Source: an uncultured Burkholderiales bacterium (lineage in GTDB: Bacteria; Pseudomonadota; Gammaproteobacteria; Burkholderiales; Burkholderiaceae_C). Taken from it: a DNA stretch of 64,000 nucleotides. The notes beneath the pieces are model-generated. The model was not told where the DNA came from. It made no database searches and saw only the letters and a list, made by a program, of their open reading frames with translations. The position numbers were made by a program, and so were the translations under genes. The DNA is taken from positions 1-64,000 of the forward strand of contig CAILYC010000024.1 of assembly GCA_903838355.1 (NCBI GenBank), written 5' to 3'. This document shows, piece by piece, positions 1 through 64,000 of the stretch. Numbering within the stretch: position 1 is the stretch's first letter; the number at the start of each line of letters is the position of its first letter.

Positions 1-88
1 GGGCTGTACGTGAGTTTGATAACGTTTTAAGCATAGCACTTTGCTCGGCGGTAAGAACCAAAGTTGCTCGTTCTGACTTTCTTGCCAT
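1..88 (-). CDS. IS630-family transposase, N-terminal part (cut by window edge)
   Basis: The reverse strand from 88 reads MARKSERATLVLTAEQ and continues out of the window. This resembles the opening of IS630/Tc1-mariner-type transposases, whose helix-turn-helix DNA-binding region follows directly. Only about 29 residues are visible, so whether the gene is intact cannot be judged. The element end should lie to the right, near the palindrome at 153-174. Family recognition is from memory of the N-terminal pattern; moderate confidence. Confidence 0.6.
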   Translation of the reverse strand, partial: MARKSERATLVLTAEQSAMLKTLSNSRTA

Positions 89-152
89 GGCCACCACTCC
101 AGTAGTCGAGGAATGGTGTACATTGTATACTATAATGTAACCATAATGGTGG

Positions 153-174
153 AACGAACTACTAGTAGTTCGTT
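153..174. repeat. Perfect 22-bp palindrome between two IS630-type fragments
   Basis: AACGAACTACT followed by AGTAGTTCGTT is a perfect inverted repeat whose centre is a TA dinucleotide. IS630-family elements insert at TA. The left element begins its transposase at 88 and reads left; the right fragment ends its transposase at 188, also reading left. The palindrome therefore sits exactly where the 5-prime end of one element and the 3-prime end of the other should meet, as if two terminal repeats share one TA. It could also act as a hairpin. Confidence 0.5.
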
Positions 175-187
175 TTATTAAAAAACG

Positions 188-460
188 TTATATCCAATCA
201 AAGCCTAAATCAAACTTATTCCAGCGCAGTATGACTGGAGGCTCGTTGAATTCGGCAATTCCCTTGCTTATACGCTCCTTCAATTGTTCAATCGAGTCAA
301 CGTGAATATGTCGCGAAAAGGTCCGCGCCATTTCTGAAAAAGCGCACTCAATTAAATTGAACCAAGAACCATGCTTTGGAGTGTGGATGCTTATGCCAAA
401 GCCGTTCGCGCAATTGTAAAAAACCAAAAAAAATTGACAACATGGATTTTTTCTCTGCAC
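188..460 (-). pseudogene. IS630-family transposase, C-terminal fragment
   Basis: The 90-residue frame holds TPKHGSWFNLIECAFSEMAR, matching the C-terminal catalytic part of IS630-type DDE transposases (usual form TPKHGSWLNLIE, where the E is the third acidic catalytic residue). It continues with LKERI and ends near WNKFDLGF, typical of this family's tail. The upstream two thirds of the gene are missing and no matching N-terminus lies to the right, so it is a remnant. It is a different copy from the one starting at 88, because it lies upstream of that start in the same orientation. Confidence 0.75.
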
Positions 461-470
461 TTGGTTTCAA

Positions 471-746
471 ATGGAATCGATCAAAAATTCCCGATTCCGA
501 GTCGAAGTAGTCAATTTCTACAATACGAAGTTGAAAAAAATCAGCTTCATTGCAGGACCCAACGGCGCTGGCAAAACCACATTTGCCCGTGACTTTTTGC
601 CCGCTCAAGCCCAAACACTGCGTTTCATCAACGCAGACTTGATCGCTTCGGGGTTTGCTCCATTCAATCCAGAGTCAGCAGAGGATGTTGCCATCAAGGC
701 AATACCAGTATTCTGGTGTCAGTTGACGGCAAAGATCTTGAATTGA
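471..746 (+). pseudogene. Zeta-toxin / P-loop kinase-like gene, truncated
   Basis: The frame contains [19 protein letters not shown] and then [11 protein letters not shown], the Walker A region and following Asp motif of the zeta-toxin-like (UDP-N-acetylglucosamine kinase type) ATPase family. Family members are about 190-200 residues. Here homology stops after about 57 residues at VAIKA and the frame ends at 746, so the gene is broken. The family-like part starts near a TTG at 531; the 20 residues before it do not look like the family. A different forward frame (701-856) stays open to a stop and may be the other side of a deletion or insertion junction, but I do not recognise its product. Confidence 0.6.
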
Positions 747-910
747 CGGCAGCTGATCTCATCAAGATGGCGTGCTCAAGAAACCAATTTTTCGCAAATC
801 GAATTGGCCCGTCTGACACCATAACTGCTGATTACTTTGTTATACGATCCATATAAAACTCCCTAATTCAGCAACATAGCGAGTTGACTGTAACTTCTTT
901 GATCCGCAAT

Positions 911-1375
911 TTAAGGTTTGATTTTGCTTTGGAAGCGCGTAAGCACTGATGTGAGCTGCGCAGCAGCATGGACGGCGGCTTGCCAGCGCTCAAATCGCTC
1001 AGTGGGATTGTCTGGGTAGTCGTGGGTAAACTGGTTGCGGATTTGACGCAGAGTTTGCCAGTCATCAGCGCTCGCAAGCCAGCCCAGTTGCTCCAGCCTG
1101 GCACAGCGGTCTATGGCCGACATAAGTGCTACATCCTCGCCCAGTGCTTTGAGCACTGCGGGCATCAGCTTAACGCCCATGTCGTCTTGCAGTCGGGTGT
1201 AACGGTAGGCAAATTGATCCAGCAAGCGGCGGTCTTGTTTGCTCGGGGTGTTGTAGTCATCCACATCCATGGCCCGTGCGTCTATGTCTTGCAAGGCGTC
1301 TTCAAGCGCATCTGCATGGCCTTGGCACAAAGCCATGCTGTGCTGCAGCGCCATTTGTTCGGGAGTTTGCTTCAT
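911..1375 (-). CDS. HEPN-domain toxin, HepT-like
   Basis: This 154-residue, mostly helical protein carries R113-N-Q-F-T-H118-D-Y120, the Rx4-6H HEPN ribonuclease signature with the extra tyrosine of the RX4HXY form. In the HepT-MntA systems studied in Shewanella and elsewhere, the partner nucleotidyltransferase adds AMP to this tyrosine and neutralises the toxin. The start overlaps the stop of the upstream nucleotidyltransferase gene by 4 bp, the usual compact toxin-antitoxin arrangement. The frame is complete. It sits among IS remnants, consistent with horizontal gain. Family and motif are clear; toxicity is inferred. Confidence 0.78.
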   Translation of the reverse strand: MKQTPEQMALQHSMALCQGHADALEDALQDIDARAMDVDDYNTPSKQDRRLLDQFAYRYTRLQDDMGVKLMPAVLKALGEDVALMSAIDRCARLEQLGWLASADDWQTLRQIRNQFTHDYPDNPTERFERWQAAVHAAAQLTSVLTRFQSKIKP

Positions 1376-1692
1376 TGGAGTTTGATGCCTGTTTTGTGGG
1401 CCACTTCAACAATGGGGCGCATGTCTTGAGGTTGCTCCACAACAAGATCAACTTTACGCTCACCTAAATGCCGTTCAAGAAGGGTCAGCATTTTGATTTT
1501 CTGCATAAAACCCTGCTGTCGCACATTGGCATCTTCGTCTGTGTGCGCTTGAGGGCACACCAATAGGTCAATGTCGCCACCTTTTTTGGCATCATCCACG
1601 CGCAAGCCAAAAAGCCACACAGATGTGCCTTGGCCAAATGCAGCAGTTGCGGCCTGTCGAATGGCCTGAATTTGGTCGGTACTAAGACGCAT
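1372..1692 (-). CDS. Minimal nucleotidyltransferase (MNT) antitoxin, MntA-like
   Basis: A 106-residue polymerase-beta-type nucleotidyltransferase. F28-G29-L30-R31 followed by G39-D40-I41-D42 is the GS(x9-10)DxD motif that binds metal and nucleotide, and D82 in the KVDLV strand is the likely third carboxylate. It is the first gene of the pair with the HepT-like toxin. MntA proteins AMPylate the HepT tyrosine. Oddly, the motif serine is leucine here, which may weaken nucleotide binding. No convincing Shine-Dalgarno sequence is visible before the ATG. Length is normal for the family. Confidence 0.78.
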   Translation of the reverse strand: MRLSTDQIQAIRQAATAAFGQGTSVWLFGLRVDDAKKGGDIDLLVCPQAHTDEDANVRQQGFMQKIKMLTLLERHLGERKVDLVVEQPQDMRPIVEVAHKTGIKLQ

Positions 1693-1994
1693 GTTTAATC
1701 AATCTAGTACGACAAGAGTTCCAATCAATCATGCGTAAATGTTAAATCCTCATTGCGTTTAAAGCAACTGAAATAATTGAGCATCCTACGAGCTGCAAAC
1801 TGAAGACACAAGGTATTGCACGATTTTCAGTTTACAGGCTCTTTAACCCGTTCGGTTGGGCTCCCGGTAATGGTGTCAGGGATCACCTCAATGGAGCCAC
1901 TCATGTACGGTTTATGGAGCCACTTTAAGTCTTTAATTTTGAGGATTTCAGCAACTCGATTATGTCCAATTTCAGGCTTCATTTTGCTGCTTTT

Positions 1995-2185
1995 TTAAGC
2001 CTCAAATTCTAGTGGTTTGGGTTTGCGGTAACTTTCACCGTCCATCACAATTGGGTAAGCCCCGTGCATCATACCGTCTACTGTGGCTGCACCGAGTAAT
2101 TTGTTGTCCGCAAACGCCTCTAGTCGAAGAGCCAATTGTTGGGATAATGCACCAACGCAGAGCTTCTGGGGCAGCCTAAAAGTTG
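1995..2185 (-). pseudogene. Unidentified gene remnant (C-terminal end)
   Basis: On the minus strand an open frame of about 63 codons without a start ends at 1995 and has coding-like composition, including ALSQQLALRLEAFADN and YPIVMDGESYRKPK. The HGAY...GESYR pattern faintly recalls the C-terminus of IstB-type ATP-binding proteins of IS21 elements, but the match is weak and I would not assign it. It abuts the IS3 remnant on the other strand, so it is probably a gene cut by that insertion. The stretch 1693-1994 beyond it holds no gene I can support. Confidence 0.25.
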
Positions 2186-2196
2186 GCCGGCTCTAG

Positions 2197-2352
2197 GGTC
2201 AAAGATTGGCAACCAGACGAGACGCTGTGGACGAGGTGATGAGTTGGATGAGCTTTTACAATTTCAACAGATTGCATTCTTCGCTGGGGTATGTCAGTTC
2301 AATGGAGTTTGAAGAGCAATGGTATGCGGCCCGTCAAAAAATGGCTGTCTAA
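2197..2352 (+). pseudogene. IS3-family transposase (OrfB), C-terminal remnant
   Basis: The forward frame after a stop at 2194 encodes about 51 residues containing FYNFNRLHSSLGYVSSMEFE and ends in a stop at 2350-2352. FYN..RLHSSLGY.SP..FE is the conserved C-terminus of IS3-family DDE transposases after the catalytic glutamate. The rest of the element is missing. The sequence just downstream resembles an IS3 end, which supports a decayed insertion sequence rather than a host gene. Confidence 0.7.
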
Positions 2353-2373
2353 TGGTGGGTAAGCGGTATGTAA

Positions 2374-2389
2374 ATCAGGGATAAGGTCA
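2374..2389. repeat. Probable terminal inverted repeat of the IS3 remnant
   Basis: Read on the minus strand the 16 bases are TGACCTTATCCCTGAT, resembling IS3-family ends that begin TGACCT and run into CCCTGA. They lie 22 bp after the transposase stop, where a right terminal repeat is expected. No left partner was found nearby. The following stretch 2390-2630 holds no gene I can support. Confidence 0.4.
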
Positions 2390-2630
2390 CCCGTTTTTTG
2401 ACAGCGGCGCGTGCACGCCTCACCAAGAGATGTTTCGTGCGTGTCTGAGTCTTGCGACAGCATCCAGCCCTTGCCAGTTAATTTCCACGATCGCCACGGC
2501 GGTCTTTGTTATTCATCCGTCACATGCAGTTCTATTCCTAAGTCCTTCATTTTTAACGATATTCATCTTGAATATTTCGACGAAATCAAGCTAAGTCATT
2601 GATTTCATTGAAAAAAGCAATAAATACCTG

Positions 2631-2695
2631 TTGCGAAATTTTTAATTCCTGATACAGTGCAATAAAGTGCAATTTAGTGGGAAAAAGTTTATACT
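2631..2695 (+). promoter_or_regulatory. mraZ promoter region with 10-bp-spaced MraZ-box-like repeats
   Basis: AGTG occurs at 2656, 2666 and 2676 and AGTT at 2686, exactly 10 bp apart, within AGTGCAATAA, AGTGCAATTT, AGTGGGAAAA and AGTTTATACT. MraZ rings are known to bind direct TGGGA-type repeats with one-turn spacing before mraZ and repress their own operon. A -10-like TATACT lies at 2690-2695 with GTGCAA 17 bp upstream; a second possible pair is TTGCGA (2631) and TACAGT (2653). Either promoter would be covered by bound MraZ. The operator role is inferred from position and periodicity. Confidence 0.6.
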
Positions 2696-2773
2696 TTTTG
2701 ACCCATGGAGGGAGCGTTTTGTACGCGGCCCTGTTGCACCCCGTGGGCGTGTCATTCAAAGGGAATTTAAATC

Positions 2774-3202
2774 GTGTTTCAAGGCGCATCATCGTTGAGT
2801 TTGGACGGCAAAGGGCGGTTATCGATACCGACCCGGCACCGCGACGTGCTCGCCGTCAATGCCGCCTCACAGCTCACCGTCACACGCCATCCCCATGGCT
2901 GCTTGATGATGTTCCCCCGACCCGAGTGGGAGTTGTTTCGCGCCCGCATAGCAGCCTTGCCGATGGATGCGCAGTGGTGGAAAAGAATTTTCTTGGGCAA
3001 CGCCATGGACGTGGAGATGGATGGCACGTCTCGGGTGTTGCTGTCGCCTGAACTCAGAAACGCCGCGGGCATTGAAAAAGAGGTCATATTGCTCGGAATG
3101 GGCAACCATTTCGAGATTTGGAACAAGCCCACCTATGAGTCGCAAGAGGCCTTGGCCATGAAAGCACAAATGCCCGATGTATTCAAAGAATTTTCCTTCT
3201 AA
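2774..3202 (+). CDS. mraZ: Transcriptional regulator MraZ
   Basis: A 142-residue protein with two SpoVT-AbrB-like repeats (about residues 7-53 and 79-122), each with the MraZ motif: [15 protein letters not shown] in the first and [15 protein letters not shown] in the second. MraZ is a nucleoid-associated DNA-binding protein that represses the dcw operon it heads. The start is a GTG giving the family-standard opening MFQGA. It is the first gene of the cluster, 5 bp before rsmH, and behind the periodic repeats at 2656-2690. Length is normal. Confidence 0.95.
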
Positions 3203-3207
3203 GCTCG

Positions 3208-4140
3208 ATGGAGCAAGCCACATGGACGCACAACACCGTGTTGTTGCACGAGGCGGTCGATGCCTTAGAGGTGCAGCGTCCGGGCGTGTTTGTCGACGCC
3301 ACCTTCGGCCGGGGTGGGCATTCGGCGCTTGCTCTATCCAAGCTCAATGCGAGCGGGTCTTTGATCGCATTCGACAAAGACCCCGAAGCGGTGCTGGTAG
3401 CCCAACAGATTCAAGATCCGCGTTTTTCGATACGGCACGAGGGCTTTGTGCATTTGGCCGATCTGCCACCTCTCAGTGTGGCGGGTGTGTTGATGGATCT
3501 GGGGATCAGCTCGCCGCAGATCGACAACCCCGAGCGTGGCTTTTCATTTCGCTTCGACGGCCCCTTGGACATGAGGATGGATCCAACGAGGGGCGAGCCC
3601 CTGAGGGACTGGCTTCAAAGTGCCGAACAAGACAAGATTGCGCAGGTGATTCGTGAGTATGGAGAAGAACGGTTTGCTCTACAGATTGCAAAGGCGATTG
3701 TTGCTCGCCGACAAGAACGGGGCGCTCCTCAAACCACCGCAGAGTTGGCCCAACTCGTGGCTGGCGCGGTCAAAACCCGCGAGTCGGGCCAGGATCCTGC
3801 AACGCGCACATTTCAGGCTTTTCGGATTTTCATCAATGGCGAGCTTGAAGAGTTGCAACAGGCGTTAGAGGCAAGTTTGAATATTTTGGAACCAGGTGGC
3901 AAATTGGTGGTAATTAGTTTTCATTCGCTCGAAGATCGAATTGTCAAACAATTCATCGCCAAGCATTCGAAAGCGCCCTTTGACCGGCGTGCGCCCTTTG
4001 CTGTGCCAAAAGCCATGCAGTTGCAAAGTATTGCGCGTGTCAAACCCAGCGACGAAGAGATCAAAAGAAATCCGCGTGCGCGCTCGGCCATCATGCGAGT
4101 CGCACAAAAACTCTCAAGCCCAACTGGGGCACTCGCATGA
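3208..4140 (+). CDS. rsmH: 16S rRNA m4C1402 methyltransferase RsmH
   Basis: A 310-residue S-adenosylmethionine-dependent enzyme that N4-methylates C1402 of 16S rRNA in the decoding centre. The SAM-binding segment [12 protein letters not shown] lies near residues 28-39, followed by the acidic DKDPEA loop, [10 protein letters not shown] and [10 protein letters not shown], all RsmH hallmarks. The C-terminus has the conserved ISFHSLEDR. The gene follows mraZ directly and overlaps ftsL by 4 bp, the standard dcw arrangement. Confidence 0.97.
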
Positions 4141-4544
4141 CACGGGTCAATGTTTTGCTCTTGATTGCGGTGCTTTGCAGCGCTTTTTATTTGGTCAGAA
4201 CACAGTACGACTCTAGGCGCCTCTACACCGAGTACGACCATGCCCGCTCCGAGGCCAGACGACTGGACTTGGAGCGAGAGCGCCTTGAAGTCGAGCGCCG
4301 CTATCAGGGGACATCCCTCAGGGTGGAGCAAGTGGCGAAAGAGCAATTGCACATGAAAAACGTGACGCCCGCCATCACGCAGTATGTGCTCGAGCCCACC
4401 CAGCCCCATGACGTGGCCAAGGAGGCCCACCCCAAAGGCGCGCCCTCATTCTTGTCGCCCTTTGTGAGTCCGCCTCTCAAAACCCAGCTCGCTGGTGCCC
4501 CGGTCCTCAAAAGTGAGAGTAGCCCAAGGATCGATGTCCCATGA
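4137..4544 (+). CDS. ftsL: Cell division protein FtsL
   Basis: A 135-residue bitopic membrane protein with a short cytoplasmic N-terminus, one transmembrane helix (about residues 4-20) and a periplasmic coiled coil (about 22-70) rich in Arg, Glu and Leu. FtsL forms the FtsQLB division complex that activates FtsWI. Sequence conservation in this family is low, so the call relies on architecture plus position between rsmH and ftsI, with 4-bp overlaps at both ends. The Pro/Ser-rich C-terminal 50 residues make it slightly longer than the usual 90-120. Confidence 0.9.
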
Positions 4545-6274
4545 GCCGCAAAAGCGTTCAATTTACCTCCAGCCCCCTGCTTGCGAGCAAGACGCCGATT
4601 TGGCGCAGTCAGTTCATCGTGGCGCTCATTGCTTTGGGATTTTTGGGGCTGATTGTTCGCGCAGCCTTTGTTCAGGTCTTTGAAAACGACTTCTTCAAGC
4701 GCCAGGGTGAAGTTCGCTTTGTGCGCCACCAAGACATCCCCGCCGACCGCGGCAAAATCTTTGATCGCAATGGTCAAATTTTGGCCTCGAGTGTCGCCGT
4801 GCCCAGTATCTTTGCGACACCAGATGAGCTCGATCGCGATCCGGTCAAGTGGGCCCAATTGGCCAAGCTGATCGATGTGCCGTTGCAGGAATTGCAAAAC
4901 CGCACCAAGGATGAAGACAAAGGCTTTGTTTGGTTAAAACGCATGGTCGACGAGCCTGTGGCCACGCAAGTCAAGGGCCTCAAAATCCGCGGCATTGGGA
5001 TTCACAAGGAATACAAACGCATTTACCCTGAGGGTGAGGCCGTGGCACATGTGGTGGGTTACACCAACATCGAAAACAATGGGCAAGATGGTGCTGAACT
5101 CACCTTCAACAACAGCTTGATTGGCCATTTGGGTTCGAGGCGCATCATTAAAAATCGGTTTGGCGAGGCCGTCGAAGACATGGGCGAGACCTTGGCACCG
5201 ATCGATGGCCAAGATTTGCAGTTGAGTATTGACTCCAAAGTGCAGTATTTCGCCTACCAAAAGCTCAAAGATGCGGTGCTCACCCACAAAGCGCTCGCAG
5301 GCAGTGTGGTGGTGCTCGATGTCAACACCGGCGAGGTGCTGGCCTTGGCCAACTACCCGAGCTTCACCCCCAACAGCCACACCAATTTGACGGGGGCGCA
5401 GTTGCGCAACCGTGCCATCACCGACACTTTTGAACCGGGCTCGACGATGAAGCCCTTTGTTGTGGGGCTCGCACTCGAGCAAGGCATCGTGACGCCTGAC
5501 ACCATCATTCAAACCGGTGCGGGCAAGTTGGCCATGGGCGGGTTCACCATTCGAGACGACTCCCCAAACGGCGCCATTTCGGTGCGCCAAGTCATTCAAA
5601 AGTCTAGCAATATTGGCGCGGTCAAAATTTCATTGCAAATGCCGCCCCAACAGTTGTGGGGCATTTTCACGCAAGTCGGTTTTGGGCAAAAACCCCAAGT
5701 GCCTTTCCCCGGTTTGGTGGGTGGCAAGCTGAGGGCTTTCAAAACCTGGCGCCCCATCGAGCAAGCCACCATGAGCTATGGATACGGCTTGTCGGTGAGC
5801 TTATTTCAGTTGGCCCATGCCTACACCTTGTTTGCCAGAGAAGGCGAGATCATCCCCTTGACCTTGTTAAAACACGATGAGCCAGTCCTCGGTGTGCGGG
5901 TCATCTCAAAAGTGCATGCCGATGATGTGAGGCAGATGTTGCACATGGTGACCGAGGCGGGTGGAACTGCCCCGAAAGCGCAAACCATGGGCTACTCGGT
6001 GGGCGGTAAAACAGGGACAGCCCACAAGATGCAAGGAAGCGGCTACGGCAATAAGTACCGCGGCTTTTTTGTCGGCATGGCCCCCATTGAAAACCCCCGC
6101 ATTGTTGTGGCGGTGATGATCGATGAGCCCACCGATGGGTTTTATTTTGGTGGCGACGTCGCCGCGCCCGTTTTTAGTCAAACTGTGCAGCAAACGCTCA
6201 GGGTCATGGGGGTTCAGCCCGATATGCACGTCAAGCCCCAAGTCGTGGCCAAAGCCGAGCCGGAGTCGTTTTGA
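4541..6274 (+). CDS. ftsI: Septal peptidoglycan transpeptidase FtsI (PBP3)
   Basis: A 577-residue class B penicillin-binding protein that crosslinks septal peptidoglycan. It has an N-terminal transmembrane anchor (about residues 24-44), the PBP dimerisation region and a C-terminal transpeptidase domain. The three active-site motifs are present: S301-T-M-K304 (nucleophile in SxxK), S355-S-N357 and K490-T-G492. Length is normal. It overlaps ftsL by 4 bp and its TGA shares one base with the murE ATG. Confidence 0.97.
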   Translation: MSRKSVQFTSSPLLASKTPIWRSQFIVALIALGFLGLIVRAAFVQVFENDFFKRQGEVRFVRHQDIPADRGKIFDRNGQILASSVAVPSIFATPDELDRDPVKWAQLAKLIDVPLQELQNRTKDEDKGFVWLKRMVDEPVATQVKGLKIRGIGIHKEYKRIYPEGEAVAHVVGYTNIENNGQDGAELTFNNSLIGHLGSRRIIKNRFGEAVEDMGETLAPIDGQDLQLSIDSKVQYFAYQKLKDAVLTHKALAGSVVVLDVNTGEVLALANYPSFTPNSHTNLTGAQLRNRAITDTFEPGSTMKPFVVGLALEQGIVTPDTIIQTGAGKLAMGGFTIRDDSPNGAISVRQVIQKSSNIGAVKISLQMPPQQLWGIFTQVGFGQKPQVPFPGLVGGKLRAFKTWRPIEQATMSYGYGLSVSLFQLAHAYTLFAREGEIIPLTLLKHDEPVLGVRVISKVHADDVRQMLHMVTEAGGTAPKAQTMGYSVGGKTGTAHKMQGSGYGNKYRGFFVGMAPIENPRIVVAVMIDEPTDGFYFGGDVAAPVFSQTVQQTLRVMGVQPDMHVKPQVVAKAEPESF

Positions 6275-8052
6275 TGCGATGCTTGTACTCTGACCAAGAG
6301 GCGGCCAAATGGCTCCATTCACGCGCCCAACACGCCAACGCGATGACTTTGAAGGGCCGTGTGCCGACCTTGCAGACAGACTCAAGGATGGTCCAAGAGG
6401 GGGATGTCTTTTTGGCCTACGCAGGCCACAACTTTGACGCCAGAACCCAGGTGGCCCAGGCCCTGGCCCATGGGGTGAGCGCTTGTTTGGTGGATTTGCA
6501 AGGCGATGATCCCAAGGCCATCTCAAGCGCCGTGCGCGCCTTGACAGGCATGAGCGCAAAGGCCGCAGAGGCCTTGACCCAGGATCCTCGCCTGGCCTTC
6601 ATGCCCCACCTTAAAGCCTCGCGAGGCTGGGTGGCCGCCCACTACCATGGCAACCCGTCGCGCGAGATCAAGGTCTTGGCGGTGACGGGAACCAACGGAA
6701 AAACCACCTGTACTTGGTGGCTCGCGCAAGCGCTCTCCAAGATGGGTCGCCCCTGTGCAGTGGCGGGCACATTGGGGTTTGGGCGTTTGGAAAAGAGCTT
6801 GGCGCGAACCACTGAGGACGCTGGGATGGGCAACAAGACCGCACCCTTGACATTAAAGCCAGTGCTTTCTCACGCCGTCACGACTGGGCTCACCACCATG
6901 GAAGCCCATGAGCTGCAGCAGGCCTTGCGCGACTGCGAGGTCGAGGGTTTGACCCACTTGGCGCTCGAGGCGTCCTCCATTGGCTTGAAAGAGGGGCGAC
7001 TCGCTGGCACCCACATTGAGGTCGCGGTTTTCACCAACCTCACGCAAGATCATTTGGATTACCACGGCGACATGACGTCTTACTGGCAGGCCAAAAAAAC
7101 ACTCTTTACCGAAATGAATCCCAAGGCTGTGGTGATTAATCTCGACGACGCGCACGGCTGGGACTTGTACTTTGAGATGGTTGCGGCAGCTCAAAGTGCG
7201 CCAGGCCACCCAGACAAAACCACCCGCAGCCCAATCTTTGCTTATACGACCGCTGTGGACAATCGCGCAAGGGTCTTGAGCGTATTGAAAGACTTGAAGA
7301 TGCCGTGGGGTGAAGTGGAGTGTTTGATGAGTCGACTGGTCACTGCAGACCTGATCCGACTGACCCCCGAGGGGTCTTGGGACTTTGAGCTCGCTTGCGC
7401 TTCTCAGCGCACACCCTTTGAGCTCAAGGTCTTGGGGCGCTACAACGTGAGCAATGTGTTGGCGGTGGTGGGTACCTTGTTGGCGCTCGGGATTGAGTGG
7501 TCAGATGTGCTCACGCAATGTCAAGCGCTAGACGCTGTCAATGGTCGTATGCAGCGCATGGCACTAGAAGGTACGCCAAGCATCGTGATCGATTACGCCC
7601 ACACGCCTGATGCCTTGAAGCAAGTGCTCTTGACATTGAAAGAAATGACCCAGTCACAAAGCGCCAAGCTCTGGTGCGTGATGGGCTGTGGCGGAGACCG
7701 AGACCGTTCCAAGCGTGCTTTGATGGGGCATGCGGCCCAGAGCTTTGCCGACCAAGTGGTGCTCACCTCAGACAACCCTCGGCATGAGAACCCCCAGGCC
7801 ATCATGGACGACATCGAGTCGGGCATGCGCCTAGGCTCAGCGGTTCGGCAAGTTGACCGCAAGCTCGCCATTGAATTTGCGCTCTCCAGTGCAGCGGTAG
7901 AGGACTGGATTTTGGTGGCAGGCAAAGGGCACGAAACGTACCAAGACGTGGGCGGTGTGAGGACGGCATTTTCTGATCAAGAGGTGGTGGCCCATGCATT
8001 GCTGCAAGAGCGAGCCAAACGCCAAGTCAACATGGGAGTGCGCCGTGCTTAA
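6274..8052 (+). CDS. murE: UDP-MurNAc-L-Ala-D-Glu:meso-diaminopimelate ligase MurE
   Basis: Mur ligase adding the third stem amino acid in the cytoplasm. The ATP-binding loop GTNGKT has its lysine at about residue 143, and D500-N-P-R503 is the meso-DAP-specific motif, so the peptidoglycan is DAP type, in agreement with Mpl elsewhere in the window. The ATG at 6274 is preferred over the in-frame TTG at 6271. At 592 residues it is about 100 longer than typical MurE, with extra segments before and after the P-loop. Many Burkholderiales have MurE-MurF fusions; here the genes are separate but overlap slightly. Confidence 0.96.
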   Translation: MRCLYSDQEAAKWLHSRAQHANAMTLKGRVPTLQTDSRMVQEGDVFLAYAGHNFDARTQVAQALAHGVSACLVDLQGDDPKAISSAVRALTGMSAKAAEALTQDPRLAFMPHLKASRGWVAAHYHGNPSREIKVLAVTGTNGKTTCTWWLAQALSKMGRPCAVAGTLGFGRLEKSLARTTEDAGMGNKTAPLTLKPVLSHAVTTGLTTMEAHELQQALRDCEVEGLTHLALEASSIGLKEGRLAGTHIEVAVFTNLTQDHLDYHGDMTSYWQAKKTLFTEMNPKAVVINLDDAHGWDLYFEMVAAAQSAPGHPDKTTRSPIFAYTTAVDNRARVLSVLKDLKMPWGEVECLMSRLVTADLIRLTPEGSWDFELACASQRTPFELKVLGRYNVSNVLAVVGTLLALGIEWSDVLTQCQALDAVNGRMQRMALEGTPSIVIDYAHTPDALKQVLLTLKEMTQSQSAKLWCVMGCGGDRDRSKRALMGHAAQSFADQVVLTSDNPRHENPQAIMDDIESGMRLGSAVRQVDRKLAIEFALSSAAVEDWILVAGKGHETYQDVGGVRTAFSDQEVVAHALLQERAKRQVNMGVRRA

Positions 8053-9670
8053 CACGCTCGTGCCGCCGTCGCAGACCCATCTGGCAGCGCCAGCGTCAAA
8101 CACGGTGGGTGAGCCCGTGTCCAATGCGACGAGGCCAGTCCTTGGGGCTGAGGCCGCACCCATGAATATGAGTTGGTCGCAGTTGCAAGGCTTCTTGGCC
8201 TCAGCGCCTGAATTGCGCGCGCAAGAGGTGACGCCCATCGAGGCAGGTGCGAACGCTGCGAACGCTGCAAGCGCTCCAAGCGCAAGGCCCTTGATCGAAC
8301 GGGTGCAAACGGACTCGCGAGCGCTCTTGCCGGGAGACCTCTTTGTTGCGCTCAAGGGCGAGACGTTTGACGGGCATGATTTTTTGGGGCAAGCCAAAGC
8401 GCGGGGCGCTGTGGGTGCCGTCGCTCAGTCTGGTCTTGCCGCCGCTGGCTTGGCCGGCTTTGAGGTCGAGGACTCCACCCGCGCTTTGGGTGAAATCGCC
8501 CTTGCATGGCGCGCCCAATTTGACTTGGGCTTGATTGCCGTCACCGGCAGCAACGGCAAAACCACCGTGACCCAAATGATTGCCCGTGTGCTGTTTGCTT
8601 GGGCTGGGGAGAACGCCTTGGCCACAAGAGGCAACTTCAACAATGCCATCGGTGTGCCACTCACCTTGCTTCGGTTGCGCGCGCATCACCGTGTTGGGGT
8701 GCTGGAGTTGGGCATGAACCATGAGGGTGAAATTGACCGCTTGGCGAGATGGGTTCGACCACGGGTGGCGCTTGTGAACAACGCCCAACGCGAGCACCAA
8801 GAATTCATGGGCAGCGTCAAAGCGGTGGCGATTGAAAATGGTCATGTCTTGGAAGTCTTGCCCGCAGATGGGGTGGCCGTCTTTCCCATGGACGACCCCT
8901 TCGCGCCACTTTGGGTCAACATGGCCCAAGGTGCTCAATGCTGTCGCTTTGGCCGAACGCCAGGTGCACAGGTGCAACTTTTGAGTCACGTCTGGGTGGA
9001 AGATCACTACGCCATGCGGGTGTTGACACCAAAGGGTGAGTTGATGCTCGATCTGCACATGGCAGGTGAGCACCATGTGGACAATGCACTGGCCTGTGTG
9101 GCTTGTTGTGTGAGTCTAGGCGTGCCATTGAGCGCCGTCTCGCAAGGTTTGTCCGCCTTCCAAGCCGTGTCGGGGCGCGGGCAAATGCACCGCGTGATCA
9201 ACCCAACCCGTAACTTCACCTTGGTCGACGACACCTACAACGCCAATCCCGATTCGGTCTTGGCCGCCATCGATGTGCTCAAAAATTTGCCCCAACCCAC
9301 GGTCTTGGTGCTGGGTGACATGGGAGAGGTCGGTGAGCACGGGGAGCGCTTCCACAAGGAGGTGGGGACGTATGCTCGCTCTTGTGGCATCGATGTGCTC
9401 CTCACCTTGGGGGAGTTGTCCGTCTCGAGTGCTCAGGCCTTTGACGAGACATCGACTGACGCTAAAACAGGAGTCGCAACTTCTAAAGCGAGTCCTCGCG
9501 CCTTTGTTGACAGCGCCGAGGGCTTGGCTCAACTGCTTGCAGAGCTCGATGCTCAACTGCTCAGCGCCAAGAGCATTGTGGTCAAAGGCTCACGCTTCAT
9601 GCGCATGGAGCGCATCGTTGAACATGTTTTATCGCAGCACGCCAACCCAAAGGACAGCCCATGCTCTTGA
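8045..9670 (+). CDS. murF: UDP-MurNAc-tripeptide:D-Ala-D-Ala ligase MurF
   Basis: Mur ligase that completes the UDP-MurNAc-pentapeptide. The P-loop GSNGKTT and the later [17 protein letters not shown] and [12 protein letters not shown] segments are MurF signatures. The GTG at 8045, with GGGAG just upstream and an 8-bp overlap with murE, is chosen here (541 residues). An ATG at 8162 giving MNMSWSQLQ would make a 502-residue protein that fits the family N-terminus better; residues before it are Ala/Pro/Thr-rich and could be linker left from an ancestral MurE-MurF fusion. It overlaps mraY by 10 bp. Confidence 0.95.
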
Positions 9671-10839
9671 TCTTGGCCCAATGGCTGCAAAGTTTGTCGC
9701 CTGAATTGGGTTTTTTCCGGGTCTTTCAATACATCACCTTTCGCGCAGTGATGGCCGCATTGACCGCTTTGTTGATCGGTTTGGCCGCGGGGCCATATGT
9801 GATTCGGCGTTTGACGGAGCTCAAAATTGGCCAACCGATTCGTGAATACGCCATGCAAAGTCACTTGAGCAAATCGGGAACACCCACCATGGGCGGGGTG
9901 CTGATTTTGATTGGTATCGCGGTGGCGACGATGTTGTGGTCAGATTGGTCCAACCGCTTTGTTTGGATTGTGATGGCGGTTACCTTTGGATTTGGCGCCA
10001 TCGGTTGGGTCGATGATTGGCGAAAAGTGGTACGCAAAGATCCCGAGGGCATGCGCTCAAGTGAAAAGTACTTCTGGCAGTCGGCCATTGGACTTCTTGC
10101 CGCACTTTACTTGGTCTTTAGCATTTCAGAGAGCAGCAACTACAAAGTGGTGGAGTTGTTTTGGAGTTGGGTCTCATCAGGCTTTGATTTGAGTTTACCG
10201 CCCAAAGCGGGTTTGATGTTGCCCTTCATGAAAGAGGTGAGCTACCCCCTGGGTGTTCTCGGCTTTGTGGTGCTCACCTATTTGGTGATTGTGGGCTCGA
10301 GCAATGCCGTCAATTTGACCGATGGGCTCGACGGCTTGGCCATCATGCCGGTGGTGATGGTGGGCTCGGCCCTGGGGGTGTTTGCCTATGTGACGGGCAG
10401 CTCAGTTTATTCTCGCTACCTCATCATTCCTTATATCCCGGGTGCCGGGGAATTGTTGATTTTTTGTGCAGCCTTGGCCGGTGCAGGGTTGGCTTTTTTG
10501 TGGTTCAACACCCACCCCGCTCAGGTGTTCATGGGGGATGTGGGCGCGCTCGCCCTCGGTGCTGCACTGGGGACCGTTGCCGTCATTGTCCGTCAAGAGA
10601 TTGTGCTCTCCATCATGGGCGGGATCTTTGTGGTGGAGGCCTTGTCGGTGATGCTGCAAGTGTCTTACTTCAAATACACCAAGAAAAAATATGGTGAGGG
10701 TCGACGCATCTTGAAGATGGCACCCCTTCACCACCATTTTGAAAAAATCGGGTGGCCCGAAACACAAGTGGTGGTGCGCTTTTGGATCATCACCATGCTG
10801 CTGTGCTTGGTGGGTTTATCTACCTTGAAGTTGAGATAA
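9661..10839 (+). CDS. mraY: Phospho-MurNAc-pentapeptide translocase MraY
   Basis: A polytopic inner-membrane enzyme (392 residues, about ten transmembrane helices) that moves phospho-MurNAc-pentapeptide onto undecaprenyl phosphate to make lipid I. Conserved active-site parts are seen: [10 protein letters not shown] near residue 218, FMGDVG near 290 and APLHHHFE near 353. Length is slightly above E. coli MraY (360). It overlaps murF at its start; murD begins 8 bp after its stop. Confidence 0.97.
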
Positions 10840-10847
10840 GACATCAC

Positions 10848-12791
10848 ATGCTCACCCTCGCTCATCAAAACTTGCTCATCTTGGGACTTGGCGACTCAGG
10901 TCTGGCCATGGCCCAGTGGGGGGTGTTTTGTGGGGCAAACGTGTGGGTGGCGGACAACCGAGAAGACCCCCCCCAACTTCAGGCCTTGAGGCGAGAGCTC
11001 CCCCAGGCCCAGTTTGTGTGTGCGAGTTTGGACGAGCAGCTCCTCACCCAAGCGCATTTTGATGGGGTCTTCAAGAGTCCAGGTCTGAGCCCCCAGAGTC
11101 TGAGCAAGCTGTGGCAAGCCGCAGCAGCTCAGGGCGTGCGCACGGGCAATGAGTTGACGCTGTTTGCTCAGGCGCTCAATGAGCTCAAGGCGGCAGGGCA
11201 CTATCAACCCGATGTCCTCGTGGTTACCGGCACCAATGGCAAGACGACCGTGACCCGTTTGTGCGCCCAGATGCTGCAAAAAGCCAAAAAGCGTGTCGCG
11301 GTTGCGGGCAACATCGGCCCGACACTGTTGGGCACCTTGCGCGCGCATTTGACGCACGGGGACTTGGAGGCATTGCGAGACCTTCACACCAAAGGTCGCC
11401 AGAGGGCCGAGCTTGAGCAAGCACAGCCCGTGATGGTCCTCAATGTCGCCATTGCAGATGCAGGCTTGCACACAGACAACGCTTTACCTGAGAACGTGGT
11501 GCAAGGGGGCGAACTCGCGCGGGCCGCTGACGCGTATTTGGAGGAAACACTCGAGGCGCCTCACAACGCGCTCCATTCGGTTCTCGAAGCGGAGTCTTTT
11601 GCGGCAAGTGAAGACATTGAAAACATTGAAGACCCTAAAGCCGTCGATGACGAGGGCGTGGACCGCGAGGAGACGACCCAGGCCACTGCAGTTGAGTCGA
11701 TTGTGGTGAGCCCGGAGCCTATTCACAGTTGGGCAAGCGAGCACGCTTTGCCGGATGTCTGGGTGCTCGAGATCTCGAGCTTTCAGGCCTTTGGGGTCAC
11801 TGAGTTTGAGCCCACCGCTGCGGTGATCCTCAACATCACCGAAGACCATTTGGATTGGCACGCAGACATGAAGGAGTATCGCGCTGCCAAAGTGGGACTT
11901 TTTGCCGCGCAAACCTGCCGCATTATCCACCGCGATGACCCCGAGATGCTGGCCTTGCGGCCGAACTTGAGCGCCAAATCGGCAGGCTTTAAACCCAATA
12001 GCGCATGGGGACGAAGAGCGCGTGAAGCACTGCCCAAATGGGTTGAGTACGGTGCAGGGGCCCCAGAGCGGGGTGGAGACTTTGGCATCGAGCAAGGCGC
12101 CGGTATGACTTGGCTCGTGCGAGCCCACGACGACGAGCCGGGGGTGAAGCCCGACCCCACAAGTCTGGAGGGCTTGCCCACGCAGCGCTTGATGCCTTTG
12201 GATGCGCTCAAGATTCGCGGCCCACACAATGCGCTCAATGCCATGGCGGCTTTGGCGCTCGCGTGCACAACGCGCGCCCACATGGCGCCTCTCTTGCATG
12301 CCTTGAAAGATTATGGCGGTGAGGCACATCGCCTCCAAACCATCCGGGTCTTGGACGGCGTACAGTATGTGGACGACAGCAAGGGCACCAATGTGGGGGC
12401 CACCTGTGCCGCCTTGGCCGCCTTGGGTCAAGAGGGACCCTTGGTCGTGATTTTAGGGGGTGTGGGAAAGGGCCAAGACTTTTCACCCCTTTTGGAGCCG
12501 GTTGCCAAGTGCGTGCGTGCGGTGATTTTGATGGGCGAGGATGGCCCCAAAATCAAACACGTGCTCGAGCCCCTGGGTAAAACCATGATCACGGTACAAA
12601 GCATGGCGCAAGCCGTCGTGGTGGCTCAGGAGTTGGCCAAGAGCGGAGATGCTGTCTTGCTGTCGCCGGCGTGCGCGAGCTTTGACATGTTCAAGGACTA
12701 TGCGCACCGTGCCCAGGCCTTTCAATTGGCGGTGAACGACTTGGTCGCCGCTCAACCCCACAGTCTTGCTCAGGAGGTCCACCATGGGTGA
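10848..12791 (+). CDS. murD: UDP-MurNAc-L-Ala:D-Glu ligase MurD, with a large internal insertion
   Basis: Mur ligase adding D-glutamate. [10 protein letters not shown] has its ATP-binding lysine at residue 132, and [20 protein letters not shown] and DDSKGTN are MurD motifs. The start is the ATG giving MLTLAHQ; the frame is open further upstream inside mraY but that part is not family-like. The protein has 647 residues against the usual 440-510. Most of the excess lies between GNIG and LEISSFQ (about residues 164-299), normally a linker of about 20. The extra part is Glu/Asp/Ala-rich, notably [15 protein letters not shown]. Catalytic motifs flanking it are intact, so function is probably kept. 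Confidence 0.94.
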
Positions 12792-14070
12792 GGCGCGCGC
12801 GAGCAGGGCTTGGCTGGAGCGTTTGGCTTTTTGGCGAGCCAAGGACCCACAGGGCTCGGATTGGGGTGGCAGCGACGTTTTGCCAGTTCGCGTGCATGGC
12901 GTGCAGTTTTCTGCCACGAGTTCATATCCCGTGCAAGTCAAAGCATTTGATCAACCGCTCCTCTTTGTCACCTTGGGTCTCATGATGTGGGGACTGATCA
13001 TGGTCTATTCGGCCTCGATTGCGATGCCCGACAATCCCAAATTTGCCAACTACGCCCAGACCCATTTTTTGGTGCGCCATTTGTTTTCTTTGGCCTTGTC
13101 GATGATCGCTGGCGCGGCGGCATTCTTGGTGCCACTGCAAACGTGGGAGAAACATGCCAAGCAAATATTTGTTGCGTCTTTGCTCCTGTTGGTCCTGGTG
13201 GTGGTGCCCTATTTGGGGCGCGAGGTCAATGGGGCGAGGCGTTGGATATCACTAGGGGTCATGAATTTTCAGCCCTCCGAGTTGGCCAAATTTGGTGTGC
13301 TGCTTTACGCGGCGGACTACATGGTGAGAAAAATGGAGGTCAAAGAAAAATTCTTCACCTCTGTTGTTCCCATGGCGATTGCTGTTGCGGTGGCGGGGTG
13401 GTTGCTCTTGATGGAGCCCGACATGGGGGCCTTCATGGTGATTGCCGTGATCGCCATGGGCATCTTGTTCTTGGGCGGGGTGAATGCGCGCATGTTCTTT
13501 TTGATCGCGCTTGTGGTGGTCGCGGTGTTTGGCTCCATCATCTATTTTTCCGACTGGCGACGAGAGCGTATTTTTGCTTACCTCGATCCTTGGGGAGAGA
13601 AGTACTCCATGGGCAAAGGATACCAGTTGTCGCACTCACTCATTGCCATTGGTCGTGGTGAGATTTTTGGGGTGGGTTTGGGTGGCAGTGTGGAAAAACT
13701 CCATTGGTTGCCCGAAGCCCACACCGATTTCTTATTGGCCGTGATTGGTGAAGAATTTGGATTTGTGGGCGTTGTTTGTGTGATTGGGCTCTTCATGTGG
13801 CTCACGCGTCGAATCATGTACATCGGGCGACAAGCCATTGCCATGGACCAAGTGTTTGCGGGTCTTTTTGCCCAGGGCGTCGGTATTTGGGTGGGCTTCC
13901 AATCCTTTATCAATGTTGGGGTGAATTTGGGCGCCCTCCCAACCAAGGGACTCACCTTGCCACTGATGAGTTTTGGGGGGTCGGCGATTCTCTTGAATGT
14001 GATCTCCATTGCGGTGGTGATGCGGGTGGATTATGAAAACCGCATCAAAATGCACGGGGGACGGTTATGA
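12784..14070 (+). CDS. ftsW: Septal peptidoglycan polymerase FtsW (SEDS family)
   Basis: A 428-residue SEDS glycosyltransferase with about ten transmembrane helices that polymerises lipid II at the septum as partner of FtsI. Family features include GLIMVYSAS in the first helix, GARRWI with FQPSELAK, and the C-terminal [12 protein letters not shown]. The ATG at 12784 is chosen because a full AGGAGG Shine-Dalgarno sequence precedes it by 6 bp inside the end of murD. The cytoplasmic N-terminal tail of about 55 residues is longer than in E. coli. Confidence 0.97.
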
Positions 14071-15146
14071 GTCCCAAGGCCTTGATCATGGCGGGAGGAA
14101 CTGGCGGGCACATCTTCCCGGGTCTTGCCTTGGCGCAAGCTTTGGGTCGGGACGGTTGGCAAGTCGACTGGTTGGGCACGCAAACGCCGAGCATGGAGAG
14201 CGAGCTCGTGCCCCGCCAAGGTATTGACTTTCATGCGGTGTCCTTTAAAGGGGTGCGTGCCAAAGGTTGGCGCACCAAGATCATGATGCCTTGGGCGCTA
14301 TTGAAGGCTGTGCTTCAAAGTGTGGCCGTCATCAGAAAACTCCAACCCCAAGTCGTGATTGGATTTGGGGGCTATGTGAGTGCGCCAGGGGGTCTTGCAA
14401 GCTGGTTGTGCCGCCGACCATTGGTCCTGCACGAACAAAATTCTATCGCGGGCATGGCCAACCATTACCTGGCGAAGTTGACCTCTCGGGTTTATTGCGC
14501 TTTCCCCCATGCCTTGGCCAAGGGTCAGTGGATTGGCAACCCCTTGCGGGAAGCCTTCAACACGCAGTCCAGCCCCGAAGCCCGATACCAGGCCTTTGCG
14601 GGGCCATTGCGGGTGTTGGTGGTGGGGGGCAGCTTGGGTGCCCAGGCCTTGAACGAATTGGTGCCGGCTGCTTTGGCCTTGATGCCAGAGGCTTCTCGAC
14701 CCCAACTCACCCATCAAAGTGGGGCCCAGCAAATAGAAGCCTTGAGCGCCCGTTATGCGGCATTGGGCTTGACCGATCAAGTGCGAGTCACCGCTTTCAT
14801 TGATGACATGGCCAGCGCCATGGCCGAGGTCGATCTGATCATCTCGCGCGCGGGAGCCAGCACCATCAGCGAGATTGCGGCCATTGGCGTGGCCTCTTTG
14901 TTGGTGCCCTATCCTTTTGCGGTGGACGACCACCAAACCCACAATGCCCAGTTTTTATCGGACTCGGGTGCAGCGTGGCTCATGGCTCAAAACCAGTTGA
15001 CGCCAAACAGCTTGGCCCATTTGTTGGCTGAGTTGTCAAGACCTGGTTTGCTCGCCATGGCACAAAAAGCCCATGCCTTGAGAAAAACCCAGGCCGTAGA
15101 AGTGATGGTCAAGGCCTGTGCACGGCTGGCGGAGGAGGCGGCATGA
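14067..15146 (+). CDS. murG: Lipid II synthase MurG
   Basis: A 359-residue GT28 glycosyltransferase at the inner face of the membrane that adds GlcNAc from UDP-GlcNAc to lipid I. The glycine-rich loop GGTGGH is at residues 10-15; [19 protein letters not shown] and the sugar-nucleotide-binding [10 protein letters not shown] follow. It overlaps ftsW and murC by 4 bp each, indicating translational coupling. Confidence 0.97.
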
Positions 15147-16561
15147 AGCACGCCATCAAACGCATCCATTTTGTGGGCCTAGGGGGGGTGGGCATGAGCG
15201 GCATTGCCGAGGTGCTATTGAATTTGGGCTATGAGGTGTCGGGCTCGGACTTGAACGATTCGGCCGTTCTCAAGCGACTCGCTTCTTTGGGCGTGCAGAC
15301 CTATATTGGGCACGCCGCTGAGCACATGAAAGGCGCTGACGCTGTGGTGATTTCTACTGCGGTGTCTGAAGACAACCCCGAGGTCATTCAAGCCCATGCC
15401 AAGCTCATTCCCGTGGTTCCGAGGGCGGTGATGCTCGCGGAGTTGATGCGCCTTAAAACGGGAATTGCCATTGCCGGCACCCATGGCAAGACCACCACCA
15501 CGAGTTTGGTGACAAGTGTCTTGGCCCAAGCAGGCCTAGACCCGACCTTTGTGATTGGCGGGCGACTCAACAGCGCGGGTGCCAATGCCAAATTGGGCTC
15601 GGGCGACTACATCGTGGTCGAAGCCGATGAGTCCGATGCATCGTTTCTCAACTTGCTCCCCATCATGGCGGTGGTGACCAATATCGATGAAGATCACATG
15701 CAGACTTACGGGCACGATTTTGAGAAACTCAAAAACGCTTTCATCGAATTTCTCCACCGCATGCCGTTTTATGGTGCAGCGGTGCTGTGCCTGGATGACC
15801 CGGCCGTCACTTCGATTTTGCCCTCGGTGAGTCGCCCCATCACCACCTATGGACTGAGCGAGGGTGCACAAGTGCGCGCCGTGGATGTGCGGGCCGTGGG
15901 CACGCGCATGCACTTTAACGTGGTGCGCAGCAACGGCGTCACGCTGCCGAGCTTAAAGATTGATTTGAATTTGCCAGGGATTCACAATGTCAGAAACGCG
16001 CTGGCAGCCATTGCCATTGCGGTCGAGCTCAATATTCCCGATGAAGCGGTGCAAGCGGCACTCCAAAATTTCTCCGGTGTGGGTCGGCGTTTTCAAAACC
16101 ACGGGCCAGTTCTGGCCAAAGGCGGTGGGCACTTTACCTTGATTGAAGATTATGGGCATCACCCCGTGGAGTTGCGTGCCACGATTGAGGCCGCACGCGG
16201 TGCTTTCCCCAAAAGTCGTTTGCTCTTGGCCTTTCAGCCCCACCGTTACACCCGCACGCGCGACTGCTTTGAAGACTTTGTGCGCGTGCTGCAATTGGCC
16301 GACTGGGTGTGCTTGACCCAAGTCTATGCCGCCGGTGAGGCTCCCATCGTGGCCGCCGACTCGCGAGCATTGATGCGCAGTTTGCGCATACAAGGTTTTG
16401 AGCAAGTGGCCCTTGCCCAGTCTTTAGAAGACATCAGCGACTTCATGTTGTCGCTTGCCAAAGAGGGTGATGTGGTGATGTGCTTGGGAGCGGGCTCCAT
16501 TGGTCAAGTGCCCGGCCTCATGAAGGCCAGTGCGGCAATTTCAGCCAAGGAGGCCGTATGA
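15143..16561 (+). CDS. murC: UDP-MurNAc:L-alanine ligase MurC
   Basis: A 472-residue Mur ligase adding the first amino acid of the stem peptide. N-terminal [15 protein letters not shown] is the UDP-binding Rossmann glycine loop, GTHGKTTTT has its ATP-binding lysine at residue 116, and DYGHHPVE lies in the C-terminal domain. Length is normal. Its TGA overlaps the ATG chosen for ddl. Confidence 0.97.
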
Positions 16562-17661
16562 GCATATCCGGGCGCGCACCGATGCCAACAGGGCTGGGCC
16601 CCCAAGACAAAGTGGCCGTGCTCATGGGCGGCCAATCCATGGAGCGGAAGATATCGCTCATGTCGGGTCAAGGCGTTCTTGAGGCCTTGCGTTCGCGTGG
16701 GGTGAATGCGCACGCCTTTGATCCCGCGAGCCAGCCTTTGCAAGAGTTGGTGGCCCAAGGTTTTACGAGGGCCTTCATCACCTTGCACGGTCGTATGGGG
16801 GAAGATGGTACTGTCCAAGGTGCGTTGGAGCTTCTTGGGGTACCTTACACGGGATCTGGCGTCATGGCATCGGCCTTGGCGATGGACAAAGTGATGACCA
16901 AGCGGGTCTGGAACGCCATGGGGCTGCGCACCCCCGAGAGCCGGGTACTGGGTGAGGCGGATTTTGCGTCCACCAGCGCGCAGGGGTCGGGTGCATCGGG
17001 GGTGCCCGGGGTGCCTGCTGTGGATCTGGCCATGCGCAGCAAGCTCGAAGAGATTGCTGCACAGCTGGGCTACCCCCTGATCGTCAAGCCCCCGCATGAG
17101 GGATCCTCCATTGGGGTGAGCCGGGTTCACGACTTGAGCGAGTTTGCGCGCGCCGTGGTGTTGGCGAGAAAGTACGACCACCAAGTCTTGTGTGAGCAGT
17201 TCATTGTGGGTCTCGAGCTCACCTGCCCGCTGCTGGGCGCAGGCATCCATGCAAAAGCGCTGCCGGTGGTGAAAATTGACGCGCCGCAAGGTGATTATGA
17301 TTTTGAGAACAAATACTTCACCGATGCGGTGAAGTACGCCTGCCCAAGCGGCTTGCCCATAGACGTGGAAAAAGCGGTCCAGGATTTGTCCTTGGCAGCC
17401 TACCAGGCCTTGGGTTGTCGGGGCTGGGGGCGTGCGGACTTGATGTGGTGCAGCAACCGCGGGCTGCCTTTTTTGCTCGAGATGAACACCTCTCCTGGCA
17501 TGACCTCGCACTCCTTGGTGCCGATGTCGGCCAAGGCTGCGGGTTTGAGTTACGAGGACTTGTGCTTGAAGATTTTGAGTTTGGCACAACTGGGCACGCA
17601 GACCCAGACGCCTGAGGGGGCGACGGGCGACGCTTTGGCAGATCGGGGAGGGCAGGCATGA
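16558..17661 (+). CDS. ddl: D-alanine:D-alanine ligase
   Basis: An ATP-grasp enzyme (367 residues) making the D-Ala-D-Ala dipeptide used by Mur[18 protein letters not shown] is the N-terminal signature, followed by [18 protein letters not shown], the ATP-binding [18 protein letters not shown] and the C-terminal EMNTSPGMT. The ATG at 16558 overlaps the murC stop by 4 bp. A Gly/Ser/Ala/Pro-rich insertion (about residues 137-160) makes it longer than the usual 310. FtsQ follows with a 4-bp overlap. Confidence 0.95.
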
Positions 17662-18470
17662 CGCGTCACATCCGCACCCACCGAGCGCTCGAGCCCGAGC
17701 CCATCGCCGTGGATATTCGGCTCATGCAATTCATGACGCGCTTTTTGATGTCGGTCTTTGGCTTGATGGTGCTCGTCGGAATGATCTGGGGCTTGGTTCG
17801 CTTGCCGCTCTTTTCCATTACCGCCATGACTTTGACTGGGGAGGTCGAGCACAACAACGTCCTCACCATCCGCGCCAATGTGACGCCGCAGATCAGGGGG
17901 AACTTTTTCACCGTCGATTTGGCCCGTGCCCAACAAACCTTTCAATCCATTCCTTGGGTGCGCAAAGCGGTGGTCGAGAGAGAGTTTCCCAACCGCATTC
18001 GGGTGACTTTGCTCGAGCACAAGCCTGTGGCGTTTTGGGGGCAAGAGGGAGAGGGGCGTCTGCTCAACGCGCAAGGCGAAGTGTTTGATGCCAATTGGGG
18101 AGAAGTCGATGAGGACGGCTTGCCCAAGTTAAAGGGCCCCGATAACCAATCGGGCCTGGTGCTACAGGTGTTTGATCTGGTCAGGCCTGAGTTTAAAAAA
18201 ATGGGTTTGGATGTGATTGAACTCAATTTGAGTGAGCGTGGCAGTTGGAGCGCGCGGCTCACCAACGGCGGCATGGTGGAGATAGGGCGCGGCGAGCCCC
18301 AAGAGATCGTCTCTCGGGTGAGCAACTTTACGAAAACCTTGCCGCAGGTGAGTGAACGCTATGACCGACAAGTCAGCGCGTTGGAATCTGCAGATTTACG
18401 CCACGACCATGGCTATGCCCTTCGTTTGAAGGGCATCACCACCGTGGACTCACAAACGTTGAAGAGGTAA
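17658..18470 (+). CDS. ftsQ: Cell division protein FtsQ
   Basis: A 270-residue bitopic membrane protein with a cytoplasmic N-terminus, one transmembrane segment (about residues 26-48) and a periplasmic POTRA domain starting near [16 protein letters not shown], followed by [17 protein letters not shown]. FtsQ links FtsK to FtsL/FtsB at the septum. Position between ddl and ftsA is canonical, and length is typical. Confidence 0.95.
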
Positions 18471-18483
18471 GTCAGGGGTCATT

Positions 18484-19713
18484 ATGGCAAAAGAGTACAA
18501 AGATTTGGTGATCGGTTTGGACATTGGCACGAGCAAAGTGATGGTCGTGGTGGCCGAGGTGCTCGCTGGCGGTGAGCTCAAAATAGCAGGCCTGGGTGTG
18601 TCACAAAGCAATGGCTTAAAGCGTGGCGTGGTGGTCAACATTGATGCCACCGTGCAAAGCATTCAACAAGCGCTCAAAGAGGCGGAGTTGATGGCCGACT
18701 GCAAGATCACACGGGTCTACACCGGCATCACGGGCAGTCACATTCGCGGCATCAACTCGAGCGGCATGGTTGCGGTCAAGGACCGAGAGGTCACCGCACC
18801 GGACGTGGCGCGCGTGGTCGAGACGGCCAAAGCCATCAATATCTCCACCGATCAACGCCTCTTGCTGGTCGAGCCACAAGAGTTTGTGATCGACGGCCAA
18901 GATGTCAAAGAGCCCATCGGCATGAGCGGCATCCGTCTTGAAGCCAAGGTGCACATCGTGACCGGTGCGCAAAGCGCAGCAGAAAACATCATGAAGTGTG
19001 TGCGCCGCTGTGGCTTGGATGTTGACATGCTCATGCTCAACCCATTGGCCTCGAGCCGCTCGGTGCTCACCAACGATGAAAAAGAGTTGGGCGTGGCATT
19101 GGTGGACATTGGGGCGGGCACGACCGACGTGGCGATTTTTACAGGCGGAGCCATTCGGCACACCGCGGTGATTCCCATCGCCGGTGACTTGATCACGAGC
19201 GACATTGCCATGGCACTCAGAACCCCCACCAAAGACGCCGAGGACATCAAGGTTGAGTCTGGTTACGCCAAACAACTGTTGGCCGATCCCGAGGTCCAAG
19301 TGGAGGTCCCGGGCCTCGGAGACCGAGGACCGCGCATGCTCAGCCGACAAGCCTTGGCCGGGGTGATTGAGCCACGGGTCGAAGAGATTTATGCCTTGGT
19401 GCAACAAGTGATTCGAGACTCCGGGTTTGAAGAGGTGCTGTCTTCAGGGATAGTGATCACGGGCGGCTGTGCGTTGATGCCCGGCATGGTGGAGCTCGGC
19501 GAGGACATCTTTTTAAAGCCCGTGCGCCGTGGTGTGCCCAATTACGCCGGCGCTTTGGCCGACATGGTCTCGCAACCCAGAGCCGCCACGGTCATGGGAC
19601 TCCTTGAGGAGGCCCGCATGGGGCGCTTGAGGGGATTCAAGGTCGCACAAAAGAATGGTTCGATGAAGACGGCCTTTGGTGCGGTCAAAGACTGGTTTGT
19701 GGGGAATTTCTAA
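18484..19713 (+). CDS. ftsA: Cell division protein FtsA
   Basis: A 409-residue actin-like ATPase that tethers FtsZ to the membrane. GLDIGTSKV is the phosphate-1 motif and VDIGAGTTDVAIF the phosphate-2 motif; ITGGCALMPGM is the adenosine motif, and the 1C region is present. The C-terminus ends in a short hydrophobic/basic helix (VKDWFVGNF) suitable as the membrane-targeting sequence. An AGGGG Shine-Dalgarno sequence lies just upstream. Confidence 0.97.
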   Translation: MAKEYKDLVIGLDIGTSKVMVVVAEVLAGGELKIAGLGVSQSNGLKRGVVVNIDATVQSIQQALKEAELMADCKITRVYTGITGSHIRGINSSGMVAVKDREVTAPDVARVVETAKAINISTDQRLLLVEPQEFVIDGQDVKEPIGMSGIRLEAKVHIVTGAQSAAENIMKCVRRCGLDVDMLMLNPLASSRSVLTNDEKELGVALVDIGAGTTDVAIFTGGAIRHTAVIPIAGDLITSDIAMALRTPTKDAEDIKVESGYAKQLLADPEVQVEVPGLGDRGPRMLSRQALAGVIEPRVEEIYALVQQVIRDSGFEEVLSSGIVITGGCALMPGMVELGEDIFLKPVRRGVPNYAGALADMVSQPRAATVMGLLEEARMGRLRGFKVAQKNGSMKTAFGAVKDWFVGNF

Positions 19714-19930
19714 TGACCAATGCAATGACACTGTCAATTCCCCAACGCGCCGTCAAGTCTCACGGTGGCGAGCACTTGCCGCTGGCCCCACCCAAATTGA
19801 GTGGCAGCGGATGAAGGCCTGCTGCAAACAGCTGGGACGGGCAACACAACAATAATAAAAACAATAAAAACAAAAAATGACAAACAGCAATACAACAAGC
19901 AACTGCAAAAATTGAGAATGGGAGTTAAAA
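19714..19930 (+). promoter_or_regulatory. ftsA-ftsZ intergenic region, likely ftsZ leader
   Basis: A 217-bp gap, the longest within this otherwise packed cluster. The right half (about 19850-19915) is strongly A-rich with many AACAA/AATAA runs, likely an unstructured leader that favours ribosome loading, and GGGAG sits at 19920-19924 before the ftsZ ATG. Burkholderiales often have a separate ftsZ promoter here, but I see no convincing -35/-10 pair. Confidence 0.4.
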
Positions 19931-21367
19931 ATGGCAATAGAAATGATTGAAGTTCAAGAGTTCAACGCAGGCACCCAAATCAAGGTGATTGGTGTGGGCG
20001 GTGGTGGCGGCAATGCGGTCGAGCACATGATCAAAAGTGGGGTCAAAGGCGTGGAGTTCATCTGCGCCAACACCGATGCACAGGCTTTAAAGCTGAGTTC
20101 GGCCGACAAGATCATTCAGCTCGGCAGCACGGGACTGGGTGCGGGCAGCCGGCCCGAGCGCGGTCGTGAGGCCGCCGAGGCGGCGGTCGAGAGCATTCGA
20201 GCCACCTTGGAGGGCTGTAACATGCTCTTCATCACAGCCGGTCTTGGCGGGGGCACCGGCACGGGTGCAGCGCCCGTGGTGGCCCGAGTCGCGCGTGAGA
20301 TGGGAATTTTGACCGTCGGGGTGGTGACCAAGCCCTTTGAGTGGGAAGGCGGGCGACGCATGAACCACGCTGAAGCGGGCTTGAATGAGCTCGAAGAAAA
20401 CGTGGACTCGTTGATCATTGTGCTCAATGAGAAATTGCTCCAAGTCTTTGGCGACGATGTGTCTCAAGACGCAGCCTTTGCATTTGCCAACGATGTGCTG
20501 CGCAACTCGGTGGGCGGGATTGCCGAAATCATCAATGTCGAGGCCTTGGTGAACGTCGACTTTGAGGACGTTCGCACCGTCATGAGCGAGCAAGGCAAAG
20601 CAATGATGGGCACAGCGGTGGCCTGCGGTCCAGACCGTGCGCGCATTGCCGCCGAGCAAGCGGTGGCCTGCCCACTCCTTGAAGGCGTGGACATGAGTGG
20701 CGCCAAGGGCGTGCTTGTTTTGATCACCGCGGCCAAGGGTGCTTTGAAATTGTCTGAGTCGCGTGAAGCCATGAACACCATTCGTGCTTATGCTTCCAAC
20801 GATGCACACGTGATATACGGTACGGCCTATGACGATGCTTTGGGCGACGAAATTCGCGTGACTGTGGTGGCAACAGGCTTGTCGGTGACAGGCAAGCGTC
20901 AAGCGCAAAATCTGCAAGTCATTCGCACTGGCACCGACAACGCACCCGTGATGGTCTCCCCCCATTACACGCCACACCCGATGCTCTCGCAGCCTCCTGC
21001 GATTTTGCCCAGTTCCTTCGCACCAATGTCCCCTGCCCACGTGGCGCCCAACCCGGTGCAGGAAATGCCTGTCCCCACGTTTTTGGCGCCGAGTGCCCCA
21101 GAGCCCAGTGCGTCGCGCAGCAATGAGGGGTCAATGGGTGCGCCCACGGCCAGCATGACCCCGAGTGGACCGAGTTCAGCGAGTTCAGCGAGCTCAGCGA
21201 ACCAGCCCACAGCCAGAACGCCTGTGCAGCCCAACTACACCGACATGGCGGTTCCCAGTGTCTGGCGCACCAATCGCGTTCAAGCCGCGGCCAAAGTGGA
21301 CGCTTTGGCATCGGGCGGCATGGACGACTACGAAATACCGGCTTTTTTAAGAAAACAAGCGGATTGA
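19931..21367 (+). CDS. ftsZ: Cell division GTPase FtsZ
   Basis: The tubulin homologue that forms the Z-ring. The GTP-binding signature GGGTGTGAAPVVA lies near residues 105-117, with the N-terminal GVGGGGGNAVEHM and the T7-loop-containing NVDFEDVRTVM. The globular core ends near residue 320. A Pro/Ser/Ala/Thr-rich linker of about 130 residues follows, then the conserved C-terminal peptide DYEIPAFLRKQAD, which binds FtsA and ZipA. At 478 residues it is longer than E. coli FtsZ because of the linker, as usual in Burkholderiales. Confidence 0.98.
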   Translation: MAIEMIEVQEFNAGTQIKVIGVGGGGGNAVEHMIKSGVKGVEFICANTDAQALKLSSADKIIQLGSTGLGAGSRPERGREAAEAAVESIRATLEGCNMLFITAGLGGGTGTGAAPVVARVAREMGILTVGVVTKPFEWEGGRRMNHAEAGLNELEENVDSLIIVLNEKLLQVFGDDVSQDAAFAFANDVLRNSVGGIAEIINVEALVNVDFEDVRTVMSEQGKAMMGTAVACGPDRARIAAEQAVACPLLEGVDMSGAKGVLVLITAAKGALKLSESREAMNTIRAYASNDAHVIYGTAYDDALGDEIRVTVVATGLSVTGKRQAQNLQVIRTGTDNAPVMVSPHYTPHPMLSQPPAILPSSFAPMSPAHVAPNPVQEMPVPTFLAPSAPEPSASRSNEGSMGAPTASMTPSGPSSASSASSANQPTARTPVQPNYTDMAVPSVWRTNRVQAAAKVDALASGGMDDYEIPAFLRKQAD

Positions 21368-21409
21368 AGATGACGGTGGTCTTGAATCCTTGGTGGGGCC
21401 GGGCCATGA

Positions 21410-21427
21410 ACAGGGCCCTGGCCCTGT
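21410..21427 (+). terminator. Strong GC hairpin between ftsZ and lpxC
   Basis: ACAGGGCC, CT, GGCCCTGT is a perfect inverted repeat 43 bp after the ftsZ stop; further GGGCC copies upstream allow alternative foldings. It is followed by CTTCTT, a poor U-tract. It could be a partial terminator or an RNA-stabilising stem that separates ftsZ from lpxC expression. Confidence 0.4.
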
Positions 21428-21496
21428 CTTCTTAAGTGCGAGGGTTACATCGGCTTTGCAAAGGCTGAGCACCAAGGCTCTCGGGGGTCGGGTAAA

Positions 21497-22429
21497 ATGG
21501 CACTTGTGTTAAAACAAAGAACCCTTCGTTCCATGACCCGCGCAGTGGGGGTTGGTCTTCACAGCGGTGAGCGTGTGGAGTTGGTCCTGCGCCCGGCCCA
21601 AGTGAACACCGGCATTGTGTTTCGCCGTATCGATTTGCCTCAGCCCGTGGACATCCCTGTGCGGGCCTCAAGTGTGACGGACACCCGGCTGGCCTCCACC
21701 ATCTCCAATGGCAACGTCAAGGTGCACACCATTGAGCACCTGATGTCGGCCCTGTGCGGTTTGGGGATTGACAACTTGTATGTGGACATCTCTGCCGAGG
21801 AGGTGCCGATTTTGGACGGCTCGGCGGCCTCCTTTGTGTTTTTGCTCCAGTCTGCTGGAATTGAGCTGCAAAATGCACCCAAAAAAATACTCCGTGTTTT
21901 AAAAGAAGTTCAGGTGCGCCAAGGTCAAGGTGTTCAAGAAAAATGGGCCACCCTCTCGCCCTATCATGGTTTTCGCTTGAGTTTTGAGATCGATTTTCAG
22001 CATCCCGCGGTGGATTCGACGGGGCAGCGGGTGGTGTTTGACATGGAATCGGGCCGCTACTCGCAAGACATTGCACGCGCGCGGACCTTTGGCTTTACCA
22101 AGGACGTGGAGATGATGCGCGCCAATGGATTGGCTTTGGGCGGCGGCTTGGACAACGCCATCGTGATGGACGACTACCGAGTGCTCAACGCAGAGGGTTT
22201 GCGCTATGACGACGAGTTTGTCAAACACAAGATCCTCGACGCCATGGGGGACTTGTACATCTTGGGCAGCCCCTTGATGGCTTCTTACAGCGCGTTTCGC
22301 TCAGGGCACGCCTTGAACAATGCGTTGCTGCGCGCTTTGCTCGCCAGTCCCGAGTCCTATGAGTGGGTGAGCTTTGAGGACGAGAAAAAAGCCCCCAAAG
22401 GTTTGGCCGATCTTGCCAGCGCTTGGTGA
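21497..22429 (+). CDS. lpxC: UDP-3-O-acyl-N-acetylglucosamine deacetylase LpxC
   Basis: The zinc enzyme of the first committed step of lipid A synthesis. Zinc and catalytic residues are visible: the histidine in TIEHLMSAL, the His and Asp in [10 protein letters not shown], and the histidine in SGHALNNAL. The ATG at 21497 gives MALVLKQRT; the GTG three codons later (21506) would give a protein starting exactly like E. coli LpxC (M-x-KQRT) and may be the true start. Length (310) is normal. It ends the dcw block, as in most Gram-negatives. Confidence 0.97.
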
Positions 22430-22504
22430 AAAAAAGCTTCCTGTTCAGAAGCCCGATTCCCGCCTGTATTCAGGGCGTTGTGAGGGCAATTCTTTTAAGT
22501 TTTA

Positions 22505-22560
22505 ACAGGGTGCGCGGAAATCCCCTGCGTTAAGGGGGAGGATGAATAGCGCGGACACCG
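22505..22560 (+). mobile_element. Decayed IS200/IS605-type right end, copy 1
   Basis: The stretch contains GGAAATCCCCTGCGTTAAGG and then GGGAGGATGAATAGC, with a stem TCCCC/GGGGA. It resembles the AATCCCC...GGGGAGGATG hairpin found at the 3-prime end of tnpB-bearing IS605-type elements (the omega-RNA scaffold end). No tnpB reading frame precedes it; lpxC ends only about 75 bp upstream. It is a remnant at best. Confidence 0.35.
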
Positions 22561-22706
22561 AAGGTGTTTCGGGTTGTCGGCTGTTGGGGTGTTTGCTGTT
22601 GTTCGATGTTGTTCGATGTCTTGGCGAACGATCGCTACCGGAGCGCCACCACACGAGGCTGCAAAATAAAATGGCGACCCTAGCGCGTTACCCCACAGCT
22701 TTTTAG
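22561..22706. other. Non-coding spacer between two IS605-like ends
   Basis: The stretch has low-complexity GTTGTTCGATGTTGTTCGATG near 22598-22620. The minus-strand frame 22495-22725 does not look like a real protein. I see no gene or RNA I can support here. Confidence 0.4.
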
Positions 22707-22856
22707 CAACGCTTGGATATCTCAATGAAGCAGGAACCCACTGAAGTGACTGCGCATGATGTTTCTCATGCGCAGCACCGTAGGAATCCCGGTCTCTTCA
22801 GGGCCGGGAGGATGTCAAGCGTTGAGTATCTACGCTGCTCAGAGGCAAAGGGTTGA
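22707..22856 (+). mobile_element. IS200/IS605-type remnant, copy 2: TnpB tail and end hairpins
   Basis: The forward frame after a stop at 22704 reads RLDISMKQEPTEVTAHDVS and on to a stop at 22854; S.KQEPTE is a common C-terminal tail of TnpB proteins. Within it lie a perfect 9-bp stem (22751-22759 with 22766-22774) and GTAGGAATCCCGGTCTCTTC, then GGGCCGGGAGGATGTCAAG, matching the usual IS605 right end (GGAATCCC...GGGAGGATGTCAA), where the omega RNA joins the guide. The TnpB body is absent. Only a tail and a possible RNA scaffold remain. Confidence 0.5.
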
Positions 22857-22893
22857 AGAGTTTTCGATCGAAGTCAAACCGACCATTGTTTTT

Positions 22894-23442
22894 TTAGCGA
22901 CTGCGCCCGTCTTTGAATTGACCCGTGTTGCTCGAGCCCAATTGGGTCGCGAGTCCTGTATTGGACTGCACCCATGCGACTTGGGCGTGGGTGATGGCCA
23001 AGCCCAAGGCATCGGCCGCATCGGTGCCAGGCAGGCGATCGAGATTCAACAAACGTTTGACCATTTCTTGCACCTGGGCCTTTTGGGCTTTGCCGTGTCC
23101 GGCGATGGATTTCTTCATCTGCAAGGCGGTGTACTCGGTGACCGACAAGTTGTTGAACACCAAGGCGCTCAAACACGCCCCACGCGCTTGGCCCAGGAGC
23201 AAGCTTGACTTGGGGTTGTTGTTGACAAACACGATTTCAATGGCGCTTTGGTCCACCTGGTACGCATTGACGACTTGGCTCACCCCATCAAAGAGCGCTT
23301 TGATACGGAGTGGCAAATCTTGGGTGGGCAAGTGGGTGGTTTTGATGGTGCCGCTCGCCACGTAACGCAGTCGCTGACTCTGGGACTCGATCACCCCAAA
23401 GCCCGTGCACTGCAGCCCCGGGTCAATGCCCAGGATCATCAT
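22894..23442 (-). CDS. ruvC: Holliday junction endonuclease RuvC
   Basis: A 182-residue resolvase that cuts Holliday junctions in the RuvABC complex. Catalytic acids are visible: Asp in [14 protein letters not shown], Glu in [10 protein letters not shown], and two Asp in [12 protein letters not shown]; the DNA-binding GQARGA and [10 protein letters not shown] segments are present. It is last in a minus-strand run rnb-tonB-mtgA-ruvC and overlaps mtgA by 4 bp. The start may be either of two adjacent ATGs. RuvA/RuvB are not in this window. Confidence 0.95.
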
Positions 23443-24185
23443 GGCAACACCGCCTGGTTTTCCCGTGCGGTGATTTGTTCAGACCGGTTTTGAACATAAG
23501 CCGAGTTGGGCAGCTTCTCAAAATACTTGGGGCGCGGCAGCATCACGGCCAGTCTGGCCGCTTCTTCAGCTGTGAGTTGAGAGGCGGGTTTCTTGAAATA
23601 GTGCAGGCTCGCAGCCTGCGCGCCAAACACCCCTTCGCCCCACTCCACGTGGTTGAGATAGATTTCTAGAATTCGTTTTTTACCGAGCACACCTTCAAGG
23701 GCCAAGGTGATCAAAAGCTCTTGGCCTTTGCGAATGAAGTTGCGCTCACCGCTCAAGAACAAGTTTTTGGCCAACTGCTGGGTAATGGTGGACCCCCCCA
23801 CGATGTGGGGCGGGCGGGTGCTTTGGGAATTTTGCGCGTGCCCTTGCACGGATTGATTTTTTTGCCAGGCGTGCTCAATAGCCCGCCACTGAACACCACC
23901 GTGGCTGGCAAACAAATCGTCTTCGGAGACAATCACGGCGCGCTTGAGATGGATGGAGATTTTGTCATATGGCACCCAGTGCTCTGACCACGCCATGGGC
24001 CGGGCCGCAAAAGACAAGCGGGCCATCTCACTTCTCTCAAAAGTGGTGGACTCGGGGTCTACCCAGCGCATCAAGATGATTTTTCCCAGAAAAAAAAGTT
24101 CGAGCAACAACAACACCCAAAGAGAGGTTTTGATGAGCCGCAAGAATTCAAACCCCAAACGCGCCAATAAGGTCTGGGCTTTCAT
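23439..24185 (-). CDS. mtgA: Monofunctional biosynthetic peptidoglycan glycosyltransferase MtgA
   Basis: A GT51 enzyme (248 residues) with an N-terminal transmembrane anchor (about residues 12-35) and a periplasmic glycosyltransferase domain that polymerises lipid II. Catalytic Glu is in [33 protein letters not shown] and [13 protein letters not shown] are the conserved motifs. The ATG at 24185 is chosen because GGAG lies 7 bp upstream; a TTG at 24197 is in frame. In related genomes aroE often lies directly upstream; here a TonB-like gene does. Confidence 0.94.
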
Positions 24186-24246
24186 CTTTGGCTCCAAGGT
24201 ATTGTGAGGGCATGGTCATGGTCATGGGCTTGGGCTTGGGCTCGCG

Positions 24247-25140
24247 TCATGGTTCGTCCGTGTAATCTTTGCTCACCAAGCCATCTGGGGTGAAATGAAA
24301 CACACTCACGATGGCCAGTTCATCGGCGTCTCGCCGCACCTCGCTTGGGAAAGTCCCGTAAGGTGCGCCACGGCGAACAATGGCCAATGCGCGTTTGTCA
24401 AGTTCGCTTGAACCCGAACTTTGCAAGATCTCGCTTTGGAGGACCTCGCCCGCCGCGTTGATGCTCAGCATCATGGTGAGTGTGCCATACAACTTGTGCC
24501 CAGCCACTTGGGGGAAGTAGCGAGTTCCTGTGGCTTCAATTTTACTTTTCACCCCCACATAATACTGGGCGTAGTTCACCTCTTGGGTCGATGGGGAGAG
24601 GTAGCGCCGCCTGGGCCTGGCGTTTTGTTCTTGGATGCGCTCTTGAATTTGTCCAAGCCACTTCAACAAGGCCTGGCGCTTTTGCTCTTGGGCCTGGGTC
24701 GGCGCGCGCTCCCAAAACGCTGGGGTGTGGTCGAGTTGCTCGTGCAGATTGGTGATCAAGGCACGCTCCTGTGCTTGCAAACGCCTGATGGGGTCTTGGC
24801 TTGGCGCATGGTCGAGGCCCATGCGCATTTGCGCCACACGTTCGGTGGGGGAAGAGGCGAGAGACTTGCTCAGCAAGTCGCCGCCTCCGAGCAAGGTGGT
24901 TTGAGCCAAGGCTTGGGCGCGCTCGTTGGAGTCCTGCACGCTGCGGGTGTTGACCAAGATGATTTGTATGGGCGCACCTTTAACCACACGGTTTTGCGAG
25001 ACCCAGACACCCAAGCCCACGCAAAAGATCAACACATGGGTGCTCAGCGACAAGCCCAAGGCGGTTTTAAAGTGCAGGCCAGGCCAAGTCCAGCGAACGT
25101 GCACCCAACGCGCAAAAGTGGAGCTTGGCGATTCGGCCAT
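24247..25140 (-). CDS. TonB C-terminal-domain envelope protein
   Basis: A 297-residue protein with one N-terminal transmembrane helix (about residues 24-48), a long Gln/Glu/Arg-rich periplasmic helical region and a C-terminal TonB-like domain (about 200-290) with YFPQVAGHKLYGTLTMMLSI and SSGSSELDKRAL. TonB proteins pass proton-motive-force energy to outer-membrane receptors. No ExbB/ExbD genes are near, and the Pro-rich spacer of classical TonB is missing, so a structural or other envelope role is possible. The ATG at 25140 lies 4 bp after the rnb stop; 25170 is an alternative. It appears to be in an operon with rnb and mtgA. Confidence 0.8.
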   Translation of the reverse strand: MAESPSSTFARWVHVRWTWPGLHFKTALGLSLSTHVLIFCVGLGVWVSQNRVVKGAPIQIILVNTRSVQDSNERAQALAQTTLLGGGDLLSKSLASSPTERVAQMRMGLDHAPSQDPIRRLQAQERALITNLHEQLDHTPAFWERAPTQAQEQKRQALLKWLGQIQERIQEQNARPRRRYLSPSTQEVNYAQYYVGVKSKIEATGTRYFPQVAGHKLYGTLTMMLSINAAGEVLQSEILQSSGSSELDKRALAIVRRGAPYGTFPSEVRRDADELAIVSVFHFTPDGLVSKDYTDEP

Positions 25141-25144
25141 GGTG

Positions 25145-27439
25145 TCAACCTTGAGTGGCAGGCGACTCACTGGAGGATACAGGGGTCGCAGTCGATAAAG
25201 TTTCTGGCGAGGATTCGGCTTCCTCCATATCGAGCGCCAAGCTCAAAGGGCCAGCCAACGTGGCCAGCTCCTCTGTGTCGTCCATGTCGCTCTCCAAACC
25301 CTCACCCTCACCTTTGCTATTGCCGCTGCCCTCGGTGGACTCGAGTGGGTTGCCGCTCAGGTCCAACCCAGCGCCCTCGCGCACGGCCGTGCTCTCCAGG
25401 GTGAACAAATACTGCGCTTTGACATCCAAGGCGATCAAGTCAATGCCGTCCAACTTCAAGCCTACGCGCTCGCCGCGGTTGAGCGTTTTGGCGGTGGTCA
25501 AAGACAGCACCAAGGGCAGATTTTCCAAGCGCACCAAGACCGGAAATCCAGGAACGGCTTTGATGACACTGGCCACCGTTTCGGTGATGCCCTCTTGCAA
25601 TATATATTGAAGGACCCAGTAGCGCTCCATGCTTTGCTGGTGGCTGTTGTAGGCGCTGTAGGCCGACTCGAAGGAGGAGATGATGGCAAACAGTTCGGTG
25701 TCTTTGGGCTTGAAGGGGGCGGCCAGCGCCGCGGTGTTGCCATGGGTCGCACAAGCCACAATTTGCCACTGGTTGACCAAGTCGGTGTAGCGCCGAAGTG
25801 GAGAGGTACTCCAAGCGTAGCTCGGCACCCCAATGCCCGCATGGGGCAGCGCCTTGGTGCCCATCCTGACTTTGACACCGGGCAGCATGCTTTGCTGGGA
25901 GCGATAAATCCCGGGAACACCGAGCTCACTCAGCCATCCCCCCCATGTGGAATTGGCCAAAATCATGCTCTCGGCCACGATCAAATCCAAGCCACTGCCC
26001 CGCATCCGAGGGGTGATGGAGACCCGCTCGTCGCCCCTTGGCGTGTCAGGGTCGCTCAAAGCGGCGTTGGCGTCGTCACTTGAAGTCCCCCCCTCCAATT
26101 TGAATTGGTAATCGGGCTGGTTAAAGCGCTCGGGTTTGCCGCGCACGACTTCTCGCGCCGCTTTGAGTTTCAAGGCCAAGCGGTACAGGAAAGAAAGCTT
26201 GGCGTGGGCGTGCTCGATGGGCAAGAGCTCATGGGGCGGGTTGAGCTCGACCTCGGGCGAATCAGGCGGTTCGCTCGCCTCGAGCCAGGCGGTGTTGATC
26301 CATTTTTCCAAGCGGTCGTAGCGCAAATTGGCAGCAATGAACACCTGCTCCACGCGGGTGAAGGTCTTGAGTGTCTCCAAGCTCTCTTCACTCAGCGTGA
26401 CATACAAAGAGACACTGGCGCAGCGTTGGCCGGCTTTCAAGGTAAAGGCGTCCACCGTGGTTTTGGGCAGCATGGTGATTTTCTGGCCCGGCATGTAAAC
26501 GGTGGAGAGTCGATCGCGGGCGTTTTGGTCCATGACATCCCCGGGCTTGAAGCCCAAAGCGGGTGCCGCAATGTGGATGCCCAATGTCACCACACCGCTG
26601 CCCAAACCACTCACCGAGAGCGCATCGTCGATCTCGGTGGTCATCGAGTCATCGATGGAGAAGGCGTGGACTTCACGGTCTTCGCCGCCGGGACCCTGAG
26701 GCGCTGTGGCCAAGGGCAGGCTCTCAAGACTCGCGGCACTGGGGGTGAAGCCAAGGACACTTGGAGAAAACTGCACGCCTTTGGGAAACTGGTCAAACAA
26801 AAAGCGTTGCCAATGAAATTCATAGGCCGAGCCGATGGCTCGGGCCGCTTGCAAGAGCACGAGTGGGGGCTTTTGGGCGGCGTGAGAGGCTTGGACCACC
26901 GCTTTGTATTCGGCGGCGTTTTTATCGGGTTTGAATAAAATTTTGTAGAGCTGCGCACGGATCGGGTCAGGGCACAGGCCCGCGGCCAAGTCCTGGGCCC
27001 ATTGGTCGGTTTGGGCTTGGAGGAGGCGCTTTTTCTCAATGGCTGCGAGGGCCAAGGCCACCACTTCGGGGGCGGCCTTTTTAAAGCGCCCTTTGCCCAG
27101 GCGGCGAAAGTAATGGGGGGCTTCAAAGAGCAGGAGCAAGCTGGCGAGTTTTTGCGCCAAGCTCGCGTCGCTGGAGAAGTAATCTTTGGCCAATTGAATG
27201 AAGTCAAACTCATCGTCCTGGGCAAATTCATAGGCGAGCTCGGTCTCCATGGTGGCACGTGCTTCTTGCGCTTGGGTCCACAACAATGCGGGTGCAGGGG
27301 CCTCAAACTGCAGCAACAACTGGGCACTTTTGACCTTGATGCGTTTGCCCGAATCGAGCTCAATTTGAGCCGATGTGTCGGTGGTGGAGAGGATTTTGCC
27401 ACTGGCGTATTTGCCAGCTTCTTCATAAATTGCGTACAT
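25145..27439 (-). CDS. rnb: RNB-domain exoribonuclease (RNase II family)
   Basis: A 764-residue 3-to-5 exoribonuclease. The RNB catalytic segment is FSIDDSMTTEIDDALSV, with the clustered aspartates that bind magnesium, followed by GIHIAAPA and the later APLRRYTDL-type segment (here STSPLRRYTDLVNQWQ). The N-terminal part is diverged from classical cold-shock domains, and the C-terminus ends in a Glu/Ser-rich tail of about 70 residues. It heads the minus-strand operon; rodA diverges 95 bp away. Confidence 0.92.
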   Translation of the reverse strand: MYAIYEEAGKYASGKILSTTDTSAQIELDSGKRIKVKSAQLLLQFEAPAPALLWTQAQEARATMETELAYEFAQDDEFDFIQLAKDYFSSDASLAQKLASLLLLFEAPHYFRRLGKGRFKKAAPEVVALALAAIEKKRLLQAQTDQWAQDLAAGLCPDPIRAQLYKILFKPDKNAAEYKAVVQASHAAQKPPLVLLQAARAIGSAYEFHWQRFLFDQFPKGVQFSPSVLGFTPSAASLESLPLATAPQGPGGEDREVHAFSIDDSMTTEIDDALSVSGLGSGVVTLGIHIAAPALGFKPGDVMDQNARDRLSTVYMPGQKITMLPKTTVDAFTLKAGQRCASVSLYVTLSEESLETLKTFTRVEQVFIAANLRYDRLEKWINTAWLEASEPPDSPEVELNPPHELLPIEHAHAKLSFLYRLALKLKAAREVVRGKPERFNQPDYQFKLEGGTSSDDANAALSDPDTPRGDERVSITPRMRGSGLDLIVAESMILANSTWGGWLSELGVPGIYRSQQSMLPGVKVRMGTKALPHAGIGVPSYAWSTSPLRRYTDLVNQWQIVACATHGNTAALAAPFKPKDTELFAIISSFESAYSAYNSHQQSMERYWVLQYILQEGITETVASVIKAVPGFPVLVRLENLPLVLSLTTAKTLNRGERVGLKLDGIDLIALDVKAQYLFTLESTAVREGAGLDLSGNPLESTEGSGNSKGEGEGLESDMDDTEELATLAGPLSLALDMEEAESSPETLSTATPVSSSESPATQG

Positions 27440-27534
27440 GTCACGGATTGTCCCATGGACTGGGTGCGAGGAAGGCGCACAAAGTCAGAAAAAATCCACG
27501 CCTTTGAGGCCACTTGCCATGGATAATACGGACC

Positions 27535-28689
27535 ATGCCAATTATTTTGGAAGAACCCAACCCCTACCAACGGATGAAATTCATGCTGCAAGGCTTGGAT
27601 GGACCGCTCTTGGCGGCAGTGTTTTTACTCGCCTGTGCGGGCATGCTCACCATGTACTCCTCTGGGGGAGGTGCCGACGGGCGCTTTGTCGACCACGGCA
27701 GAAACATGGCCTTGGCCTGCCTCATCATGTTCATGGTGGCCCAAATTCCTCCCCATCGATTGATGGCCTTTGCTCTGCCCTTGTATACCGTGGGGGTGGC
27801 CTTGTTGATTGCCGTGGCAGTCTTTGGACTCACCAAAAAGGGTGCCAAGCGTTGGCTTTACGTGGGCGTGGTGATCCAACCCAGCGAGATCTTGAAAATC
27901 GCCATGCCGCTCATGCTCTCGTGGTGGTTTCAAAAGCGCGAAGGTCAATTGCGCCCATTGGACTTCTTGGTGGCGAGTATTTTGCTCTTGGTGCCCGTGG
28001 GTTTGATTGTCAAGCAGCCCGATCTTGGCACCGCCATTTTGGTCTTGTCCGCGGGCTTTTATGTGATTTTCTTTGCCGGTTTGAGCTGGCGCTTGATCAT
28101 TCCCCCCGTGGTGATTTTTTTGGGCTTGGCCTTGGCCTTGGTGATCTTGGAGCCCACTTTGTGCGATGACCAGTTTCACTGGCCGCTTTTGCGAGACTAT
28201 CAGCAGCAGCGCATTTGTACACTCTTGGACCCTTCGCGCGACCCCTTGGGCAAGGGGTTTCACATCATCCAAGGCATGATTGCGATTGGCTCAGGGGGTA
28301 TTTTTGGCAAGGGCTTCTTGCAAGGCACCCAAACCCATCTGGATTTCATTCCTGAGCATGCCACTGACTTTGTATTTGCTTCCTACGCCGAAGAGTTTGG
28401 ACTTTTGGGTGCGATTATGTTGATCGTGGGCTTTGTTTTCTTGATCCTCAGGGGCTTGAGCATTGCACTGGATGGCCCCACGCTTTTTAGTCGACTGCTC
28501 GCAGGCAGCATCACCCTGATTTTTTTCACCTACGCCTTTGTGAACATGGCCATGGTGAGCGGCATTTTGCCGGTGGTGGGGGTGCCCCTGCCCTTTATCA
28601 GTTACGGCGGCACGGCCATGGTGACCCTGGGCTTTGGCCTAGGGATCTTGATGTCGGTCTCCAAAGCCAAACAGCTCGTCCAGTCCTGA
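27535..28689 (+). CDS. rodA: Rod-shape peptidoglycan polymerase RodA (SEDS family)
   Basis: A 384-residue SEDS glycosyltransferase with about ten transmembrane helices that polymerises lipid II for side-wall growth as partner of PBP2. Seen are MLTMYSSGGG, GAKRWLYVG with VIQPSEILK, FIPEHATDFVFA and PFISYGGTAM, which are SEDS and RodA motifs. The ATG at 27535 gives MPIILEEP; the track-independent upstream start at 27514 adds seven unlike residues. It is separate from any mreBCD-mrdA cluster, which is not in the window. Confidence 0.93.
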   Translation: MPIILEEPNPYQRMKFMLQGLDGPLLAAVFLLACAGMLTMYSSGGGADGRFVDHGRNMALACLIMFMVAQIPPHRLMAFALPLYTVGVALLIAVAVFGLTKKGAKRWLYVGVVIQPSEILKIAMPLMLSWWFQKREGQLRPLDFLVASILLLVPVGLIVKQPDLGTAILVLSAGFYVIFFAGLSWRLIIPPVVIFLGLALALVILEPTLCDDQFHWPLLRDYQQQRICTLLDPSRDPLGKGFHIIQGMIAIGSGGIFGKGFLQGTQTHLDFIPEHATDFVFASYAEEFGLLGAIMLIVGFVFLILRGLSIALDGPTLFSRLLAGSITLIFFTYAFVNMAMVSGILPVVGVPLPFISYGGTAMVTLGFGLGILMSVSKAKQLVQS

Positions 28690-28780
28690 TTTTGGGTCTG
28701 CCCCAAAGTCCCTTTGAAGCCGTGTGGGCATTGTCGGGTGCGTCTTGGGGTCGAGAACGGCCAGACCCTACAATGCAGGC

Positions 28781-30352
28781 ATGATGAAAAATTCCCCTTC
28801 CCCAGCTTTAGCCTCTCCTTTTGCGCTTGCCTTGGGGCTTGACGCTGGACTGGCCTCTCCCATTGCGCCGCGCCAAGCGGCCAAGGACAGCAAGCCATCG
28901 GTCTCGGCCTCGCAAGAGCGCCAGCGCGTCGCTCAAGACTTGTTGCTCGCCCCGTTTGGTCTGGATGAAAACCACCTGCAACGTGTCTTGGCCGAAATCA
29001 CCCAGCACCAAGTCGATGATGCGGACTTGTACTTTCAGACCACACGCTCTGAGGGTTGGAGCTTGGAAGAAGGTATTGTGAAGACTGGGTCCTTTAGCAT
29101 TGACCAAGGGGTGGGTGTGCGGGCAGTCAGTGGCGAGAAAACCGCTTTCGCTTACTCAGATGACATTTCTTGGGCGAGTCTATTGGACGCTGCGCGCACT
29201 GTGCGCACCATCACCGCCGCCATGAGCCATGGCCGGCAAAAGGTGCCCCGCGGCAAAATGCCCTCGGCCAGGCGTCTCTATGGCGTCGAGGATCCCATTG
29301 CCAGTATGGACAGCACGGCCAAAGTGCAGTTGCTCGAAAAGGTCGAAGGCATGGCGCGCGCGGTCGACCCCAAGGTCGTGCAAGTGATGGCGAGTTTGTC
29401 CATGGAGCACGATGTGGTGCTCGTGGCACGTGCCAACGGGGTGAGAGCCGCCGATATCCGGCCTTTGGTGCGGTTGAGTGTCACGGTGATTGTGGAGCAA
29501 AACGGTCGCCGAGAAACCGGCTCAAGCGGTGGCGGTGGTCGTTTTGGTTTGGCCTATTTCGATGATGCTTTGCTGCTTTCTTACGCCAAGGAAGCGGTGC
29601 AGTGCGGACTGACCAATTTGGAGGCGCGCGCAGCCCCTGCTGGGGAGATGGCCGTGGTGCTCGGTCCCGGATGGCCTGGTATTTTGTTGCACGAAGCCAT
29701 TGGACACGGGCTTGAGGGGGACTTCAACCGCAAAGGCTCGAGCGCTTTTAGTGGGCGCATTGGCAAGCGCGTTGCCGCCAAAGGCGTGACTGTGCTCGAC
29801 GACGGCACGCTCGCGCACCGCCGTGGCTCCTTGAATGTGGACGACGAAGGTGAGGTGAGTCAAAGAAATGTGCTCATCGAAGACGGTATTTTGCAAGGGT
29901 ATATTCAAGACACCATGAACGCGAGGTTGATGGGGGTCAAGACCACGGGCAACGGCCGGCGTGAGAGCTATGCGCATTTGCCCATGCCAAGGATGACCAA
30001 CACCTACATGCTGGGCGGGGATCGGGACCCAGCCGAGATCATTGGCAGCTTAAAGCGGGGCCTTTACGCCAGCAATTTTGGTGGGGGACAAGTTGACATC
30101 ACGTCGGGCAAATTCGTGTTCTCCACCAGCCAAGCTTGGTGGGTTGAAAATGGCAAACTGCTCTACCCCGTGAAGGGTGCCACCTTGGTGGGCAACGGCC
30201 CCGATGCCCTCACTCGGGTGAGCATGATAGGCTCAGATTTGCACTTGGACTCGGGTGTTGGCACCTGTGGCAAGGAAGGCCAAAGTGTGCCGGTCGGCGT
30301 GGGTCAACCAACACTGCGCATTGAGGGGTTAACGGTGGGCGGTACGGCTTAA
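28781..30352 (+). CDS. tldD: Zinc metalloprotease TldD
   Basis: TldD is the catalytic half of the TldD/TldE protease, known for microcin B17 maturation and CcdA degradation. H304-E-A-I-G-H309 is the HExxxH zinc site; GRRESYAHLPMPRMTNTY and the C-terminal GxGTCGKxGQSVPVGVGQP segment are family-typical. At 523 residues it is about 40 longer than E. coli TldD, owing to an Ala/Pro/Ser-rich N-terminus. Start is the first of two adjacent ATGs; TACAAT at 28769-28774, with TTGGGG 18 bp upstream, could be a promoter very close to the start. Confidence 0.95.
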   Translation: MMKNSPSPALASPFALALGLDAGLASPIAPRQAAKDSKPSVSASQERQRVAQDLLLAPFGLDENHLQRVLAEITQHQVDDADLYFQTTRSEGWSLEEGIVKTGSFSIDQGVGVRAVSGEKTAFAYSDDISWASLLDAARTVRTITAAMSHGRQKVPRGKMPSARRLYGVEDPIASMDSTAKVQLLEKVEGMARAVDPKVVQVMASLSMEHDVVLVARANGVRAADIRPLVRLSVTVIVEQNGRRETGSSGGGGRFGLAYFDDALLLSYAKEAVQCGLTNLEARAAPAGEMAVVLGPGWPGILLHEAIGHGLEGDFNRKGSSAFSGRIGKRVAAKGVTVLDDGTLAHRRGSLNVDDEGEVSQRNVLIEDGILQGYIQDTMNARLMGVKTTGNGRRESYAHLPMPRMTNTYMLGGDRDPAEIIGSLKRGLYASNFGGGQVDITSGKFVFSTSQAWWVENGKLLYPVKGATLVGNGPDALTRVSMIGSDLHLDSGVGTCGKEGQSVPVGVGQPTLRIEGLTVGGTA

Positions 30353-30411
30353 GTCAGCGTCTGTGCAAACGCTGGTGCAGTCGTGTGTGTATTTTGTGAT
30401 ATATTTTATCC

Positions 30412-30483
30412 ATGATGAATTTCTCTCATTTTGGATTTTTCAAAACCTTTCTCGCTGCGCTTTGGGCGGCTCAGAGAGTTTGA
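30412..30483 (+). CDS. Phe-rich leader peptide of the aro attenuator
   Basis: A 23-codon frame beginning with two ATGs encodes MMNFSHFGFFKTFLAALWAA, then QRV and a stop. Five Phe codons fall within eleven codons (30421-30450). This fits leader peptides such as PheL that sense charged tRNA-Phe. No Shine-Dalgarno sequence precedes the ATG; with TATATT at 30400-30405 the transcript may start at or next to the ATG (leaderless). The last codons overlap antiterminator region 2. Confidence 0.75.
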   Translation: MMNFSHFGFFKTFLAALWAAQRV

Positions 30484-30514
30484 ACGAATCCATCTCGATT
30501 TAAATTCTCACCAG

Positions 30515-30537
30515 CCGCCCTTAGAGGGCGGTTTTTT
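30515..30537 (+). terminator. Attenuator terminator
   Basis: CCGCCC, loop TTAGA, GGGCGG, then TTTTTT: a compact rho-independent terminator 69 bp before the DAHP synthase ATG and after a Phe-rich leader. Its 5-prime arm is shared with the antiterminator pairing to 30464-30471. Confidence 0.85.
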
Positions 30538-30605
30538 GTTGATGGGGTTGCTTTTATGCTGCACGCCAAGGCAGTGGGCAATCTTTTTGTTGAAAGTTAA
30601 CGTTC

Positions 30606-31724
30606 ATGACTACCAAAGTTCAACCCCACTTGCTGCCCATGGGGGCCGAAAAAACCAGTCAAACCGATGACCAGCGGATCAAAGACATCACGGTCCTCCC
30701 CCCTCCAGAGCACTTGATTCGTTTCTTTCCCATCCAAGGCACGCCGGTTGAAGCACTCATTGCCAAGACGCGCCAGGCGATTCACCGCATCATGGTGGGC
30801 AAGGACGATCGCTTGCTCGTCGTGATGGGCCCGTGCTCCATCAACGACCCAGCCGCCGCACTTGAGTACGCCCGCCGCTTGGTCCATGCCCGTGCCGATT
30901 TTGCCGATACCTTGGAGGTGGTGATGCGGGTGTATTTTGAAAAACCCCGCACCACGGTGGGCTGGAAGGGTCTCATCAACGATCCCTATTTGGACGAGAG
31001 TTATCGCATTGACGAGGGCTTGAGGATTGCGCGCCAGCTCTTGATTGAGATCAACCGCCTGGGGCTGCCCGCCGGCAGTGAGTTCTTGGACGTGATCTCA
31101 CCACAGTACATTGGTGACTTGATCTCTTGGGGTGCGATTGGCGCCAGAACCACCGAGAGCCAAGTGCACCGCGAATTGGCTTCAGGGATTTCTGCGCCCA
31201 TTGGATTCAAGAACGGGACCGATGGCAACATCAAAATTGCCACCGACGCGATCCAAGCCGCTGCGCGAGGGCATCACTTTTTGTCGGTCCACAAAAACGG
31301 GCAAGTGGCCATTGTCCAAACCCAGGGCAATGCCGACTGCCACGTGATTTTGCGCGGTGGCAAAAAGCCCAACTATGACGCGCAAAGTGTCCAAGAGGCT
31401 TGTGCCGAGTTGGTCAAAGCGCATTTGCCCACCCCCTTGATGGTGGACTGCTCACATGCGAATGCAAGCAAGCAGTTTGAAAAACAAAAGGACGTGGTGG
31501 CTGACATTGCCCAACAAATCTCGGGTGGATCCGAACTTATTTTTGGGGTGATGCTCGAGAGCCATTTGATCGAGGGGGCGCAAAAATTTACCCCAGGCAA
31601 AGACCCGGTGGGCAACTTGACCTATGGTCAAAGCATCACCGACCCCTGTCTGGGGTGGGACGACTCTTTGGCCTGTCTGCGTGTGTTGTCCCAAGCCGTG
31701 AAGTCCAGGCGCAAAAAGGCTTGA
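30606..31724 (+). CDS. aroG: 3-deoxy-7-phosphoheptulonate (DAHP) synthase, class I (AroG/AroF type)
   Basis: A 372-residue enzyme that condenses PEP and erythrose-4-phosphate in the first step of the shikimate pathway. VVMGPCSINDP holds the metal-binding Cys; YFEKPRTTVGWKGLINDP and PIGFKNGTDGN are conserved active-site segments; VDCSHANASK and EGAQKFTPG follow. Length is close to E. coli AroG (350). The Phe attenuator upstream suggests the Phe-regulated isozyme, but feedback specificity cannot be read from sequence here. Confidence 0.95.
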   Translation: MTTKVQPHLLPMGAEKTSQTDDQRIKDITVLPPPEHLIRFFPIQGTPVEALIAKTRQAIHRIMVGKDDRLLVVMGPCSINDPAAALEYARRLVHARADFADTLEVVMRVYFEKPRTTVGWKGLINDPYLDESYRIDEGLRIARQLLIEINRLGLPAGSEFLDVISPQYIGDLISWGAIGARTTESQVHRELASGISAPIGFKNGTDGNIKIATDAIQAAARGHHFLSVHKNGQVAIVQTQGNADCHVILRGGKKPNYDAQSVQEACAELVKAHLPTPLMVDCSHANASKQFEKQKDVVADIAQQISGGSELIFGVMLESHLIEGAQKFTPGKDPVGNLTYGQSITDPCLGWDDSLACLRVLSQAVKSRRKKA

Positions 31725-31744
31725 GTTCAGCCTTGCCCTTGTAG

Positions 31745-31763
31745 GCCTCATAGGGATTGAGGC
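31745..31763. terminator. Hairpin between convergent aroG and mpl
   Basis: GCCTCA, TAGGGAT, TGAGGC forms a 6-bp stem with a 7-nt loop in the 56-bp gap between two convergent genes. There is no clear U-tract on either side, so a bidirectional terminator is only possible. Confidence 0.3.
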
Positions 31764-31780
31764 TGTGGGGGTGGGTTCAA

Positions 31781-33289
31781 TCAAGCGGCGGGGCCTGCCA
31801 AGCCTGCTAAGCCAGCCAAGTGCGATAACAACTTGGCATGAATGCCACCAAAGCCGCCGTTGCTCATGCAAACGATGTGGTCGCCAGGCTTGGCGTGTGC
31901 GCACACGAGCTCAACCATCGCGTCGATGTTGCTCGCGCACATCGCTCGCTCTCCCATGGGCGCCAATGCCTCTTTTGCGTCCCAATCAAGTCCCTGGGTG
32001 TGACAAAAACTCAAATTCGCGGCTGCCAAAGAAGCGGGCAGCAGGGCTTTCATGCTGCCGAGCTTCATGGTGTTGCTGCGCGGCTCAAACACGCACAAAA
32101 TGCGCGCTTGCGCTCCCAATTGGCGTCTCAAGCCTTCCAAGGTGGTTTGGATGGCCGTGGGGTGGTGGGCAAAATCGTCGTAGACGCTCACCCGTTCAGT
32201 GTTGGCTTGGGCCTGGCTGGATGCGCTTGTGTCGCTGAGTCCCAAGGCCACTTGGCCCTTGAGCTCCATGCGCCGGCGCACGTTTTCAAAACGCTCGAGA
32301 GCCTGGACACTCACCTCGATACTGACGCCAACATGGCGCGCTGCAGCGATGGCGGCCAAGGCATTCATCTGGTTGTGCACGCCGGTGATGGACCAGCGCA
32401 GTCGAGCGACCGGCACGTCTTCATGCCAAATTTCAAAGTCTTCAGCGGGTCCTGAGATGCGCCAATTCATGGCGATGGTGTCCTTGTCTTGAGGCTCATG
32501 GCTTTGGATGGCAAACCCCTCACACTCGCTCCAGCAGCCCATGGCGAGCACGCGTTGCAGGCTTGACTCTTGGGCGTTGACGATCAAGCGGCCTGAGCCG
32601 GGCACGGTTCTCACCAGATGGTGGAATTGGCGCTCGATCGCCTTGAGGTCATCAAAGATATCGGCGTGATCGAACTCGAGGTTGTTCAAAATCACCGTGC
32701 GGGGGCGGTAGTGAACGAATTTGCTGCGTTTGTCAAAAAACGCCGTGTCGTATTCATCGGCCTCGATGACAAAGAGGGGTCTCTTGGTCATGCGGGTCTT
32801 GATGGGCAGTCGTGCCGAGGTGTTGAAGTTCAGGGGCACCCCGCCAATCAAGTAGCCGGGTTGAAGTCCGGCGTGCTCGAGGATCCAAGCAAGCATGGAG
32901 CTCGTGGTGGTTTTACCGTGGGTGCCGGCCACCGCAAGGACGTGAAACTCATGACCGGTTTTGTGCAACAGGTGCTCACTCAACCACTGAGGTCCACTCA
33001 TGTAGGGCAGCCCCAATTCCAAAATGGATTCCATCAAGGGGTATTTGGCCACGCCTTGCTCACTGTGTTGGCGCGACACCACATTGCCCACCACGAACAA
33101 GTCGGGTTGGTGGGCGAGTTGCTCGTTGCCAAAGCCTGGGGTGAGCTCAATGCCCAGGGCTTGGAGCTGATCACTCATGGGTGGGTAGACCCCTTGGTCG
33201 CAACCGGTGACGCGGTGACCACTGGCCTTGGCCAAAGCGGCCAATCCTCCCATAAAGGTGCCGCAAATGCCTAAGATGTGTATGTGCAT
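31781..33289 (-). CDS. mpl: Murein tripeptide ligase Mpl
   Basis: A 502-residue MurC-like ligase that attaches recycled L-Ala-gamma-D-Glu-meso-DAP to UDP-MurNAc. HIHILGICGTFMGGLAALAK is the Mpl-type N-terminus, which separates it from MurC (GLGGVGMSG); [17 protein letters not shown] is the ATP loop; YDDFAHHPTA lies in the C-terminal domain. Together with AmpD in this window it implies peptidoglycan recycling. It is longer than E. coli Mpl (457) through an Ala/Gln-rich insertion near residues 358-370. Confidence 0.96.
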   Translation of the reverse strand: MHIHILGICGTFMGGLAALAKASGHRVTGCDQGVYPPMSDQLQALGIELTPGFGNEQLAHQPDLFVVGNVVSRQHSEQGVAKYPLMESILELGLPYMSGPQWLSEHLLHKTGHEFHVLAVAGTHGKTTTSSMLAWILEHAGLQPGYLIGGVPLNFNTSARLPIKTRMTKRPLFVIEADEYDTAFFDKRSKFVHYRPRTVILNNLEFDHADIFDDLKAIERQFHHLVRTVPGSGRLIVNAQESSLQRVLAMGCWSECEGFAIQSHEPQDKDTIAMNWRISGPAEDFEIWHEDVPVARLRWSITGVHNQMNALAAIAAARHVGVSIEVSVQALERFENVRRRMELKGQVALGLSDTSASSQAQANTERVSVYDDFAHHPTAIQTTLEGLRRQLGAQARILCVFEPRSNTMKLGSMKALLPASLAAANLSFCHTQGLDWDAKEALAPMGERAMCASNIDAMVELVCAHAKPGDHIVCMSNGGFGGIHAKLLSHLAGLAGLAGPAA

Positions 33290-33299
33290 TTTGACTATT

Positions 33300-33716
33300 T
33301 TAGACCTGAGCGTTCACGCCTTTGAGAGCCTTGGTGATGACTCTTGGATTTGCATCTGGCCTGGCTGACCAAGCTCGTCTTTTAACGTTTGCGGTGAAGG
33401 CGATCCAATCCCTTGAGGGATTGAGTGCCATGGGGGGGTCTGGGTTGATTTCCGCAATTGAATGATTGATTGATGATTTTTCATGCAGGGGATCATGGGC
33501 ACGGTGGCATTGAAGACAATCTTGAAACGCCGCCGCCAAGCGGTTATAAAAGCCTTTGCACAGGGTGTGCAAGCGTTGGACTCGCTCAGCCAGTTGAAGA
33601 CTGGGTATACGGAAAATCCCTAGAGATCCGCAGCCCCAGTCGCCAAGGCGAATGCTGCCTAAAAGCGCTTGCAAAAGTTCACTGGAGGGTCCCTGAAAGC
33701 CCTTTAAGTTGGCCAT
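33300..33716 (-). CDS. Hypothetical protein, possible CxxCH motif
   Basis: An open frame of 138 codons in the gap between mpl and the next gene. The first 80 residues read like protein (MANLKGFQGPSSELLQALL; AERVQRLHTLCKGFYNRLAA) and contain CLQCH, a CxxCH pattern of c-type haem sites. There is no signal peptide, so the motif may be chance. The C-terminal part looks less protein-like, and rare codons such as CTA and GGA appear. It could be real, frameshifted or spurious. It lies 11 bp upstream of mpl on the same strand. Confidence 0.3.
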   Translation of the reverse strand: MANLKGFQGPSSELLQALLGSIRLGDWGCGSLGIFRIPSLQLAERVQRLHTLCKGFYNRLAAAFQDCLQCHRAHDPLHEKSSINHSIAEINPDPPMALNPSRDWIAFTANVKRRAWSARPDANPRVITKALKGVNAQV

Positions 33717-33737
33717 GGTGACAGTCTGGCTTTAAAG

Positions 33738-34340
33738 GTGTGCACAATACGGCCTGTGAAGAATGAACACGATGACACGATTGCCCAAACGGCCGCCCAA
33801 CTGGTCGTTCAAGAGGGCTTGGAATACCGGGACGCCAAACGCCAGGCGATCAAACGTTTGGGGCTGGGTGCTCGCACGGCCTTGCCCAGCAACGCTTTGG
33901 TTGAAATGGCCGTGAGGGAGTACATTGAGCTCTTTTGCGCCGAAGAGCAAGCGGAGCAGTTGCTCCACCTGAGGCGGCTTGCACGCCAGTGGATGGGGCG
34001 TTTGCGCGAGTTTCGGCCCCACCTCTCGGGGGCTGTTTGGCGGGGAACGGCCAGTGAGCACTCGGATATCTATCTTCAACTCTTTTGCGAAGACCCCAAA
34101 AGTGCGGAAATTGAGCTCATCAATCAAGGTCTGCGCTACCAGGTCACGCGCGTGCGCGGCTTCAAGGGCGAGGACGTTGACGCTCTGAGTTTGAACGTCC
34201 AGTCCACGGCCCTGTCGCGGTATGTGGGCGTGCATTTGATGATTTATGACCTCGACGACATCCGGGGGGCCCTCAAAGCGGACCCCCAAATGGGTTCTTT
34301 GCGAGGCGACGAGCAAGCCCTTCTTCGCTTGCTGGAGTAA
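33738..34340 (+). CDS. Conserved hypothetical protein, nucleotidyltransferase-like
   Basis: A 200-residue protein of a family found beside mpl in Burkholderiales, as far as I recall. Conserved-looking segments are QLVVQEGLEYRDAKRQAIKRLG, GARTALPSN, RPHLSGAVWRGTASEHSDIY and GVHLMIYDLDDIRGAL. The GAVWRGTASEHSDIYLQLF stretch loosely recalls a G-S...D-x-D nucleotidyltransferase loop, but key acids do not line up clearly, so no activity is assigned. Start is GTG at 33738 or GTG at 33756. The next gene starts 9 bp after its stop. Confidence 0.75.
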   Translation: MCTIRPVKNEHDDTIAQTAAQLVVQEGLEYRDAKRQAIKRLGLGARTALPSNALVEMAVREYIELFCAEEQAEQLLHLRRLARQWMGRLREFRPHLSGAVWRGTASEHSDIYLQLFCEDPKSAEIELINQGLRYQVTRVRGFKGEDVDALSLNVQSTALSRYVGVHLMIYDLDDIRGALKADPQMGSLRGDEQALLRLLE

Positions 34341-34349
34341 GATCCGACC

Positions 34350-34952
34350 ATGAACGAAAAGACCCACCACCCCCCGTCCGATCAGGCTGACGCGTCTGAA
34401 CAAGATCCGGGCTGGTCACGCCGCACCAGCCTCTTGGCAGGTCTGGGCGTGGCGGTTTTTGCCGGCGCGGCAGGTTGGGGCGTCAACACCTGGCTGCAAA
34501 ACGGGGGTCTTTCTGGTGTGGCTTCCTTGTCCGAGGCGGCTCAAAACACCTTGTGGTCCTCAAGCTTCGATCGGCCCAACGGCGAACCCTTGGCCATGTC
34601 GAGCTTGAAGGGTCGTCCCTTGGTGCTTAATTTTTGGGCAACCTGGTGTCAGCCATGCATCGCTGAAATGCCGTTATTGGACGCTTATTTCAAGCAAAAT
34701 GCTGCCAAAGGTGTTCAAGTGCTGGGGTTGGCCATTGATCAACCGAGTGCCGTGGTGCATTTTTTGTCACAACGCCCGGTGAGTTATCCGATCGGGTTGG
34801 CGGGTTTGCTGGGTCCTGAGCTCAGCAAGAGTTTGGGCGACGATCAAGGCGGCCTGCCCTTTACCCTGGTCTTGGACGCCAAGGGTGACTTGCTCGAACG
34901 CCATTTGGGCCGTTTGCACGATGCCGACATCGCCCGCTGGAAGCTCGCTTGA
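34350..34952 (+). CDS. TlpA-like periplasmic thioredoxin-fold protein
   Basis: A 200-residue membrane-anchored or exported protein with an N-terminal hydrophobic segment (about residues 27-48) preceded by SRR, which could be a Tat-type signal (SRRTSLLAG), and a thioredoxin-like domain with the redox motif C100-Q-P-C103 in LNFWATWCQPCIAEMP. Such proteins reduce periplasmic disulfides, for example during cytochrome c maturation. A cis-proline motif is visible in GGLPFTLVLD. It probably forms a unit with the upstream hypothetical gene. Confidence 0.88.
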   Translation: MNEKTHHPPSDQADASEQDPGWSRRTSLLAGLGVAVFAGAAGWGVNTWLQNGGLSGVASLSEAAQNTLWSSSFDRPNGEPLAMSSLKGRPLVLNFWATWCQPCIAEMPLLDAYFKQNAAKGVQVLGLAIDQPSAVVHFLSQRPVSYPIGLAGLLGPELSKSLGDDQGGLPFTLVLDAKGDLLERHLGRLHDADIARWKLA

Positions 34953-35096
34953 TTGACAATAGTGGCCTATTGGACCCTAATTGTATTTAAAGTGGGGTCA
35001 ATTGACGTTATCATTTCGCTTGGATTGGAATTGGCTGAGGTCGGCTGGGTTTGGGTGCGACACGTTTTTGGCTGAAACGCAGCGTCTTTCACTGGT

Positions 35097-35126
35097 TTGA
35101 CGTGCAATAAAATAAATATTTATAGT
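35097..35126 (+). promoter_or_regulatory. Probable sigma-70 promoter of accBC
   Basis: TTGACG at 35097-35102 and TATAGT at 35121-35126 are separated by 18 bp in an AT-rich stretch 60 bp before the accB ATG. In related genomes aroQ often lies here; only this promoter region is seen. An imperfect inverted repeat (GACCC/GGGTC with ATTG/CAAT flanks) lies at about 34969-35010. Confidence 0.5.
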
Positions 35127-35185
35127 GCTTTTTAATGCGATTTGGTGTAAATTAAGCGTTCTTTGGCTTGAGATATCGTATATTT

Positions 35186-35650
35186 ATGGATTTGAGAAAA
35201 CTTAAAACTTTGATCGATTTGGTCTCCGAGTCCAATGTGGCCGAATTGGAAATCACTGAGCCCGAAGGCAAGGTGAGGATCGTCAAAAGTGTGGGAGCCC
35301 AGTATATACCGTCGGGTGCGAGTTCAGGCGTTGTGCCTTTGAACCTTGCGCCTTTGGAGGTTCCTGGCGTGGTGGTGCCGAGTGCACCGGTGGCAACCGA
35401 GCCCGCGGTCAGCCATGCTCACACGGTCAAGTCCCCCATGGTGGGCACATTTTATCGCTCTGCCTCTCCCGAGTCCAAAGCCTTTGTGGAGGTGGGTTCG
35501 GTGGTCAATGAGGGGGATACCATTTGTATTGTCGAGGCCATGAAAATTCTCAATGAAATTGAGGCCGACAAAAGCGGCACCATCACCCAAATTTTTGCTC
35601 AAAACGCTCAGGCTGTCGAATACGGCAGTCCTCTTTTTGCGATTGAGTAA
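35186..35650 (+). CDS. accB: Acetyl-CoA carboxylase biotin carboxyl carrier protein AccB
   Basis: A 154-residue carrier that shuttles carboxyl-biotin between AccC and the carboxyltransferase in fatty acid synthesis. The biotinylated lysine is K120 in [11 protein letters not shown]. The N-terminal [16 protein letters not shown] is family-typical, and a Pro/Ala/Val-rich linker joins the two parts. The ATG at 35186 is chosen over the in-frame 35168 because it gives the standard N-terminus. AccC starts 11 bp after its stop. Confidence 0.96.
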
Positions 35651-35661
35651 AGGGGTCCTTC

Positions 35662-37008
35662 ATGTTTAAAAAAATACTGATCGCCAACCGTGGCGAGATT
35701 GCCCTGCGCATTCAGCGCGCTTGCAGAGAGCTTGGCGTCAAGGCCGTGGTGGTCTATTCCGAAGCCGACCGCGAGGCCAAATACGTCAAATTGGCCGAAG
35801 AGGCGGTGTGCATTGGACCTGCGGCTTCGGCGCAAAGCTATTTGAGCATGCCCTCCATCATCGCGGCGGCCGAAGTCACCGATGTGCAGGCCATTCACCC
35901 AGGCTATGGTTTTTTGAGTGAAAACGCCGATTTTGCCGAGCGGGTGGAAAAAAGCGGTTTTCAATTCATTGGACCCACGCCCGAGTCCATCCGCATCATG
36001 GGTGACAAGGTCGCGGCCAAGCAGGCGATGATCAAAGCGGGGGTGCCTTGCGTGCCCGGTTCTGAGGGTGAACTCTCCAGCGACCCCGTGCAAATGCGCA
36101 AAGTGGCCAAAATGGTGGGCTACCCCGTGATCATCAAAGCCGCCGGTGGGGGGGGCGGGCGCGGCATGCGCGTGGTCTATGACGAGGAGTCTTTGGTGCA
36201 AGCGGTGCAGACCACCAAGACCGAGGCGGGAGCCGCCTTTGGCAATGCCGCCGTGTACATGGAAAAGTACCTGCAAAACCCCAGGCACATTGAGATTCAA
36301 ATTTTGGCGGACCAGCACAAAAATGCCATTTATTTGGGGGAGCGTGACTGCTCAATGCAGCGGCGTCACCAAAAAGTGATTGAAGAAGCACCCGCTCCCC
36401 ACATTCCCAGAAAGCTCATCGAGAAAATTGGCGAACGCTGTGTGGCCGCTTGCAAGCGGATCAACTACCGTGGTGCCGGAACGTTTGAGTTCTTGTATGA
36501 AAACGGCGAGTTTTACTTCATTGAAATGAACACCCGCGTTCAAGTCGAGCACCCTGTGACGGAGTACATCACGCATGTGGACATCGTGCAGCAGCAAATC
36601 CGCATCGCCGCTGGAGAGAAACTGAGCTTGACGCAAAAACAAGTGGAGTTCAAGGGGCACGCCATCGAATGCCGCATCAATGCGGAAGACCCCTTTAAAT
36701 TCACCCCGTCGCCTGGGCGCATCACCACTTGGCACGCGCCTGGAGGACCTGGTGTTCGAGTGGACTCCCACGCCTACACCAACTACATGGTGCCCCCCTA
36801 CTATGACAGCATGATTGGCAAAATCATTGTGCACGGTGACAGCCGCGAACACGCCTTGGCGCGCATGCGAACTGCATTGTCGGAGATGGTGGTCGAGGGC
36901 ATTTCCACCAATGTGGCCTTGCACCGTGAGGTCATGAATGATCCCCAGTTCATCCAAGGCGGCACCAACATCCATTATTTAGAAGCTTGGCTTAAAAAGC
37001 GACCATGA
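35662..37008 (+). CDS. accC: Acetyl-CoA carboxylase biotin carboxylase AccC
   Basis: A 448-residue ATP-grasp enzyme that carboxylates biotin on Acc[15 protein letters not shown] is the N-terminal signature; GGGGRGMR is the ATP-binding glycine loop; [17 protein letters not shown] and [13 protein letters not shown] hold the catalytic and bicarbonate-binding residues. Length matches E. coli AccC. It is cotranscribed with accB and overlaps prmA by 4 bp. Confidence 0.98.
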
Positions 37009-37928
37009 TTGAACTCCAACTCTTGGCGCCAGAGTCCTTGGTCGAGCGTTTGAGTGACGCTTTGCTCGAACTTGGCGCACTGAGCGTGAGCGTCGAAGAC
37101 GCCGACGCCAACACCGAACACGAGCGTGCCCTCTTTGGGGAGCCCGGCAGTGTGATTGAGGCCAATGCCTGGGAGAGCTCCAAGCTGCTGTGCCTCTTTC
37201 ATGATGAGGACAGTGCAAGCGAAGCCCTTCAGTCACTGAGGTCACTTCAGTTACCTCAAGCCCTCGAGAACAAAGTCTCGACAGAAGCGTTTGCAGGTTG
37301 GCGGTTTTTGGAGATGAAAACCGTCGAGGACCAAGACTGGGTCCGTTTGACGCAGTCGCAGTTTCAACCCATTGCCATTTCCCCTGATTTTTGGATCGTG
37401 CCCACCTGGTCAGAGGTGCCGCCAGCGGCGCAAAAAGTCATTCGCTTAGACCCTGGCCTCGCCTTTGGCACGGGTACCCACCCCACCACCCGCATGTGTT
37501 TGACGTGGTGCAGTGGTCGCTCTTTTGGTGGGCAGCGCGTCATGGACTACGGCTGCGGTTCTGGCATTTTGGCGATTGCTGCCGCTTTGTTTGGTTGCCA
37601 AGAGGTCCAGGCCGTGGACATCGACGAGGCTGCGGTCGAATCGGCCCGGCAAAATGCCAAAGACAACGACGTGGCGTCTTTCATCGAAGTCGGTCTACCG
37701 GATGTGGCCCATGGCGAGTTTGATGCGGTCTTTGCCAACATCTTGGCCAGTCCCTTGAAAGTCTTGGCGCCTTTGCTCTCGGGCTTGGTGCGTCCAGGCG
37801 GTGTCTTGGTGCTCTCGGGCATTTTAGAGCGGCAGTCTCAAGAGCTCCAAGCGGCCTATGCGCCCTATGCTGATTTACAGGTGATCGATGCCCAGGAGGG
37901 TTGGATTTTGATGAGCGCTCGCTTTTAA
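37005..37928 (+). CDS. prmA: Ribosomal protein L11 methyltransferase PrmA
   Basis: A 307-residue SAM-dependent enzyme that trimethylates ribosomal protein L11. The N-terminal L11-recognition domain (about residues 1-60) is followed by a linker and the methyltransferase domain with [39 protein letters not shown] (SAM loop) and the NILASPL catalytic-type motif. It is coupled to accC, an arrangement common in proteobacteria. Confidence 0.96.
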
Positions 37929-38028
37929 GTGAGAATGGGTGAGACCCAAGTCAAAGGCCTCAAGAACACAGCAGGCCTGGAAAAAGCCACAGGCCAATCC
38001 AGTATGATCGGTTGGCCGAGGACGAAAG

Positions 38029-38060
38029 CCAATGACAGATGCCAATGACAGATGCCAATG
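38029..38060. repeat. 13-bp tandem repeat, two and a half copies
   Basis: CCAATGACAGATG occurs at 38029-38041 and 38042-38054, followed by a partial CCAATG. It lies in the 200-bp gap between prmA and the DUF3426 gene. No function is apparent; probably replication slippage. Confidence 0.6.
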
Positions 38061-38129
38061 GTCACTGGTCAATCGCCCAATGCCCTCAACCCTTCTTTTT
38101 AGATCAGCCCCCACACGAGCGCGATAACG

Positions 38130-39062
38130 TTGACACCACAGTCCACCCTTGACCCCGTGGCTTTAACGCCTTTGATGGGACCCACGCAATGCCCGCGTTG
38201 CCGCACCCGCTATGAGATCGGTGCCCCGCAGTTGGAGGCGGCCGACGGATGGGTGCGCTGTGGAAGCTGTACCCAAGTTTTTTTCGCGCCCGCGTGTTTG
38301 AGCCCCCAGTTTGACGCTCACCAGTCGCCAAAGCAGGTCTGGCCTGCTCAAGCCACCAAGGCCCGCGAGATCGCCAATTTGGAGCAGCAACTTGAGCGTC
38401 TGAGCGCGCAAAGTCAAGCCCAACTGGGTCCCGGCCCCGTCCCCAAACAAGACCCGACGTCAGACCCAGCACAACAAGACACACACGCCAAATCAAACCC
38501 AGCACTTAATCCAGCACTTAATCCAGCACCAAACGACAAGCCTTCGAACGCCAAGCCTGCCCCAGATCAAGGTCTGAAGCCCGCTTTTTTGTATGGACTC
38601 GTGGCGGCGCTCGCCTTGGTCATGTTGTTGAGCATTGCCGCCTTTGAGATCTATCGCGCTCGCCATGTGTTGGCCGCCATGTGGCCAGAGCTCAAGCCGA
38701 CACTGCTCAGCTTTTGCAAGCCGCTTTCCTGCACCTTGGAGACCCCGCATGACTTGCAGGCCATCAGCATTGAAAGCAGCGCTTTGGACCCCAACCCTGC
38801 TGAGCCGCACCACTTTTTGTTGAGCCTCAAATTGAGAAACCACAATGCTTATCCTGTCGCGTTGCCTGGGGTGAAATTGGTGGTGCTCAATGGGCTTGAC
38901 GAGGTGGTCTTTCAGCAATCGATTGAACTGAGCAAAAGTGGCAACTCAGGCGTCATTGAAGCTGGCGTGATCACCCCTGAGCGCGTGAGCGTTGTCATGA
39001 GCGAGTCTCTTCCGGATCAACTCGTGAGCGCTTACCGAGTGGAGCTGATCGATCCCCCGTGA
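38130..39062 (+). CDS. Zinc-ribbon and DUF3426 membrane protein
   Basis: A 310-residue protein with an N-terminal MJ0042-type zinc ribbon (C21, C24, C44, C47 in QCPRCRTRYEI and VRCGSC), a Pro/Asn/Lys-rich linker with repeated NPALNPA, one transmembrane helix (about residues 148-170) and a C-terminal DUF3426 domain, presumably periplasmic. The family normally follows prmA in betaproteobacteria. Its function is unknown to me. The start is not fixed by a strong Shine-Dalgarno sequence; a GTG or TTG start near the given position is likely. Confidence 0.82.
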   Translation: MTPQSTLDPVALTPLMGPTQCPRCRTRYEIGAPQLEAADGWVRCGSCTQVFFAPACLSPQFDAHQSPKQVWPAQATKAREIANLEQQLERLSAQSQAQLGPGPVPKQDPTSDPAQQDTHAKSNPALNPALNPAPNDKPSNAKPAPDQGLKPAFLYGLVAALALVMLLSIAAFEIYRARHVLAAMWPELKPTLLSFCKPLSCTLETPHDLQAISIESSALDPNPAEPHHFLLSLKLRNHNAYPVALPGVKLVVLNGLDEVVFQQSIELSKSGNSGVIEAGVITPERVSVVMSESLPDQLVSAYRVELIDPP

Positions 39063-39156
39063 TGAAGCGTTGGGCCTCACGCCATCTTGCCGCTCTGGAA
39101 TTCACTGTTCATACACAACAATAATTTTTCAACTCAACGATTGGTTTAACTTCACC

Positions 39157-40065
39157 ATGGCTTCTTTAATTTGTGGATCTTTTGCATTTGACACCATCAT
39201 GAACTTTGAGGGGCGATTTTCTGAACAGATCTTGCCCGATCAGTTGCACATCTTGAATGTGTCTTTTTTGGCGCCTTCCCTCAGACGTGATTTTGGTGGC
39301 TGTGCGGGCAACATTGCCTACAGCCTCAAGCTCCTCGGCGGTGAACCGGTGCCCATGGCCACTTTGGGGCGCGATGGCGGTGTGTATTTGGACCGTTTGA
39401 AAGGGCTCAAGATCAGCACCGAGTGGATCCAAGAGGTGAGCACCGACTACACCGCCCAGGCCATGATCATGACCGACAAAGACAACAACCAAATCACGGC
39501 ATTTCACCCTGGCGCCATGAACCAAGCGCATTTGAATGTGATCCCCAAGGCCGGTGTTGCGAAAGTCGCCATCATTGCCCCCGATGGGCGGCAAGCCATG
39601 ATTGATCACGCGCAGCAACTGCACGATTTGGCCATTCCGTTTGTCTTTGACCCAGGCCAGGGCTTGCCCATGTTCAATGGGGAAGAATTGAAGCATTTTG
39701 TGGACCTGGCCACCTGGGTCACCGTCAATGACTACGAGGCCAAAATGCTGGAAGACAAAGTGGGCGAACCTTTGTCCAACTTGTCCAAGCGGCTCAAGGG
39801 TTTAATGGTGACCTTGGGGCATGAGGGGTGTGATGTTTGGGTGCAAGGGGAGGTCTCGCGTGTGGCCCCAGTTTCCGCGCAACAGGTGCTCGACCCCACG
39901 GGATGCGGTGACGCCTGGCGGGGTGCTCTCTTGTTTGGCTTGGAGCGAGACTGGAGTCTCACGCGTTGTGCAAGTCTTGGCAACCACCTCGGGGCCTTGA
40001 AAATTGCCCATCAAGGTCCGCAAAATTACGCATTGACCGACACCATCCGCGCCTTGATCGCCTGA
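39157..40065 (+). CDS. PfkB-family carbohydrate/adenosine kinase
   Basis: A 302-residue ribokinase-fold kinase. GGCAGNIAYSLKLLGGEP is the first PfkB signature region, and DPTGCGDAWRGALLFGL is the second, with the catalytic Asp and anion-hole glycines. The opening MASLICGSFAFDTIMNFEGRF recalls the adenosine-kinase-like subgroup common in Burkholderiales. The substrate cannot be read from sequence. The ATG at 39157 is chosen because the upstream 29 codons are unlike the family. Confidence 0.88.
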   Translation: MASLICGSFAFDTIMNFEGRFSEQILPDQLHILNVSFLAPSLRRDFGGCAGNIAYSLKLLGGEPVPMATLGRDGGVYLDRLKGLKISTEWIQEVSTDYTAQAMIMTDKDNNQITAFHPGAMNQAHLNVIPKAGVAKVAIIAPDGRQAMIDHAQQLHDLAIPFVFDPGQGLPMFNGEELKHFVDLATWVTVNDYEAKMLEDKVGEPLSNLSKRLKGLMVTLGHEGCDVWVQGEVSRVAPVSAQQVLDPTGCGDAWRGALLFGLERDWSLTRCASLGNHLGALKIAHQGPQNYALTDTIRALIA

Positions 40066-40088
40066 ACCTGGGGCTGAGCAGCACGCCC

Positions 40089-40123
40089 AAAAAAAAGCCC
40101 GGGACCGAGGCGGTACCGGGCTT
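40089..40123 (-). terminator. Rho-independent terminator of the histone H1-like gene
   Basis: On the minus strand AAGCCCGG and CCGGGCTT form an 8-bp stem (40116-40123 with 40095-40102), followed by a run of eight T (40089-40096, overlapping the stem base). It lies 20 bp after the stop of the H1-like gene. On the plus strand the same stem could help end the kinase gene transcript. Confidence 0.8.
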
Positions 40124-40142
40124 GAGATCAAACAGTCAACTC

Positions 40143-40547
40143 TTAGGGCTTGATTGCCGTTGGAAACGGCCATGCAGCTTGTGGGTTGAGTGTTGTCTGC
40201 GCAACTGGAGCGGCTGCGTGAGCCACTCGTGGGTGCGCAGGGGCAGCAGGTTTTTTCGCGGCTTTTTTAGCTACTTTTTTTTTTGCGGCTGGCTTTTTTG
40301 CGGCTGGCTTCTTGGCTGCAGGCTTCTTGGCAACCTTTTTAGCGGCAGCTTTTTTAGCAGCAGGCTTTTTGGCTGCAGCTTTTTTAGCAGCAGGCTTTTT
40401 GGCCGCTACTTTTTTGGCTGCTGGCTTTTTAGCCGCTACTTTTTTTGCTGCTGGCTTTTTAGCCGCTACTTTTTTTGCTGCTGGCTTTTTAGCCGCTACT
40501 TTTTTTGCTGGGGCCTTTTTTGCGGCCGGTTTTTTTGCAGTTGCCAT
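40143..40547 (-). CDS. Histone H1-like nucleoid protein, AAKK-repeat
   Basis: A 134-residue protein almost entirely of Lys, Ala, Pro and Val in KKPAAKKVAAKK-type repeats, ending in a less repetitive tail (PAAPAHPRVAHAAAPVAQT). This composition is that of the betaproteobacterial histone H1-like proteins, which bind DNA through lysine-rich unfolded tails. A TAGGAG Shine-Dalgarno sequence lies 7 bp before the ATG. Repeat number probably varies between strains. The opposite-strand frame is also open because of the repeat and is not a gene. Confidence 0.88.
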   Translation of the reverse strand: MATAKKPAAKKAPAKKVAAKKPAAKKVAAKKPAAKKVAAKKPAAKKVAAKKPAAKKAAAKKPAAKKAAAKKVAKKPAAKKPAAKKPAAKKKVAKKAAKKPAAPAHPRVAHAAAPVAQTTLNPQAAWPFPTAIKP

Positions 40548-40624
40548 AATTTACTCCTAGATCAAGTTATCAGATCGTTGGGTTAAAAAGCACTTTCCAC
40601 TCAGATGAGTGCAAAGCGATTCAG

Positions 40625-40648
40625 GGTGTTGGACCCGGGTCCAGCACC
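40625..40648. repeat. 24-bp near-perfect palindrome between nrdB and the H1-like gene
   Basis: GGTGTTGGACCC and GGGTCCAGCACC form an inverted repeat with one mismatch that becomes a G-U pair in RNA. It lies about 100 bp after the nrdB stop and 78 bp before the H1-like gene, both minus strand. No U-tract follows on the minus strand. It may be a regulator site or an RNA stem. Confidence 0.5.
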
Positions 40649-40746
40649 TTGAACGGGGTGCGTCAAAGCCAGGCTTTTCTCTTTCCAAGGGAAAGAAGTG
40701 AAGGCGGAGTTTGACAAATTCAGGGTATTCAAATGAAGATGTTCCA

Positions 40747-41988
40747 TCAATCCCAAGACAAGGTACCACCAGTTTGGTATTCAATGACGCGGGTTTCAAA
40801 GAAGTTGCGTTCTTTTTTCAGGTCAATCATCTCGCTCATCCATGGAAAAGGATTCTCTTCGTGGGGGAACAAGGCGTCTAAACCAATTTGGGTCGCACGG
40901 CGATTGGCAATGTAGCGCAAATAGCCTTTGAACATGGAGGCGTTCATGCCGAGCACGCCACGTGGCATGGTGTCTTCTGCGTAGCGGTACTCCAACTCAA
41001 CCGCGTGCTTAAAGAGTTCAATGATTTCGGCTTTAAAAGAGTTGGTCCAAAGCTGTGGGTTTTCCAATTTGATCTGGTTGATCAAGTCGATGCCAAAGTT
41101 GCAGTGCATGGACTCGTCGCGCAAAATATATTGGTACTGCTCGGCCGCACCAGTCATCTTGTTTTGACGCCCCAGGGCCAAAATCTGTGTGAAGCCGACA
41201 TAAAAGAAGAGCCCTTCCATCAAGCAAGCAAACACAATCAAGGACTTGAGCAAGGTTTGATCGGTCTCCAAGGTGCCCGTGTGGAAATTCGGGTCCATGA
41301 TGGCGGCAATGAAAGGAATCAAAAACTCATCCTTGTCTCGGATGGATTTGACCTCATTGTAGGCATTGAAAATCTCACTCTCGTCGAGCCCCAAGGACTC
41401 CACAATGTACTGGTAGGCGTGGGTGTGAATGGCTTCTTCAAAGGCTTGGCGAAGAAGAAACTGGCGACATTCGGGCGCGGTGATGTGCCGATAGGTGCCG
41501 AGCACGATGTTGTTGGCGGCCAATGAGTCGGCGGTCACAAAAAAGCCCAGATTGCGCTTGACAATGCGCCGCTCGTCTTCGGTCAAGCCATTGGGGTCTT
41601 TCCAAAGTGCAATGTCGCGAGTCATATTGACCTCTTGCGGCATCCAATGGTTGGAGCAAGTGGCCAAATACTTTTCCCAAGCCCACTTGTATTTGAAGGG
41701 CACCAACTGATTAACGTCGGTTTGTCCGTTGATGATGCGTTTGTCGTCGGCATTGATGCGACGAGCAGCAGGCTTGGGTGCATTCAGTGCATCGGAAGAC
41801 AGGGCAGGGCGGGGATTGGGGACTTGAGTGACTGAGGGCGCGGGGATGGGTGCGCCGTCATTGAGAGTTCGTGTCACTGCGGGGGCGGGTGCCAAGTCGT
41901 TTTGAGGTGACTCTGCCAAGCGACTCATGGAGTCACTGTAGTTTGGTGTTGGCGATGTTGGCTTAACTTCTTCGTCCCAGGTCAGCAT
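40747..41988 (-). CDS. nrdB: Ribonucleotide reductase class Ia, beta subunit NrdB
   Basis: A 413-residue radical-generating subunit. The di-iron and tyrosyl-radical segment is [12 protein letters not shown] (pattern ExxHxxxY, so the radical Tyr is present), and DESMHCNFG gives the second Glu/His pair; an Asp in [11 protein letters not shown] is the first ligand. The N-terminal 75 residues are Pro/Ala/Ser-rich and not part of the core fold, making the protein longer than the usual 340-380. It is transcribed in the same direction as nrdA but 313 bp downstream. Confidence 0.96.
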
Positions 41989-42301
41989 AGATAATTTTCC
42001 AATGTTCGAATTATGAATGCAACACGTTGAAATGCAAAGGGTTCATTCAAAATGTGTTGCAAGAGTGTTGTTCAATTGCATCGACTTGATGCACAAAGTA
42101 CGCCCCTCGGTCTTGTGGTGTGCGAGATTGCAAAAAAAAATGAGACGACAAGATGGGTTTTAGAAGCATACAAAGTTGACCAGCGTTCATAAAACCCACA
42201 AAACACAAAGCGTGAATTCACGGCCTTGGACCACAACCCGCCGGCATCAACGCGGCCCTGGTTGGGGGCCGCATGTGCAAAAAGCGAGTTGTGAGTTTTG
42301 A
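41989..42301 (-). promoter_or_regulatory. nrdA-nrdB intergenic region with a long hairpin before nrdB
   Basis: Between the two minus-strand genes an inverted repeat pairs TGCAACAC (42018-42025) with GTGTTGCA (42054-42061) and, inside it, TTGAA (42027-42031) with TTCAA (42046-42050), giving a stem of about 13 pairs with a small asymmetric bulge. It ends 30 bp before the nrdB ATG. The rest holds no gene; a 12-bp palindrome CGTGAATTCACG lies near 42211. No NrdR box is seen here, so nrdB may rely on read-through or its own promoter. Confidence 0.45.
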
Positions 42302-45256
42302 TCACTGACAGGATTCGCAAGTGGGATCGTCGACGCCACAAAACCGAATGTCGGTGGCCGCCGAGTCGGACAACTCCATTTGCTGTGCTCTTGCTGCCGC
42401 AGCAGCGACTTCGAGCGCCGAAAGAGCGGAGGCAGGCGCTGCGCCAGCAACTCCTTGAGCCCCCGTAGAGGATCCTGAGCCAGACGACACCGCATTGTGT
42501 TGATTGGAGTTCACGGTGGATTTTTCCACATGCGTGGCACTCATGGTGCGCAAATAGTAGGTGGTCTTCAAGCCCCTCAGCCAAGCGAGCTTGTAGGTGT
42601 CGTCGAGTTTTTTGCCCGAAGCGCCTGCCATGTAGATGTTCAAGGACTGGGCTTGGTCGATCCATTTTTGACGACGAGCACCGGCTTCAACAATCCACTG
42701 CGTCTCAATTTCAAAGGCGGTGGCATACAAAGATTTGACCTCGGGGGGGACGCGGTCAATGGGGCGCAAGGAGCCGTCAAAGTGCTTGAGGTCCATGACC
42801 ATCACCTCGTCCCAAAGGCCTAAGCGTTTGAGGTCGCGAACCAAATAGCTGTTGATGATGGTGAACTCGCCAGACAAATTGGATTTGACCGACAAGTTGC
42901 CAAAACAAGGCTCAATGCAGGCATCCACACCAATGATGTTGGAGATGGTGGCGGTCGGTGCAATGGCCACGCAGTTGGAGTTGCGCATGCCGTCTTTGGC
43001 AATTTTGCGCCTGAGGGTGTCCCAGTCCAAGGTGCTCGAGCGGTCCACCTCAACGTAGCCGCCGCGCTCCTTGGAGAGCAACTCCAGCGTGTCGATGGGC
43101 AATATGCCCTGGTCCCACAAGGAGCCTTTGTAGCTGTTGTAGCGGCCACGCTCAACGGCCAAGTCACTTGAAGCCTTGTAGGCGTAGTAGCAAATGGCCT
43201 CCATGCTTTCGTCGGCAAATTGAACCGCCTCTTTCGATCCGTAGGGAATGCGCAGGGAGTACAGGCAGTCTTGGAAGGCCATGAGCCCCAAGCCCACAGG
43301 ACGGTGGCGCATATTGGAGTCGCGGGCCTTTTTGACGGCGTAGTAATTGATGTCAATCACGTTGTCGAGCATGCGCATGGCCGTCGATATGGTGATCTGG
43401 AGCTTGTCGTGGTCGATCTTGCCGTCCTTCAAGTGCTGGAGCAAGTTGACCGATCCCAAATTGCACACGGCGGTTTCGGTGTCGCTGGTGTTGAGGGTGA
43501 TCTCGGTGCACAAGTTCGAGGAATGAACCACGCCGCAGTGCTGCTGAGGGGACCTCACATTGCAGGCATCCTTGAAGGTGATCCAGGGGTGTCCAGTTTC
43601 AAACAACATGGTGAGCATTTTTCTCCACAAATCCGCGGCTTGCACGACTTTGCAGGGCTTGATCTCGCCTTTTTTGGCTTTTTCTTCATAGGCGACATAA
43701 GCGGCTTCAAACGCGCGACCAAAGAGTTCATGCAAATCGGGGACTTCAGCGGGCGAGAACAAGGTCCACTCACCTTTTTCCATCACGCGGCGCATGAACA
43801 AATCGGGAATCCAGTTCGAGGTGTTCATGTCGTGGGTGCGGCGGCGGTCGTCGCCCGTGTTCTTGCGCAACTCCAAAAACTCTTCAATGTCCAAGTGCCA
43901 GGTTTCAAGATAGGTGCAAACCGCGCCTTTTCTCTTGCCGCCTTGGTTCACGGCCACGGCGGTGTCATTGACCACTTTGAGGAAGGGCACCACGCCTTGG
44001 GACTCGCCATTGGTGCCTTTGATGTGGCTGCCCAAGGCACGCACGCGCGACCAATCGTTGCCCAAGCCACCCGCGAATTTGGAGAGCAAGGCGTTTTCTT
44101 TGATGGACTCGTAAATGCCGTCCAAATCGTCGGGCACGGTGGTCAAGTAGCAGCTCGAGAGCTGTGAGCGCAAGGTGCCACTGTTAAAGAGGGTGGGCGT
44201 GCTCGACATGAAATCAAATTTAGAGAGGACTTCATAAAACTCGATGGCGCGGGTTTCGCGGTCGATCTCGTTGAGCGACAAACCCATGGCCACGCGCATG
44301 AAAAAAGCCTGTGGCAACTCAATGCGTTGCTTTTTGACGTGCAAAAAGTAACGGTCATAAAGGGTCTGCAGTCCCAAGTAGTCAAACTGCAGGTCGCGCT
44401 CGGGTTTGAGGGCGCTGGCCAAGCGGGCCAAATCAAACTGAGCCAATCGCTCGTCGAGCAAGTCGTTGGCAATGCCTTTTTTAATAAAGACCGGGAAATA
44501 GTCCAGATAGTGTTGTCCCATGTCCTTGGGGTGGGCTTCAAAGCCGAGAACCTCTTTGGCAATCGTGTGCATGAGCAAACGCGCTGTCGCGAAGGTGTAG
44601 TCGGGATCTTTCTCGATCAAGGTGCGGGTGGCCAAAATGGCCGCCTTGAAGACCTCTTCAAGTGGCACGCCATCGTACAAGTTGCGCAAAGTCTCACCCA
44701 TGATGGGCTCGGGCTTCACGTCAGCGTTCAAGCCTTCGCAACAGGCTTCGATCAGGCTTTTCAAGTGAACCAGGTCCAATGGAACACGCACGCCTTGGTC
44801 GAGCACATGCAGCACGGGCAGGTCGCTGTGGGTGGCTTCTTGTTGGGACGCGCGCTCTTGGGTGCGACGCTCTCTATAAAGAACATACGCACGGGCCACT
44901 TCATGGTGGCTGCCGCGCATGAGGCTCAGTTCCACTTGGTCTTGGACGTCTTCAATGTGAAAGGTGCCACCGCCCGGGCGTGAACGCACCAAGGCTTTGA
45001 CGACGTTTTGGGTGAGGTCTTCCACGGTTTCGCGAACGCTGGCCGACGCTGCGCCTTGCGCACCGTGAACGGCCAAAAATGCTTTCATTGAGGCGATGGT
45101 GATTTTGGCCGGCTCAAACGGAACGACCGCCCCATTCCTTCGAATGATCTGATAGTGGGCAAGCGCGGAGTGCTGTATGGGTTCACTGCGGTCTTGTTGG
45201 CTTTGACCCACGGAAGAATGGCTTTGGGTGGGCGTCAAAGAGGAGACGGTTTGCAT
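42302..45256 (-). CDS. nrdA: Ribonucleotide reductase class Ia, alpha subunit NrdA
   Basis: A 984-residue catalytic subunit that reduces ribonucleoside diphosphates. The N-terminal ATP-cone (about residues 34-135, starting IIRRNGAVVPFEPAKI) binds the allosteric effectors. SSCYL, NLCTEI and the PTATISNIIG region mark the catalytic barrel, and the extreme C-terminus CGVDDPTCESCQ carries the redox-active CxxC pair. It is longer than E. coli NrdA (761), mostly by the extended N-terminus and an Ala/Ser-rich segment before the C-terminal tail. I see no intein. Confidence 0.96.
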   Translation of the reverse strand: MQTVSSLTPTQSHSSVGQSQQDRSEPIQHSALAHYQIIRRNGAVVPFEPAKITIASMKAFLAVHGAQGAASASVRETVEDLTQNVVKALVRSRPGGGTFHIEDVQDQVELSLMRGSHHEVARAYVLYRERRTQERASQQEATHSDLPVLHVLDQGVRVPLDLVHLKSLIEACCEGLNADVKPEPIMGETLRNLYDGVPLEEVFKAAILATRTLIEKDPDYTFATARLLMHTIAKEVLGFEAHPKDMGQHYLDYFPVFIKKGIANDLLDERLAQFDLARLASALKPERDLQFDYLGLQTLYDRYFLHVKKQRIELPQAFFMRVAMGLSLNEIDRETRAIEFYEVLSKFDFMSSTPTLFNSGTLRSQLSSCYLTTVPDDLDGIYESIKENALLSKFAGGLGNDWSRVRALGSHIKGTNGESQGVVPFLKVVNDTAVAVNQGGKRKGAVCTYLETWHLDIEEFLELRKNTGDDRRRTHDMNTSNWIPDLFMRRVMEKGEWTLFSPAEVPDLHELFGRAFEAAYVAYEEKAKKGEIKPCKVVQAADLWRKMLTMLFETGHPWITFKDACNVRSPQQHCGVVHSSNLCTEITLNTSDTETAVCNLGSVNLLQHLKDGKIDHDKLQITISTAMRMLDNVIDINYYAVKKARDSNMRHRPVGLGLMAFQDCLYSLRIPYGSKEAVQFADESMEAICYYAYKASSDLAVERGRYNSYKGSLWDQGILPIDTLELLSKERGGYVEVDRSSTLDWDTLRRKIAKDGMRNSNCVAIAPTATISNIIGVDACIEPCFGNLSVKSNLSGEFTIINSYLVRDLKRLGLWDEVMVMDLKHFDGSLRPIDRVPPEVKSLYATAFEIETQWIVEAGARRQKWIDQAQSLNIYMAGASGKKLDDTYKLAWLRGLKTTYYLRTMSATHVEKSTVNSNQHNAVSSGSGSSTGAQGVAGAAPASALSALEVAAAAARAQQMELSDSAATDIRFCGVDDPTCESCQ

Positions 45257-45430
45257 GTTGGAGCAGTTCCTATGAAGGTGAAAAACAGGTAGAAAAATTC
45301 AATGCGCAGGCAGGGTGAGGGGAAAAGCGGTGGAGATTGAAAATAAAAATGCATTCTCAACAAGATGCCATTCCTGGGACTCAATACTGAAGAAGCGTTC
45401 AAAAAGAACGCCGATTGATTTTGGTAACCC

Positions 45431-45478
45431 ACACTATATATGGTGTTTGAAATGTTTTCAACACACTAGGGGTAGTGT
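45431..45478 (-). promoter_or_regulatory. Two NrdR boxes upstream of nrdA
   Basis: ACACTATATATGGTGT (45431-45446) and ACACTAGGGGTAGTGT (45463-45478) match the NrdR box consensus (ACACWATATATWGTGT type). They are 32 bp apart start to start, about three helical turns, the usual spacing for NrdR repression of ribonucleotide reductase genes. They lie about 175-220 bp before the nrdA ATG. No gene is seen in the rest of 45257-45716. Confidence 0.8.
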
Positions 45479-45716
45479 TTTCGTGTGTTTTGTCCGAAAT
45501 GTCCATGGCCTAAGCGTTGGCCAGCGCATTGGATCTGGGGCGGATGCCTTGCGAACACGCATCAATTCAACAAATCATTTGAAAAAGCTTGATTTTTAGC
45601 ACTTTTCGAAAGTATTTTGATTGTAAAGTCGCATCGATATTGAACTTGTGGCCCATGCTGCGATGCAACCTGCTCTTGTACGGCTGGTGAAAAAACACGG
45701 AAAATATATTTATGGT

Positions 45717-46334
45717 TCAGGTGATTTTTGGAAAAACATTCGATTTCCACCCCAATGAACGCTTAAAACTCTGCCAATCAAAGCCTACTCCAGGGTCTTT
45801 TTTACGCGCCGGGGCAATGTGCTCGTGTCCGGCGACATGGGCAATGGGGTAATGTTGGGCAATGCTCGCACAAAGCGAGCTCAGTGTTTCGTATTGTTCG
45901 GCCTCAAAAGGCTGGCCCTCGAGTCCCTCGAGTTCGATGCCGATGGAGTCATCATTGCAGTTGTCGCGTTCACGGTAGCTGGAAACCCCCGCATGCCATG
46001 CGCGCGCATCGCAGCTCACGAGTTGAATCAATTCGCCGTGGCGGCGGATGAAAAAATGCGCCGAGACCTTGAGGCTTTCGATCTCCTTGAAATAGGGGTG
46101 GGTGTCGTCAAGACCTTGACCACTTAAAAAATTCACCACATGAGGCCCGCCATAGACCCCTGGGGGCAGACTGATGGAGTGCAGCACAATGAGGTCAATC
46201 TGCGTGCCCTCAGGCCTCGCGCCAAAGTGTGGGGAGTCCACGCGTTTGGCAAAACGGTACCAACCCGCTTGCCACAGAGAGTCCTGCCTTGTTTCAGGCC
46301 TGGTGTGAGGCAGCGTGTGCGGGGTGGTGGGCAT
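45717..46334 (-). CDS. ampD: 1,6-anhydro-N-acetylmuramyl-L-alanine amidase AmpD
   Basis: A 205-residue cytoplasmic zinc amidase that cleaves anhydro-muropeptides during peptidoglycan recycling. Zinc ligands are in LIVLHSISLPPG (His), RAWHAGVSSY (region with the conserved His) and GHEHIAPARKKDPGVGFDW (His and Asp). NDDSIGIELEG is also typical. With Mpl it indicates an active recycling route. Length is close to E. coli AmpD (183), with a longer N-terminus. Confidence 0.95.
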   Translation of the reverse strand: MPTTPHTLPHTRPETRQDSLWQAGWYRFAKRVDSPHFGARPEGTQIDLIVLHSISLPPGVYGGPHVVNFLSGQGLDDTHPYFKEIESLKVSAHFFIRRHGELIQLVSCDARAWHAGVSSYRERDNCNDDSIGIELEGLEGQPFEAEQYETLSSLCASIAQHYPIAHVAGHEHIAPARKKDPGVGFDWQSFKRSLGWKSNVFPKIT

Positions 46335-46364
46335 AGGGGGGCTTTCTCATAGTGTCTAGTTGGG

Positions 46365-46414
46365 CTCAATGCGGCTTAATGCAGCTTAATGCAACTTAAT
46401 GCAACTTAATGCAG
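46365..46414. repeat. 10-bp tandem repeat, five copies
   Basis: Five consecutive units of CTTAATGCAR (first copy CTCAATGCGG) occupy 46365-46414. The array runs into the 3-prime end of the PP0621-type gene, supplying its stop codon, and reaches to about 30 bp before ampD. The exact helical period suggests either slippage or a protein-binding array. Confidence 0.75.
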
Positions 46415-46669
46415 GTCATGGCGATGTTGGTCGCAAACAAACTGGCCGTTTGCATTCAGGCTCAGACTGGTTTTGTCCGAATGCACACCGCAAACACTGC
46501 AGGGCAAGAGCTCTCGAATGGCCGGGCTCGAAGCAGCTTGGTTGGCGTTGGGCTGTGACGATGCATCGCGGCCTTGCGCCTTCAAGTCCTCGAGTCGCTT
46601 TTGGTATTTCTTCCAAAGCACAAAAAGCAAGATCACGATCAGCAAAACAAAGAGTTTCATGCTGCCCAT
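46406..46669 (-). CDS. PP0621-type small membrane protein
   Basis: An 87-residue protein with one N-terminal transmembrane helix (about residues 4-20), a charged linker and a C-terminal Cys/His cluster: PCSVCGVHSDKTSLS and then VCDQHRHDLH. This resembles the PP0621 family of betaproteobacteria, which probably binds a metal through CxxCGxH and the later Cys/His. Function is unknown. ATG at 46660 (MKLFVLL) is an equally good start. Its last codons lie in the 10-bp repeat array. Confidence 0.75.
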   Translation of the reverse strand: MGSMKLFVLLIVILLFVLWKKYQKRLEDLKAQGRDASSQPNANQAASSPAIRELLPCSVCGVHSDKTSLSLNANGQFVCDQHRHDLH

Positions 46670-46759
46670 TTCATCGTTTCGGTCGATCTTTGAATTGGTG
46701 GGTAAGCCTGTGGGTTGCCTATGGGTTTTTTGTGCACAAGTTCAAAGGGACGCGGCATC

Positions 46760-47581
46760 TTATATGGCGCGGTGCAAAATCACTTCCAAGACAAATCGGG
46801 ATCCTGCATAGGCCAAGAAAAGCAAGCCGCTACCGAGGTAAACCACGCGGGTGGCCTTTTGCCCTCTCCAGCCCCAGTGCTTTCTGGCCCACAAAAGACT
46901 CGCAAAGGTGAGCCAAGACAGGAGCGAAAAGACGGTTTTATGGTCCCAGTGCCAAGCATGGGCGGGGCCGTACAAAAAGTCGCCAAAAAGCCAACCCGCC
47001 AACAAGGTGGCTGTCAGCAAAATAAAACCGGCGTAAACAAAACGGTAGGTCAGTCGCTCAAGGGTCAGCAAGGGCAGGCCCTCGGCAAGCGGGGAGGCTT
47101 GTCGGATCAATTTTTCGGAATGCGATAAAACGAGGGCGTGAATCACGGCCACGCCAAAGAGGCCATAGGACGCCATTCCGAGGGCCCAGTGCAGTGGCAA
47201 CCAAGCCGATGCGTTCAAGTGCAAGGCTTGACCAGGAAAGAAGAGGCTCAGGACAATGCTGATGAGGCCCACGCCCGCCACGATGAGCCGCACTCGACTT
47301 TGCGGAAACCACTGGCGCTCGAGCGCATAGCAGCTGAAAATGAGCCAAGCCGTGGCCGATAGCGCGGGGGCAAAACCAAATTTCGGGCCTGTATCGTCGC
47401 ACAGCAAACTCGCTGCCACATTCAAGCCGTGAAAGATCCAAATGAGACCCACGAGGCCCAGTGCCGGCTTGGCGTCCAAGGTACCCCCCCACAAAGCATA
47501 AGCCGTGTAGAGCACGATCAAAGCCCAGGCGCTGTACAAACTAAACTCGGACAAGGAGAGCAGATCAATGGGTAAAATCAT
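46760..47581 (-). CDS. CcsA/YpjD-like cytochrome c assembly membrane protein
   Basis: A 273-residue polytopic protein (about eight transmembrane helices) with the C-terminal WDHKTVFSLLSW segment, a variant of the Trp-rich WD motif of CcsA/CcmC-type haem-handling proteins. Proteins of this subgroup next to ffh are annotated as cytochrome c assembly or YpjD; the haem role is inferred. The ATG at 47581 is preferred to the GTG two codons upstream. It diverges from ffh. Confidence 0.85.
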   Translation of the reverse strand: MILPIDLLSLSEFSLYSAWALIVLYTAYALWGGTLDAKPALGLVGLIWIFHGLNVAASLLCDDTGPKFGFAPALSATAWLIFSCYALERQWFPQSRVRLIVAGVGLISIVLSLFFPGQALHLNASAWLPLHWALGMASYGLFGVAVIHALVLSHSEKLIRQASPLAEGLPLLTLERLTYRFVYAGFILLTATLLAGWLFGDFLYGPAHAWHWDHKTVFSLLSWLTFASLLWARKHWGWRGQKATRVVYLGSGLLFLAYAGSRFVLEVILHRAI

Positions 47582-47635
47582 GCTCACAGTTTAGCGTTTT
47601 GAGGCGACTGTGACCATTCGTCTGTGAAAAAAATT

Positions 47636-47664
47636 AAGGAACGCGCTTGGCGCGTGAATCCCCC
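47636..47664 (+). promoter_or_regulatory. Unusual ffh ribosome-binding region with hairpin
   Basis: AAGGA (47636-47640) is followed at once by a 6-bp stem ACGCGC-TTG-GCGCGT (47641-47655) and, nine bases later, the ATG at 47665. Folding the stem would bring the Shine-Dalgarno sequence to normal distance from the ATG. Alternatively the in-frame TTG at 47647, 6 bp after AAGGA, is the true start. Confidence 0.45.
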
Positions 47665-49041
47665 ATGGCTTCAGTGCTCAGTGAAAAATTAACCCAACTG
47701 GTCAAGACCGTGAGCGGTCAGTCGCGCATCACCGAGACCAATGTGGCCGACATGTTGCGCGAAATCCGCCTGGCCCTGCTAGAGGCCGACGTGGCGCTCC
47801 CGGTGGTGCGCGACTTCATCGCCCGGGTCAAAGAAAAAGCCCTGGGTCAAGAAGTCTTGGGCTCCTTAAAGCCAGGACAAGCCTTCGTTGCCATTGTTCA
47901 AGATGAATTGGCCAAGACCATGGGCGAGGGGGTGAGTGATTTGAACTTGGCCACCCAACCCCCGGCGGTGCTGCTGATGTGTGGACTCCAAGGGGCGGGC
48001 AAAACCACCACCACGGCCAAATTGGCCAAGTACTTGATCCATAAGCGCAAGAAAAAAGTTCTCACCGTCTCGGCCGACGTCTACCGCCCGGCCGCCATTG
48101 AGCAATTGAAAGCGGTGAGCGCGCAAGCCGGTTGTGAGTGGTTTCCAAGCGAAGTCGGCCAAAAGCCTTTGGACATTGTCAAAAACGCCCTCGATTATGC
48201 CAAACGGCATTTTGTTGACGTGCTGATTGTCGACACCGCGGGTCGCTTGGCCATCGATGAAGTCTTGATGAAGGAAATTCAAGGTCTGCAGCAGTTTCTG
48301 AGTCCCATTGAGACCCTTTTTGTGGTCGACGCCATGCAGGGCCAAGACGCGATGAACACCGCCCGGGCCTTCAAAGAGGCCTTGCCCTTGACGGGCATTG
48401 TGCTCACCAAAATGGACGGTGACTCCAGAGGGGGTGCGGCGCTGTCGGTGCGCGAGGTCACCGGTGTGCCCATCAAGTTTGCAGGAACGAGTGAAAAAAT
48501 TGATGGCCTAGAGCTCTTTGATGCCGAGCGTCACGCCGGACGCGTCCTCGGTATGGGGGACATTGTCGCCTTGGTCGAGCAAGTCACGGCCGGAGTGGAC
48601 ATGAAGGCCGCGGAGAAACTGGCCAACAAAATCAAGAGTGGGGACAGTTTTGATTTGAACGACTTTTTGGCGCAAATCTCGCAAATGAAACAAATGGGAG
48701 GGCTCTCGAGTCTCATGGAGAAGTTGCCCTCTCAAATGACGGACAAAGCCAAAGGAATGGACTTTGATAAGGTCGAGCGCGACATTGCCAGAAAGCAAGG
48801 CATCATCCACAGCATGACCTTGAAAGAGCGCAAAAAACCCGAGATCATCAAAGCCACGCGCAAAAAACGCATTGCCCTTGGCGCCGGTGTTCAGGTGCAA
48901 GACGTCAACCGGCTCTTGAACGAGTTCACCCAAATGCAAGACATGATGAAGAAAATGAAGGGCTCGGGGCTCATGAAAATGATGAAACACTTCAAAGGCA
49001 TGAAGGGTCCAGGGGGCGGTTTCCCAGGCATGATGCGTTGA
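47665..49041 (+). CDS. ffh: Signal recognition particle GTPase Ffh
   Basis: A 458-residue protein with the N-terminal four-helix domain, the G domain (GLQGAGKTTTTAKLA, DVYRPAAIEQL, DTAGRL, TKMDGDSRGG) and a C-terminal methionine-rich M domain (MKKMKGSGLMKMMKHFKGMKG) that binds 4.5S RNA and signal peptides. It targets membrane proteins to FtsY/SecYEG. Length is typical. ATG at 47665 or TTG at 47647 is the start. Confidence 0.97.
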   Translation: MASVLSEKLTQLVKTVSGQSRITETNVADMLREIRLALLEADVALPVVRDFIARVKEKALGQEVLGSLKPGQAFVAIVQDELAKTMGEGVSDLNLATQPPAVLLMCGLQGAGKTTTTAKLAKYLIHKRKKKVLTVSADVYRPAAIEQLKAVSAQAGCEWFPSEVGQKPLDIVKNALDYAKRHFVDVLIVDTAGRLAIDEVLMKEIQGLQQFLSPIETLFVVDAMQGQDAMNTARAFKEALPLTGIVLTKMDGDSRGGAALSVREVTGVPIKFAGTSEKIDGLELFDAERHAGRVLGMGDIVALVEQVTAGVDMKAAEKLANKIKSGDSFDLNDFLAQISQMKQMGGLSSLMEKLPSQMTDKAKGMDFDKVERDIARKQGIIHSMTLKERKKPEIIKATRKKRIALGAGVQVQDVNRLLNEFTQMQDMMKKMKGSGLMKMMKHFKGMKGPGGGFPGMMR

Positions 49042-49084
49042 CAACCCATCTTGCCACGCCTACACCGCATGGCCTTGGGCCGGT

Positions 49085-50419
49085 TTAGATCAACTCAGCC
49101 CTCAAAGAGTGGGCATAGGCCTGGGTGATTTTGACTTCCAGCATTTGCCCCTTGAGGGTGGCGGGGTCTCTTGGGCCCACGGCGAAATTCACCACCCGAT
49201 TGCACTCGGTGCGGGCCATGAACTCCTTGGGGTCTTTTTTCGAGGGTCCTTCGACCAAAACGTGTCGATGTTGACCCACCATGCCTTCGCCAATGGCCTT
49301 CACGTGGGTGTCCAAGAGCGCTTGCAAGGCCTGCAGTCTTTTGAGTTTGACGTCATGTGGGGTGTCGTCGTGCAAATTGGCCGCTGGTGTTCCGGGTCGG
49401 GGGCTGAATATAAAGCTAAACGATGCATCAAAGTAGAGGTCCTCGATCAAGCCCATCATTTTGTTGAAGTCGCCCTCGGTTTCTCCAGGAAAGCCCACAA
49501 TGAAGTCTGAGCTCAATGAGAGGTCAGGACGGATGGCGCGCAATTTTTTGATGGTGCTTTTGTATTCAAGGGCCGTGTAGCCGCGCTTCATGGCCATCAA
49601 AATCTTGTCACTGCCGTGCTGCACGGGCAGGTGCAAATGGTTGACAAGCTTGGGCTCTTTGGCGTAAGCCTCAATCAAACGCGGGGTGAATTCATTGGGG
49701 TGGGAGGTGGTAAAACGAATGCGCTCGATGCCGGGGAGCTGCGCGGTGAGTTCGATCAAAAAGGCCAAGTCGGCCATCTCGCTGCTGCTGCTGCCCATGG
49801 GGGCACGGTAGGCGTTGACGTTTTGACCGAGCAGGGTGATTTCTTTCACGCCTTGGGTGCTCAGTCTGGCAATTTCGGTGAGGACATCGTCCAAGGGCCT
49901 GGAAAACTCCTCGCCCCGGGTATAGGGCACCACACAATAGCTGCAGTATTTGGAGCAACCTTCCATGATGCTCACAAAGGCGCTGGCGCCTTCTTGCCTG
50001 GCGGGGGGCAAGTGGTCGAATTTTTCGATTTCTGGGAAGGTGATGTCAATTTGAGCGCGTTGGGTACGGGCACGCTCATCGAGCAAGGCGGGAAGCCGGT
50101 GCAAGGTCTGTGGACCAAAGACCACATCGACGAACGGTGCGCGTTCGATAATGGCGCCGCCTTCTTGAGAGGCGACACAGCCGCCCACCGCGATTTTGAC
50201 GCCTTTCTTTTTCAGGTGCTTCACGCGTCCAAGATCTGAAAACACTTTTTCTTGTGCTTTCTCGCGCACCGAACACGTGTTGAACACAATCAAATCGGCT
50301 TCATCGACATTGAGGGTTTTTTCGTAGCCTTGGGTGCTGTGCAGCACATCGATCATTTTGTCCGAGTCGTACTCGTTCATCTGGCAGCCGAAGGTTTTGA
50401 TGAAGACTTTGGGGTTCAT
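49085..50419 (-). CDS. miaB: tRNA-2-methylthio-N6-isopentenyladenosine37 synthase MiaB
   Basis: A 444-residue radical-SAM methylthiotransferase. The N-terminal UPF0004 domain has [20 protein letters not shown] and GGCVASQEG, whose three cysteines bind the auxiliary 4Fe-4S cluster. The radical-SAM cluster motif is [20 protein letters not shown] (CxxxCxxC). A C-terminal TRAM domain follows. The ATG at 50419 ([11 protein letters not shown]) is chosen; upstream in-frame codons are unlike the family. Confidence 0.96.
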
Positions 50420-50737
50420 GGCGAAGGGGTGCTCTCTAGACGATTGTGGCGGGGCTTGAGCGCTCAGGCGATGCTCCAAGGAGCGTTTTCTGGGGGGCGA
50501 GGAAACCTGACGTATCAGACCCTACAGCCCAAGGATGCATGCCGCAAAGGGCCTGGGCTTTGAGAGCGCTTGATCCTGAATCAACAAAACAAGTCGCCCA
50601 GGGCGAATTTCTGTTGGGAATCGTTGGCTGTCACGCTCGAGCGGTTCGTGGGGTAGATCCAGAGGCTAGGGGCGATGAAACTTGTATTTTAGCCGCAAGT
50701 TCCGATGAGAACAGGACTTCTCGCGCATTGCCCAATA
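50420..50737. other. Intergenic region upstream of miaB
   Basis: No gene, tRNA or clear terminator is seen. Open frames across this stretch have no recognisable protein character. Confidence 0.4.
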
Positions 50738-50977
50738 TCAATGAGCACGTCTATGCCCTCCATGTCTTGGCTTCTGCGCGATGTGAATCGTGCGCTTTTG
50801 AACCATATCCGAGTCACCCGACCCGTTTCGATGAGCGAGCTGGCCGACCTCATTGGGCTTAGGATAAATCATGCTGAACCCGAACAAAAAGTAGATTGTG
50901 ATCTAACCGATGATCTGAAAGTCATGCCATGGACTCAGGCGATCGGCAGCCCTTGGGCAAAAAAAAGAGCCCACTGA
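50738..50977 (+). CDS. Hypothetical small protein
   Basis: A possible 79-residue frame from the ATG at 50738. The first half, LLRDVNRALLNHIRVTRPVSMSELADLIGL, could be a small helix-turn-helix-like fold. The C-terminus runs into the terminator of the convergent carbonic anhydrase gene. No Shine-Dalgarno sequence is visible and I do not recognise a family, so it may be spurious. Confidence 0.25.
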   Translation, partial: SMSTSMPSMSWLLRDVNRALLNHIRVTRPVSMSELADLIGLRINHAEPEQKVDCDLTDDLKVMPWTQAIGSPWAKKRAH

Positions 50978-50984
50978 GGGGCTC
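50959..50984 (-). terminator. Rho-independent terminator of the fliK-fliN-carbonic anhydrase operon
   Basis: On the minus strand GAGCCC-CTCAGT-GGGCTC is followed by eight T (50959-50966 on the plus strand are A). It lies 24 bp after the stop of the carbonic anhydrase gene, so that gene is the last of the operon. Confidence 0.85.
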
Positions 50985-51007
50985 ATTGGGGGTGGTGCGA
51001 AGGGGGC

Positions 51008-52231
51008 TCAGTTGGCAAGTATTTTGCGTCCGTTGAGTTCTTGCACGGGCCTGGCGTTGAGTTTGAAAGGGAATTTGTTCAATTGTCCCTTGGAGATGTC
51101 GCTGCTGGTTTTAAGGATGAAGAAATTCACGCCCTCGGTGCAAGGGGGGGTTGTGAGGGACCCCTCATAGGTGTAAAAAGACAAGTCCGCGGGCAAGATG
51201 CTGGCGGGGTTGATGATCATTTTCTCTGGGGCGGATTCTTCGCCCTCTTTGGCGGGTAAATTGGCCCAGAGTGTTTTGATCAAAGGATTTTCTTTGCCTT
51301 CATTCAAGGGTAGGCCCAACACAACGAGTTTGCCCGCTTTGCTTTTGTGCACAAAATGCACGACCATGGCGGGAGACTTGCCGTTGAATTGCTCCTCGCC
51401 TGGGCGATGGAAATGGAACTGGATCAACTCATAGGGCTCTTTGTTGACGGTGAGCACATTCGTGCCGGGTTCCACATTGACTTGGATGGTGTGGCCATTG
51501 TTGATGATCTTGAGCGGGGTTTCTTTGTACTCGGGTGAAATCGTGTCTCGGGCTTTGCCCATGTCACCTTTGATGTTCAACGGCGACTGTTTTTTGCCGT
51601 TGGCACAAGTGGGGTAATTCTCACCCCAGTGCTCAGGTCCTTCTTCTCCCTCATACGTCCAGTGCACCTTCTTGGCGGCACTTTCTTTGGATTTTTCATC
51701 GTCGTCTTGGGCTTTTTTCTCGCCTGGCTTGACCATGCACTCGGCCATCAAGGTGACTTTTTTGCCGGCACTGATCAAGGCGCTTTGAGCCGAGCACACC
51801 GCTTGCATGCGAGCACCGAGCTCAGCAATTTCAAGCGACTTTTGGAAGGCCTCCACTGCTGACGAGTCTTCAAAACCTTTGGTGAGTTGACGCACCGTAC
51901 CGAGTCCGACCAAACGCTCTGCGCTCAAGGTTTTTTGAGCTTTGTAAACCGCTTCCATGTCTTGGAGCACCACGCCATTGGCAAAGGCTTGTTTGACGAT
52001 TTCAAATTGCTTGGCACTGGCTTCTGTCTCTTCGAGTCTGGTCTGAGCGTCATCGAGTTGCTCTTTGGTTTTGTCCAGGGTGTCTTTGGTTTCGTCGAGC
52101 TCTGCGCTCACCTCTTCCATGTCCGTGGTGAGGTGTTTTTTGCCAGAGAAATTCATATAGGCCAAAGTGCTGGCACCAGCGAGCAACAACACGAGCAAGA
52201 CTTCAAGGACGATTCGCAGGTACTTTTTCAT
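51008..52231 (-). CDS. Membrane-anchored coiled-coil alpha-carbonic anhydrase
   Basis: A 407-residue protein with an N-terminal transmembrane helix (about 6-26), a coiled coil rich in Glu, Lys and Leu heptads (about 35-75), an unassigned helical region to about 170 with C146 and C165, a charged linker, and an alpha-carbonic anhydrase domain (about 190-407). Zinc ligands H273, H275 and H292, a His at the proton-shuttle position (H247 in INNGHTIQ), GSLTTPPC and the likely C209-C364 disulfide are present, so it should hydrate CO2 in the periplasm. It follows fliN by 43 bp on the same strand and precedes the terminator, so it is probably cotranscribed with fliKLMN. The extra membrane and coiled-coil part is unusual for this family. 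Confidence 0.85.
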   Translation of the reverse strand: MKKYLRIVLEVLLVLLLAGASTLAYMNFSGKKHLTTDMEEVSAELDETKDTLDKTKEQLDDAQTRLEETEASAKQFEIVKQAFANGVVLQDMEAVYKAQKTLSAERLVGLGTVRQLTKGFEDSSAVEAFQKSLEIAELGARMQAVCSAQSALISAGKKVTLMAECMVKPGEKKAQDDDEKSKESAAKKVHWTYEGEEGPEHWGENYPTCANGKKQSPLNIKGDMGKARDTISPEYKETPLKIINNGHTIQVNVEPGTNVLTVNKEPYELIQFHFHRPGEEQFNGKSPAMVVHFVHKSKAGKLVVLGLPLNEGKENPLIKTLWANLPAKEGEESAPEKMIINPASILPADLSFYTYEGSLTTPPCTEGVNFFILKTSSDISKGQLNKFPFKLNARPVQELNGRKILAN

Positions 52232-52274
52232 GGTACGGCTTTCACAATAGGGTTACACCTTCAAACTTGAAGGA

Positions 52275-52661
52275 TCAAAGGGTCTTGAGGCGTTCGGTCG
52301 AAGGCACAACGCGGGTCAAACGGATGCCATAGCGGTCGTTGACCAAGACCACCTCGCCTTGGGCCACGACGGTTTCGTTGACCAAGAGGTCAAGCGGCTC
52401 ACCCGCAATGCGGTCGAGCTCGACGACACTGCCTTGGGTCAAGCGCATCAGATCTTTGATCTTGATGTTGGCGCGCCCCACTTCAATGGCCAGGGTCACG
52501 GAGATGTTTTGGAGTACATCGGCATTGATGTTGCCGGGGTGACTGAGTTTGAAGTCTTGAGAGTTCGGCAACGGCTCGGCGTGGTCGAATTCATTGGGAT
52601 TCAACAAAGCGTCTGCAGGGCCTTCTTCTGGGGTGCTCTCAGGGGTGGTGTTGTCGGACAT
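52275..52661 (-). CDS. fliN: Flagellar motor switch protein FliN
   Basis: A 128-residue C-ring protein with a variable acidic N-terminus and the SpoA domain (about residues 55-125): ISVTLAIEVGRANIKIKDLM, GSVVELDRIAGEPLDL and VNDRYGIRLTRVV. FliN forms the lower C-ring and binds FliH for export and CheY for switching. The ATG at 52661 is chosen because GGAAGAG precedes it by 5 bp. It overlaps nothing and lies 14 bp after fliM. Confidence 0.95.
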   Translation of the reverse strand: MSDNTTPESTPEEGPADALLNPNEFDHAEPLPNSQDFKLSHPGNINADVLQNISVTLAIEVGRANIKIKDLMRLTQGSVVELDRIAGEPLDLLVNETVVAQGEVVLVNDRYGIRLTRVVPSTERLKTL

Positions 52662-52675
52662 GGTCTCTTCCTCTT

Positions 52676-53674
52676 TCAAAGCTGGCCTGGGATAATTTGT
52701 TTTTCAACTCTCACCGCGATTTGTGAGCCGCGGGTGCCCACACTCACGCCAAAGGTGGGCACACCTTGGGAGATGAATTGGGCGAGTTCGGGTTTTTTGA
52801 AATAAAGCATATCGCCTTCTTTCATGTTTTGCAGGTGACTCAAGGTCGTTTTGAGGTGTCCCATCAAGACCTTGACGTCCAAGGTGGCGTCCCCCACCGC
52901 AATGGCCATGTCTTCACGCCATGCTTTGTCGGACTCTTCATTGCCGTCACCGGTTTGCACCCGGTTTCTGAGCAATTCACGCAAGGGCTTCAAGGTGGCA
53001 TAGGGGTAGACCAAGTCAATGAAGCCACGCGCGCTCGAGCTCGTGGCATCGGACTCAAAGCGGCTCAAGACCACCAAGTCGTTTTCATCGGCGATTTGGG
53101 CAAATTGAGGATTGATTTCTGAGGCCACCCGCTCGGTGGTGATCTCCATCACCGGCGCCCAGGCTTCCTTCAAGGACTTGAAAAACACATCCAAAATGAT
53201 GTTGATGATCCGTGTCTCGGTCGCGGTGAAAAGCCGCCCAGGGGGCAACTCACCCACGCCTTTGCCAAAACCACCAAAAAAACTGTCCAAAGAGCTGAAA
53301 ATCACCGAGGGGTCGATGATCACGACCGAGTAGCCGCGCAAGGGATTGAGGCGAATGGTGTTGACGGCCAATGGGGGCTTGATGGTTTTCAAGTACTCAC
53401 CAAACTTCATGATTTGAACCTTGTTGGGGTTCACGCGCGGGGTGGTGCGCAGAACCTCCAATAGACCCAGGCGGAACATTCGAATCAAACGCTCGTTGAT
53501 CATGTCCACCGATGAGACATTGACCCCAAGGCTGCTGTCTTCGCTGGCCAAATCGTGCTTGTGCACGCTCACCTGGGTATTGAACCCGGTGTCCGTTTCA
53601 ATGGAGCCGTCATGCACCCCTTCGGTGAGGGCCAGAAGCTCCTCAGGCGAGAGCAAATTTGATCGATCAGACAT
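52676..53674 (-). CDS. fliM: Flagellar motor switch protein FliM
   Basis: A 332-residue C-ring protein. The N-terminal LLSPEELLALTEG is a version of the CheY-P-binding peptide (usually LSQDEIDALL); the middle domain has RGYSVVIIDPSVIFSSLDSFFGG, the conserved GG-containing interface with FliG; the C-terminal SpoA domain pairs with FliN. It is second-last of the core operon fliK-L-M-N. Length is typical. Confidence 0.95.
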   Translation of the reverse strand: MSDRSNLLSPEELLALTEGVHDGSIETDTGFNTQVSVHKHDLASEDSSLGVNVSSVDMINERLIRMFRLGLLEVLRTTPRVNPNKVQIMKFGEYLKTIKPPLAVNTIRLNPLRGYSVVIIDPSVIFSSLDSFFGGFGKGVGELPPGRLFTATETRIINIILDVFFKSLKEAWAPVMEITTERVASEINPQFAQIADENDLVVLSRFESDATSSSARGFIDLVYPYATLKPLRELLRNRVQTGDGNEESDKAWREDMAIAVGDATLDVKVLMGHLKTTLSHLQNMKEGDMLYFKKPELAQFISQGVPTFGVSVGTRGSQIAVRVEKQIIPGQL

Positions 53675-53693
53675 GGTGGCCGTTATTGTAAAT

Positions 53694-54278
53694 TTATTGC
53701 ATCACAAAGGACGTAAAAAAGACATCTTCAATGCCGCCAAAGTCTTCGTAGTTTTCCAGCAACTCGTTCATGGTGTCTTTGAGCTTGGCCGCCAAGTCTT
53801 TTCTGAATTCCGGCTTGGCAATATCAGCCTCGGTACTTTGGCGCATGACATCAAGCATCGCGGAGCGCAAGGCAAATTCATGCTTTTTCACATTGTCAAA
53901 AACACGGTTGTCGTAATGGGTCATGAGGGCAATTTGCACCACCATCACCTTTTTAGATCCCGTGATGTTGGTCATGAGCTCTTTTTCAAGCTGCAAATAG
54001 TTTTTCTCAAAACGCGTGCCCTCGGGTGCTTCTTTCTTGATTTTGGATGGGGCTTCAACTTTGGCCTTGCTGGCGGCGGCTTCGAGCTCTTCGAGCTTGT
54101 CTTCGGCCTCCAACTCGGCTTTTTTCTCGAAATAGCCCGAGAAGAACAGCGTTGCAAATGCCACGCCCACCAAGAGCACAATGCCCACAATCACACCAAT
54201 CAAGATTTTAACGATGGGTTTTTTCTTTTTCGGCTCTGCGGTGCCTTCGGCGGTTTCTACTGGTGCGGCGGTGGCCAT
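53694..54278 (-). CDS. fliL: Flagellar basal body protein FliL
   Basis: A 194-residue protein with a single transmembrane helix (about residues 25-47, VKILIGVIVGIVLLVG), a charged Glu/Lys/Ala-rich stalk and a periplasmic stomatin-like C-terminal domain. FliL rings surround the stator units and help torque. The length and the VVQIALMTHYDNRV and MLDVMRQ segments fit the family. It lies between fliK and fliM. Confidence 0.92.
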   Translation of the reverse strand: MATAAPVETAEGTAEPKKKKPIVKILIGVIVGIVLLVGVAFATLFFSGYFEKKAELEAEDKLEELEAAASKAKVEAPSKIKKEAPEGTRFEKNYLQLEKELMTNITGSKKVMVVQIALMTHYDNRVFDNVKKHEFALRSAMLDVMRQSTEADIAKPEFRKDLAAKLKDTMNELLENYEDFGGIEDVFFTSFVMQ

Positions 54279-54323
54279 GGTTTAACTCCTAAAAATTTGA
54301 GTTGGGCTAGATTGAGCCTGGGC

Positions 54324-56852
54324 TCAAGCGAAAGTATCCAATAAGGCATCATTGCTTTTGCCCGTGATCGGGGCATCGGCAACAGTGGAAGAATCTTGAG
54401 TCAGGTCATTGACTGAACTGGCATTTTGGCTGTTGTTTGCAAAGGGATTTTGACCCTCATTGCCGGAACCTTGACCCTGAGCATGGGAGCCTCCAGCACT
54501 GCCTTGTCCAATTTGAACGCTGGCATGGTTGAGCCCCAAAACACTCAGATTATCCTTGAGTTGCTGGGAGCCGTGTTGGAGAAGATTTTGTGTCAAAGCG
54601 TTGTCAGACTGTAACACCGCTGCCAGTTTGCCGTCCTTCATTTCAAGCGAGACATCCACCGCACCCAAAGAGGAGGGTTTGAGGGCAAATTTCATTTTCC
54701 ATTGACCCTGGGCAATTTGATCGTTCATGCGCTTGGACAGTTCGCTGGCCAATTGGTTGGAGAGCTGCTCATAGGTATCGGCCATGTTCAGTGGGTTTTG
54801 GCTGAGCGCACTCGCGTCGCTCGGTATAGGGCTGCCCGTGTTGGCATTGCTGCCCGCGCCGCTTTGTGCGCCTTGTCCTGACAGGTCCAGGGTTGCACCT
54901 ACGGCCAGTGAGGGATCGTTGCCCGCAAGGGCTGCAGTCGTGCCCAGGGCCAAATCAAAGGCCTTGGTGTCGCCGGTGCTGAAAGTCCCTTTGCCATTCA
55001 ACTGGTTAAAGGCTGTTTGCAAGGTTTCGATGGCTGAGCTCGAGAGGTTGGAGCCCGCCATATTGAGCACCGACAGGGTACTGGCGGCATTGCCGCTCAT
55101 GGTGCTGTTCAAGCGCGATGAAGTGGCAGCTTGTGTAGAAAAACTGATTTTGGCTTCAAGGGTGTTGACGCCGGCTTGTTCGAGCAGGTCGTTCATGTCT
55201 GAAATGGCTGTGTTGGCTGTGTTGGGATTGGTGGGGTTGATGGGGTTGATGGGGTTGGGATTGGTGGGGTTGGTGACCAAGGGCGAGCCAGCACTGGACT
55301 GGAGCAAGTTGTTCAATCCGTTGGCGCCCATGCCAGCGCTGAGCGGGTTGCTCAAGGCCACGGGTGTGTTGCCCAAGGCACCGATCGCCTGACTTGAGAC
55401 AGGCAAATGGGACAAGGGGTTGAGCGCTGTGCCCAGGCTGTTGCTGGTGAGCATGGCGGCGCTGTTGGCGGTTTGAGCTGAGGCCAAAGTATTGGCGCTG
55501 CTGCTCGCACCTGCACTCAATGTTAGCGTTGCCAGTGAGTCGGCATTGGTGGTGAGCGTGAGCCCCGCCTTGACCGAATTGGCGCTCAAGGCTGCTGCTG
55601 CGTTCGTGCCTGTGTTCAAGGTGCTGGTGTTCAATGGACCTGCTTGGAGTGCTGCTGCGTTGAGCATCAAGGCATTGGCGTCTGGGCCAAAGAGTTCGGA
55701 GATGGCGCTTTCATCAAAACCCATGGAGCGTGCAAAATCTGCAAGGCTCTTTTCATTGGGTGCGTCGCTGGAAACCGTCACAATTTGGGTGTTGTCACCC
55801 AGTGCAACGGTTATGAGGGGATTGCTGCCAGTGCTGGCCAAGGCGTTGGCACCTGAGGCTGCGCCAGGGTCACTGACCATTGCAGATGCCGCCGTACTCG
55901 CGTTGGATGCGGTGCTTGAAACGCTGGGGAGTCGTTGCTGACTGAGCGCGATATTGGCCAAGGTCAAACGGCCCGAAGCGGCGTCGCTGCTTGGCGAATT
56001 TGGAGAATTGGCCAAGGTGTCAACGGTTGTATCCTGGGTGGCGCCCAGTATTGACTTGCTCGTGTCTAGGTTTGAATCTAAGGGCGCATTGGGGTCTTGC
56101 CCCAATACACCGGTGGTTTTGGGTTTGTCACCAAGGGCTGCGCCACTGGACTGTTCTCTTCGCTGCAAGTGCTCATGCGCGTTTGAACGCTGGTCCGAGG
56201 CGTGACTTGGTGTGTCCGCTGAATTTCTGTTGGGCTGTCTGGCCTGCGAAGTATCAACCTTGCTGGCTGTTTGTTCATCACGGGTACTGTTGTTGCTAAT
56301 AGGGTCTGTATTTGTCCTCGAGTCTGGCGCGTTGCTCCTATCAGTGCTAGAAGAGCTGGAAGGTTGAGACCGGGCCCAGGAGGTCGATCCCAAGGAGCCC
56401 GTTGAATCCATGGAAGCGGTGTTCGATCCAAGCCAATTATTGGAAGTGGGCGCAAAAGCACTGGAACTGCTTGAATTGCCAAGGCCCCCAAACGCAGAAG
56501 TTCCAGACAAGGCGCTCAGATCTGAGCCGCCTAAAAAGTTGGCAAGCGGCAAGCCACCCAATGAGCTTGGGGAGCTGTTCAGCAAAGCGTTGCTGCTGTC
56601 CAGGGGCAAAGGCAAGGGCAATGAAGGGGCTGTGGCCGCGGGGCTGGCGTTGAGCGTGGGTGAGCTCGAGTTGCTGGGTTGGCTTTGAGCAAACGAGGGG
56701 TGCATCATCCTCTCAAAAAACACCGAAAATTGCGGCCCTGTTAAGGGGTTACTGGGTGTGACTTGAGGTGCACTCGCGCCGCCGCCCAAGAGATGGGCGT
56801 CGCTCAAGGGGGCGGTATTGGTGTTCGGTGAATTAATGGAATTCGAACTCAT
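54324..56852 (-). CDS. fliK: Flagellar hook-length control protein FliK
   Basis: An 842-residue protein whose first 700 residues are low-complexity Ser/Asn/Ala/Leu/Thr-rich sequence with a short Asn-Pro repeat (NPTNPNPINPINPTNPN), typical of the secreted molecular ruler. The C-terminal Flg_hook domain (about residues 705-790) contains WKMKFALKPSSLGAVDVSLEMKD and switches export specificity at FlhB. The ATG at 56852 (MSSNSINSP) is preferred to the upstream in-frame start at 56909. It is about twice as long as E. coli FliK (375), so hooks may be long if length scales. It heads the minus-strand operon. Confidence 0.92.
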   Translation of the reverse strand: MSSNSINSPNTNTAPLSDAHLLGGGASAPQVTPSNPLTGPQFSVFFERMMHPSFAQSQPSNSSSPTLNASPAATAPSLPLPLPLDSSNALLNSSPSSLGGLPLANFLGGSDLSALSGTSAFGGLGNSSSSSAFAPTSNNWLGSNTASMDSTGSLGSTSWARSQPSSSSSTDRSNAPDSRTNTDPISNNSTRDEQTASKVDTSQARQPNRNSADTPSHASDQRSNAHEHLQRREQSSGAALGDKPKTTGVLGQDPNAPLDSNLDTSKSILGATQDTTVDTLANSPNSPSSDAASGRLTLANIALSQQRLPSVSSTASNASTAASAMVSDPGAASGANALASTGSNPLITVALGDNTQIVTVSSDAPNEKSLADFARSMGFDESAISELFGPDANALMLNAAALQAGPLNTSTLNTGTNAAAALSANSVKAGLTLTTNADSLATLTLSAGASSSANTLASAQTANSAAMLTSNSLGTALNPLSHLPVSSQAIGALGNTPVALSNPLSAGMGANGLNNLLQSSAGSPLVTNPTNPNPINPINPTNPNTANTAISDMNDLLEQAGVNTLEAKISFSTQAATSSRLNSTMSGNAASTLSVLNMAGSNLSSSAIETLQTAFNQLNGKGTFSTGDTKAFDLALGTTAALAGNDPSLAVGATLDLSGQGAQSGAGSNANTGSPIPSDASALSQNPLNMADTYEQLSNQLASELSKRMNDQIAQGQWKMKFALKPSSLGAVDVSLEMKDGKLAAVLQSDNALTQNLLQHGSQQLKDNLSVLGLNHASVQIGQGSAGGSHAQGQGSGNEGQNPFANNSQNASSVNDLTQDSSTVADAPITGKSNDALLDTFA

Positions 56853-57477
56853 GGTCTTGGTGTAATTGGGTGTACGTCGATGTGTGTTTTGCAGGCTTTG
56901 TCGTGGCACTGATGTGCAAAGACAAACTTTACAAGCAAAAATCGTGACTGGTTACTCTTTGCCATGGGCTTGAACGCCATTGGGTTCAGGTATTGGGGCA
57001 GTAAATTCCAATTAAAATAAATATTAAGTATTATTTTATATTGTTTAATATTTAATAGGTATTATTAAATGATATTGAATTATTTTTTCTATACCGTTGA
57101 ATTTGATGACTTTGTTCATGCCGTGAACCCTTGAAAGCATATTTTCCGCCTGCTTTATCAGGAAAAAGTGGCCAATTCTTGCATCCCTCTGAGTTTTGGG
57201 TGGTCAATGCGTTTTGGCCCAAGGCTGGGGATTGTAAAAATCAGCCCTGTCTTCAATCCACGTTCTTGTGGGTCAGCACGCTTGCAAGACTGACTTTGGG
57301 GTGAGCGCGGAAATTGCTCAGACTTCTTTGACCAACAGATAAACTTACAAATAACTGACAAGTAACTCACAATTCACTGATCAATGAACGCTGCAACACA
57401 AAGTCGCCGTTGATGGGGGCCCGGTGTTGCGACCCCGGTCATTGCTGCCTTGGGCGACGGCGTAACGTCAACGTAAC
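56853..57477. other. fliK-flhA divergent intergenic region
   Basis: A gap of 714 bp separates the divergent fliK and flhA starts. About 57000-57110 is very AT-rich (AATATTAAGTATT-like repeats), unlike the flanking genes, and could be bent or bound by nucleoid proteins. The minus-strand frame 57158-57370 does not look like a protein. I found no convincing promoter for fliK; a sigma-54 promoter for flhA lies just after this stretch. Confidence 0.5.
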
Positions 57478-57494
57478 TGGCATGTCGATTGCTT
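57478..57494 (+). promoter_or_regulatory. Sigma-54 promoter upstream of flhA
   Basis: TGGCATG, four bases, TTGCTT: the GG (57479-57480) and GC (57491-57492) are 10 bp apart, as the -24/-12 elements require, and only one base differs from TGGCACG-N4-TTGCW. The predicted start is near 57504, about 63 bp before the flhA ATG. This implies control of flhA-flhF-flhG-fliA by an enhancer-binding protein of the FleQ/FlrC type, not seen in the window. Confidence 0.7.
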
Positions 57495-57566
57495 AACTGT
57501 AAAGACACATAGAAGAATTTGCATTTTGTGAAATCTTAAGCATTAAATTTTGAAGCAAAAAAGACC

Positions 57567-59666
57567 ATGACCACCCTAAGCCTGTCAACCATTCGACAGA
57601 ATTTGACCAAATTTGACTACTCAGGTCTGGGTATTCCTGCCTTGGTGTTGATGATCATGGGCATGTTGGTCTTGCCATTGCCTCCTTTATTGCTGGATTT
57701 CTTGTTCACCTTTAATATTGTGGCGAGCTTGGTGATCATCATGATTGCCATCAGCACGACCAAACCTTTGGATTTTTCAGCCTTTCCTTCGGTCTTGCTG
57801 TTTGCCACCATGCTGCGTTTGGCCTTGAACGTGGCGTCGACCCGGGTGATTTTGGTCCACGGCAGTGAAGGCCAAGATTCAGCGGGCAAAGTGATTGCAG
57901 CCTTTGGTGAGTTCGTCATCAGTGGCAACTATTTGGTGGGATTCATCATATTCTCAATTTTGATGATCATCAACTTCATCGTGGTGACCAAAGGTGCAGG
58001 GCGCGTGTCGGAAGTGAACGCGCGTTTTACCTTGGACGCGATGCCGGGTAAACAAATGTCGATCGACGCGGATTTGAATGCGGGCGTGATTGATCAAGCC
58101 ACAGCCAAGAAAAGACGCGAAGAGTTGTCCCAGGAGTCTGACTTCTTTGGCTCCATGGACGGTGCGTCCAAATTCGTCTCAGGCGATGCGGTCGCGGGTC
58201 TCTTGATTTTGCTCATCAACGTCATCGGTGGTTTGGCCATTGGTGTGGCCCAGCACGGCATGTCTGTAGCAGATGCCGGTAAGCTTTATGTGCTGTTGAC
58301 CATTGGGGATGGATTGGTCGCTCAAATCCCTTCACTCTTATTGTCGCTTTCCACCGCCATCATTGTGACGCGTGTGACCACATCGGAGTCCATGACCGAG
58401 CAAGCAAAGACTCAGCTCTCCAACCCCTCAGCTTTGTTCATTGCCTCGGGCATTTTGACCGTCTTGGGCTTGGTGCCTGGCATGCCACACATGATCTTTG
58501 TGGCCCTGGCCGCGGCCACTGCGGGTATTGGACTCATGGTGATTCGCGGTGAAGTCGAAGAAGAGGCCCAGGTCCAGGCGCAAATGGATGCGCCCAAAAT
58601 GCAAGCGCCCAAAGAATTGGACTGGGACGACATTGACCAAGTCGACTTGATTGGCCTCGATATCGGCTACGGCCTCATTCCCTTGGTGAACCCTGAAACC
58701 GGTGGCGAGCTCATGAGTCGAGTCAAAGGTGTCAGAAAGAAACTGTCTGCCGAATTGGGCTTTTTGGTCCAGCCCGTTCGCATTCGCGATGACCTCAACA
58801 TCGATCCTGATTCTTATCGCATTGTTCTCAAAGGCGTTGTCAGGGGCAAGGGCGATATCAAAGTGGGCCGTGATTTGGCCATCAACCCTGGCCAAGTGTA
58901 TGGCGAGCTCAAAGGCATTGAAACCTTGGAGCCTGCGTTTGGTTTGAAAGCGGTTTGGATTGAACCCTCTGAGCGAGATCACGCCAGGGCCATGGGCTAC
59001 ACCGTGGTCGATGCCAGCACGGCCATCTCCACCCATTTGAATAAAGTGCTGCGTGAAAATGCGTCTGACCTCATCAGCCACGATGACACCCAACAATTGC
59101 TCGAAAAGCTTGGTGCCCGTTCACCAAAATTGGTTGAAGATTTGGTACCCGGTAAAATCGCTTTGGGCGTACTCACCCGCGTTTTGCAATTCCTCCTCAT
59201 CGAATCGGTCTCGATTCGCGATATGCGCACCATTGCTGAAACCTTGGCTGAAGTCAGCCACCGCAGCAACGACCCCGAGCAGCTCGCCGCCATGGTTCGT
59301 CCCAAGCTCGGGCGCATGATCATGCAAAGCTTGGTCGACGAGAAAAATACCCTTTCGGTGATGACGCTCGAGCCGGGCTTTGAGCAACTGCTCCACAACG
59401 TGATCCAACAAACCCAGCCTGGACAACCCGTGGTCCTCGAACCCGGTCTATCCGAGAACTTGTTTTTGGCGCTCAGAGATGCCGCTCGCGTGATGGAAGA
59501 CGATGGCAACCCGGCCGTGTTGGTGGTCTCGCCCCTCATTCGGACTTGGCTGTCCAAAGCGGTCAGACATCGCGTGAATGATTTGACGGTGTTGTCCTAC
59601 AGCGAAATACCCGATGACCAGTCCGTGAAAGTGGTGCACACCGTTGACGCCAAGCCCAAAGATTGA
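57567..59666 (+). CDS. flhA: Flagellar export apparatus protein FlhA
   Basis: A 699-residue protein of the FHIPEP family: eight N-terminal transmembrane helices (residues 20-330), the signature RFTLDAMPGKQMSIDADLNAG in the cytoplasmic FHIPEP loop, and a large cytoplasmic C-terminal domain (about 350-699) that docks chaperone-substrate complexes. It forms the nonameric ring under the export gate. FlhB, usually upstream, is absent here. FlhF follows 34 bp downstream. Confidence 0.97.
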   Translation: MTTLSLSTIRQNLTKFDYSGLGIPALVLMIMGMLVLPLPPLLLDFLFTFNIVASLVIIMIAISTTKPLDFSAFPSVLLFATMLRLALNVASTRVILVHGSEGQDSAGKVIAAFGEFVISGNYLVGFIIFSILMIINFIVVTKGAGRVSEVNARFTLDAMPGKQMSIDADLNAGVIDQATAKKRREELSQESDFFGSMDGASKFVSGDAVAGLLILLINVIGGLAIGVAQHGMSVADAGKLYVLLTIGDGLVAQIPSLLLSLSTAIIVTRVTTSESMTEQAKTQLSNPSALFIASGILTVLGLVPGMPHMIFVALAAATAGIGLMVIRGEVEEEAQVQAQMDAPKMQAPKELDWDDIDQVDLIGLDIGYGLIPLVNPETGGELMSRVKGVRKKLSAELGFLVQPVRIRDDLNIDPDSYRIVLKGVVRGKGDIKVGRDLAINPGQVYGELKGIETLEPAFGLKAVWIEPSERDHARAMGYTVVDASTAISTHLNKVLRENASDLISHDDTQQLLEKLGARSPKLVEDLVPGKIALGVLTRVLQFLLIESVSIRDMRTIAETLAEVSHRSNDPEQLAAMVRPKLGRMIMQSLVDEKNTLSVMTLEPGFEQLLHNVIQQTQPGQPVVLEPGLSENLFLALRDAARVMEDDGNPAVLVVSPLIRTWLSKAVRHRVNDLTVLSYSEIPDDQSVKVVHTVDAKPKD

Positions 59667-59700
59667 CATCCTTTAAATTGACAGACTCAAGAGATCGACC

Positions 59701-61266
59701 ATGGAACTCAAAAGAATCCTAGCCCCTAACAATCGACAAGCCAACGACAAGGCCGTGGCCTTGTATGGACCCGATGTGCTTGTCATCTCAAGCTGTCAAG
59801 TCCGCGGGCAAACCGAATTGATCGTGGCCGTCGATATCCCCGCCATTGAAGGTGAAGAGGCTTTGCATGAATCCTTGGGTTTTTCTGCATTGAGCGCTCC
59901 CCAAGCCATCAACTTGGCCACTCTCAAGCCAGCAGAGCCCGCCAAGCTCCAACCCACCGAGTCGCCCTTGGCCTCAACATCTTTTGAAGATCATTTTGCT
60001 CAGAGCTTGGTACAAAACAGTGCACCCGACCCCATGGCCAAATCGGCCTCCAATGCAAGCCCCAAAAACAACAAAGCCCAGCGTCTGGCCAGTGTTACCA
60101 ATAGCGACATGCAAGCGTTTGAAGACAAAATGCTCGGGCACAAAAAACGCTTGGCCAAGACGCCAAGGCCTGTATCTAGCGAACAAGTCGACGCCCTCCT
60201 TGAATCCGTCACAGCCCAAGAGGCCCATGCTGTTGAGCCACCAATGGCCTCCGCTGCAACGCATGCAGAAAACGAGCACGACAAACTCAGAGGTCAAGAA
60301 ATTGTGGCCATGGTGCGAGACGAATTGGCGGCCTTGCGCAAAGAGTTTCGCATGAGTCAGCAAATGAATTTGTGGCAACTCGGCGCGCAAATTCACCCTG
60401 CTTTGGCCGCTTTGCGCCAATCTTTGCAAGAGGCGCCCATACCTGCGGCCTTGAAAGCCTTGCTGCTTGACAGCATCCACAACCAAGACAACCCCGAATC
60501 GGCTTTGAATGAAATCAAAGGCCAGTTGCTCCACTCCATTGGCGACGTGCAACGCGCTTTGCCTGACACGGGGGTTCACGTGATCACTGGCTTGTCGGGT
60601 TCGGGCAAATCTTTGGCCGTGGCGCGCTTGGCCCAGCATGCCAGCACCAAGCACGGCTGCGATCAAGTGGCCATCGTCAGTTATTTGGATACCAAAGCAG
60701 GCGCATGGAACCAGACCCAGTTGCTGAGTGCCCAGTCCGGTGTGGACTGCTTTCGCGCGACCAATGCAGCAGGACTGCAACTCCTATTGGAAGAGCTCTC
60801 GAGCAGGCGACTCATTTTGATTGACACCTCGGGCGTACAAATGGCCGATCGACTCCAAGAAGTGCAGTTGTGCTGCAAAGAGGTGAATTTGAGCTTGTAC
60901 ACCCATGCGGTGATTTGCGCGGATGCGTCGGCCGCGAGTATTGCGCGTTTGAACCAAGTTGCAGGGGCCAATTGGACTTCTTGGTTGGTGAGCAAAATGG
61001 ACGAGTCCACCCAGCCTTGGGCTTTGCTGCAGTTCTTGATTGAGCAGCCCACGGGGGTCAGTTTGGTCAGCCGAGGTGAACGGTTGAACGACTGGAGTCC
61101 CCAGGTCAACCCCCAAGAGTGGGTTGAACAGGCTTTGAGTCTGTTGCATCTCGCACCCGCTGCTGAAAAAGAGCACAATTTGCATGCGGCCATGTCGCGT
61201 GCGTCGGCCAAAATTGCACAATTGACCCAAGATGGCGTATTACAAATGACAGGCACACATTCATGA
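59701..61266 (+). CDS. flhF: FlhF-like SRP-type GTPase, divergent
   Basis: A 521-residue protein with the FlhF layout: N-terminal B domain (MELKRILAPNNRQANDKAVALYG and VLVISSCQ), a Pro/Ala-rich variable part, then the N and G domains. FlhF marks the pole for flagellar assembly. The G domain is unusual: the P-loop is GLSGSGKS (lysine at residue 303) in place of GPTGVGKT, the DTYRIGA-EQL segment reads YLDTKAGAWNQTQL, and the DTAGR box is DTSGV. Catalysis or dimer activation may be altered. Position between flhA and flhG is canonical. Confidence 0.88.
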   Translation: MELKRILAPNNRQANDKAVALYGPDVLVISSCQVRGQTELIVAVDIPAIEGEEALHESLGFSALSAPQAINLATLKPAEPAKLQPTESPLASTSFEDHFAQSLVQNSAPDPMAKSASNASPKNNKAQRLASVTNSDMQAFEDKMLGHKKRLAKTPRPVSSEQVDALLESVTAQEAHAVEPPMASAATHAENEHDKLRGQEIVAMVRDELAALRKEFRMSQQMNLWQLGAQIHPALAALRQSLQEAPIPAALKALLLDSIHNQDNPESALNEIKGQLLHSIGDVQRALPDTGVHVITGLSGSGKSLAVARLAQHASTKHGCDQVAIVSYLDTKAGAWNQTQLLSAQSGVDCFRATNAAGLQLLLEELSSRRLILIDTSGVQMADRLQEVQLCCKEVNLSLYTHAVICADASAASIARLNQVAGANWTSWLVSKMDESTQPWALLQFLIEQPTGVSLVSRGERLNDWSPQVNPQEWVEQALSLLHLAPAAEKEHNLHAAMSRASAKIAQLTQDGVLQMTGTHS

Positions 61267-62090
61267 TGAGCACCCAAAAAACCGAAGTGATTGGTGTGGC
61301 CAGTGGCAAAGGTGGCGTGGGCAAAACCACGGTCTCCATCAACTTGGCCACCGCCCTCACCCTGCAAGGCCACAAAGTCATGCTCTTTGATGCAGACTTG
61401 GGGCTGGCCAACGCGCAAATTGCACTCGGAGCCCGGGCCACTTACAACCTGAGTCATGTGCTCAATGGGGAAAAAACCCTTTCAGAGATTGTTCTCACCA
61501 CCAAACAAGGCATCAAATTGATTCCAGGCGCTTCGGGGGTTGAAGAGTTGGCGGGTTTGAGTGAAACCCAAGCCGCGAGCATTGTTCAGTCCTTTAGTTC
61601 CCTATCCGACGAAATCGACTATTTGATCGTCGACGTGGCCGCTGGCATTTCCCCGTCCGTCCTTGCATTCTTGGCCTCGTGTCAGCGCCGCTTTATTGTG
61701 GTGAAGGACGACCCTTCCTCCATTGCCGACGCTTACGGCACCATCAAGGTGCTGTCCAAGCACATGGAACTCGATGAGATCTATTTGCTGCCCAATATGG
61801 TGGGCTCACAAGCCGAAGGCTGGAAACTTTATCAGCGCTTGAACGATGTGTGTGTCAAGTTTTTGGGGATCAATTTGCATTATTTGACCTCTATTGAGAA
61901 CGACGAGTTGGTTCTCACGGCACTTAGAAAATATTCCTCGGTCTTGGAGTTGTCACCCGGCAGTGCCGCGGCCAGAGACTTTAGACGCTTGGCCGATGTC
62001 TGTACTCAGTTCAGGCCCATTGACCACACCTCGGGTGGATTGCAGTTTTTTATGGAGCGGCTGGTCAACCCTAGCCAGAAATCATTATGA
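61263..62090 (+). CDS. flhG: MinD-like ATPase FlhG (FleN)
   Basis: A 275-residue ParA/MinD-type ATPase that limits flagellar number with FlhF. GVASGKGGVGKTTVSINLA is the deviant Walker A with its two lysines; FDADLGLANAQIALG is the Walker A-prime region; IVDVAAGIS is the Walker B segment (usually DTAAG). The protein starts a few residues before the P-loop and lacks the N-terminal DQAxxLR helix that in other FlhG proteins stimulates the FlhF GTPase. The start is either of two adjacent ATGs overlapping the flhF stop. Confidence 0.92.
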   Translation: MMSTQKTEVIGVASGKGGVGKTTVSINLATALTLQGHKVMLFDADLGLANAQIALGARATYNLSHVLNGEKTLSEIVLTTKQGIKLIPGASGVEELAGLSETQAASIVQSFSSLSDEIDYLIVDVAAGISPSVLAFLASCQRRFIVVKDDPSSIADAYGTIKVLSKHMELDEIYLLPNMVGSQAEGWKLYQRLNDVCVKFLGINLHYLTSIENDELVLTALRKYSSVLELSPGSAAARDFRRLADVCTQFRPIDHTSGGLQFFMERLVNPSQKSL

Positions 62091-62836
62091 GAGCTCTCTC
62101 ACCAGTCAAACACTATCAGCAACAACAAGTCTCGCCCAGTGAAGAGCTGGTGATGGCCCACTTGGGGCTGGTCAAACGGGTCGCCATCCACCTGAGAGCC
62201 CGCGTGCCGGCTTTCATGGAGCTCGATGAATTGATTCAAGTGGGGATGATCGGGCTCTTGGAAGCCGCCAGAGCATTTGACTTGAACAAGGGTGTTGAGT
62301 TTGAGAATTTTGCCCACTCGCGTGTGCGCGGCGCCATGCTCGATGAGGTGAGGCGCTTGTCGTTTCTGCCCAGGTCTGCTGTGGCGTTCAACAAGTCTCA
62401 CAATGAGACCTTGCACACGTTGTCGTCAGAACTCGGTCGTGCCCCCTCTCAAGTCGAAATCGCTGAATTCATGGGCAAAGACATCGAGGAGTTTCACAAA
62501 GACCGCGGCAAGGCCTGGCAATTTGAGACCTATTCCATGGAAGTGGTGACGGAGGAGGTGATGAACATTGCCGACACCCACGACCAGCAGCCCGATGCCA
62601 TCGTCGAGCACGCCCAGTTGATGGATGCGGTGACCACAGCGATTGAAGATCTGCCCGAGCGCGAGCAGCTCGTCATGCAGCTCTACTATGTGGAAGAGCT
62701 CAATTTGAAAGAGATTGGTGAAGTCTTGGGGGTGAGTGAGTCCCGGGTGAGTCAAATTTTATCAACGGTGGTCAAAAAGCTGCGTGGCAATTTGAAAGGC
62801 GCGTTTGATCCCGTCGAAGCGACTGCGAGGCATTGA
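62087..62836 (+). CDS. fliA: Flagellar RNA polymerase sigma-28 factor FliA
   Basis: A 249-residue group 3 sigma factor with region 2 (LVMAHLGLVKRVAIHLRAR, ELIQVGMIGLLEAARAFD, FENFAHSRVRGAMLDEVRR), region 3 (PSQVEIAEFMG) and region 4 (LPEREQLVMQLYYVEELNLKEIGEVLGVSESRVSQI). It transcribes late flagellar genes and is inhibited by FlgM. It overlaps flhG by 4 bp, so it is made from the sigma-54-driven transcript. A matching promoter is visible before fliS. Confidence 0.97.
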   Translation: MRALSPVKHYQQQQVSPSEELVMAHLGLVKRVAIHLRARVPAFMELDELIQVGMIGLLEAARAFDLNKGVEFENFAHSRVRGAMLDEVRRLSFLPRSAVAFNKSHNETLHTLSSELGRAPSQVEIAEFMGKDIEEFHKDRGKAWQFETYSMEVVTEEVMNIADTHDQQPDAIVEHAQLMDAVTTAIEDLPEREQLVMQLYYVEELNLKEIGEVLGVSESRVSQILSTVVKKLRGNLKGAFDPVEATARH

Positions 62837-62838
62837 TC

Positions 62839-63639
62839 ATGAACAGTTTTTTTGGTCTCTTTGTGGCTTGGGGGGTACTTCTGCTCTTGATTTTGTCGTT
62901 TTATTTGATTGACAAAGTCAACACCATGTACAAGGCCCAAGTGCCGCCGGAAATTCCCAAGACCTATTCCGATGGGCTTTTTGGCGAACTCGTGGGTAAA
63001 ACTTTGTGGGACGCCATGAGTGGCATCCCGCTGCCTGGGATTGACACCAAACTGGTCGAGGGCTTGAAGCCGCACTACGAACCCGTGCTGCGCCAACACA
63101 TTGAACTCGCCTTCATGGACGGGTTTCGCAATGGCAAAGAGCAAAAGGCCGGCGTGCCGCCCAACAATTGTCAAATCCCCACCCCCCGAGGCTCTTTGGA
63201 GTCTTGGCTACCCCTGCATCACTTGGCCAGTATTTACCAAGCGGGTTTGGACTTTGCAATGAACAAGCCCGAAGACCACTTGATGCTCCAACAAAACCTC
63301 GACCAAGTCACGGCCATGCTTTATGCCAGGACGGGCCTGGCCATTGCGGATCCCTATTCGGAGACACTTCTGAAGTTGCCCATTGCGGCCGGTTTGATGC
63401 AGCCCCCCGTTGAGCCGGGTGCCGACGGCGCCCCATTGGCTTTGGAAGGGCAGAGCATCAACCCCATTGAACCTGGATTGCCCGGTGCCCCGCCAGAGCA
63501 AATGATTTCGGATTTGGCCCAGTCTTTGTCGGGTTTTGATGGCATGGGGGGTGACCCCCCGCCGTTGAGCGAGCCCAATGAGCCTGCACCTGTGGTTTTG
63601 CCCATGAACTTGCCCAATCCAGCCGCGCTTGCCGTTTGA
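62839..63639 (+). CDS. Unknown membrane-anchored protein in the flagellar cluster
   Basis: A 266-residue protein with one N-terminal transmembrane helix (about residues 4-24, mostly Leu), a predicted globular region (about 25-185) containing FGELVGKTLWDAMSGIPLPG, LKPHYEPVLRQHIELAFMDGF and LHHLASIYQAGLDFAMN, and a Pro/Gly/Leu-rich C-terminal tail of about 80 residues. I do not recognise the family. The ATG at 62839 lies 2 bp after the fliA stop, so it is cotranscribed with fliA and should act in flagellar assembly, motility or its control. Orientation of the globular part is not certain. Confidence 0.8.
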   Translation: MNSFFGLFVAWGVLLLLILSFYLIDKVNTMYKAQVPPEIPKTYSDGLFGELVGKTLWDAMSGIPLPGIDTKLVEGLKPHYEPVLRQHIELAFMDGFRNGKEQKAGVPPNNCQIPTPRGSLESWLPLHHLASIYQAGLDFAMNKPEDHLMLQQNLDQVTAMLYARTGLAIADPYSETLLKLPIAAGLMQPPVEPGADGAPLALEGQSINPIEPGLPGAPPEQMISDLAQSLSGFDGMGGDPPPLSEPNEPAPVVLPMNLPNPAALAV

Positions 63640-63730
63640 ATTTGGGGGCGCATGGGGGGTGAATTGAAAGCATTTTGAAGGAGTTTTTGTAAGTCTTTGG
63701 TTGTCGTTTTGTGAATTTCAGTGTCATTAC

Positions 63731-63757
63731 TCAAGTTACTCAAACTTAGGACGATTC
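63731..63757 (+). promoter_or_regulatory. Sigma-28 (FliA)-type promoter upstream of fliS
   Basis: TCAAGTTA at 63731-63738, 11 bases, then GACGATTC at 63750-63757. The sigma-28 consensus is TAAAGTTT-N11-GCCGATAA; spacing is exact and 6 of 8 and 5 of 8 bases agree. Transcription would start near 63764, about 30 bp before the fliS ATG. Confidence 0.6.
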
Positions 63758-63793
63758 CGTGAGTGTCAGTCAATTCACTCAGGGATTCAAATC

Positions 63794-64000
63794 ATGCGAT
63801 CAAAGCAACGTGCCATCGATAGTTACGGCGAAGTCCAAGTTGTCACTGGTGTGGCATCGGCCAACAGTGTGGAGTTGATTCAGATGTTGTTTGATGGGCT
63901 CATTGAGAGTTTGTCAACCACACGCGGTCACATTCAACGCGGCGCCATTGCTGACAAGGCCAAAAGTATTGCGCGAGCAAGTCGCATTGTGCTCGGTTTG
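63794..64000 (+). CDS. fliS: Flagellin chaperone FliS (cut by window end)
   Basis: From the ATG at 63794 the frame stays open to the window end (69 codons): SYGEVQVVTGVASANSVELI, then QMLFDGLIESL and RGHIQRGAIADKAKSIARAS. This is the N-terminal helical part of FliS, which binds the C-terminus of flagellin in the cytoplasm, prevents early polymerisation and hands it to FlhA. It is preceded by a sigma-28-like promoter, fitting a late gene. The C-terminus is beyond the window. Confidence 0.92.
   Translation, partial: MRSKQRAIDSYGEVQVVTGVASANSVELIQMLFDGLIESLSTTRGHIQRGAIADKAKSIARASRIVLGL

Follow-up and report, generated by a model that had tools for sequence, protein, structure and literature searches.

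A carbonic anhydrase joined to a membrane anchor and coiled coil, apparently controlled together with the swimming flagellum in a group of Burkholderiales

The window considered here is the whole stretch of DNA that was analysed, 64,000 nucleotides from an uncultured bacterium of the Burkholderiales (Burkholderiaceae_C; contig CAILYC010000024.1). It contains a run of four flagellar genes followed, on the same strand, by a gene for a protein of 407 residues, in which an alpha-carbonic anhydrase is fused to an N-terminal module of membrane helix, coiled coil and helical head. The features of the locus are the following:

51008..52231, minus strand: fusion gene of 407 codons with an ATG start, encoding membrane helix, coiled coil, helical head and alpha-carbonic anhydrase
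52151..52219, minus strand: N-terminal transmembrane helix, about residues 5-27 (hydropathy and alignment), the N-terminus reading MKKYLR
52010..52135, minus strand: Glu/Lys-rich coiled coil, residues about 33-74, with heptad positions M38-L45-L52-L59-L66
51722..52009, minus strand: helical head, residues about 75-170, with C146 and C165 (module alignments)
51014..51664, minus strand: alpha-carbonic anhydrase domain, residues about 190-406 (Pfam and PDB alignment), C209/C364 being a probable disulfide
51356..51415, minus strand: zinc ligands H273, H275 and H292, in QFHFH ... VVHFVH (translation and alignment)
52275..52679, minus strand: fliN (FliMN_C, 1.8e-21), 43 bp upstream of the fusion gene
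52676..53674, minus strand: fliM (Pfam)
53694..54278, minus strand: fliL (Pfam)
54324..56909, minus strand: fliK (Pfam)
49085..50479, minus strand: miaB-like gene (UPF0004, radical SAM and TRAM domains), the other neighbour conserved across the genus
50967..50984, minus strand: terminator-like GC stem and T run, 23 bp past the stop codon of the fusion gene
62087..62836, plus strand: fliA, for sigma-28 (NF005413, 3.5e-72), the presumed sigma factor for the promoter box of relatives described below

The anatomy of the protein had been described in an earlier note made from the letters alone, and everything that note stated about residues holds: the transmembrane helix, the Glu/Lys coiled coil, the further helical region and the complete alpha-carbonic anhydrase were all found again (by hydropathy, periodicity and Pfam), and the zinc histidines H273, H275 and H292, the shuttle histidine H247 and the cysteine pair C209/C364 lie at the claimed positions of the translation. 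The strand was missing from that description: it is the minus strand that encodes the protein, and 51008..52231 holds no open frame on the other. The 19-residue Kyte-Doolittle mean reaches 2.23 at residues 7-25, the next best value outside residues 1-40 being 1.01, and the 3.5-residue periodicity of residues 34-74 was matched by only 1 of 2000 shuffles. The Pfam family Carb_anhydrase (PF00194) covers residues 198-406 with 129.5 bits against a cut-off of 27, and this is the single PF00194 match in the window's own genome (87.6% complete). The best PDB relative is 4xz5 (residues 190-405, E 8e-53); the best 10 PDB chains are 217-248 residues long and contain the carbonic anhydrase domain only, with alignments that begin at about residue 186-191. 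The fusion shares with bacterial alpha-carbonic anhydrases (PF00194; PDB 4xz5, 6im0, 6eki) the fold, the three zinc histidines, the shuttle histidine and the cysteine pair, but adds to them the membrane helix, coiled coil and helical head, and its gene is linked to the flagellum. Profile searches of the PDB with the N-terminal module returned nothing significant, the best E value being 0.031 (PilN) and the next 0.17. The two head cysteines, C146 and C165, which the earlier description did not include, are invariant in module alignments of 20 and 15 rows.

The position claimed for the gene, 43 bp after fliN and ahead of the operon terminator, was borne out: fliN ends at 52275, which sets the gap at 43 bp, and the upstream order is fliK-fliL-fliM-fliN on one strand. 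The arrangement in the window is that of an operon, with codirectional genes, no promoter found between them and the terminator-like site last; a scan of 50900-57700 for sigma-70-like promoters found none where 3.4 were expected. A FliA-like box at 54373..54399 (minus strand, 10/13), 121 bp before fliL, is weak, lies inside the end of fliK and was not used as evidence. It recurs at the same place in stretches L032-L034, and scores 9/13 in L035, L037, L040 and L122.

The fusion gene is present in 78 of 84 genomes of the window's genus, and in 39 of the 40 good-quality ones (completeness of 90% or more, contamination of 5% or less). The fetched stretch includes fliN in 57 of the 78, and here the orientation varies: the two genes are codirectional in 11, convergent in 42 (with gaps of 9 bp to 4.5 kb) and separated by miaB in 4. 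Of the 21 stretches without fliN, five (G256, G257, G319, G325 and G326) come from contigs that carry fliM no more than about 5.1 kb away, and in one more, G282, the miaB side is arranged as in the window and the opposite side is a contig end. Inversion has thus turned the gene round within the fliKLMN-miaB-ffh region without moving it out, and cotranscription with fliN is possible, in the stretches covered, only in the window's sub-group and in G259. The earlier note's operon with fliN is therefore correct for the sub-group to which the window belongs and does not extend to the other relatives; because orientation varies, conservation of the operon is no proof of function and was dropped as an argument. 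The miaB, ffh, ccsB-like and ampD-like neighbours are likewise conserved at this locus, so that synteny by itself proves little.

Since the gene does not lie behind fliN in most relatives, it must there have a promoter of its own. The consensus for FliA in E. coli is TAAA-N15-GCCGATAA, and upstream regions were scanned for a box of this kind in 66 same-genus genomes, the 11 codirectional ones and G282 being left out; three were too short upstream, which left 63. The box TAAAG-N15-GCCGATA, at a score of at least 10/12, lies 55-139 bp before the start codon in 60 of the 63, which do not amount to 63 independent events, since the promoter evidence is confined to one genus and the scanned stretches are centred on the fusion gene. 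TAAA and GCCGATA are 16 bases apart in all 60 boxes, of which 55 reach 11/12 or more; the other three of the 63 upstream regions share this layout with a score of 9. Under a first-order Markov null, a score of 10 is reached in 1.7% of cases and one of 11 in 0.08%. In 46 non-redundant segments the columns of the motif show 97% mean identity and the flanks and spacer 49%, and the G after TAAA, which is outside the search pattern, is 98% conserved. The strict pattern was found at 42 sites across 68 same-genus stretches (1.93 million strand-bases, mostly centred on the fusion gene), each time before a homologue; in 13 further stretches it occurs elsewhere twice (L265 +509 and L271 -3372), with no recognised flagellar gene behind it. 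The box accompanies the gene even in G254, G297 and G317, three genomes in which nearly 10 kb separate the gene from miaB.

The FliA consensus being that of E. coli, a looser exact pattern, TNAAG...NCCGA[T/A] within 250 bp upstream (null about 0.5%), was tested on genes of this genus, assigned to families by Pfam or by a match to Pfam-assigned proteins. It precedes the fusion gene in 62 of 73 cases, and is also found before fliS (9/10), a gene for an LPP20-type lipoprotein (5/6), flgM (2/7), fliD (1/1) and flaG (1/1). Ten control genes (fliN, fliM, fliL, fliK, miaB, ffh, flhA, the ccsB-like and ampD-like genes and flhF) had it once in 170 cases, that one preceding a fliL. On the 12-point scoring, controls reached 10 in a few cases (ffh 2/15, flhF 3/24, fliM 1/41) and 11 in none, while the fusion gene reached 11 in 54 of 73. 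In this genus the looser box is thus shared between the fusion gene and accepted FliA class III genes. These counts support a FliA-type identity for the box, and three results speak against it: the spacer of the fusion gene is one base longer, 16 against the 15 found before fliS, flgM, fliD, flaG and the LPP20 gene; same-genus flagellins lacked the looser box (0/3); and two flagellins of G092, a genome of another genus, scored only 8/12. The three flagellins and five of the seven flgM genes without a box (L226, L270, L271, L260-L264) may have other promoters or be transcribed within operons. Short lipoprotein-like genes (L260:7983-8465, plus strand; L261-L263; L265-L267) carry a FliA-like box 55-102 bp upstream; the three that were scanned are all LPP20 by Pfam, and they are candidate envelope proteins of the FliA regulon.

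The window's sub-group is the exception, with a box of at least 10/12 in none of 10 testable members (scores of 7-9, the window itself 7); G259, which is codirectional but belongs to a separate lineage, has a 10/12 box at -170. On our reading, the inversion that placed the gene behind fliN would have exchanged one flagellar promoter for read-through from another flagellar operon, the gene of the window being, we assume, read through from fliK-L-M-N. An independent promoter had been named beforehand as something that would speak against the flagellar link. Such a promoter does occur in the relatives, but it resembles a flagellar promoter.

The flagellar association extends beyond the genus. Of 399 family genomes in 141 genera, a profile of the N-terminal module (residues 1-185, with rows supplied by G000, the window's own genome, and by G080, G184, G092 and G293) matched 9, which belong to 4 genera; G251, G292, G412 and G465 are new matches. 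In each of these 9 genomes the gene has flagellar genes around it or next to it. In G092 the fusion gene directly follows fliF, fliG, fliH, fliI, fliJ and a 247-residue gene; its congeners G336 and G337 have the same arrangement, with one extra open reading frame between in G337, and in G412 and G465 the fusion occupies the same fliF-G-H-I-J place after an additional lipoprotein-like gene. A genome of the window's genus, G293, has two copies, one beside miaB and fliN and the other after fliI, fliJ and the 247-residue gene, on a contig that starts in fliI. In all these clusters the fusion is on the strand of the fli genes that precede it. There are therefore two distinct flagellar settings in which the fusion is found. 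A prevalence of whole-protein homologues away from flagellar genes would have told against a flagellar role, and this was not the pattern in the genomes examined; the core idea that the enzyme belongs to the flagellum has been strengthened by the box of the relatives and by the fliF-G-H-I-J placement in three other genera. The N-terminal module also occurs without a carbonic anhydrase domain, in three genomes of family f18 (G748, G719 and G624), all of which encode FliG.

Two further genes lie in flagellar clusters. The 247-residue gene next to the G092 fusion (L043:1733-2476, minus strand) was at first guessed to be FliK, but has no Pfam match; homologues lie next to fliJ or near it in G000, G080, G276, G267, G336, G337, G412, G465 and G293, in reverse orientation in the first four, and the scanned members are without a Pfam match. 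The gene between fliH and fliI encodes a membrane protein of one helix with an extended acidic linker, in which the last 50-60 residues repeat the C-terminal tail of FliF, which we take to be the FliG-binding tail; from its sequence this protein looks like a paralogue of the FliF C-terminus. It is found in the window's own genome (G000, contig C3, L216:9215-10012) and also in L217, L218, L226 and L215; 5 of 7 same-genus genomes tested have it, and G315 and G277 are without any tail match. Membrane proteins with a FliF-type tail at the end are encoded beside the module that lacks a carbonic anhydrase, or within about 6 kb of it, in the f18 genomes (L181:8797-9576, minus strand; L182:3436-4203, plus strand; L183:12752-13948, plus strand), on contigs other than that of fliF, and a FliF with its own tail is present there too.

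Some carbonic anhydrase match was obtained in 112 of 250 family genomes, 108 of them without a full-length match; of the 17 loci examined among these 108, none had the N-terminal module or, in the stretch, a homologue of FliF to FliN, FliD, FlhA or FlhF. In a tree of 63 carbonic anhydrase domains, 28 ordinary enzymes make up one side of a branch with support of 100/100. A search of plasmids gave 194 records with carbonic anhydrase matches, none of which covers 80% of the query. Five same-genus genomes (G279, G298, G301, G290 and G278; L111-L115) have a second carbonic anhydrase of the flagellar clade, matched mainly in the enzyme domain, with no tested flagellar gene within stretches of 5-20 kb and the membrane-coil-head module seemingly absent. 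The start of the one in L112 resembles a lipoprotein signal, and a few further partial second matches occur among same-genus genomes. In those five genomes the domain has apparently escaped its flagellar context, which argues against an exclusively flagellar role for the carbonic anhydrase domain.

Judged by its residues, the carbonic anhydrase domain of the window's genus is catalytically competent. Apart from L043, 89 aligned rows were compared, and each of them keeps H247, H273, H275 and H292 (some genomes appear twice, second copies being included). In the genus of G092 the situation is different: H273 is replaced by Q or R, H292 by K or Q and H247 by R (G336 and G337 were read by eye), and yet the full architecture is kept, and the score of the carbonic anhydrase domain remains at 122 bits in G336 and 105 bits in G337. 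Catalysis therefore cannot be the whole function everywhere; it is inessential to the family, and the fold can outlive it. A protein encoded in a genome of another family (G582; L222:3893-4714, plus strand) has a membrane helix and coiled coil ahead of a degenerate carbonic anhydrase with one of the three zinc ligands by eye, on a contig with a Rep3 replication gene and a phage-type integrase rather than flagellar genes.

Known motor proteins offer two comparisons. E-ring proteins such as FlgY, FlbB and MotE are reported to combine a coiled coil and a helical head with either a membrane anchor or a signal peptide, and their genes to stand mostly beside fliJ or fliK (PMC13023049). The fusion appears from its sequence to follow this pattern; its gene in G092, G336, G337, G412 and G465, like the second copy in G293, follows fliJ at a distance of one to three genes, much as flgY is reported to lie near fliJ or fliK (PMC13023049). 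The E-ring proteins as described there carry no enzyme domain, however, and the E-ring is reported to be absent from beta- and gamma-proteobacteria (PMC13023049). Homology of the head to MgtE_N found no support: the families listed for the protein do not include MgtE_N, and hhalign gave a probability of 0.1 against an MgtE_N alignment made from MgtE-sized proteins. In a PF03448 genome search nearly all of the matches listed were likewise long frames of MgtE size. The head having no MgtE_N signal, the fusion is not classed as an E-ring protein. The second comparison is with PflC, a protein of the Campylobacter motor that is reported to be an HtrA homologue lacking the catalytic triad (PMC12222027). 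Here too a periplasmic enzyme fold would have been recruited to the motor, and catalytic residues have been lost in a comparable way in G092, G336 and G337; the fold in that case is HtrA and in this one carbonic anhydrase, and most members here keep the active site.

The strongest alternative to a working enzyme at the motor draws on just these facts. The carbonic anhydrase fold might have been taken over as a structural piece of a ring or spoke on the periplasmic side of the motor, with its activity retained by descent or irrelevant, and the N-terminal module would then act as in an E-ring. The loss of H273 and H292 in an intact architecture, the module alone in three f18 genomes and the degenerate domain of G582 all fit this idea, as do the precedent of PflC (PMC12222027), that of FlbB, an E-ring protein of 205 residues and similar layout, and the position of flgY, mostly beside fliJ or fliK (PMC13023049). 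A pure scaffold would have no need of the zinc ligands and shuttle histidine, though, which all of the 89 rows apart from L043 keep, and the comparison of the head with MgtE_N gives it no help, although FlgY and FlbB themselves share little sequence. We hold a purely structural role to be rather unlikely.

A second alternative keeps the enzyme and takes it away from the motor, as a general carbonic anhydrase of the periplasm, coregulated with the flagellum and made only while cells swim, that supplies bicarbonate or maintains pH when the cell arrives at a new site. The zinc site is intact, as such a role would have it, and FliA regulons of other bacteria include genes with no part in the motor. 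It would also suit G315 (96% complete), which has the fusion gene and its box and no detected fliM, flhA or FliG_C; G290 (68%) and G322 (69%) are like it. The six of the 84 genomes without the fusion gene show a mixed pattern. No match to fliM or FliG_C was obtained in G277 (99% complete), whose FlhA-family match is distant (35% identity), and fliM, flhA and FliG_C all drew a blank in G308 (84%); G267 and G310 have FliG_C and neither fliM nor flhA, and G253 and G266 have flhA. Against an envelope enzyme stand the flagellar settings of the module in the four genera of the profile search, its occurrence without the enzyme in the three FliG-encoding f18 genomes, and the placement in fliF-J clusters of genomes in which the zinc site is lost, so that this explanation appears improbable. 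That an ordinary carbonic anhydrase came to lie between fliN and miaB by chance is very improbable indeed: the conservation of miaB, ffh and the ccsB-like and ampD-like genes at the same locus and the variable orientation would suit it, but the box stays with the gene where miaB is distant and the fusion has a second flagellar location in other genera.

The evidence as a whole suggests that a carbonic anhydrase enzyme, or its fold, has been recruited as a part of the flagellar motor in a group of Burkholderiales, where it apparently shares the genetic control of the swimming flagellum. Our preferred reading, to which we give a probability of roughly 0.55, is that the fusion is a periplasmic accessory of the motor belonging to the FliA regulon, and that in this genus it is probably competent in catalysis. 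FliA would use the box that relatives have upstream of the gene, and the protein would be made together with the flagellum. In enteric bacteria the genes of the FliA class are expressed late, together with the stators and filament, and FliA control would likewise place synthesis of the fusion at the stage of stators and filament. The N-terminal helix would anchor the protein in the inner membrane with its N-terminus inside and the rest in the periplasm, a placement with which the cysteine pairs are compatible because they fit an oxidising compartment. The coiled coil would form a dimer or higher oligomer in the periplasm, and the head, with its two cysteines, and the carbonic anhydrase domain would be held beside the basal body and stators, the N-terminal module providing the docking.

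An enzymatic role at the motor is plausible as a hypothesis. As the most economical role, the active domain would most likely bring CO2, bicarbonate and protons to equilibrium in the vicinity of the proton-consuming stators, acting as a local buffer or a proton-collecting surface; buffering of protons or supply of bicarbonate near the stator, proposed in the earlier note, would be candidate roles. Vertebrates provide an analogy, albeit with another partner in another organism and as an analogy alone: in one study, inactive carbonic anhydrase-related proteins enhance a proton-coupled transporter in oocytes (PMC6609565), and the carbonic anhydrase fold, active or not, is there described as assisting proton-coupled transport by monocarboxylate transporters, with a proton antenna suggested (PMC6609565). 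As the inactive proteins also boost the transporter, a proton antenna would suit the dead form of G092 as well.

Among the top-ranked results of searches in the open-access literature, judged by titles and the openings of abstracts, no carbonic anhydrase was found tied to a flagellar operon, motor or FliA/sigma28, and within the same scope no protein was described that combines alpha-carbonic anhydrase, coiled coil and motility. Within that scope no precedent for the flagellum-linked fusion came to light. The earlier observation stands, and its connection to the flagellum is supported and reaches further than the operon; what has fallen away is the operon with fliN as a general arrangement, which 11 of 57 stretches show. 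A bolder extension of the preferred reading, which we regard as doubtful, is that some Burkholderiales have an undescribed periplasmic motor ring built of membrane-coil-head modules, equivalent to the E-ring that their lineage is reported to lack, in which the carbonic anhydrase domain on most subunits would feed or buffer the protons of the stators, with a dead domain in one genus and none in another family.

If the preferred reading is correct, this would be the first acid-base enzyme assigned to the flagellar regulon, within the literature searched, and possibly to the motor itself. The question of whether the supply of protons to the stators is limited by local buffering would become testable. 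Active, dead and absent carbonic anhydrase domains on one anchoring module make up a natural series, comparable to the recruitment of the HtrA fold in PflC. Finally, the module may represent an equivalent of the E-ring in beta-proteobacteria, where none has been recognised.
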